From the NCBI GenBank assembly GCA_028819575.1, contig JAPPLB010000023.1, forward strand, positions 1-32,140: a stretch of DNA of 32,140 nt, written 5' to 3'. Below the pieces are notes generated by a model. It searched no databases. It was not told where the DNA came from and saw nothing but the letters and a program-made list of their open reading frames with translations. Origin of the DNA: Bryobacterales bacterium (lineage in GTDB: Bacteria > Acidobacteriota > Terriglobia > Bryobacterales > UBA6623). The translations under genes and the position numbers were made by a program. Positions 1 to 32,140 of this stretch are shown one piece after another (the first letter of the stretch is position 1; every line of letters begins with the position of its first letter).

Positions 1-60
1 GCAACGAAGTCCTGGCGGTCGTATCGTGTGCTTCGACCGTCGGGTGGTGAGAAATACAGG
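1..60 (+). repeat. Truncated copy of fold-back (MITE-like) repeat
   Basis: The first 60 bases are an inverted copy of the left arm of the 212-bp element at 27081-27292. About 52 of 55 positions agree over the arm ending in GGTGGTGAGAAATACAGG (43-60). The rest of this copy lies outside the window. No open frame is associated with it. Identity to the second copy is seen directly; the mobile nature is inferred. Confidence 0.85.
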
Positions 61-207
61 TTAGGTTCCAAGTGGATCGGAGGTCCGCGTGACCGGTTGG
101 GCTTCCCGGGCAAAGACGTTGCTGGACATCTGGATGCGATAGCCTGTTCACACGCGCTGCGGGCGGTCGTTACGTCATGATCTGCAGCCCGACCACAGGA
201 GGGAGGC

Positions 208-1206
208 GTGCCGTTGCATACCGAAGCGAAAGATCTCCATCGACGCTCGATGATCATCGACGGGCTCAATGTGAGCCGGTGGGGTGACGCGGAAGTCTAC
301 CGCCATCTGCACGAAGGAGGATTCACGGCCATTAACGCCACCGTCGCCGTTTGGGAAGGAACGAAGCAGACGCTCCAGAACATCGGGCGGTTCTACCGCG
401 ACTTCGAGACCTACTCGGAGTGGGTCCGCCCGGTCGCATCTCTCGCGGACCTGCATGCCGCAAAACGAGAGAATCGAGTCGGTATCGTATTCGGTTTTCA
501 GAACTCCTCTCCCATCGAGGACGACCTGCGCCTGGTGGAGATCTTCCACCGGCTCGGTGTTCGGGTGATTCAACTGGCCTACAACGACCTCAACTACGCA
601 GGGGCCGGTTGCTACGAACGCCAGGACGTGGGCTTGAGCAAGTTCGGCGTGGATCTTGTGAAAGAAATGAATCGTCTGGGAATGGTGATCGATCTTTCGC
701 ATGTCGGCCACCGGTCTACCATGGACGCCATCGAGCTTTCCGAGCAGCCGGTGTGGTTCAGCCACGCGAACCCGAAGGCATTGTGCGAGCATCCGCGCAA
801 CAAGACCGACGACGAGGTCAAAGCCCTGGTGACGAGAGGCGGTGTGGTCGGAGTGAATATCTTCCCGGCGTTTCTCAAGCGCGGCTACGACTCGACGCTC
901 GCCGACGTGCTCGACACGATCGAATACTGGGTCGAGCTGGCCGGGATTGGGCATGTATCCATCGGCCTCGACTTCACGGAAAATCAGTCGGAAGAATGGT
1001 TCCAATGGCTCATGGCCGGCAAGCGACTCGATTCGCCTGTCTTTCCGCTACAGCTTCCTCTGCGTTTGCCGCAAGGCATCGCGCGCGCCGACGAGCTGCC
1101 CAACCTCACCGCCGGCCTGTTGGAACGCGGCTACTCCCACCTGGACGTGCAGAAGATCCTCGGGCTCAATGTACTGCGGCTGTTCGAGCAGGTGTGGACG
1201 GAGTGA
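208..1206 (+). CDS. Peptidase M19 (renal dipeptidase-like) family protein
   Basis: A 332-residue protein of the M19 TIM-barrel amidohydrolase family, which normally hydrolyses dipeptides with two zinc ions. Two metal-site histidines are visible, H165 in DLSH and H186 in FSHAN, as is the later aspartate D255 in GLDF. The N-terminal HxD motif of classic members is replaced by DGLNV (residues 18-22), and the bridging glutamate region reads GFQNSSPIEDD (96-106) with Gln at position 98. The second zinc site is therefore probably lost, as in a divergent subfamily, and the substrate cannot be named. The GTG start at 208 is preceded by AGGAGG (197-202) at 5 nt. There is no signal peptide, so it should be cytosolic. 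No gene overlaps it and it may be transcribed alone. Confidence 0.88.
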   Translation: MPLHTEAKDLHRRSMIIDGLNVSRWGDAEVYRHLHEGGFTAINATVAVWEGTKQTLQNIGRFYRDFETYSEWVRPVASLADLHAAKRENRVGIVFGFQNSSPIEDDLRLVEIFHRLGVRVIQLAYNDLNYAGAGCYERQDVGLSKFGVDLVKEMNRLGMVIDLSHVGHRSTMDAIELSEQPVWFSHANPKALCEHPRNKTDDEVKALVTRGGVVGVNIFPAFLKRGYDSTLADVLDTIEYWVELAGIGHVSIGLDFTENQSEEWFQWLMAGKRLDSPVFPLQLPLRLPQGIARADELPNLTAGLLERGYSHLDVQKILGLNVLRLFEQVWTE

Positions 1207-1421
1207 CCGGCCGGTAGAAGAGCCGGAGTTGCATGCCGGTCCTCTACCCGGCGATGAAGATCATCTCCCGGCAGCCAGTGCTCGAAGATCCCTTTACTGA
1301 AGGTCCGGCGGACGCGTGCGCACCGTGCCGGCGGGTTGCCCGCACGCGCTTCCTGCAACCGTCATGAGCACGTATTCGATGAAACGGTCCATCAGGAAAC
1401 GCCGTCGTACCGGTAGAGGCA

Positions 1422-1430
1422 TGATATTCT
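1422..1430 (+). promoter_or_regulatory. Extended -10 promoter of the AIM24-like gene
   Basis: TGATATTCT matches an extended -10 element (TGn plus TATTCT at 1425-1430). It ends only 8 nt before the ATG at 1439, so the transcript would be leaderless or nearly so, and no Shine-Dalgarno sequence is present. No clear -35 box is seen. A closely similar element precedes ispH. Confidence 0.45.
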
Positions 1431-1438
1431 AGCTCTCC

Positions 1439-2323
1439 ATGCCATTCTGTACGCGTTGTGGAACCCAATTGGGAGACGATGCCTCGTTTTGCCCAGGATG
1501 CGGCGCCAAGCTGGGAGGCGGAGCACCCGCGCCCGTCGTGTCGGCTGCCGTTGCGGAGCCGATGAGTCCCGTTCAATACCAGGTCGAAGGAGACAACCTG
1601 GAGGTCGTGCGCGTCACCCTCATGCCGGGTCAAGAGGTCTACGCGGAAGCCGGCAAGATGGTCTACAAGACGGCCAATGTGGATTGGCAAACCAAGATGA
1701 CAGGCAGCGGCATCGGAGGGAAACTCTTCGGAGCGCTGAAGCGAAAGCTGACCGGCGAGTCGCTCTTCATGACTCACTTCAAGACTTCGCACGGCAAGGG
1801 TGAGGTCGGCTTCGCAGGCGATTTCCCCGGGCGCATCCAAGCCTTCGAGCTGGCGGCCGGACAGGCTGTGCTCGTTCAACGCGATGGATTTATTGTTGCC
1901 GAGCGCACTGTCAAGCTGGATATCGCTTTCACGAAGAGGATCGGCGCCGGATTTTTTGGCGGAGAGGGATTCATTCTGCAAAAGCTCACCGGACCGGGCG
2001 TGGCCTTCATCCACGGCGGCGGCGACTTTGTAGAGTTCAGCCTCGATCCGGGCGAGATTCTGCAGGTCGATACCGGCTGTATCGTCGCTTTCGACGAGTC
2101 GATTTCCTACGACGTTCAGATGGCGGGCGGCATTGCCACGAGCATCTTCGGTGGAGAAGGTTTGTTCCTGGCGACCCTGACAGGACCGGGTAAAGCCTGG
2201 ATCCAGACGATGACGTTATCGAAGCTGCGGCGGGAGTTGGGCGGAGGCATAGGATCCCGGTCCGGCGGAGGTGAAGCCCAGGGATTCGGTGCTCTCACCA
2301 ATATGTTCGGCAGTAACGATTAG
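1439..2323 (+). CDS. Zinc-ribbon plus AIM24/TIGR00266-type protein
   Basis: A 294-residue protein. Residues 1-24 form a zinc ribbon with CxxC pairs C4/C7 and C18/C21. After a short Ala/Pro linker, residues from about 46 to 260 resemble the AIM24 (TIGR00266) beta-sandwich family. This is shown by the opening [20 protein letters not shown], repeated GGEGxxLxxLTGPGxAxI units at about 178 and 240, and a glycine-rich tail. The bacterial family has no established biochemical role; mitochondrial AIM24 affects inner-membrane organisation. There is no signal peptide or membrane segment. The ATG at 1439 has no Shine-Dalgarno and sits just after a -10 box. It lies between the M19 gene and ispH with gaps of 232 and 107 nt, so it is probably its own transcription unit. 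Confidence 0.85.
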
Positions 2324-2363
2324 CCGCTTGACCAGAAATCCTGAGGAGCAGAAAAGAGGTCAT

Positions 2364-2372
2364 TGATATACT
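2364..2372 (+). promoter_or_regulatory. Extended -10 promoter of ispH
   Basis: TGATATACT gives an extended -10 (TATACT at 2367-2372 preceded by TG). The start of transcription would be near 2379, leaving a leader of about 50 nt before the ATG at 2431. No convincing -35 box is seen 16-18 nt upstream. Confidence 0.45.
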
Positions 2373-2430
2373 GCATGTCTCGGGAGATTCAGCACCCGGC
2401 CCGGGACCAGGCCTCAGGCATATCTCTTCC

Positions 2431-3411
2431 ATGAGTGAGACTCCATCAGTAGAAAAAGTCGTCTATCTGCTTACTCCGCGGGGCTTCTGCGCGGGCGTCG
2501 TGCGGGCAATCGACATTGTCGAACTGGCCCTCGAGGTTTATGGACCTCCGATTTACGTGCGGCGCGAGATCGTTCACAACAGGCACGTCGTTGAGGACTT
2601 GTCCGGACGCGGGGCGGTTTTCGTCGAAGAACTCGACGAGGTGCCGGTCAACTCCCGTGTGGTCTATAGCGCCCACGGAGTGGCGCCGACGGTCAGGGAG
2701 GATGCCAAGCGGCGGAACTTGCAAGTCGTCGACGCCACCTGTCCATTGGTAACCAAGGTTCACCGAGAGGCGATCCAGTTCGCTTCCACCAACGGAACCA
2801 TCTTGTTGATCGGGCATCGCGGCAGCGATGAAGTCATCGGCACGATGGGCCAAGCGCCCCGTCATACGATCGTGATTTCGTCTCTCGAGGAGGCCGAGTC
2901 CGTTTCGGTTCCCGATCCGGACAATGTTTTCTACCTGACGCAGACAACGCTCAGCCTGGACGAAACGGAGCAGGTAGTTTCGGTCCTCAAGAGGCGCTTT
3001 CCCAAGATTCAGGGTCCGCCCGCGCAGGACATCTGTTACGCCACCGAGAACCGGCAACAAGCGGTCAAGCATGTCGCGCCGTGGTGTGACCTCATGCTGG
3101 TCGTTGGGTCGCAGAACAGCTCGAATTCGCAAAGGCTTGTCGAAGTCGGCAAAAATGCAGGTATGCCGGGCTACCTTGTCGACAATGAGCGAGATATCCA
3201 GGACGAATGGCTCACTGGCGCACGGAGTGTAGCAGTGACGGCCGGGGCGTCGGCCCCTGAGATGCTCGTACAGCAGGTTGTGGCCTATCTTTGGCGGCGC
3301 GGCTTCACCCGCGTCGAAGAAGTCGAGGCGGTGGAGGAAGACGTAGTCTTCCCGCTGCCCGCCGAGTTGGCCGCCCACGAATCCCTCCTTACGACCATCG
3401 CGAACGCCTGA
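2431..3411 (+). CDS. ispH: 4-hydroxy-3-methylbut-2-enyl diphosphate reductase
   Basis: IspH catalyses the last step of the MEP pathway, reductive dehydration of HMBPP to IPP and DMAPP, with a [4Fe-4S] cluster in the cytosol. The 326-residue length is typical. The three cluster cysteines are visible: C20 in RGFCAGV, C104 in DATCPLV and C202 in DICYATENRQ. Also present are the substrate-binding histidines H49, H82 (AHGV) and H129 (IGHRG), the catalytic glutamate E134 in GSDEVIGT, TQTTLS, GSQNSSNS and the TAGASAPE tail. The ATG at 2431 opens the conserved N-terminus; its Shine-Dalgarno is weak. Its product feeds the squalene genes hpnCDE 3 kb downstream, although a 550-bp gap separates them. Confidence 0.97.
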   Translation: MSETPSVEKVVYLLTPRGFCAGVVRAIDIVELALEVYGPPIYVRREIVHNRHVVEDLSGRGAVFVEELDEVPVNSRVVYSAHGVAPTVREDAKRRNLQVVDATCPLVTKVHREAIQFASTNGTILLIGHRGSDEVIGTMGQAPRHTIVISSLEEAESVSVPDPDNVFYLTQTTLSLDETEQVVSVLKRRFPKIQGPPAQDICYATENRQQAVKHVAPWCDLMLVVGSQNSSNSQRLVEVGKNAGMPGYLVDNERDIQDEWLTGARSVAVTAGASAPEMLVQQVVAYLWRRGFTRVEEVEAVEEDVVFPLPAELAAHESLLTTIANA

Positions 3412-3532
3412 GTTGTCCTCCTGGATTGCCTGCCGCGGAGCACACGTTCTTGCGGGCCGGTGGGGTGTCTTGGGCTCAAAACGCAATAGGATCTGTCGTA
3501 GAACCCTCGATCCGGATAAAGTATCCTGAAAG

Positions 3533-3695
3533 CTGTCAGTGTCGTTTTCCTTGGCGGGCTTGCCGAGTTAGCAGCCGAGTAGCTTCTCGAGGGAGGGTCG
3601 TTCGGCGCAGAAGCCCTCAGATAAGGCTGCGGCGTAAGAGACAGGCGCCTAACCGAGGATATGGAGCCCTCGGAGGCGACCGTGAAAGCTGACAG
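3533..3695 (+). ncRNA. Candidate structured RNA in the leader of the MDR/hpn operon
   Basis: The gap between ispH and the first dehydrogenase (3412-3968) contains a 163-nt segment whose ends pair: CTGTCAG (3533-3539) with CTGACAG (3689-3695), continued by GTCG (3541-3544) with CGAC (3677-3680). Inside are GCAGCC/GGCTGC (3571-3576/3625-3630), GCTTCT/AGAAGC (3582-3587/3609-3614), GGCG/CGCC (3631-3634/3646-3649) and CCGAGG/CCTCGG (3653-3658/3668-3673). This is a closed multi-branch fold. It does not match the conserved cores of the cobalamin, TPP, c-di-GMP, 6S, tmRNA or RNase P RNAs that I know. A possible -10 TATCCT (3522-3527) lies just upstream. The strand is not settled. A random GC-rich region could give some of these helices. 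Confidence 0.35.
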
Positions 3696-3743
3696 ACGGG
3701 ATCTGACGGCTCATTCCGCAGTATTCACGGGGTTAGCGACACG

Positions 3744-3833
3744 GTGGTTACGAAGTTCGGAATCGGCATTCTTGGCGCAGGGCAAGGGGCAGCGCCTTTT
3801 CCGGTCGGTTGTCTGAGGGACAGGCGGGCCTGA
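3744..3833 (+). pseudogene. Possible remnant of a Gfo/Idh/MocA oxidoreductase N-terminus
   Basis: From a GTG at 3744 the frame reads a short peptide containing KFGIGILGAGQGAA, the beta-strand plus GxGxxG start of NAD-binding Gfo/Idh/MocA dehydrogenases. It stops at a TGA (3831-3833) after 29 residues. The same frame, after the stop, leads into the GTG at 3909 ahead of the first MDR gene. It could be the leftover start of a deleted dehydrogenase gene, or a chance reading. No further part of such a protein is found in this gap. Confidence 0.3.
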
Positions 3834-3968
3834 GCCAGCGACGATGGACACACCCGATTCCCTTGCGTCGAGACAAGGCAGCAACTGACGCCGCAGTGGG
3901 AGATTTCCGTGGGTGCCAGCGGCTTGGAAACACCGTCAACCAATAGCCGCAACATATCCGCAACAGCG

Positions 3969-5024
3969 ATGATGCGGGCAGCAGTATACACGGGACAACA
4001 ACGAGTCACCCTTGAGGAGATTCCCATTCCAGAGATCGGTCCCGGCGAAATCCTCGTACGCGTTGAAACCTGCGGCATCTGCCATACGGACCTCAAGAAA
4101 ATCGAGCATGATCTCTTGCCGCCGCCTCGAGTCTACGGACATGAGACGGCCGGCACTGTCGTTCGGATCGGTGATGAAGTCACCCGGTTTGCCGAAGGTA
4201 ATCGCGTCTGCCTGTTCCACCACATTCCATGTCTCGATTGCTTCTATTGCGAACACCAGGACTACGCCCAATGCCCCAAGTACAAGAAAGTGGGTGTCAC
4301 TGCCGGTTTCGAACCGGCCGGTGGCGGGTTTGCGCAATACGTGCGCGTCATGGATTGGATCGTTCAGCGCGGCGTGGTTCGGATCCCCGATCCGGTGTCG
4401 TTCGAGCGCGCCAGTTTCGTCGAGCCGGTCAACACTTGTTTGAAAGCGCTTGACAAACTGAGCGTCCAGGGCGATGAAACGATCCTGATCCTGGGTCAGG
4501 GACCCATCGGCCTGCTGTTTACGGCGCTTGCCCGCAGGCTCGGGGTCAGATCGGTTTGTGCGACCGACTTCCTCGAGTCGCGCATGGAAATGGCGGAAAG
4601 GCTGGGAGCCGATCACGTTTGGAATGGAGCGCAATCCGACTGGATGGACCAAATGCGGCGCCTGACAGCCGGCCGCGGGGCTGATATAGTGATCGTAGCC
4701 GCCTCCGCGCCGGGAATCGTTACCGAAGCGATCACGGCATCGCGCCCTGGCGCTCGGATCATGCTGTTTGCCCAGACGGCGCCGGACGAGGTGTTCGAGT
4801 TGAGAGGTGCGGATCTGTGCGCTGCGGACCGAACTCTGTTGGGATCTTACAGCGCATCTCTCGACCTACAGGAGAAATCGGCCGAAATCGTCTGGTCTGA
4901 GGATTTCCCCGTCGAGGAACTCATCTCGCATCGCCTCCCCCTCGATGATCTGTATGAAGGAATCAAGCTTGCCCGCAAGCCCACGGCCGGTTCGCTCAAG
5001 CTGATGGTATGCCCGCAGTGGTGA
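3969..5024 (+). CDS. Zinc-dependent MDR alcohol/polyol dehydrogenase (first of a pair)
   Basis: A 351-residue medium-chain dehydrogenase/reductase, expected to oxidise an alcohol or polyol with NAD(P). Catalytic zinc ligands are visible as C35 (CGICHTD), H58-E59 (GHE) and E152. The structural zinc lobe has C88, C91, C94 and C102. The Rossmann motif GQGPIG lies near residues 176-181. Homologues start near MMRAAVYTG, so the ATG at 3969 is used. A GTG at 3909 with GGGAG (3898-3902) at 6 nt would add 20 residues without resemblance to the family and cannot be excluded. The next dehydrogenase starts 20 nt after the stop, or overlaps it if its upstream start is used, so the two are co-transcribed and lead into hpnCDE. 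The substrate is unknown; sorbitol-, threonine- and alcohol-type enzymes all share these motifs. Confidence 0.9.
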   Translation: MMRAAVYTGQQRVTLEEIPIPEIGPGEILVRVETCGICHTDLKKIEHDLLPPPRVYGHETAGTVVRIGDEVTRFAEGNRVCLFHHIPCLDCFYCEHQDYAQCPKYKKVGVTAGFEPAGGGFAQYVRVMDWIVQRGVVRIPDPVSFERASFVEPVNTCLKALDKLSVQGDETILILGQGPIGLLFTALARRLGVRSVCATDFLESRMEMAERLGADHVWNGAQSDWMDQMRRLTAGRGADIVIVAASAPGIVTEAITASRPGARIMLFAQTAPDEVFELRGADLCAADRTLLGSYSASLDLQEKSAEIVWSEDFPVEELISHRLPLDDLYEGIKLARKPTAGSLKLMVCPQW

Positions 5025-5044
5025 ATCGAACCGTGAAGGATACG

Positions 5045-6112
5045 ATGCTGGCCGCGATGCTCTACGGCAAGGAGCGTCTCCGCCTCGAGCCGGTGGCCGT
5101 GCCACAGGTGGGCCCGGACGAAATCCTTGTCAAAGTGCAAGTGGCCCTGACCTGCGGAACGGACCTCAAGGTCTTCCGCCGCGGCTACCACGCTCGCATG
5201 ATCCGCCCGCCCGCCGTGTTGGGCCACGAGTTGGCAGGAGATATCGTCAGCGTCGGGTCGGAGGTGACGACGTTCCAGCCGGGACAGCGGGTCGTCGCCG
5301 CCAATTCCGCTCCTTGCGGCAACTGCTTCCACTGCCGGCATGACAGAGAGAACCTGTGCGAGGATTTGCTCTTCAACAACGGGGCGTACGCCGAGTACGT
5401 ACGGATTCCGGGCCGTATCGTCGCTCGGAACACTTACGAAATCCCGGACCACATCGGCTACCGCGAAGCCGCGATGGTTGAATCCCTTGCCTGTGTCTTG
5501 AAGGGCTTGGAGGATACCAATCTACGCGCCGGCGATACCATCTCGATCATCGGCTTGGGGCCGATCGGGATGATGTTCATCCGATTGGCGAGCTTAGCCG
5601 GAGCTCGCGTGATCGCCGTCGGCCGTCGGCAAACGCAGTTGGATCGCGCCGCCAGCATGGGTGCTCAAGAGCTGATCCTGACCGGCGGCTCAGAGATGCC
5701 CGTCGAGGAAGTTCGCAGCCTGACGGACGCAAAGCGCGGCTGCGACGTTGTGATCGAGGCGGTCGGTTCACCGCAGACCTGGAAGGGAGCGGTCGACATG
5801 GTTCGGAGCGGTGGCACGGTCAACTTCTTCGGAGGGTGCCCCAGCGGCAGTCACGTGCCCCTCGATACATCCCGCGTGCACTACTCGGAGATCACACTCA
5901 AGTCGAGCTTTCATCACACACCGAAATACATTCGACGGGCGCTTGAGATCGTCGCGGAAGGAGAGATCAGCGCGGAGGACTTTGTGATCAATGAAGCTCC
6001 TCTCACGGACTTGCTTTCGGTGTTCCGTCACATGATGAGTCATAACGGGCACCTTAAGACCGCGATCCTTCCCTGGCCCAGTCGAACGCAGAGAATGTCC
6101 AGGAACCTGTAG
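5045..6112 (+). CDS. Zinc-dependent MDR alcohol/polyol dehydrogenase (second of a pair)
   Basis: A 355-residue MDR enzyme, related to but clearly diverged from its upstream neighbour. Catalytic zinc ligands are C37 (CGTDLK), H61-E62 (GHE) and E146. The structural zinc site is C91, C94, C97 and C105 (CGNCFHCRHDRENLC). The nucleotide-binding motif is GLGPIG (170-175). The ATG at 5045 has AAGGA at 5036-5040 and begins at the usual family position; an ATG at 5009 would overlap the previous gene by 16 nt. hpnC follows within 50 nt. Two tandem MDR genes may form a hetero-oligomer or do successive oxidations; neither is shown by the sequence. A link to isoprenoid lipid modification is only a context inference. 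Confidence 0.9.
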   Translation: MLAAMLYGKERLRLEPVAVPQVGPDEILVKVQVALTCGTDLKVFRRGYHARMIRPPAVLGHELAGDIVSVGSEVTTFQPGQRVVAANSAPCGNCFHCRHDRENLCEDLLFNNGAYAEYVRIPGRIVARNTYEIPDHIGYREAAMVESLACVLKGLEDTNLRAGDTISIIGLGPIGMMFIRLASLAGARVIAVGRRQTQLDRAASMGAQELILTGGSEMPVEEVRSLTDAKRGCDVVIEAVGSPQTWKGAVDMVRSGGTVNFFGGCPSGSHVPLDTSRVHYSEITLKSSFHHTPKYIRRALEIVAEGEISAEDFVINEAPLTDLLSVFRHMMSHNGHLKTAILPWPSRTQRMSRNL

Positions 6113-6159
6113 CAAGACGAGCCCGGCCGGCTCCGATCCGTAGGCGATTGAGGAATGTC

Positions 6160-7122
6160 GTGAATCGCTTCCTTCAACCCGTCGCATTCGTCAAGAAGTT
6201 CGGGACTGACAGTCCAGTGTGGCCGCTCGATACATCGCTCAGCTACACACGTTGGCTCGCAACGCATCACTACGAGAATTTCCACGTAGCAAGCTTCCTG
6301 CTGCCCAAGAAGCTTCAACAACACTTCTTCAATGTCTATGCATTTTGCCGTTGGGCAGACGACCTCGGGGACGAGCTCGGCGACACGGCGCAGAGCCTCG
6401 AACTACTGGATTGGTGGCGGCGAGGAGTCGAAAAAATGTATGCCGGCGAGCCCTGCCACCCGGTCTTCATCGCGTTGGCGGAAAGCGTTTCGGAATACCG
6501 CCTTCCGAAGCAGCTCTTTCTCGATCTGATCCACGCTTTCGAGCAGGACCAGCGCGTACATCGCTACGAGACGTTCGACGAGTTGCTTGGCTATTGCCGC
6601 TACTCGGCCAACCCTGTGGGGCGACTGGTGCTGCGGCTATGGGGCTACTCCGACACGGAGCGAGACCGCCTCTCCGACGCTACTTGCACGGCGTTGCAAC
6701 TCACCAATTTCTGGCAGGACGTTGCTCGTGATTTCCGCATCGGGCGGGTATACCTGCCACTCGAGGTGATGTGGCAGCACGGTTATTCCGTCGACTTGCT
6801 CACCGAAGATTTGCGCGACGGAAAGGCCCGAACCGCCGGCAGGGCGGTTCTGCGCGATCTGGTCCATAGAACACGGGAGTTGTTCAACGAAGGAGCACAA
6901 TTGTTGGGAAAGGTTGAGCGTCGGCTTTCGGTCGATCTCAACCTCTTCACGGAGGGAGGATTAGCTGTCTTGGCGAAGATTCACGCTCAAGACTACGACA
7001 CGATTCGGCAGCGTCCGAAGCTCGGAAAGCTCGATCGCGCCGGGCTGATGGTGCGATCGACCTTCAGGTGGCTCTTTCGCCGGACGCGACCTTGCCGGCA
7101 GGCGCAGCATGCTTTCCGTTAG
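6160..7122 (+). CDS. hpnC: Squalene synthase HpnC (hydroxysqualene-forming step)
   Basis: A 320-residue trans-isoprenyl diphosphate synthase of the squalene/phytoene synthase family. In bacteria HpnD makes presqualene diphosphate from two farnesyl diphosphates, HpnC converts it to hydroxysqualene, and HpnE reduces that to squalene. The first Asp-rich motif is RWADDLGDE (D67, D68) and the second is NFWQDVARD (183-191) followed by IGRVYLP. An opening of the type YTRWLATHHYENF and a C-terminal FR-rich tail fit HpnC. The GTG at 6160 is preceded by GAGGA (6150-6154) at 5 nt; a TTG at 6148 is less likely. It overlaps hpnD by 14 nt, which suggests translational coupling. Confidence 0.93.
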   Translation: MNRFLQPVAFVKKFGTDSPVWPLDTSLSYTRWLATHHYENFHVASFLLPKKLQQHFFNVYAFCRWADDLGDELGDTAQSLELLDWWRRGVEKMYAGEPCHPVFIALAESVSEYRLPKQLFLDLIHAFEQDQRVHRYETFDELLGYCRYSANPVGRLVLRLWGYSDTERDRLSDATCTALQLTNFWQDVARDFRIGRVYLPLEVMWQHGYSVDLLTEDLRDGKARTAGRAVLRDLVHRTRELFNEGAQLLGKVERRLSVDLNLFTEGGLAVLAKIHAQDYDTIRQRPKLGKLDRAGLMVRSTFRWLFRRTRPCRQAQHAFR

Positions 7123-7990
7123 AGATTCCTTTGTCCATTGCAAGCGCGTGGCCCGCGCCCGCGCCCGCAATTTCTTCTATTCGTTCCTGCTGCTGCCTCC
7201 AGATGAAAAAGAGGCGATGTGCGCGATCTATGCCTTCATGCGCCACGCCGACGACATCAGCGACGAAACCTCACTCAGACCAGAGGATCGTCTCGCAGGA
7301 CTACAACGATGGAAGAGCGCTCTGCAGCAAGCTCTCGAAGGGCAATACGGCGACGACCCGATACTGCCCGCTTTTCATCACACCGTAAAACGCTACGAGA
7401 TCCCGCCGCAGTATTTCTTTGAGCTGATCAAAGGCGTTACTAGTGACCTTGACACCAAGCGCTACCGAACGTTCGATGACCTTTACCGTTATTGCTATCG
7501 GGTAGCATCGGTCGTAGGCATGACGACCATCCATATCTTTGGCTACGAATCCGATGAGGCGCTCGAGCTCGCGGAAAAATGCGGCATCGCGTTCCAACTC
7601 ACGAACATTCTTCGGGACATCCGCGAAGACGCCGAAATCGGCCGCGTCTACCTTCCGGAAGAAGAACTAGCGCAATATGACCTCAAGTCCGACGATCTGT
7701 TGGCGAACCGTCGTGGTGAACGATTTCGTGAGTTCATGGAGTTCCAGTTCAATCGCGCCAATGACTATTACCGTCAAGCCGCACCGATTCTGCGAATGGT
7801 GCGCCCCCCCTGTCGCGCTGCTCTCTGGACGATGGTTTCCATCTACCACCGCCTGTTGCAACGGATTCGGGAGACCGACTTCAACGTCTTCGACCGGCGA
7901 GCGCGCTTGAGCGATGGCGAGAAGTTGTGGATCGCTCTGCGAGCTTGCAAGCTGCGTTACTTCGGAGGAGCGCCGCCATTCCCCGCGTAA
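7109..7990 (+). CDS. hpnD: Presqualene diphosphate synthase HpnD
   Basis: A 293-residue squalene/phytoene synthase-family enzyme, assigned to the first condensation of two farnesyl diphosphates. The Asp-rich motifs are RHADDISDE (D48, D49, D52) and NILRDIRED (166-174) followed by AEIGRVYLP; the SFLLLP segment near residue 25 is typical. HpnD and HpnC share a fold; this copy groups with HpnD by its shorter N-terminus (FFYSFLLLPPDEKEAMCAIYAF-type region) and its place between hpnC and hpnE. Its ATG at 7109 lies inside the end of hpnC, and its end overlaps the start region of hpnE. Confidence 0.93.
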   Translation: MLSVRDSFVHCKRVARARARNFFYSFLLLPPDEKEAMCAIYAFMRHADDISDETSLRPEDRLAGLQRWKSALQQALEGQYGDDPILPAFHHTVKRYEIPPQYFFELIKGVTSDLDTKRYRTFDDLYRYCYRVASVVGMTTIHIFGYESDEALELAEKCGIAFQLTNILRDIREDAEIGRVYLPEEELAQYDLKSDDLLANRRGERFREFMEFQFNRANDYYRQAAPILRMVRPPCRAALWTMVSIYHRLLQRIRETDFNVFDRRARLSDGEKLWIALRACKLRYFGGAPPFPA

Positions 7991-9363
7991 AAGTCGTCGG
8001 CGGCGGTCTGGCCGGCCTTTCTGCCGCTGTCGCACTGGGCTCGGTCGGTTTTCAGGTCGACCTTCATGAGTCACGCCCTTTTCTCGGGGGACGTGCGACG
8101 TCTTTTCCGCTTGACCCTTCCGATCCCGACTCGGAGCGGATCGACAACTGCCAGCATGTGCTGCTGCGGTGTTTTACGAATCTATTGGATTTCTATGAGC
8201 GGATCGGTGTGGCAGACAAGATCACGTTCTACGATCGATTCCATTACGTCCGCCCCGGCGGAGCCGTCGATGTACTCAAGCGCGGCTGGCTGCCGGCGCC
8301 GCTGCACCTTGCCGGATCGTTGCTGCATTTCAGAGCGCTCGACTTGAGCGACAAGTGGAGTGTCATCCGCGGTTTGCTGGCGCTATGGCGTGACGCCGAC
8401 CGTACCGACCTCGAAGCGATCACGATGGGCAGTTGGCTGCGGTCAGAGCGAGCGACGGACACCTCCTATCAGCGTTTCTGGCGGCCGATTCTCGTCAGCG
8501 CCCTCAACGAAGAACCCGATCGGGCCGCGGCAAGCTGGGCTTTCCAAGTTTTTCTCGATGGCATGATGGCGGACAGTACGAGCTATGAGATGGGCGTGCC
8601 CTCGGTACCGCTCTCTGAGCTTTATTCCAGCGGGAAACGTCTGGCGCCGAGCGTGCGGACCCACACTCGTTCCACGATTGAGCGGATCGATCCAGGGAGT
8701 AACGAAGCGGATTTCTATATTTGCGCTTTGCCGTTCGAACGCGCTGCGAGCGTCCTCCCTGATCTTGACTTGCGGCTCGACAGGTTCGAGCATTCACCGA
8801 TCACGGGTATTCACCTCTGGTACGATCGTCCGATCACCGAGTTACCTCACGCAGTTCTTCTGGACCGGACCTTGCAGTGGATCTTCAGAAAGTCCGACAC
8901 GTACGTGCAGGCTGTCGTCAGCGCCTCTCGTTCGTTGACGGGGCTTGCACGCGGCCGGATCATCGAGCTGGCATGCAAAGAGATCCGTGAGTTCTTTCCG
9001 GCTGCGAAAACGGCCAAGCTCATGCGGTCTCATGTCATCAAAGAAGTACGAGCAACCTACTCGTCGCGTCCCGGGCTACAGGCTGATCGCCCGGGCTCAG
9101 AGACCAAGCATCGCAACCTGTTCCTCGCCGGCGACTGGACCAACACGGGTTGGCCTCCAACGATGGAGGGAGCCGTCCGCAGCGGCTACCGTGCGGCGGA
9201 ATGTGTATGCCGAACTGCGGGCTTTGATGCGGCCTTCTTGAGAAAAAGACCCGACACATCGATTAACACAACCACGGCCACCAGGGAAGCTGCCGCTCCC
9301 AGGCGATTCCGAGTCAAGTCACCGAGCGGCCGGTTGGAGCAACAACTTTACGACACAAGGTGA
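7927..9363 (+). CDS. hpnE: Hydroxysqualene dehydroxylase HpnE (FAD-dependent)
   Basis: A 478-residue FAD-dependent amine-oxidase/phytoene-desaturase-type protein, last of the three squalene enzymes. The dinucleotide-binding motif VVGGGLAGLSAA is followed by an acidic residue in DLHESRPFLGGRA. The C-terminal FAD motif is LFLAGDWTNTGWPPTMEGAVRSG, near residues 400-420. The start is uncertain. The GTG at 7927 adds 17 unusual residues before IPRVKVVGGG. A GGAGG at 7963-7967 lies about 10 nt before ATT (7978), where homologues begin, so a rare ATT start is possible. The last 45 residues after the FAD motif are basic, Thr/Ala/Arg-rich and not part of the usual core. It ends the MDR-MDR-hpnCDE operon, before a hairpin. 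Confidence 0.9.
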   Translation: MDRSASLQAALLRRSAAIPRVKVVGGGLAGLSAAVALGSVGFQVDLHESRPFLGGRATSFPLDPSDPDSERIDNCQHVLLRCFTNLLDFYERIGVADKITFYDRFHYVRPGGAVDVLKRGWLPAPLHLAGSLLHFRALDLSDKWSVIRGLLALWRDADRTDLEAITMGSWLRSERATDTSYQRFWRPILVSALNEEPDRAAASWAFQVFLDGMMADSTSYEMGVPSVPLSELYSSGKRLAPSVRTHTRSTIERIDPGSNEADFYICALPFERAASVLPDLDLRLDRFEHSPITGIHLWYDRPITELPHAVLLDRTLQWIFRKSDTYVQAVVSASRSLTGLARGRIIELACKEIREFFPAAKTAKLMRSHVIKEVRATYSSRPGLQADRPGSETKHRNLFLAGDWTNTGWPPTMEGAVRSGYRAAECVCRTAGFDAAFLRKRPDTSINTTTATREAAAPRRFRVKSPSGRLEQQLYDTR

Positions 9364-9370
9364 GTCCCGC

Positions 9371-9395
9371 TCCGTCTCTTCGGACGGACCCTTTT
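9371..9395 (+). terminator. Possible terminator of the hpn operon
   Basis: TCCGTC (9371-9376) pairs with GACGGA (9383-9388) around a TCTTCG loop, followed by CCCTTTT. It lies 8 nt after the hpnE stop. The stem is short and the T-run weak, so it may not be strong. Confidence 0.45.
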
Positions 9396-9680
9396 CCGGC
9401 ACTGCCTGTTCGACCATCTCGACATCTCGTCGTCGGCCTGATGCGACACGAATACGTCTGACTTGAAACCCCCGAGCGTCAACCGCTGGTCACCGCTCAA
9501 AGTTGTTCCCCGCCGACAAGTTCTTAGCCCGAAAATCGAGTTCCCTGGTCCATGAGAGGCCGCTCGACCGCGGCGGCTGATTGTTGGCAAGACTCCAGGA
9601 TGAGGCCACACTGTGCACGGACTCGGAACGGAGGAATGTCGGAGATAGGGGTCTGTGGACACTCGCAGAAAAAAGCGCCT
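9396..9680. other. Intergenic stretch with no recognised gene
   Basis: This stretch lies between the convergent hpnE and haem-lipoprotein genes. Short open frames exist on both strands, but they are rich in Arg/Ser/Pro with no familiar motif and no Shine-Dalgarno. I see no structured RNA or repeat here. Confidence 0.5.
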
Positions 9681-12677
9681 CTACAGGCTCTTGAGATAGG
9701 CGAGTAAATCCGCCATGCCCTGTACGCTGATGCCCTGCTCGATGTCCTCAGGCATAGGAGACACGCTTAGCGACCTCAGCGACGTGATGTTGGACCGCCG
9801 GATTGTGTCTTCCTCACCCTTGGCTCGACGGAGCGTGACCGTCTCTGGTGTTTCCGCCGCCATGACGCCCGTAATGGAGCGCCCGTCGTTGGTTTCAAGC
9901 AGATACTCTTCGTACCCCGCCTCGATGCTCTCGTTCGGAATCAGGATGTCTGTCATTAGTGTTTCCCTGTTTCGGATGACGACGCTGAGCAGGTCGGGAC
10001 CGACCTCCGACCCCATGTCACCCACCCTGTGGCACTCCGAGCAGACATCCCGGAAGACCTCCCTGCCACTTTCTACGTTTCCTTCATACGCGAGAGCGGG
10101 CCGGTATTTCTCGTAGACGGCTTGCCTCTCGTTCCGCGCGGATTCGCCGAAAAGCGCTTCGGCGCGCGCTCGAATCTCTTCGTCCGCGTGCCGCAAAAGC
10201 TGACGTTGTCGGCCCCGACTAAGTGACCAGGGCTGGACCGTTTCGTTCTCAACCGCGTCAAGCAGTGCGGAGATGCCCTGCGTGTGACCGACGAGCTCTC
10301 CGATGATCGCAGTGCGCACCGGGCCCGTGTAGGAGCGCCAGTCCTCAAGCAGCGATTCGGTAGCATCGGGACCTCGGACAGCGGACAGCGTTTCAACCGC
10401 CGCCACCTGCAATCCTTCCGAGTGGGAGGGCCCGAGTAGAGCTGCGATGTCGGTTGTGTACTGTCCGGATCGATCGAGTCCCAAAGTCCGGATTGCAAAG
10501 ATCCGCCCTGCTACTGGGGCAAGCGAGTCCGCCGCGATCGAGGCGGCCCTTGCGAGGATCGAGTCTACTTGAGGTTTTGCCTCCACGTCGATGCGGAGGA
10601 GCGCGTCCAGTGCGCTGGCGCGGACTGTCTCGCCAGGGTTCGAGAGGAGCGCCAACAATCCCCTCTGGGTAGCCGCGAGTCGAGGGCGCTCTTTCTCACC
10701 CTGACCGAAACCTTCTCTGAGGCCCTCCAAGACGGCTTGCCGCCACCAGTCGCCACGGACCGTGGAAGACCAGCGTACCGCCTCGACGAATTTTGCAGCT
10801 TGCACGTCTTGCTGCCTAGTCCCCGCTATGGAAGCCAAGCCGTGCAGCATGGCCCTCTTGCCTTCCGACTCCTTGCCCAGCAAATCGGTTCGCCGCAAGA
10901 GGCTGGCCAACCAGGCATCCGAATTGTCCGCCGCCGCGCTCAGCGCCGCCATCCGGAACCAGGGGCTCTCGATGTTGTCAGCCAACAATTGCTCGAGCAC
11001 ACGCCGGGCGCTTTGGTCCTGGAAACTGCCCAGGATGCACGCCGCCTGAAGCTGAACCTTCGCGCTCTTGTCCTGTGCCAAACGCAGAGCTTCCCGCCTC
11101 AACTCTTCCGCCGTCAGCAGGCCTTCCGCAAGCTGGAGGGCATGCTCACGGACGTTGGGTTCGGGGTCGAGCAGCGCATCCCGAACGAGGTCAGAAGAAA
11201 GTGACCCAAGCCCATCAAGCGTCCACAGGGCGTGCAGCTTGACTACCGCATTGTTCTCCCGTGCCAGTTCCTGCAGCGCCGACTCTACCAAGCGGTCACT
11301 GCGCTCAACCAGCAGCCGCTGCGCAGTCGTTCGCCACCAGCCGTTCGGATGACTCAGAGCATCGACGAGTTCCTCGGATGACGCTTCGTCCAGCTTTGGA
11401 GGCTCGTACGGTTCGGAACCCTCGTATACGATCCGATAGATCCGCCCCGCCTGAGCAGGAGGCTCAAACTCGATGTGGTCGACAATCTCCTTGGGCGCAT
11501 ACTCAGGATGCTCGACGACAGGCCGGTGATAGTCGACGACATACAACGCTCCATCGGGACCGGTTGTCGTGAATACCGGCCGGAACCAACTATCCGTCGA
11601 AGCCAGAAACTCGAGTCCCTCGTGTGCGCGTTTCGCGGTAAAGGTCGGGCCATCCGGCACGAGAACATCACGGTGCACGACATTATGAACCGGATCGCAT
11701 GTGAACGAAGTATGCTCATAGCCTGCCGGGAAGAGACCGCCTGAGTAGATAGAGATGCCCGAGGCGGACGTGAAGCGGCCGTGCTGCGAGTCGTGTATGT
11801 ACTCGGGTTCCGTCGTGATCTGAAACAGCGCCGCAGCCTTTTCATGGTCAGAGACCGACTTCATCGCCTCGGGGTTCACAAGGTAAGGATTCCGCGCCAA
11901 GTACTTCTCCTGGACGACGACGTGCCTCAAATGGTCGTTGTTCCAAACCGTAAAGCGGTTTCCCCAGGCATCGAACGCGTTGCCGAATTGCGAGTTCCCA
12001 GCCACTCGCTCTACGAGACTGTCATCAGGTCGAAAGCGGATGTCCCGCGAACGCGCATCGACGGATTTTGTTTCGGTTCGCCCCGGAAAACGGATGGGAC
12101 TGCCACGGTCGCCGAACTCTTTGGCGAAGCGGACCGGGTTAGGAACGCGAGTGTAGGCGACGTAGATCCAATTGTCGATCCCGTAAAGCGGACCGTTCAC
12201 TCGTAGCTGTGGATTGGTCGCCGCGAAACCAGTGAGGACGACGCTGCGTTCATCCGCCACTCCGTCCGCATCGGTGTCACTGAGAAAGAGGATGTCCGGC
12301 GCCGCCGTTACGAGAACACCGTCTTTCCAGGGCATCACGCCGTTCGGCAGCGACAGGCCTTCAGCAAAGATCGAGACCTGTTCGTAGCGTCCATCACCGT
12401 CGCGGTCTTCCAGTCTCTTGACTCGTCCCTGTGGTTCGGGATGGTACGGATAGTCTCGCATCTCGACCACGTAAAGACGGCCCTGCGCATCGAAAGCCAT
12501 CGCCACCGGATCGATCACATCCGGCTCCGCTGCGACCAACTCGATGCGGAAGCTTTCAGGCAACGCAAACGTCGACAGAGATTCTTCCGGCGAATGCGGT
12601 GGGCTTTGTACGCTTCCACATCCGAGTGTCAGCAGCAGCGGTATCAAAACAAGAGATAGAGTGCAGAGCAACTTCAT
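9681..12677 (-). CDS. Haem-binding HEAT-repeat lipoprotein (PVC-type dehydrogenase/cytochrome)
   Basis: A 998-residue exported lipoprotein. Residues 1-19 are a signal peptide ending in a lipobox, LTLGC, with C20 as the lipidated cysteine. Residues from about 35 to 430 form a PVC-type membrane-bound dehydrogenase domain, a beta-propeller related to soluble glucose dehydrogenases (FRIELVAAEPDVIDPVAMAFDAQGR, GPDGALYVVDYHR). Alpha-helical HEAT-like repeats occupy roughly 440-850. The C-terminus is a haem domain with CSECH (C879, C882, H883) followed by GPDLLSVVIRNRETLMTDIL and a distal Met-containing stretch. Such proteins are abundant in Planctomycetes, Verrucomicrobia and Acidobacteria and are thought to oxidise carbohydrates with electron transfer to a cytochrome; the substrate is unknown. 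It is divergent from the DNA glycosylase and probably monocistronic. Confidence 0.9.
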   Translation of the reverse strand: MKLLCTLSLVLIPLLLTLGCGSVQSPPHSPEESLSTFALPESFRIELVAAEPDVIDPVAMAFDAQGRLYVVEMRDYPYHPEPQGRVKRLEDRDGDGRYEQVSIFAEGLSLPNGVMPWKDGVLVTAAPDILFLSDTDADGVADERSVVLTGFAATNPQLRVNGPLYGIDNWIYVAYTRVPNPVRFAKEFGDRGSPIRFPGRTETKSVDARSRDIRFRPDDSLVERVAGNSQFGNAFDAWGNRFTVWNNDHLRHVVVQEKYLARNPYLVNPEAMKSVSDHEKAAALFQITTEPEYIHDSQHGRFTSASGISIYSGGLFPAGYEHTSFTCDPVHNVVHRDVLVPDGPTFTAKRAHEGLEFLASTDSWFRPVFTTTGPDGALYVVDYHRPVVEHPEYAPKEIVDHIEFEPPAQAGRIYRIVYEGSEPYEPPKLDEASSEELVDALSHPNGWWRTTAQRLLVERSDRLVESALQELARENNAVVKLHALWTLDGLGSLSSDLVRDALLDPEPNVREHALQLAEGLLTAEELRREALRLAQDKSAKVQLQAACILGSFQDQSARRVLEQLLADNIESPWFRMAALSAAADNSDAWLASLLRRTDLLGKESEGKRAMLHGLASIAGTRQQDVQAAKFVEAVRWSSTVRGDWWRQAVLEGLREGFGQGEKERPRLAATQRGLLALLSNPGETVRASALDALLRIDVEAKPQVDSILARAASIAADSLAPVAGRIFAIRTLGLDRSGQYTTDIAALLGPSHSEGLQVAAVETLSAVRGPDATESLLEDWRSYTGPVRTAIIGELVGHTQGISALLDAVENETVQPWSLSRGRQRQLLRHADEEIRARAEALFGESARNERQAVYEKYRPALAYEGNVESGREVFRDVCSECHRVGDMGSEVGPDLLSVVIRNRETLMTDILIPNESIEAGYEEYLLETNDGRSITGVMAAETPETVTLRRAKGEEDTIRRSNITSLRSLSVSPMPEDIEQGISVQGMADLLAYLKSL

Positions 12678-12697
12678 CGGGTGTGGCTAGATGTCAC

Positions 12698-12703
12698 ATT
12701 ATA
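12698..12703 (-). promoter_or_regulatory. -10 box for the haem lipoprotein gene
   Basis: On the minus strand this reads a perfect TATAAT, about 20 nt before the ATG at 12677, giving a leader of roughly 13 nt. The -35 region near 12720-12725 is weak (TAGCCA, 16-nt spacer). The 60-bp gap also has to hold the promoter of the divergent glycosylase. Confidence 0.5.
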
Positions 12704-12737
12704 GAAACCGGTTCAGTATTGGCTACGCCGAGACGTT

Positions 12738-13361
12738 TTGAGCACACAACCTTTCACCTATAGGCGGCTTCTTGCGGCGACACGCCTCCTCCATCGCAGT
12801 TTCTACGAACGGCCAACGATCGATGTCGCCCCTGATCTGCTCGGCAAGGTCATTGTCCACAAACTGGCCGGCCAAGCCCTGGCGGCCCGCATTGTTGAAA
12901 CCGAGGCCTATTTGGGGAAAGGCGATCTTGCAGCCCACAGCATACGGGGCCGCACCAAATCGACCCGAGTGATCTTCGGCCCACCGGGCCATGCTTACGT
13001 CTATCTCTGCTATGGCATGTACGAGTGCCTCAACCTGATCACTGAACCCGACGGGCAGGCGGGATGCGTCCTGATCCGCGCGGTCGAGCCCCTTGTGGGC
13101 ATCGAGGAAATCCAGCGCCGTCGACCCAATGCGCAACGACTACGAGATTTGGCATCCGGACCCGGAAAGCTGACCCTGGCACTCGGCGTAACCCGCCTGC
13201 GGAATGAGGCTGACGTTACTCGCGGCGCATTGACCGTGCGCGCGATGCACCGGCCCAAACCGTTCGAGATAGTTACGACGACCCGTATCGGTATCTCGGT
13301 CAGCCGTGATCTTCCCTGTCGTTTCTACATCAAGGACAATGAGTTCGTGAGTAAACCCTAG
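12738..13361 (+). CDS. DNA-3-methyladenine glycosylase (AAG/MPG type)
   Basis: A 207-residue monofunctional DNA glycosylase of the mammalian AAG family, which removes alkylated and deaminated purines by base flipping. The active-site segment IVETEAYLGKGDLAAHS (52-68) contains the catalytic glutamate (E56) and the intercalating tyrosine (Y58). VYLCYGMYECLNLITEP, VLIRAVEP and SGPGKLTLALGV are further family signatures. The only suitable start is a TTG at 12738, with GAGA a few nt upstream. The stop is 43 nt before DNA polymerase IV, so the two are likely co-transcribed as a repair-plus-tolerance pair for alkylation damage. Confidence 0.93.
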   Translation: MSTQPFTYRRLLAATRLLHRSFYERPTIDVAPDLLGKVIVHKLAGQALAARIVETEAYLGKGDLAAHSIRGRTKSTRVIFGPPGHAYVYLCYGMYECLNLITEPDGQAGCVLIRAVEPLVGIEEIQRRRPNAQRLRDLASGPGKLTLALGVTRLRNEADVTRGALTVRAMHRPKPFEIVTTTRIGISVSRDLPCRFYIKDNEFVSKP

Positions 13362-13404
13362 CCGACCCGCGGACCGACGAAACTGCCGCAACGGACAAGA
13401 TACC

Positions 13405-14655
13405 ATGCAGGCCAGGACCATCTTCCACGTCGACATGGACGCGTTTTTTGTCTCGGTCGAGGAACTTTTTGATCCCAGTCTAAAGGGCAAGCCGGTCGTT
13501 GTGGGCGGGCTCGCCAACGAACGCGGCGTTGTTTCGGCCGCTTCGTATGCGGCCAGGAAGTACGGTGTCCACTCGGCAATGCCGCTCCGGCGCGCTTATC
13601 AGTTGTGTCCCCAGGCCATCTTCCTACCGGGACGTCCCAGCCGCTATCGCAAGTATTCAGGCAAGGTCCATCGAGTTCTGAAAAAGTTCTCTCCACGCAT
13701 CGAGATGGCCTCGATTGACGAAGCCTACCTCGAAATGACAGGTACCGAACGTCTGTTGGGGCCGCCCCTCGAAGCCGGCGATCGATTGCATCAAGCTATC
13801 GCCGATACGACCCAGTTGCCATGTTCGATCGGTATTGGCACCTCACGGCTCATCGCAAAGATCTGCTCAGCAATGGCTAAGCCAAACGGCATGCTTCGTG
13901 TCATGCCGGGGGCGGAAGCAGCTTTCCTCGCGCCGCTCGACATCCGCAAGATTCCCGGCGTCGGCAAAGTCACCGAGAGAGGCTTTCGAGAAAGAGGCGT
14001 TCACAAGATCGGTCAACTCACGGATCTCGGTGAAGACTACCTAGAGAAAACCTGGGGGCAGACCGGCTTGGCGTTGGCCGGCAAAGCACAAGGTCGCGAC
14101 GCCGGCGCCTGGTTTCAGACTGAGATCGGAGACTCGGACTACCCGAAATCCATCAGCCACGAGACGACGTTTTCCCAGGATACCGCCGACGTCAAACTCC
14201 TCGAATCAACGCTGGCGAAACTCTCGCAAATGGTGGGCCGCCGGCTGCGCGAGCACAGCCTCTACGGACGCACGATCCAGATCAAGCTTCGGTATAAAGA
14301 CTTTTCCACTTACACGCGCGCCATCTCTCTTGATGAAGCGACACAGCTCGATACAGTGATTCTCGAAACGACGAAATCACTGTTTCGCCGAAACTGGAAG
14401 CGCCGTCAGCCGATCCGGTTGCTCGGTGTTTATGTTTCCGGATTGGAGGAAACCGAGGGACAGCTCGACCTACTCGAAGATGGCCGCAAGCACAAGTGGA
14501 GCCGCGCCCTTGAGGCGGTTGATTCCCTGCGGGATCGCTTCGGGGAAAGCAGCGTAGGGCTTGCCTCCGCCATGGGCCACGGACGCCAGGAGCGCGTTCA
14601 TGAGAACCCGGCAGGCCTGCCGGGTAAGACCGGATATCAGGATGAAGAAGAGTAG
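13405..14655 (+). CDS. dinB: DNA polymerase IV (Y-family)
   Basis: A 416-residue translesion polymerase. The metal-binding residues are D10 in FHVDMDAFF and D105-E106 in ASIDEAYLE, with F15 as the likely steric gate. Fingers and palm continue through CSIGIGTSRLIAKICSAMAKPNG, and the helix-hairpin-helix is IPGVGKVTERGF. The little-finger domain contains SHETTFSQD. A beta-clamp-binding motif, QLDLL, lies at 353-357, followed by the usual DRFG sequence and a short hydrophilic tail. The ATG at 13405 opens the conserved N-terminus, with no strong Shine-Dalgarno. No LexA-like box was recognised upstream. Confidence 0.95.
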   Translation: MQARTIFHVDMDAFFVSVEELFDPSLKGKPVVVGGLANERGVVSAASYAARKYGVHSAMPLRRAYQLCPQAIFLPGRPSRYRKYSGKVHRVLKKFSPRIEMASIDEAYLEMTGTERLLGPPLEAGDRLHQAIADTTQLPCSIGIGTSRLIAKICSAMAKPNGMLRVMPGAEAAFLAPLDIRKIPGVGKVTERGFRERGVHKIGQLTDLGEDYLEKTWGQTGLALAGKAQGRDAGAWFQTEIGDSDYPKSISHETTFSQDTADVKLLESTLAKLSQMVGRRLREHSLYGRTIQIKLRYKDFSTYTRAISLDEATQLDTVILETTKSLFRRNWKRRQPIRLLGVYVSGLEETEGQLDLLEDGRKHKWSRALEAVDSLRDRFGESSVGLASAMGHGRQERVHENPAGLPGKTGYQDEEE

Positions 14656-14717
14656 ATACCGGAGCTGTTTATGCCGCAGTTCCACCACGAACGGATACGG
14701 TCTCTGAGAACCTGAAC

Positions 14718-14736
14718 GCGGGCTCGATCAGCCCGC
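14718..14736. terminator. Shared hairpin between dinB and clpX
   Basis: GCGGGCT (14718-14724) pairs perfectly with AGCCCGC (14730-14736) around CGATC. It covers the last codons and stop of clpX and lies about 60 nt past the dinB stop, so it could stop transcription from both sides. There is no long T-run on either strand. Confidence 0.4.
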
Positions 14737-16011
14737 CTTATCGAGGACAGTGAGACTGAGATTGTGGTTCTCGACCATCTCCTTGGTTAGGAGGAAACCC
14801 TTGACCTGCTTCTTGGAAGGCAGGTAGTACATCAGATCGAGCATCATCTCTTCGAGAATCATTCGCAATCCGCGGGCGCCTACCTTGCGCTGCAGGGCCA
14901 AGCTGGCGATTGCTTCCAACGCATCCGAATCAAAATTGAGCTGGATATTCTCGAATTCAAAAAGCTTCTGATACTGCTTGACGAGCGAGTTCTTCGGGCG
15001 TGTCAAGATCTCGACGAGCGCGTCTTGGCTCAAATCACTGAGAACCGTGTTCACCGGCAGACGACCCACAAACTCGGGAATGAAACCATGGCGGATGAGA
15101 TCCTGCGGCTGCACCTGCGCCAGTAATTTGGCATCGCGCTCTCCCTGGTCAAGTTTCGACGGGGTTGTGGAAATCTCTTTCGGTTCCGAAGAAGACCGGA
15201 ACCCGACGACACAATGGTTCAGACGCCGCGCAATCACTTTCTCGAGTCCGACGAAGGTCCCGCCGCAGATAAACAGGATATTCGTGGTGTCGACGGGTGT
15301 GAATTCCTGGTGGGGATGTTTGCGGCCACCCTGCGGCGGTACGTTGGCCACGGTTCCTTCGAGGATTTTGAGGAGCGCCTGCTGTACACCTTCACCGGAA
15401 ACGTCGCGAGTGATGGAGGGGTTCTCGTCCTTCCGACTGAGCTTGTCGATTTCATCGATATAGATAATGCCCTGCTGGGCGCGTTGCACGTCGCCATCGG
15501 CGGCTTGCAGCAGCTTGAGGATGATGTTCTCTACATCCTCTCCCACGTACCCTGCTTCGGTGAGCGTCGTTGCATCGGCGATGGCGAATGGAACCTCGAG
15601 GATCCTCGCCAATGTCTGCGCCAGCAGCGTCTTGCCGGTTCCGGTCGGCCCGATCAACAGAATGTTGGATTTCTGCAACTCCACATCGCTGTTGCTGCGC
15701 TGCTTTGTCATGAAGACGCGCTTGTAGTGGTTGTAAACGGCTACAGCAAGCTTCTTTTTCGCCTTTTCCTGCCCAACAACGTATTGGTCGAGGCGCTCCT
15801 TGATTTCCTGAGGTTTGAGAAGCGTGAAGACATTGGGTCCGGGCTGCTCGCGACGGTCATCCTCAAGAATCGAGTTGCAAACCGCCACACACTCGTCGCA
15901 GATGTAGGCTTTGGGATAGTCACCCGGAGTGGAAATCAACTTGCCGACCACTTCTTGCGTCTTGTGGCAAAAAGAGCAACGCAGGGTTTCTTTCGGCCCG
16001 TTTGGCTTCAC
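14728..16011 (-). CDS. clpX: ATP-dependent Clp protease ATP-binding subunit ClpX
   Basis: A 427-residue AAA+ unfoldase that feeds proteins to ClpP. The N-terminal zinc-binding domain has C12, C15, C38 and C41. Walker A is GPTGTGKT (121-128), the GYVG pore loop is at 154-157, and Walker B is IIYIDEID with D186-E187. The ClpP-contacting IGF loop appears as VGF in HCVVGFRSS. The C-terminal domain has [22 protein letters not shown]. The GTG at 16011 is chosen because AAGGAG (plus-strand 16018-16023) precedes it at 6 nt; longer starts add non-family residues. clpP and tig are not in the window, so clpX is separated from its usual partners here. Confidence 0.96.
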
Positions 16012-16106
16012 CAGTGTCTCCTTCTCAAGGACAACAAATCTGTCCCGGCGCAACCCACCTCAATTATCACCCAACACCTAGCGTATGGCAATGCCCCGCC
16101 TTAGCC
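16012..16106. other. Left part of the clpX-M14 intergenic region
   Basis: The 617-bp gap between divergent clpX and the M14 gene must hold both promoters. In this part only the clpX ribosome-binding site (16018-16023) is recognised. The remaining stretch 16145-16348 shows no gene or clear promoter. Confidence 0.5.
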
Positions 16107-16144
16107 GCAATCCCCAGGCGAGAGGGCAATCCCCAGGCGAGAGG
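16107..16144. repeat. Perfect tandem duplication of a 19-bp unit
   Basis: GCAATCCCCAGGCGAGAGG occurs twice head to tail, at 16107-16125 and 16126-16144, upstream of clpX. It could be a slippage product or a duplicated protein-binding site. Confidence 0.9.
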
Positions 16145-16348
16145 GACAACCGATTCGCAGTTTGGATCATCGAGTGATTCACCGGTCATCCCGGCCTTGC
16201 CGAGTGTTTTCTTCCTCGAAGGCAACAATGTCAACGCGCTTGACCTTCTATAGAACCTGTAAAGCAATCAGCAAGCGTAGCCGCTCCTGCGGGAAGGTAC
16301 AGACCGCATCCTGATAGCGTCACAGAGGCCGGAAACCTGCTGTGATAA

Positions 16349-16549
16349 GGTGACGACCATGTCGAGGAGATTGCCCCCGGACTCCAGGTTCTCTCATTCG
16401 TCACGACGGCGTGGATTGTCAACGAGTTCCCCATCCACTCCGGGCAGGGGTTCTCCTTTTCCTCGTCGACCCTCGAACAGTGCGGCTTGGAGGATCATTC
16501 GGACAAGGTCGCGCTGCTCCATTTCATGATGACCGACTTTCCGAAATGA
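16349..16549 (+). pseudogene. Start-less coding-like frame, possible gene remnant
   Basis: Directly after two stop codons (TGA 16343-16345, TAA 16346-16348), a frame of 66 codons runs to a TGA at 16547-16549. About 80% of its third positions are G or C, as in the real genes here, and the peptide is balanced (for example VLSFVTTAWIVNEFPIHSGQ, and VALLHFMMTDFPK at the end). No ATG, GTG or TTG lies at a useful position. It may be the 3' end of a decayed gene, or a gene broken by a frameshift. The family is not recognised. Confidence 0.35.
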
Positions 16550-16628
16550 TCCGCTTTCTCCGGTGTGTTTGCGGGGGCGAAAAATCGAACAAGCATGCTC
16601 ACGTAAGCGCGGGCATTCGAGACCGAAT

Positions 16629-19163
16629 ATGTCGAGACGATGGGTGATTCTTCGCAGGGCAGCAATCCTGGCCGTCTTTTTGAACCCTGTCTTGGGACTC
16701 GCGCAACTCCCCTCGCCTGAATCGCATTTCGGCCATCGGATGGGGGAGGCAAAGACACTCGTCGAGTGGAGTGAGGTGGTTCACTATTTCCAATTGCTCA
16801 CGGAGGCGAGCGATCAAGTCAGAGTGACGGAACTGGGGCGTTCGACCGAGGACCGGCCCTTCATCCTGGTGACGATCGCGGATACCGAAACCCTGGCGGA
16901 CCTGCCGCGCTATCAGCGGATGCAGGCTCAGTTCGCCGACCCGCGCAGCGTCAACGACGAAGAAGCCGAAAGTCTGGTCGAACAGGGCAAGACCGTTGTC
17001 CTGATTACCTGCTCGATCCATTCCACAGAGGTGGCATCAACGCACACCGCCATGGAATTCACCCACAAGCTGCTGACCGAGAATACGCCGCGACACCGGG
17101 CGATTCTCGAAAACACCATTTTCTTGTTGGTTCCGTCGCTGAATCCCGACGGTGTGGACAAGGTCGCCCGCTGGTACAAACGCTATCTCGGAACACCCTA
17201 TGAAGGTGCCCCGATGACGGAGCTGTACCAAAAGTACGTCGGACACGACAACAATCGCGACTGGTACATCTTCAGTCAGGATGAGACGCGCTTGATGATC
17301 GAACGCGTGCACAACGTCTGGAGGCCGCAAGTGGTCTATGACGTTCATCAAATGGGCAGCAATGGAGCACGAATGTTCGTGCCGCCATGGAGTGACCCGA
17401 TCGATCCGAACATTGACCCGCTGATCGTGCAGCAAGTGAATCAGATGGGCATGGGCATGGCCGCAGATTTGACAGCCGCCGGGAAGACGGGTGTGGTGGT
17501 CAACGCTATCTATGACTACTTCACGCCGGCGAGGCACTACCAGAGCTATCACGGCGGGTTGCGGCTTTTGAGCGAATCTGCGAGTGTCCGCTACGCGACG
17601 CCTATCGATGTTCCGTATTCCTCACTGACGACGAGCGCCAGAGGGTACAACGCTCAGGTTCGGAGCTGGAACTTCGTTGAACCCTGGCCGGGAGGCCAGT
17701 GGACGCTGCGTGACATCATCGACTACCAACTGATCGCCTTTGAATCCTGCCTCTATCAAGCGGCGACACGTCGACGGGTCCTGTTGCGGAACTTCCGGCG
17801 CATTTCCCAGCGTGTGATCCGCAGAAATCACGGCCGGTCGTTCCTTTTGCCGCGCGACCAACATGACCCGAGCGCGCTGCATCGGCTACTGGCGACCCTG
17901 GAGTTCGGCTTGGTGGAGATCCATCAGGCACGACGGCCGTTCGAGGCTCTGGACCGTTCGTTCGATGCTGGTGACTACGTGATTCTGCTCGATCAACCCT
18001 ATGGGGCCTTCGCGCGAACGCTGCTCGAAAGCCGGAATTATCCGGAACTGCGGGAATACCCGGGCGGTCCGCCGGTGCGCCCTTACGATGTGACGGCGCA
18101 CAGCCTTCCGCTGCTGATGGGCGTCCAAGTGTTCGAATCGACGGAACCTTTGGAGGCGGACTTGAAACCGGCTTGGCCATTGCAAGCGCCAAGAGGAAGC
18201 GTCGGGAGAAGTTCGGTGGTGGCTTTGTCACCGGACAACACACGCTCCTGGACAGCGGTCAACCGTATTCTCAAGGCAGGAATGGACGTTTATCGCGACA
18301 CGACGGATGGCACGTTCTACATACCAAGGCACGAGTCGCTGCGTGGGATGCTTGAAGACGTTGCCAACGAGTTCGGATTGATCTTCCGTCCAGCGAGCCC
18401 GACCTCGACGCGCCGGAGACGCATGGAGCAGCCCCGCGCAGGTCTCTATCAGGGCTTTGTACCTTTGATGGATGAAGGCTGGACCCGGTGGGTGCTGGAA
18501 CATTACGAATTTCCCTACGAATCCGTCGGGAACGCAAGGCTACAGGCGGGCGATCTCAACAGCGATTTCGATGTGATCATTTTGCCGGATGCCCGGCCGC
18601 GCACTCTGCACGGGGGCTATCTGCCAGGAGCGTTGTACCGTGGAGCGCCGGCGCCACCGGAGTTCACGGGCGGGATCGGCACAGCGGGAGCGACGGCGCT
18701 ACGGGAGTTCATTGTTCGCGGCGGCACCCTGCTGGCGTTCAACCGAGCCTCGCAATTCGCCATTGACCGTCTGGGAGCCCCTGTGCGGAACGTGCTGTCG
18801 GGATTGGATTCTTCTCGATTCTATGTGCCGGGAGCGTTGCTCAATGTGACGGTCGATACGTCTCATCCGTTGGCGTTCGGACTGCGCACTCACGAAGCAG
18901 CATGGTTTGAATCGGGACCCGCTTTCGAAATCACCGGGGTCCCTTCAGATGATGCCGTTGCGGTCATGCGGTATCTACAGAAGGACCTGCTGGCATCGGG
19001 TTGGCTATTGGGTGAAGGCTATCTGGCCGAGCAGGCAGCGGTGCTCGATGTTCCGGTGGGCAACGGGCATCTGGTGCTGTTTGGGATCCGCCCGCAGTAC
19101 CGAGCCCAGCCGAACGTTACTTTCAAGATGCTCTTCAACGGCCTACATTACACGGCGCCGTAA
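16629..19163 (+). CDS. Exported M14 zinc carboxypeptidase-like protein
   Basis: An 844-residue protein with a signal peptide (basic MSRRWVILRR, hydrophobic core, likely cleavage after GLAQ near residue 26). The M14 domain follows: the zinc ligands are H and E in SIHSTEVAS (near 130-133) and H in YDVHQMG (near 237). Other landmarks are NPDGVDKVARWYKRY and NNRDWYIFSQDE. A glutamate in LLSESAS may be the catalytic base. The C-terminal 250 residues look like a glutamine-amidotransferase-like sandwich (DFDVIILPD, LREFIVRGGTLLAF, HLVLFGIRPQYR). Long M14 proteins of this kind are common in Acidobacteria and Gemmatimonadetes and probably trim peptides in the periplasm or outside. The ATG at 16629 is chosen for its signal peptide; an upstream start at 16563 adds 22 hydrophilic residues. 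Confidence 0.9.
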   Translation: MSRRWVILRRAAILAVFLNPVLGLAQLPSPESHFGHRMGEAKTLVEWSEVVHYFQLLTEASDQVRVTELGRSTEDRPFILVTIADTETLADLPRYQRMQAQFADPRSVNDEEAESLVEQGKTVVLITCSIHSTEVASTHTAMEFTHKLLTENTPRHRAILENTIFLLVPSLNPDGVDKVARWYKRYLGTPYEGAPMTELYQKYVGHDNNRDWYIFSQDETRLMIERVHNVWRPQVVYDVHQMGSNGARMFVPPWSDPIDPNIDPLIVQQVNQMGMGMAADLTAAGKTGVVVNAIYDYFTPARHYQSYHGGLRLLSESASVRYATPIDVPYSSLTTSARGYNAQVRSWNFVEPWPGGQWTLRDIIDYQLIAFESCLYQAATRRRVLLRNFRRISQRVIRRNHGRSFLLPRDQHDPSALHRLLATLEFGLVEIHQARRPFEALDRSFDAGDYVILLDQPYGAFARTLLESRNYPELREYPGGPPVRPYDVTAHSLPLLMGVQVFESTEPLEADLKPAWPLQAPRGSVGRSSVVALSPDNTRSWTAVNRILKAGMDVYRDTTDGTFYIPRHESLRGMLEDVANEFGLIFRPASPTSTRRRRMEQPRAGLYQGFVPLMDEGWTRWVLEHYEFPYESVGNARLQAGDLNSDFDVIILPDARPRTLHGGYLPGALYRGAPAPPEFTGGIGTAGATALREFIVRGGTLLAFNRASQFAIDRLGAPVRNVLSGLDSSRFYVPGALLNVTVDTSHPLAFGLRTHEAAWFESGPAFEITGVPSDDAVAVMRYLQKDLLASGWLLGEGYLAEQAAVLDVPVGNGHLVLFGIRPQYRAQPNVTFKMLFNGLHYTAP

Positions 19164-19201
19164 GAATTCAAAGTTGTTGCTCAAAGCGATTTTGTTTTGT
19201 C

Positions 19202-19882
19202 GTGAACTACTTCAACTACTTCACTGAAATCGAGGAACATTTCCAGCGAGCGCGGGGCTCGGGTTTGTTCCTGCTGTCGCCGCTGGATTGGGCGATGATC
19301 GAGACCTGGAAGGAATCGGGAGTGCCACTGGATGCGGTCCACAAAGGAATCGAACGCTCCTTCGAGAAGTGGCGCGCCCGCAGGCGGAAGACACGCATGA
19401 TCAATTCACTCGCGTACTGCGCCCAGGAGGTGCTCACAGCGGCGCGGGAGATCGAGGAGCCAAGGAACGCGTCAACAGGCCGACGACAACCGGAGTTCGA
19501 TCCCGAAGAGTTGGCTTTATATTTCCGTCGGAACGCGGACGAGATCGAAGCAAAGCGAGTTCCCGAAAGGTACCGCGAAATCTATGAGGAAACCGCGAAG
19601 TCGCTACGCTCGCTGGCCGAAGCGGGGGAACAGGACAATCTGGGGGACTTCGAAGCCGTCGAACAGCGGCTGACGGTGCTTGAAGAGCGCCTGATTGCGG
19701 CCGCGCGTCAGCAGCTTAGCGAGGAGCAGCTTGTCGAGGCGCGGCAGGACATGGAAGGGCGCCTTGCGCCCTATCGCGGCAAGATGACAGCAGGGCAACT
19801 GGCGCTGTTCGAAAAGCAATACCTCGATCGGAAGTGTCTGGAAACTTTCGGCTTACCGCGATTGAGTCTGTTCTATTTCTGA
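19202..19882 (+). CDS. Conserved hypothetical protein, unknown function
   Basis: A 226-residue soluble protein. The first 60 residues are the distinctive part: NYFNYFTEIEEHFQRARGSGLFL, then SPLDWAMIETWKESGVPLDAV and IERSFEKW. This looks like a compact helical domain and recalls uncharacterised proteins of Acidobacteria that I remember but cannot name. The middle and C-terminal parts are charged and probably helical or coiled-coil (about 95-200), ending in LETFGLPRLSLFYF. There is no signal peptide or membrane segment. The GTG at 19202 has no clear Shine-Dalgarno and lies 38 nt after the M14 stop, so it could be in the same transcript. It converges on hspR. Confidence 0.8.
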   Translation: MNYFNYFTEIEEHFQRARGSGLFLLSPLDWAMIETWKESGVPLDAVHKGIERSFEKWRARRRKTRMINSLAYCAQEVLTAAREIEEPRNASTGRRQPEFDPEELALYFRRNADEIEAKRVPERYREIYEETAKSLRSLAEAGEQDNLGDFEAVEQRLTVLEERLIAAARQQLSEEQLVEARQDMEGRLAPYRGKMTAGQLALFEKQYLDRKCLETFGLPRLSLFYF

Positions 19883-20042
19883 CACTCGTGCAGTCCTCCC
19901 CAGCGAATACAACCGATGAGGTGAACCTGCGAGCCGGCGCCGTATGGCGCGGCTACTTGGCAGCAGGCCGAACTGCGTGTTTCATAGGACCGATTCGCAG
20001 ACCATCGCACGAACGGCGCCCACTCCTGGCAAGAAAGGCAGG

Positions 20043-20473
<431 letters not shown>

Positions 20474-20474
<1 letters not shown>

Positions 20475-21637
20475 TATTCAAAGAGAACGTTGCGCGGGTC
20501 TTCGGGGTTCAGGTTAGCAAACTCTTTCATCATTGCCTTCGAGGCCTCGTCCGGCACTTCGGGAACGACAATCCTGACCTCGACAAACTGGTCGCCTGTA
20601 CGATTCGTCCTCGGGTTGAGCACGCCTTTCTCTCGCAGACGAAAACGCTTGCCGGAACTGGTCGCGGGCGGTATCTTCAGACGCGCCTTGCCGGCGATGG
20701 TCGGAACCTCGATGCTTCCGCCCAGGATGGCCTCAGGAATCGTGATCGGAACCCGCACGTGGATGTCGTCGCCCTTGCGCTCGAAGACCGCGTGGGAACT
20801 GACCCGCGTGATAATGTACAGATCGCCGGCCGCGCCACCCCGTTGGCCGGCGTTGCCTTTAGCGGGCACGCGCAGCCGCGAACCGTTCTGCACGCCGGGC
20901 GGGATGCGTACTTCCACTGTCTCAGTGCGGTGCAGCCGACCTTCCCCGCTGCACTTGGGACAAACGTCCCGCAGTTGCCCCGAGCCCTGACAGCGAGGGC
21001 AAGCGAGATTAAAACGCATCGCTCCGACGGTCTGAGAGACTTGACCGGAGCCCTGACATTGCTTGCAAGCAATCGTGCCCTGGCCAATGTTCCCCATGCC
21101 GCGGCACTGTGGACAGGGTTCGTGACGGGCTACGTTGAGCCGGAGCGTGGCTCCTTTGATCGCATCCCAAAAGTCAATATCGACGCTGTACTCGAGGTCT
21201 TCTCCTGGTTGAGCCTGGGCCGCCGTCTGTTTCTGGTCCTGACGGAAGAATTGCGAGAAAAGATCGGACAAGCCGCCGCCCCACGGTCGGCCCCGATTCG
21301 ATCCTGCTGCTTCTCCGCCCGCCGCTCGGGCAAAATCGGAGAAGTCGAAACCGGAAAAATCAAAACCACCCGGTCCATGACCTCTGCTCCCCGGATACGT
21401 TCCGGGTTCGGAATAGAAGCCGTACTGGTCGTACATCTCGCGCTTCTTCTGGTCTCCCAGGATTCCGTACGCCTCCTGAATGGACTTGAATTTCTCCTCG
21501 GCGAAGCTGTCCCCTGGGTTGACGTCGGGGTGGTACTTCCGGGCAAGACGGCGGTACGCTTTGCGGATCTGATCCGGGGAAGCGTTCTTTGGGACTCCCA
21601 GCGTCTTGTAGTGATCTTTCTGATCAGTTCCCGGCAC
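20474..21637 (-). CDS. dnaJ: Chaperone protein DnaJ
   Basis: A 387-residue type I J-protein that stimulates DnaK ATPase and delivers clients. The J domain carries HPD at 36-38 (RKYHPDVNPG). It is followed by a Gly/Phe-rich linker and four CxxCxGxG zinc-finger repeats (CPQCRGMG, CKQCQGSG, CPRCQGSG, CPKCSGEG), then the C-terminal substrate-binding beta domains. The GTG at 21637 is chosen because GGGAG (21643-21647) lies 5 nt upstream and the next residues begin the J domain. A longer frame from 21697 would add 20 unlikely residues. It shares TAATG with hspR and follows dnaK by 118 nt. Confidence 0.95.
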
Positions 21638-21700
21638 GTTGTCTCCCGGACACGCACACGAAGAGGCTGCATGGGCAGCAACCCCTCGGATCAACACGCG

Positions 21701-21724
21701 GGAACGCAGCCATCAGGCTGTTCC
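21701..21724 (-). other. Hairpin between dnaK and dnaJ
   Basis: On the minus strand GGAAC-AGCC pairs with GGCT-(GC)-GTTCC around TGAT, 9 base pairs with a 2-nt bulge. It lies between the dnaK stop and the dnaJ start and has no T-run, so it may act as an mRNA-processing or stability element that sets the DnaK:DnaJ ratio. The function is inferred. Confidence 0.4.
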
Positions 21725-21755
21725 TCACATGCGCGGCCGATGGGCCGGTGGCCGT

Positions 21756-23672
<1,917 letters not shown>

Positions 23673-23760
23673 GATGATTCTCCTTATCGGCTTCGGACTT
23701 GTTTCCGAAGTCTCAACCACACTGCTGAACTGATTACGAGTGGTTCCTTAGCATACGATC

Positions 23761-23810
23761 ATTATTTAACTTTAGTGTTCAATTGTCAAGTCAGATCAGT
23801 TCCCTGTCAA
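23761..23810 (-). promoter_or_regulatory. dnaK operon promoter region with possible operator
   Basis: On the minus strand TTGACA (23784-23789) is followed after 17 nt by AATAAT (23761-23766), a good vegetative promoter about 85 nt before dnaK. A second TTGACA (23805-23810) stands 21 nt upstream, with a poorer -10 (GACAAT). Between the main boxes lies an imperfect palindrome, TTGAAC-ACTAAA-GTTAAA on the minus strand (23765-23782), a candidate operator. It is not the classic HspR HAIR sequence (CTTGAGT-N7-ACTCAAG). Confidence 0.6.
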
Positions 23811-24033
23811 CGCAATAAGAATGTTGCCCCTTCTCAGCATGGCTTCCTTTTGCGGTAAACGGAACGAGCCCCGGAGGGCGACGGGAGCCACGGCGAAGGC
23901 TGAGCTGCGAGCATTTTCCTGGGGGAAGCGGGATTCTGTGCACTTTTCCGGGATTTCCAGCGAGTTGCCGTCGCGGCGGACGGCCGCCGTCCCAGCGAGC
24001 GCCGCGCCTAGGGCAAGTCGATCTGGATGATTC
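23792..24033. repeat. Interrupted copy of a short repeat
   Basis: CAGATCAGTTCCCTG (23792-23806) and GATCTGGATGATTC (24020-24033) are the two halves of a sequence that occurs uninterrupted at 24156-24183. Here they are 213 bp apart. The intervening GC-rich sequence contains the palindrome GGACGGC-C-GCCGTCC and no gene. An insertion into one copy of a duplicated sequence would explain this, but no terminal repeats of the insert were found. Confidence 0.5.
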
Positions 24034-24076
24034 CCGACATCCTGTCTTCATGCCACGCCGGCCGGGACGGAAAAAG

Positions 24077-24239
24077 ACTGAAGGGCTTCAGTACCTTAGT
24101 GAAAGGAACATTCTCGTTGGCCTACCACGGGAACTTCTCCCATTGTACCGACAGCCAGATCAGTTCCCTGATCTGGATCATTCGTGATGAGTACCTTTCC
24201 ATCAATATCATCAGAAGTGTTCTCGGGCTTCGGCCCAGA
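24077..24239. ncRNA. Hairpin array, candidate structured RNA
   Basis: Five hairpins follow each other in about 160 nt: ACTGAA-GGGC-TTCAGT (24077-24092), GGGA-ACTTC-TCCC (24129-24141), CCAGATCAG-TTCC-CTGATCTGG (24155-24176), ATCA-TTCG-TGAT (24177-24188) and TCT-c-GGGC-TTCG-GCCC-AGA (24221-24239). Two have UUCG loops. The region lies upstream of thiE and ahead of a TATAAT box. Strand and function are unknown; the long third hairpin could also be a protein-binding palindrome. Confidence 0.35.
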
Positions 24240-24293
24240 AACCGTTTCCAGACACTGATCGCACGTTCAGCAAGCCCGTCAGGTTGACGAGGC

Positions 24294-24299
24294 TATAAT
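24294..24299 (+). promoter_or_regulatory. -10 box upstream of thiE
   Basis: A perfect TATAAT lies 112 nt before the TTG start of the thiE-like gene. No good -35 is seen at the right distance. The transcript would start near 24306. Confidence 0.4.
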
Positions 24300-24411
24300 T
24301 CGTGGCACTGGGCCGGTTCAAAGCGATGCCAGCGGCTGTCGCTTTGGCCATCCTACTCAGATCCGCCGGGTACGGGGTTTTTCTCACCGGACCGTTGCAT
24401 GCAGGCGCTTC

Positions 24412-25035
24412 TTGCTGCTCTATGCCATCACCGAACGCCGGAAGCTCAGGAGCGGTCTCGCTGACTTCGCCGCGAATGCCGCGCGGGCCGGAGTCAACCT
24501 GCTTCAGATTCGCGAGAAGGATCTGCCTGATGCGCAACTGTACAAACTTGTGAGCGCCGCCATCGCCCGAACGCGGACGACCCAAGTCCGGGTTCTCGTC
24601 AATGGGCGTCCGGACATCGCTGTCGCCGCTCGAGCACACGGAGTTCATCTGCCTTCGGACGGGCTATCGGTCCCTTCCGTCCGCAAAATCACTCCGCCGG
24701 GCTTCCTGGTCGGCGTATCCTGTCACAAGGTTGACGAGGTCGAGCGGGCGGCAAGTGAGGGCGCCGACTTCGCCGTTTTCGGACCGGTCTTCGACACCCC
24801 TTCGAAACGAGGCTTCGGCCCGCCTGCCGGCCTCTCTGAACTCGAACGGGTCTGCACTGCCGTCCGAATGCCGGTACTCGCGCTGGGAGGCGTGACGTCC
24901 GCGAATGCCCGATTGTGCATCGAAGCCGGCGCGGCCGGCCTAGCGGGCATCGGACTCTTTCAGTCGGCACGATCACTCGGAGCGCTGGTCAGGGATCTGA
25001 AAGCGATTCGGAAGAAAGACTCTGTGGCAGAATAA
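24412..25035 (+). CDS. Thiamine-phosphate synthase/TenI-family protein
   Basis: A 207-residue TIM-barrel protein of the ThiE/TenI family. ThiE joins the thiazole and pyrimidine halves of thiamine; TenI is a thiazole tautomerase. Visible motifs are LLYAITERR, LQIREKDL (31-38), LVNGRPDIAVAARAHGVHL (62-80), GVSCHKVDEV, GADFAVFGPVFDTPSK and ALGGVTSAN. Residue 65 is Gly where ThiE has the magnesium-binding Asp (usually NDR/NDD), and the second Asp after GVHL is shifted, so it may be TenI-like. The start is uncertain: the TTG at 24412 is the only in-frame start codon near the first conserved strand, with AGGCG a few nt upstream. The downstream dehydrogenase begins 6 nt after the stop. Confidence 0.85.
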   Translation: MLLYAITERRKLRSGLADFAANAARAGVNLLQIREKDLPDAQLYKLVSAAIARTRTTQVRVLVNGRPDIAVAARAHGVHLPSDGLSVPSVRKITPPGFLVGVSCHKVDEVERAASEGADFAVFGPVFDTPSKRGFGPPAGLSELERVCTAVRMPVLALGGVTSANARLCIEAGAAGLAGIGLFQSARSLGALVRDLKAIRKKDSVAE

Positions 25036-25041
25036 TCGCCT

Positions 25042-26103
25042 ATGTCAACGTTCTCGATAGCAGTGATTCCCGGCGATGGCGTGGGGCTGGAAGTCATGCC
25101 CGAGGCCAGGAAAGTCCTCGATCTGGTGTCTGCGCGATACGATGTCGAGTTCGAGCACACCGAATTCGATTGGGGAACGGACTACTACTTCCAACATGGC
25201 TACATGATGCCGGAAGACGGCATCGACCTACTGCGGCCCTTCGACGCCATCTTGCTGGGCGCGGTGGGCCATCCCGACGTGCCCGACCACGTCACGCTCA
25301 ACGGTCTGCTCTTGCCGATCCGACGCAGCTTCGACCAGTACGTTTGCGAACGGCCGGCCAGGCTTTACCCGGGAGTCCCATCGCCGCTCGCCAACCCGGG
25401 TGAGATCGACATGGTGATCGTGCGGGAGAACACCGAGGGCGAGTACTCGCAAGCCGGCGGCTTCGTTTACAAGAATCTAGCTGACGAAGTGGCAGTACAA
25501 ACGTCAATCTTTACACGTCACGGGGTGGAACGGATCATCCGTCACGCTTTCGGGTTGGCTCGCAAACGGAATCGCCGGAAGCATGTGACGTCGATTACCA
25601 AGTCAAACGCACAGGGTTACAGCATGGTGCTGTGGGACCGCGTTTTCGCGGAAGTATCCAGCGACTACGGCGATGTCGAGACGGAATCGCTGCTGGTCGA
25701 TGCGGCGGCGATGAACTTTATCCGCCGCCCGCACACTTTCGATGTGGTGGTCGGGTCGAATCTGTTCGGCGACATTCTCAGCGACATTTCAGCCATGATC
25801 ACCGGTAGCATGGGGTTGGCGCCGAGCTCGAACGTCAACCCGTCCCGAGAAGCGCCCTCGATGTTCGAACCCGTTCACGGCTCTGCGCCGGACATTGCCG
25901 GTCACGGGATCGTGAATCCCATCGCCATGATCCTGAGCGCTGCGATGATGCTCGATTTCCTGAACGTTGCGGATGCCGCACGAGTTGTCGAGAATGCCGT
26001 GTCCGCAGTGCTTAGCGAAGGCAAGGTGCTACCACGTGATCTCGGCGGTGAGGCGTCGACCAGCGGAGTCACCGCCGCGGTTCTCGACAAACTGCGGCAG
26101 TAA
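25042..26103 (+). CDS. Tartrate/D-malate dehydrogenase-type decarboxylating dehydrogenase
   Basis: A 353-residue member of the isocitrate/isopropylmalate dehydrogenase family. WGTDYYFQHGYMMPEDGID, LGAVGHPDVPDHVTLNGLLLPIRRSFDQYV and VRENTEGEYS are characteristic of the tartrate dehydrogenase/D-malate dehydrogenase branch (TtuC/DmlA) rather than LeuB. The catalytic lysine is in TSITKSNAQG and the metal-binding aspartates in LVDAAAMNF and FGDILSD. It is expected to oxidise and decarboxylate a 2-hydroxy acid with NAD and a divalent metal. The exact substrate cannot be read from sequence; 3-isopropylmalate activity is possible. The gene is tightly coupled to the thiE-like gene and converges, 10 nt apart, on the next gene. 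Confidence 0.88.
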   Translation: MSTFSIAVIPGDGVGLEVMPEARKVLDLVSARYDVEFEHTEFDWGTDYYFQHGYMMPEDGIDLLRPFDAILLGAVGHPDVPDHVTLNGLLLPIRRSFDQYVCERPARLYPGVPSPLANPGEIDMVIVRENTEGEYSQAGGFVYKNLADEVAVQTSIFTRHGVERIIRHAFGLARKRNRRKHVTSITKSNAQGYSMVLWDRVFAEVSSDYGDVETESLLVDAAAMNFIRRPHTFDVVVGSNLFGDILSDISAMITGSMGLAPSSNVNPSREAPSMFEPVHGSAPDIAGHGIVNPIAMILSAAMMLDFLNVADAARVVENAVSAVLSEGKVLPRDLGGEASTSGVTAAVLDKLRQ

Positions 26104-26113
26104 ATGCTTCGAG

Positions 26114-26983
26114 TCAGGCTGCTTCAGCTACCAGGCGTTGCAGGCTCCTGGCGCAAATCGTACTTCCCTTGAACTTGTCGCCGCCTGGGCCGCCCCAGTG
26201 CGTTTCGAGGCTGACCATACCCGTATAACCGTCGCGAACCATCGCGGACAGTTGCCCGGTCCAATCGACTTCCCCGGCTCCGACGTCTCCCCAATTCATC
26301 CGATCGCTGCCCGGGGGGAGCACGCCGTCCTTGGCATGCACATGCAGAATACGATGTGCCGCGAGGCGGCCATAGCCGTCCGGGTAAGGGACTTCACCGG
26401 CAATGTAGCAGTTCGCGGGGTCCCAGACGAGTCCGAAGCTCGGATGTTGGATGGCGTCGAGAATCGGGGCTGATTCCGAGGCCGTGGCGATGTTGCAGGC
26501 GTGTTCGTTCTCCAAACCGATCTTCACCCCGGCCGCGGCGGCTTTCTCGACGGCGCCTTGCAGGGCCTCAATGATGCGCGAAGTGATCTTCTCAGGCTCC
26601 ACCGTTCGCCAAAAGCTGAACACCCTCACAATCGGCGCTTCGAAAATATTCGCCAACTCCAGGGAGCGCTCAAGAATACGGGGCTGATCGTCGTAAGTGT
26701 GTGCAGAGTGAAAGGCGTCCTGCTCGAAACGATGATCGATGTCGCCTCCGTTCGGCAACGTGCACTTGAAGACCGGTGAAGCGATCGAGACCACCTGGAG
26801 GCCGAACTCCTGGGCCAAGTGCTCGACTTGACGAATCTCCTCGTCGTTCATGTCGACGATGTTCTTGTTCCAAATGGTGCGCAACTCGAGAGCGGGAATG
26901 CCCATTTCGACAGCGGTCCGGCAGATTCTCTCGAAGTCCTGGGTGAATTCATCGGTAATAACAGCTATGGGAAAGTTCGCCAT
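26114..26983 (-). CDS. Sugar phosphate isomerase/epimerase-like TIM barrel (cytosolic)
   Basis: A 289-residue protein of the xylose-isomerase-like/AP endonuclease 2 family (PF01261). The metal ligands fit E158 (GLENEH), D188 (VWDPAN), H214 or H216 (HVHAKD) and E260 (SLETHW). It starts ANFPIAVITDEFTQD and has no signal peptide. The ATG at 26983 opens the barrel; an upstream frame from 27115 would add 44 residues read through the intergenic DNA and part of the fold-back repeat. No good Shine-Dalgarno is visible. It is a clear paralogue of the exported protein at 29301-30218, sharing TDE, E(L/I)R..W and the HVH and SLETH segments. Confidence 0.87.
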   Translation of the reverse strand: MANFPIAVITDEFTQDFERICRTAVEMGIPALELRTIWNKNIVDMNDEEIRQVEHLAQEFGLQVVSIASPVFKCTLPNGGDIDHRFEQDAFHSAHTYDDQPRILERSLELANIFEAPIVRVFSFWRTVEPEKITSRIIEALQGAVEKAAAAGVKIGLENEHACNIATASESAPILDAIQHPSFGLVWDPANCYIAGEVPYPDGYGRLAAHRILHVHAKDGVLPPGSDRMNWGDVGAGEVDWTGQLSAMVRDGYTGMVSLETHWGGPGGDKFKGSTICARSLQRLVAEAA

Positions 26984-27080
26984 AGGCGACAGTGTAGCCC
27001 ATCGACCGCAGCACCTTCCCCCTCGGAACCGGCCGCCATGTACCGCGAAATGGCGTAACCCCACTGCCAGAGGCGGCTGA
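26984..27080. other. Short upstream region of the minus-strand isomerase
   Basis: This 97-bp stretch between the isomerase start and the fold-back element must hold the isomerase promoter. I see no clear -10 or -35 box. It belongs to the 371-bp gap 26984-27354. Confidence 0.4.
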
Positions 27081-27292
27081 CCTGCATTACTCACCACCCG
27101 ACGGTCGAAGCACACGATACGACCGCCATGACTTCGCTTTTCCTTCGCAACGCTTGCTTGCCGTGCTCAACGTACTGTTCAAGTACGCCTGCGCGCGCCA
27201 AGCGGCTCGCGCCTTTTTCCTCTGCCCGGCTTGCGCCTAGTCCTGACGGCCCTCTCACGCACTTCGCCTCGCCGCGTGGTGAGAAATGCAGG
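27081..27292. mobile_element. 212-bp fold-back (MITE-like) element
   Basis: The ends CCTGCATTACTCACCAC (27081-27097) and GTGGTGAGAAATGCAGG (27276-27292) are inverted repeats, 16 of 17 matching. Pairing continues imperfectly for about 45 bp inward (around CGAAG...CCG.CA.GACT on both arms) and again at the centre, where CGTACT-GTTCA-AGTACG forms a hairpin. The whole element can fold into one long hairpin. Its left arm is also present, inverted, at the left edge of the window. It encodes no protein and has no clear target duplication; a MITE or a structural repeat family are both possible. Confidence 0.75.
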
Positions 27293-27306
27293 CTAAGATG
27301 AGTGGC

Positions 27307-27324
27307 CCCGACTGAGAAGTCGGG
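27307..27324 (+). other. Leader hairpin before the SPFH gene
   Basis: CCCGACT (27307-27313) and AGTCGGG (27318-27324) pair around a GAGA tetraloop, 18 nt before the ribosome-binding site of the SPFH gene. No T-run follows, so it is more likely a stability or leader element than a terminator. Confidence 0.45.
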
Positions 27325-27354
27325 TTGAACAACAAGAATCCGAGGAGGAACATC

Positions 27355-28200
27355 ATGGCGAGAGGCTACGGTAGGTCAAGTGATTTTGAAGACAGGTTTG
27401 AGCGTTTTGCGGGCGGCGCTTCCAGGAACATCGTCCGTATCGCGATTGTGATTGTCGTATTGCTTGTGCTGGTGAACTCGGTCGCGACGATCGGCGCCGG
27501 TGAGCGCGGCGTCGTATTCAGCAAGTTCGGCGGAGTACAGGACACGGTGCTCGACGAAGGCTGGCGGTTCAAGGTTCCCTTCGTGCAGGACATCATTCCC
27601 ATCGACGTGAAGATCCAGAAGTCGGAGACAGCGGCATCAGCGTCGTCGAAAGACCTGCAGATGGTTTCCTCGACGATTGCCGTCAACTATCACGTCAACC
27701 CCAACGCAGCAAACAAGGTTTATCAGGATGTCGGACTTTCGTACAAGGAGAGAATCATCGATCCGGCCGTGCAGGAATCGGTGAAGGCGGCCACGGCGCA
27801 GTTCACCGCCGAGGAACTGATCACGCGGCGAGGTGAGGTCTCGATTCAGATCAAGGAAATGCTCAGCCAACGCCTGCTCGCACACAATATCGTGGTTGAC
27901 GAATTCAACATCGTCGACTTCAGTTTCTCAGCCGTCTTCAACGAAGCGATTGAAGCCAAACAAACCGCCGAGCAGTCGGCTCTCAAGGCGCAGCGGGACT
28001 TGGAGCGCGTCAAGATCGAAGCCGAGCAGCAAATCACGGCCGCGCGCGCCGAAGCGGAAGGCCAGCGGCTCCAGCGAGAGACCATTTCCGAAGAGATCCT
28101 CCAGCTACGAGCCATCGAGAAATGGGACGGGCATCTGCCGCAAGTCACCAGCGGCGGCACGCCGTTCATCGATTTGAAGGCCATGCGGGGCGGAGCTTGA
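27355..28200 (+). CDS. SPFH/prohibitin-family membrane protein
   Basis: A 281-residue protein with a single N-terminal membrane helix (about 25-46, RNIVRIAIVIVVLLVLVNSV) followed by a band-7/SPFH domain: GERGVVFSKFGGVQDTVLDEGWRFKVPF, then VNYHVNP, and a long helical arm rich in Glu/Ala/Arg (FNEAIEAKQTAEQSALKAQRDLERVKIEAEQQ). The arrangement is that of prohibitin-like proteins, which form membrane rings and often influence membrane proteases; no partner gene (such as ftsH) is next to it. The ATG at 27355 has GGAGG at 27343-27347. A TTG frame at 27325 is unnecessary. Confidence 0.93.
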   Translation: MARGYGRSSDFEDRFERFAGGASRNIVRIAIVIVVLLVLVNSVATIGAGERGVVFSKFGGVQDTVLDEGWRFKVPFVQDIIPIDVKIQKSETAASASSKDLQMVSSTIAVNYHVNPNAANKVYQDVGLSYKERIIDPAVQESVKAATAQFTAEELITRRGEVSIQIKEMLSQRLLAHNIVVDEFNIVDFSFSAVFNEAIEAKQTAEQSALKAQRDLERVKIEAEQQITAARAEAEGQRLQRETISEEILQLRAIEKWDGHLPQVTSGGTPFIDLKAMRGGA

Positions 28201-28301
28201 CATTCTGGTAAACTCCCTGATTGCCGCGGGCCGCACGGAGTTCGTGCGTGTTGCAGCACTTGTGCGCCGACAAGCTCCCGATCTGCGCCAAGGAGGACCA
28301 T

Positions 28302-29294
28302 ATGGGTCGACCAGTAACTCTGTTCACTGGGCAATGGGCGGATTTGACGTTGGAAGTCCTGGCCGAGAAGGCAGCAGGCTGGGGATACGACGGTCTCGAG
28401 CTCGCCTGTTGGGGCGACCACTTGGACGTCGCTCGAGCCGCGAAGGATCTCAACTACTGCAAGCATCAGAAGGCGATTCTCGCCAAACATGATTTGAAGC
28501 TGTTCGCCATTTCCAATCACCTGGCCGGGCAGTTGGTTTGCGACCCGAACCATGACGACCGTTCCGACGCCTTCGCACCGGCCGCCTGCAGCGGTGACGC
28601 CGAGAAGAAACGTGCATGGGCGGTGGAGTCGATGAAAGACTCGGCGCGCGCCGCCAAGAATCTGGGGCTGAAGGTCGCCAACGGATTCACCGGTTCATCG
28701 ATCTGGCATCTGCTATACAGTTTTCCGCCGGTGTCGGAAAAGACGATCGAAGAGGGCTTCCAGTACTTCGCCGAGATGTGGAACCCGATTCTCGACGTGT
28801 TCGACGAGTGCGGGGTGCGTTTTGGACTTGAAGTGCATCCGACGGAGATCGCCTTCGATATCGTCACCGCCAAGCGCGCCATCGAAGCGGTAAACGGCCG
28901 TGAAGCTTTCGGCTTCAATTTCGACCCGAGCCATCTGCACTGGCAGGAGGTCGACCCCGTTCGCTTCCTGACCGAGTTTTCCGACCGCATCTACCACGTG
29001 CACATGAAGGACGCGGCGCTCCAGCTTGACGGACGGGCCGGCATTCTCGGATCGCACCTCGACTTCGGCCACCCCGAGCGCGGCTGGGATTTCCGTTCGC
29101 TCGGTCACGGCGGTGTTGATTTCGAAGAGATCATCCGAACGTTGAATCACATCGGCTATACCGGCCCGCTGTCGATCGAGTGGGAAGACAGCGGCATGGA
29201 ACGCGAGCACGGCGCGCAGGAAGCATGCGAGTTCACGAAGGGCGTCGATTTTGCGCCCTCAAGTCTGGCCTTCGACGCAGCCTTCGGGGAGTAA
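28302..29294 (+). CDS. Sugar phosphate isomerase/epimerase-like TIM barrel
   Basis: A 330-residue PF01261 protein with metal ligands E177 (GLEVHP), D208 (NFDPSH), H234 (HVHMKD) and E293 (SIEWED). It begins RPVTLFTGQWADLTLEVLAEKAA and carries WGYDGLELACWGDH. This resembles sugar epimerase/isomerase proteins such as the YcjR/IolE type. There is no signal peptide. The ATG at 28302 is preceded by AGGAGG (28291-28296) at 5 nt, a strong start. It probably forms a transcription unit with the next gene, only 6 nt away. The substrate is unknown. Confidence 0.9.
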   Translation: MGRPVTLFTGQWADLTLEVLAEKAAGWGYDGLELACWGDHLDVARAAKDLNYCKHQKAILAKHDLKLFAISNHLAGQLVCDPNHDDRSDAFAPAACSGDAEKKRAWAVESMKDSARAAKNLGLKVANGFTGSSIWHLLYSFPPVSEKTIEEGFQYFAEMWNPILDVFDECGVRFGLEVHPTEIAFDIVTAKRAIEAVNGREAFGFNFDPSHLHWQEVDPVRFLTEFSDRIYHVHMKDAALQLDGRAGILGSHLDFGHPERGWDFRSLGHGGVDFEEIIRTLNHIGYTGPLSIEWEDSGMEREHGAQEACEFTKGVDFAPSSLAFDAAFGE

Positions 29295-29300
29295 AGCCCT

Positions 29301-30218
29301 ATGAACTCGATTACGCGCAGGTCACTATTGGGCACGGCTGCCCTAAGCGTGCTGGCGTCACGTCTTCCCGCAGCCGAGCTCTCCGACTTCAAGCTCGGCG
29401 TCACCACTGATGAAATCGACGAGGACCTCCGCGCCGCCATCCAATTTCTCAAGCGTTTCGACCTCAAGTACGCCGAGATCCGCGGGCTCTGGGGGAAGTA
29501 CAACACCTCGCAGCCCATAAAAAAGATCCGCCACGCCAAGAAACTTCTCGACGAAAACAGCATCCATGTCTGCATCCTCGATACCGCTTTCTTCAAGGTC
29601 CCGCTGCCGCCGGAAACCGCCGCGGGCAACCGCGAGCTCGACGAGCAATGGGCGCTGCTCGACCGCGCGATTGAACGCGCCGGCATCCTCGGCACGGACA
29701 AGATCCGCACTTTCGCATTCCGGCATCCCAGGGGCGGCAAACCCGACGAGTCTCTCTACCCCCGCATCGCCGCATTGCTGACCGAGGCCACGCGACGTGC
29801 GAAGAAAGCGGGTTTCCGTCTGGCCCTCGAGAACGTCGGCGGCAGCCATGTTTGCACTGCCGCCCATCTCTCCCGGATGCTCGAAGCCGTCCAGGACGAT
29901 GCCTTCGGAGCCATCTGGGAGCCGAACAACTCAGCCCGTTCGGGTGGCACGTCATTTCCCGAAGGTTACCGCCTCATCGACCCCAAACGCATCTTCCATG
30001 TCCATCTGCGCGACTACTGCCGGACATCCTCCGGCAAGTACGAGTGGTGCGGTGTGGGACAGGGCGACTTCGACCACGTCGGGCAACTGCGGGCGCTGCT
30101 CAAGGACGGCTATCAGGAAACCCTCTCACTTGAAACCCACTTCACGATCGACGGCAGCAAGGCCAAGGCGAGCGAGTTTTCGATCCAAGGATTGCTGGCC
30201 GCCATCGCGAAGGCCTAG
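29301..30218 (+). CDS. Exported sugar phosphate isomerase/epimerase-like TIM barrel
   Basis: A 305-residue PF01261 protein with a twin-arginine-type leader (TRRSLLGTAALSVLASRLPAA, likely cleaved near residue 25), so it probably acts in the periplasm after folding in the cytosol. The ligand positions are E177 (LALENVG), E207 in WEPNN where family members have Asp, H235 (HVHLRD) and E278 (SLETHF). It is paralogous to the cytosolic protein at 26114-26983. The ATG at 29301 is 6 nt after the previous stop. Its stop shares the sequence CTAG (30215-30218) with the stop of the convergent phosphorylase, so each gene reads TAG from the same four bases. Confidence 0.88.
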   Translation: MNSITRRSLLGTAALSVLASRLPAAELSDFKLGVTTDEIDEDLRAAIQFLKRFDLKYAEIRGLWGKYNTSQPIKKIRHAKKLLDENSIHVCILDTAFFKVPLPPETAAGNRELDEQWALLDRAIERAGILGTDKIRTFAFRHPRGGKPDESLYPRIAALLTEATRRAKKAGFRLALENVGGSHVCTAAHLSRMLEAVQDDAFGAIWEPNNSARSGGTSFPEGYRLIDPKRIFHVHLRDYCRTSSGKYEWCGVGQGDFDHVGQLRALLKDGYQETLSLETHFTIDGSKAKASEFSIQGLLAAIAKA

Positions 30219-31990
30219 CCTGAGCCGTTGCCGGAATAGGCGTTGAAGACATATTGGAGCAGCATGCGCTGGGTGTTGAAAAAAGAGCCGTTGAGAGCGA
30301 TCGCCGAGCGCATTACGAGAGCATAGTCTTCGGGACGTTCGTAATAGAGCGGAAGGATGACTTTTTCGAGCTTCTCATAGATCGAATCAGCGGCGGCTTT
30401 CTCAGCGCCGGCGTCCTCCTCGATCGACCATCCGGTGACGCCTTCGAGGTGTCCTTCGATCCACCAGCCGTCGAGGATGCTCAAGCTCGGCACGCCGTTG
30501 AGAGCGGCCTTCATACCGCTCGTCCCCGAGGCCTCGCGCGTCTTCTCAGGCGTGTTCAGCCAAAGATCGACACCGCTGGTAATCAGTCCGCCCCAATAGT
30601 AGTTGTAGTTTTCGACGTAGATGACCTTGACGGCATCCTTGAGCTTCTCGGCGGCTTCGAAGACCCTTCGGATCAACTGCTTGCCTGTCTCATCCCTCGG
30701 ATGCGCCTTGCCACCATACACGATCTGCAAGGGGCCGACCTCATCGACAAGCTCCTTCAAGCGTTCTGTGTCATGGAATAGCAGGTCCGCGCGTTTATAG
30801 CCCGTGGCTCGTCGAGCAAAGCCGATCGTGAAGATATCCCCGTCAAGGTCGACGCCCTGGGTCTCCCGAATGGCGCGGAACAAATCGCGCTGGGCTCGAT
30901 CGTGAGCGGATTGAATCTCGCTCAGTGCGATGTTGATGCTGTAGCGCAGGTAGATATTGTCGCGCCGCCATTCCGGGATCTCGCGGTCGAACAACTCCCG
31001 CATCGGCGGTGACACCCAGGTCGCCGCGTGGACGCCGTTGGTCAAGGCCTTGATGCGGTAGTTGGGGAACATCGTGCGTGACACCTGACCGTGCTTCATC
31101 GCCACACCATTCACGTAGCTCGAGTGATGGAGCGCGAGGTGAGTCATGTTCAAATGGTCGTGTCCGGTGAACCCGCTGGAGAACAGTCGGACGGAGCGGT
31201 CTTCACCCAGCACCCGGCGCACCATGTCACCGGGAAACTCATCGTGACCAGCCGGGAGCGGCGTGTGCGTCGTGAAGACACACTTGCGGCGAATGGTTTC
31301 AAGGTCTTTTTCGATCGGGAAACGCCGGCCTGAATGACGGATCTGCTTTTCGATGAGCGGTAGAACAAGCAGCGATGAATGGCCCTCGTTCATGTGATAG
31401 GTCTCGATGTCGGTGTGTCCCAGGCGCTCCAACATCTCGACGCCGCCCACCCCGAGAAGGAATTCCTGGCACAAGCGATAGTGCCTGTCCCCTCCGTAGA
31501 GCCGATTGGTCAGCGATCGATCCCACTCGCTGTTCGACTCGACACCGGAGTCGAGAAAATAAACGGGTACGACATCACCGTTGACCCCTGAAATCAAATA
31601 TCGCCAGGAACGCAACGCAACGGGCCGTGACTCCAGAGTGACGGTCACTTGCGCGGCCATATCCTGGAAAAGCTGTTCGGGGTTCCAGTCGACAGGGATT
31701 TCCGTCTGATTACCCTTGTTGTCAAGAACCTGGCGAAAATAACCCTGTCGGTGCAGCAGGGTAACTCCCACCATCGGCACGCCGAGGTCGGCTGCCGAGC
31801 GCAGAGTATCACCCGCCAGAATGCCGAGCCCGCCGCTGTAAGTGGGGATGTCGGCAGAAAGACCGATCTCCATCGAGAAATAGGCGACCCGCGGAGTACG
31901 AAGAGGCAAAGACGGATTTTTCGCAGGCTCTTTACCGACTGGCGTGGGCCCGGATGGATCCCGTAGCGGCTCGGAAGGCGTCATCCCCAT
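30215..31990 (-). CDS. glgP: Alpha-glucan (glycogen/maltodextrin) phosphorylase, short type
   Basis: A 591-residue GT35 phosphorylase that releases glucose 1-phosphate from alpha-1,4-glucans with pyridoxal phosphate. The PLP lysine is K494 in GTSGMKAAL. Other signatures are RVAYFSMEIGLSADIPTYSGGLGILAGD, TYHMNEGHSSLL, FTTHTPLPAGHD, LTNGVHAATWVSP and GYKRADLLF. It is shorter than the 800-residue animal/E. coli enzymes and belongs to the smaller bacterial group (TIGR02094-like). The first 33 residues are Pro-rich and variable, so an internal start is possible. It converges on the exported isomerase with a 4-nt overlap, and no separate terminator is seen. Confidence 0.93.
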   Translation of the reverse strand: MGMTPSEPLRDPSGPTPVGKEPAKNPSLPLRTPRVAYFSMEIGLSADIPTYSGGLGILAGDTLRSAADLGVPMVGVTLLHRQGYFRQVLDNKGNQTEIPVDWNPEQLFQDMAAQVTVTLESRPVALRSWRYLISGVNGDVVPVYFLDSGVESNSEWDRSLTNRLYGGDRHYRLCQEFLLGVGGVEMLERLGHTDIETYHMNEGHSSLLVLPLIEKQIRHSGRRFPIEKDLETIRRKCVFTTHTPLPAGHDEFPGDMVRRVLGEDRSVRLFSSGFTGHDHLNMTHLALHHSSYVNGVAMKHGQVSRTMFPNYRIKALTNGVHAATWVSPPMRELFDREIPEWRRDNIYLRYSINIALSEIQSAHDRAQRDLFRAIRETQGVDLDGDIFTIGFARRATGYKRADLLFHDTERLKELVDEVGPLQIVYGGKAHPRDETGKQLIRRVFEAAEKLKDAVKVIYVENYNYYWGGLITSGVDLWLNTPEKTREASGTSGMKAALNGVPSLSILDGWWIEGHLEGVTGWSIEEDAGAEKAAADSIYEKLEKVILPLYYERPEDYALVMRSAIALNGSFFNTQRMLLQYVFNAYSGNGSG

Positions 31991-32140
31991 TTTCTTCGCA
32001 GCCTCAGAAGCACAGTCCGGCCTTGGTCAGCCGCTGAGAGTTGACTTCCGACTCCTCCTGCACTGAAAGCGAACAACCTTCCGGCCTGATGTGAAAACCC
32101 ATAATCCTCGCCACGGATAGGTCGAAACAGGGCCGGTGCG
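31991..32140. other. Upstream region of glgP to the window end
   Basis: This is presumably the promoter region of the minus-strand phosphorylase. A GAAG Shine-Dalgarno-like sequence lies a few nt before the start. No clear promoter boxes, gene or repeat were recognised. Confidence 0.4.

Follow-up and report, generated by a model that had tools for sequence, protein, structure and literature searches.

Bacteriohopanetetrol and related compounds serve widely as molecular fossils. A cell-free system of Methylobacterium organophilum reportedly reduced ribosylhopane to bacteriohopanetetrol (Bodlenner, 2015). According to a 2025 publication (PMC12583986), the enzyme for this step was still not established, and alphaproteobacterial hpn clusters have no obvious nearby candidate beyond hpnA, hpnB, hpnL and hpnM. 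For Acidobacteria, the cluster descriptions in Sinninghe Damsté et al. (2017; PMC5462960) include the BHP clusters A (ug2-hpnC-hpnD-hpnE) and C (hpnA-hpnG-ug1). In these descriptions, ug2 lies before hpnC and encodes an alcohol dehydrogenase that binds zinc and is about 350 residues long, and HpnA is suggested to convert ribosylhopane to bacteriohopanetetrol. Neither ug1 nor ug2 is given a function there, and hpnC, hpnD and hpnE are reported as not found in the Holophagaceae subdivision.

The squalene genes and the dehydrogenase pair

The window, the whole stretch of 32,140 nucleotides analysed here, belongs to a draft genome of a Bryobacterales bacterium (G000). All genes discussed are on the forward strand. 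The gene ispH (lytB; 2431..3411; TIGR00216 at 314.6 bits, cut-off 187.85) encodes the final step of the MEP isoprenoid pathway. Further downstream lie two genes for zinc-dependent medium-chain dehydrogenases, MDR1 (3969..5024) and MDR2 (5045..6112), both with ATG starts. They are followed by hpnC for squalene synthase HpnC (6160..7122; GTG start; TIGR03464 at 335 bits, cut-off 250.45), hpnD for presqualene diphosphate synthase (7109..7990; TIGR03465 at 278.6 bits, exactly the cut-off) and hpnE for hydroxysqualene dehydroxylase (7927..9363; TIGR03467 at 434 bits, cut-off 283.05). The open reading frame of hpnE begins at a GTG at 7927, with the start codon being uncertain. An earlier sequence-only reading had placed two zinc dehydrogenases beside hpnC, hpnD and hpnE with gaps of 20, 47 and -14 bases and an overlap of hpnE with hpnD, and both the coordinates and the family assignments agree with it. 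HpnC, HpnD and HpnE each reach the curated NCBIfam score, and the three genes probably encode functional enzymes with squalene as the product.

Both dehydrogenases carry the Pfam domains ADH_N and ADH_zinc_N (PF08240, PF00107) above cut-off, the presumed zinc ligands and four structural cysteines, as expected of zinc medium-chain dehydrogenases. The alignment columns that we take to be zinc-binding, assigned from family knowledge, and the structural cysteine columns are invariant in 24/24 MDR1 and 28/28 MDR2 sequences. MDR1 has an NAD-type motif with an acidic residue ending strand beta 2 in all 24 sequences. The motif of MDR2 is of the NADP type, and the end of strand beta 2 is basic and without an acidic residue. 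Named equivalogs, including threonine, scyllo-inosose and galactitol-1-phosphate dehydrogenases, provided no match at the NCBIfam cut-off for either protein; MDR1 scored at best 165.7 (cut-off 380) and MDR2 at best 163.8 (cut-off 450). The closest folds among the best 50 matches of each structure search are polyol, ketose, butanediol and threonine dehydrogenases.

Decay of a hopanoid operon

In relatives, the genes are arranged as ispH-shc-hpnH-hpnA-hpnG-MDR1-MDR2-hpnC-hpnD(-hpnE), with ispH located upstream of shc in many full operons. Compared to the acidobacterial BHP operon, the window operon has neither shc and hpnH nor hpnA-hpnG before the ug1 position; hpnA, searched at loci only, was not found at the window locus. 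The spacer between ispH and MDR1 spans 557 bases and contains a decayed 3' end of hpnG (3776..3931), which shares 46% identity over 52 residues with HpnG of G315, a congener (E=6e-6 when the whole window was searched). None of the 480 shuffles giving a match (500 made) reached the score of this remnant, and stop codons are located upstream in the same frame. Two further HpnG queries of the eight used touch the site at E 0.016 and 0.05, which is no better than chance matches elsewhere. No match to shc, hpnH or hpnG was found in the draft genomes of G000 and its sister species G317. Both G315 and G323 have retained hpnG, with no match to shc or hpnH. The sequence-only reading had noted that no cyclase is nearby, and the hopene cyclase model indeed has no match across the whole draft genome. 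A hidden cyclase was considered and rejected, as each of the three genome-wide PF13243 matches is confined to about 100 residues or fewer, with the rest of the protein not matching. PF13249 retrieved nothing genome-wide at E 0.001, although it scores marginally above its cut-off (26.8 versus 26.2 bits) in one of the three PF13243-matching proteins. With 200 contigs in this draft genome and with drafts for the congeners as well, an assembly gap could account for the missing cyclase genes. Such a gap is very improbable, however, given that no contig break interrupts the locus in G000, G317 or G315, where ispH immediately precedes it, that the hpnG remnant lies at the locus and that none of the three congeneric genomes has a shc or hpnH match.

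The comparison of gene orders indicates that the window operon is a deletion derivative of a full hopanoid operon, with the dehydrogenases being old members. The pair had been described as built into the squalene operon; this adjacency holds, and the remnant of the full hopanoid operon was beyond what that reading could see. A second genus is without the same gene block on the operon tree, and a single shared loss is rejected on this tree (AU p=7e-7). The block was apparently lost twice, independently, provided that there was no regain in G307 or G325. Comparison with relatives gives ispH-shc-hpnH-hpnA-hpnG-MDR1-MDR2-hpnC-hpnD-hpnE as the ancestral operon. It lost the genes for the cyclase and the adenosylhopane synthase together with hpnA, and hpnG decayed, which left MDR1-MDR2-hpnCDE. 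The congener G315 suggests that the decay of hpnG was the later step.

Following the loss, both the window and G315 have kept an intact pair, with rates within the range of two hopanoid-pathway relatives. MDR1 is under purifying selection between G000 and G317; for G000 versus G315, dS has reached saturation. The intact pair and the selection on MDR1 hint at a cyclase-independent role. MDR2 of G317 carries eight polarised amino acid changes, of which H290P, V240L and A299T affect three family-invariant columns, as would be expected if its pathway is gone. The pair might be either a recently stranded relic or enzymes for another substrate. Regarding a C30 carotenoid route, G000 encodes one CrtI/CrtO-like protein, which scores 139.6 bits against a cut-off of 238.1 and 318.6 bits against one of 1000, short of every named cut-off. 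A sponge host of the genus would be a guess, and the papers listed in a literature search contained nothing on it.

Linkage and co-occurrence in relatives

The sequence-only reading had proposed to check the conservation of the MDR-hpn order across Acidobacteria, and the linkage is conserved. MDR2 lies immediately before hpnC in 22/22 f2 loci examined from the same order, which excludes a chance or strain-specific linkage. MDR1 precedes MDR2 in 21 of these loci, and the remaining locus begins at a contig edge. A linkage limited to one strain, with the pair otherwise found in sugar-use operons, was not seen for orthologues (at least 489 bits for MDR1; next match 294). Among split operons, hpnG-MDR1-MDR2 stay joined in both g168 hpnG loci examined (L144, L145), and 11 g168 hpnC loci have no MDR match, one of them with just about 300 bases upstream. 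MDR1 remains with shc-hpnH-hpnA-hpnG in the class-mates L257-L259 and L263, and MDR2 travels with hpnCDE apart from hpnG in many class-mates. The pair adjoins hpnD in f29 g43, where hpnC and hpnE are absent. In G066, which has the cyclase and hpnH, the pair is located apart from hpn genes and near a gene with a proline-dehydrogenase domain. A generic role in sugar use was rejected, as a scan of ten neighbouring genes, taken from the G066 locus with its orthologous pair and from four loci with distant MDR-like pairs or singles, revealed no shared pathway. Cyanobacterial and verrucomicrobial MDR1-like genes are not accompanied by a hopanoid cluster (0/28 loci, out of 80 named loci).

Co-occurrence was assessed in a phylum sample of 297 genomes, with counts that ignore shared ancestry and genome lists transcribed by hand. 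Presence was defined by scores of at least 489 bits for MDR1 and at least 459 for MDR2 (score gaps chosen after viewing the lists), the curated cut-off for hpnC, and E-values of 1e-30 for SHC and 1e-60 for HpnH. All 46 genomes with MDR1 also have MDR2, 42 have SHC (Fisher 8e-26, shared ancestry ignored) and 41 have HpnH. MDR1 is present in 31/41 hpnC genomes with a cyclase versus 2/43 without. MDR1 hence tracks the cyclase more than squalene synthesis, and the hopanoid side chain is the most likely target of the pair. The pair is not a universal bacteriohopanetetrol enzyme, as 33/75 SHC genomes are without MDR1. Chloracidobacterium thermophilum, which makes bacteriohopanetetrol without ug2 according to the same 2017 descriptions (PMC5462960), also counts against universality.

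Possible functions and comparison with known systems

Of the earlier options (an isoprenoid alcohol, a hopanoid's polyol side chain or a redox partner), the side chain is best supported by the position after hpnG and by the pair following the cyclase and hpnH over hpnC alone. From their usual position, the two genes are candidates for the step of hopanoid synthesis lacking a known enzyme, and our best guess is that they convert ribosylhopane reductively to bacteriohopanetetrol. In relatives that make hopanoids, both enzymes would follow HpnG in the pathway, with the ribose-derived side chain as their target. The NADP-type MDR2 might reduce the aldehyde of open-chain ribosylhopane and so yield bacteriohopanetetrol, and the NAD-type MDR1 might carry out another oxidation or reduction on this polyol chain. 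Stepwise operon decay in the window genus combined with a pair acting on the side chain after HpnG in relatives is a serious possibility, falling somewhat short of probable. Its support also includes the cofactor and zinc motifs, the nearest folds and the joined hpnG-MDR1-MDR2 of split operons; MDR2 travelling with hpnCDE in class-mates, the separate pair of G066 and the published suggestion of HpnA for this reduction count against it. We suggest only tentatively that MDR1 and MDR2 are the missing enzymes for this conversion in Acidobacteria, with the window genus being a natural knock-out that no longer makes the substrate.

A role in squalene formation, as reductant for HpnE or in handling prenyl alcohol or aldehyde by-products, would explain why MDR1-MDR2-hpnCDE remained after cyclase loss. 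The tight spacing with hpnCDE, the MDR2-hpnCDE unit of class-mates and the retention of the pair in two cyclase-less lineages are consistent with such a role. Yet 41/43 hpnC genomes without a cyclase are also without MDR1, which makes the redox partner for squalene synthesis a weak option. The g168 hpnC loci without the pair and the f29 g43 pair beside a lone hpnD argue in the same direction, as do the Z. mobilis and R. palustris versions of HpnC, HpnD and HpnE, which were shown to work in E. coli according to PMC5462960, and we consider the role unlikely. Alternatively, the pair could have been co-opted after cyclase loss for a squalene-derived or other polyol or aldehyde, turning the five-gene remnant into a new pathway. 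Two apparently independent losses retaining the same genes, intact cofactor and zinc motifs, the rates in G000 and G315, and the retention of hpnG in G315 and G323 favor co-option. The operon gained no new gene within the window, though, and the changes in MDR2 of G317 resemble decay, so that co-option appears rather doubtful. The pair could also catalyze another side-chain reaction, such as hydroxyl epimerisation by oxidation and re-reduction, or ribosylhopane turnover. Two co-occurring enzymes with opposite cofactor motifs would fit this, but what the described pathway lacks is a ribosylhopane reductase, and such a reaction seems rather improbable.

Under the preferred side-chain role, consistently paired and conserved dehydrogenases directly after hpnG would constitute concrete candidate genes for the bacteriohopanetetrol step in culturable Acidobacteria. 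The window genus illustrates how a hopanoid operon decays and which genes go with the cyclase. The reaction proposed for the pair is the same as in the M. organophilum cell-free system, where the enzyme is not established. MDR1 and MDR2 resemble zinc medium-chain dehydrogenases of the sorbitol, ketose, L-threonine and scyllo-inosose type in fold (TM-score about 0.80-0.90) and share the positions of the presumed catalytic zinc ligands and structural cysteines. Both differ from these enzymes by distinct conserved motifs of their own, and identity to solved structures is 20-32% (fold and identity among the best 50 matches per search). The HpnCDE squalene pathway is represented by all three enzymes in the order C-D-E, with the difference that two dehydrogenases are located upstream and no shc downstream. 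From gene position alone, we infer that MDR2 is ug2 and MDR1 is ug1. The dehydrogenase before hpnC in the clusters outlined in PMC5462960 is matched by MDR2-hpnC-hpnD-hpnE of the window. In contrast to clusters A and C as outlined there, the operon has lost shc, hpnH, hpnA and hpnG, the genome is without a cyclase match, and MDR1 and MDR2 stand side by side.

Linkage of the dehydrogenase pair to hopanoid genes

MDR1 (3969-5024) and MDR2 (5045-6112), two zinc medium-chain dehydrogenase genes, precede hpnC, hpnD and hpnE (to 9363) on one strand. This placement, with gaps of 20, 47 and -14 bases and an overlap at hpnE, was proposed in a sequence-only reading and is confirmed here. Pfam and NCBIfam support the families of all five genes, with HpnD scoring exactly its curated NCBIfam cut-off and neither dehydrogenase reaching a named MDR equivalog cut-off. 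The window spans contig C80 in full; the draft genome to which it belongs measures 5.37 Mb, is 98.7% complete and gives no HpnC-search matches at E 1e-40 other than the window's hpnC and hpnD. The nearest MDR1 in a named record (97% identity) is from Bryobacterales bacterium APA_bin_29 (L167). Upstream, ispH (2431-3411) ends 557 bases before MDR1. Convergent with hpnE lies a gene (9681-12677, reverse strand) for a PVC-type heme-binding protein that combines DUF7133 and HEAT repeats with a cytochrome c domain at the C-terminus. Elsewhere in the genome, C176:52072-53643 (L267) encodes a carotenoid-type CrtI/CrtO-like FAD enzyme scoring below named cut-offs.

Of 297 sampled genomes of the phylum, 119 besides the window's have an hpnC-model match with an E-value of 1e-40 or lower. 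Surroundings of hpnC, up to 13 kb, were taken from 89 of them, namely all 83 over the curated cut-off and six below it, with 30 below left out. The order in near relatives is shc-hpnH-hpnA-hpnG-MDR1-MDR2-hpnC-hpnD(-hpnE), where shc encodes hopene cyclase (SHC) and hpnH adenosylhopane synthase. On one full operon (L131) shc, hpnH and hpnA exceed their cut-offs, as does shc of L132; HpnG of L131 reaches 124.8 bits against a cut-off of 187.1 and is still the best NCBIfam match. In the window's order, hpnC is present in 79 of 81 genomes. Twenty further loci of family f2 were drawn from this order, giving 22 with two of the first round. MDR2 directly precedes hpnC in 22/22 and MDR1 precedes MDR2 in 21/22, the remaining locus ending at a contig edge. 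Immediately upstream of MDR1, hpnG is recognised in 18/22.

Among the best 80 named loci matched by MDR1, the two genes are adjacent in 49 (three with ORF starts overlapping too much for a strict adjacency rule). Other hpn genes accompany 46 of these, and only hpnG is clear at L169, L189 and L211. A hopanoid cluster is absent at 28 of the 80, cyanobacterial or verrucomicrobial by title; the acidobacterial L218 is without MDR2, and two other loci are cut at the end. Variant arrangements also occur. L090, L091, L266 (f29) and L191 carry ispH-hpnA-MDR1-MDR2-hpnD without adjoining hpnC or hpnE, with shc adjacent at L090 and L191. Distant tandem MDR1-like/MDR2-like pairs lie outside hopanoid clusters at L252, L253, L255 and L256; the genomes that carry them include G078 and G132, where no cyclase was matched.

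Across the 297 genomes, MDR1 orthologues (at least 489 bits; next match 294) were found in 46 and MDR2 orthologues (at least 459 bits; next match 377.5) in 48, all 46 having both. MDR1 co-occurs with SHC in 42/46 genomes (Fisher 8e-26, a value that overstates the evidence because sampled genomes are related) and with HpnH in 41/46. SHC is missing from the MDR1 genomes G000 (the window's), G221 and the incomplete G211 and G282; HpnH is missing from the same four and G113. Among hpnC genomes, MDR1 occurs in 31/41 with SHC and 2/43 without.

Loss of shc-hpnH-hpnA and state of the remaining genes

All 18 genomes of the window's family (f1) were searched for shc and hpnG and, within the 81 genomes, for hpnH. 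Neither shc nor hpnH was matched in the window's genus (G000, G317, G315) or in G323 (g171). Two g168 drafts might reflect assembly gaps: G321 has no shc or hpnH match, and G327 has no hpnH and a weak cyclase match. Sixteen of the 18 genomes have an hpnG match, in every case under the curated cut-off; G000 and its sister species G317 have none. G315 and G323 keep hpnG directly before MDR1, and shc, hpnH and hpnA were not found at their operon locus. In G323, the position these three genes occupy in relatives, between ispH and hpnG, is taken by a PafA-like, phosphodiesterase/alkaline-phosphatase-like gene (L129:6999-8534, reverse strand; 464.8 bits, below the curated 650).

A concatenated tree of five operon proteins from 16 loci joins G323 to the full-operon G307, away from the window's genus, with 100% ultrafast bootstrap support, and forcing G323 into that genus is rejected (AU p=7e-7). 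Because of this separation, at least two losses of shc-hpnH-hpnA from the operon are probable, with hpnCDE and the two MDR genes retained each time. This count assumes that operon genes trace the phylogeny of the species and that no lineage regained the block. G221 (f40, listed 100% complete) may represent a third loss of the cyclase: it retains the MDR pair and hpnCDE, in two different places (L247, L062), but matches neither shc nor hpnH.

The window's ispH-MDR1 spacer, 90% identical to that of G317, carries a remnant of the hpnG 3' end (3776-3931), recognisable by a G315 HpnG match (E=6e-6 against the whole window). None of the 480 shuffles giving any hit (500 made) reached its score. One of eight HpnG queries is clearly significant there and two more touch the place (E 0.016, 0.05); another gives chance matches elsewhere (E 0.018, 0.036).

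Between G000 and G317, omega is 0.18 for MDR1 (P=3e-7 against neutrality, counting 20 upstream codons), 0.24 for hpnC, 0.11 for hpnD, 0.27 for hpnE and 0.10 for ispH. For MDR2 it is 0.46 (P=0.064 against neutrality), which differs from the value for the other genes pooled (p=0.038). With G315 as the polarising reference, the 13 amino-acid changes in MDR2 divide into eight on G317, two on G000 and three undecided. V240L, H290P and A299T of G317 hit columns invariant in 28/28 sequences, and P173A one conserved in 27/28. Mean tree distances to f2 for MDR1 (G000 1.156, G315 1.048) and MDR2 (0.870, 0.859) are not above the range seen in G307 and G325, relatives with the hopanoid pathway (1.058 and 1.187; 0.904 and 0.998). 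By these measures the window's MDR1 and MDR2 look intact and hpnCDE looks to be in use, with MDR2 seemingly decaying in G317.

Cofactor signatures and a possible side-chain role

The columns of C35, H58, E59 and E152 in MDR1 (24 sequences) and of C37, H61, E62 and E146 in MDR2 (28 sequences), presumably zinc ligands from their roles in the family, are invariant, as are four structural cysteines in each. An acidic residue at the end of strand beta 2 is the usual sign of NAD, and a basic residue with no acid that of NADP. MDR1 has D in 22/24 and E in 2/24; MDR2 has R in 27/28 and H in one at column 195, and R or K in 27/28 at column 194, with no acid at this strand end. By motif, MDR1 would thus be NAD-type and MDR2 NADP-type. 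Confident AlphaFold models (pLDDT 92.3 and 91.9) resemble dehydrogenases of the sorbitol/ketose, butanediol and threonine types, with 20-32% identity among the 50 best rows. Many enzymes of these types use polyols or sugars, which would suit the aldose-like end of ribosylhopane.

Most simply, the pair would belong to hopanoid side-chain synthesis after HpnG. The 33 of 75 SHC genomes without MDR1 count against this. The enzyme converting ribosylhopane to bacteriohopanetetrol was described as not established as of 2025 in PMC12583986, and HpnA has been proposed for this step in PMC5462960. Hopanoid literature, mostly titles and abstract starts with few subscription journals, yielded no paper naming MDR1 or MDR2 as the ribosylhopane enzyme. 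We infer that the pair might act as ribosylhopane reductase, the main doubt being that two lineages still have the MDR genes after losing the cyclase.

Split operons and the ug1 and ug2 genes

The eleven hpnC loci of g168 in family f1 (L133-L143) gave no MDR match, with only about 300 bases before hpnC at L137 and only hpnE resolved by ORF choice at L141. Both g168 genomes with a fetched hpnG locus have hpnG-MDR1-MDR2 (L144, L145). In the f3 class-mates g5 and g10, ispH-shc-hpnH-hpnA-hpnG-MDR1 (L257-L259, L263) and MDR2-hpnCDE (L045, L053, L058, L068) stand at separate places. In G066 (f40) the pair is apart from hpn genes and has a proline-dehydrogenase-domain gene nearby. By position in these loci, MDR1 would correspond to ug1 and MDR2 to ug2 of PMC5462960. 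There, annotation of ug2 as a zinc-binding alcohol dehydrogenase is said to be common, and its function is left open.

We take the f2 loci to be subdivision 3. Subdivision 3 genomes are described in PMC5462960 as having cluster A without ug2, whereas the f2 loci here all carry MDR2 before hpnC.
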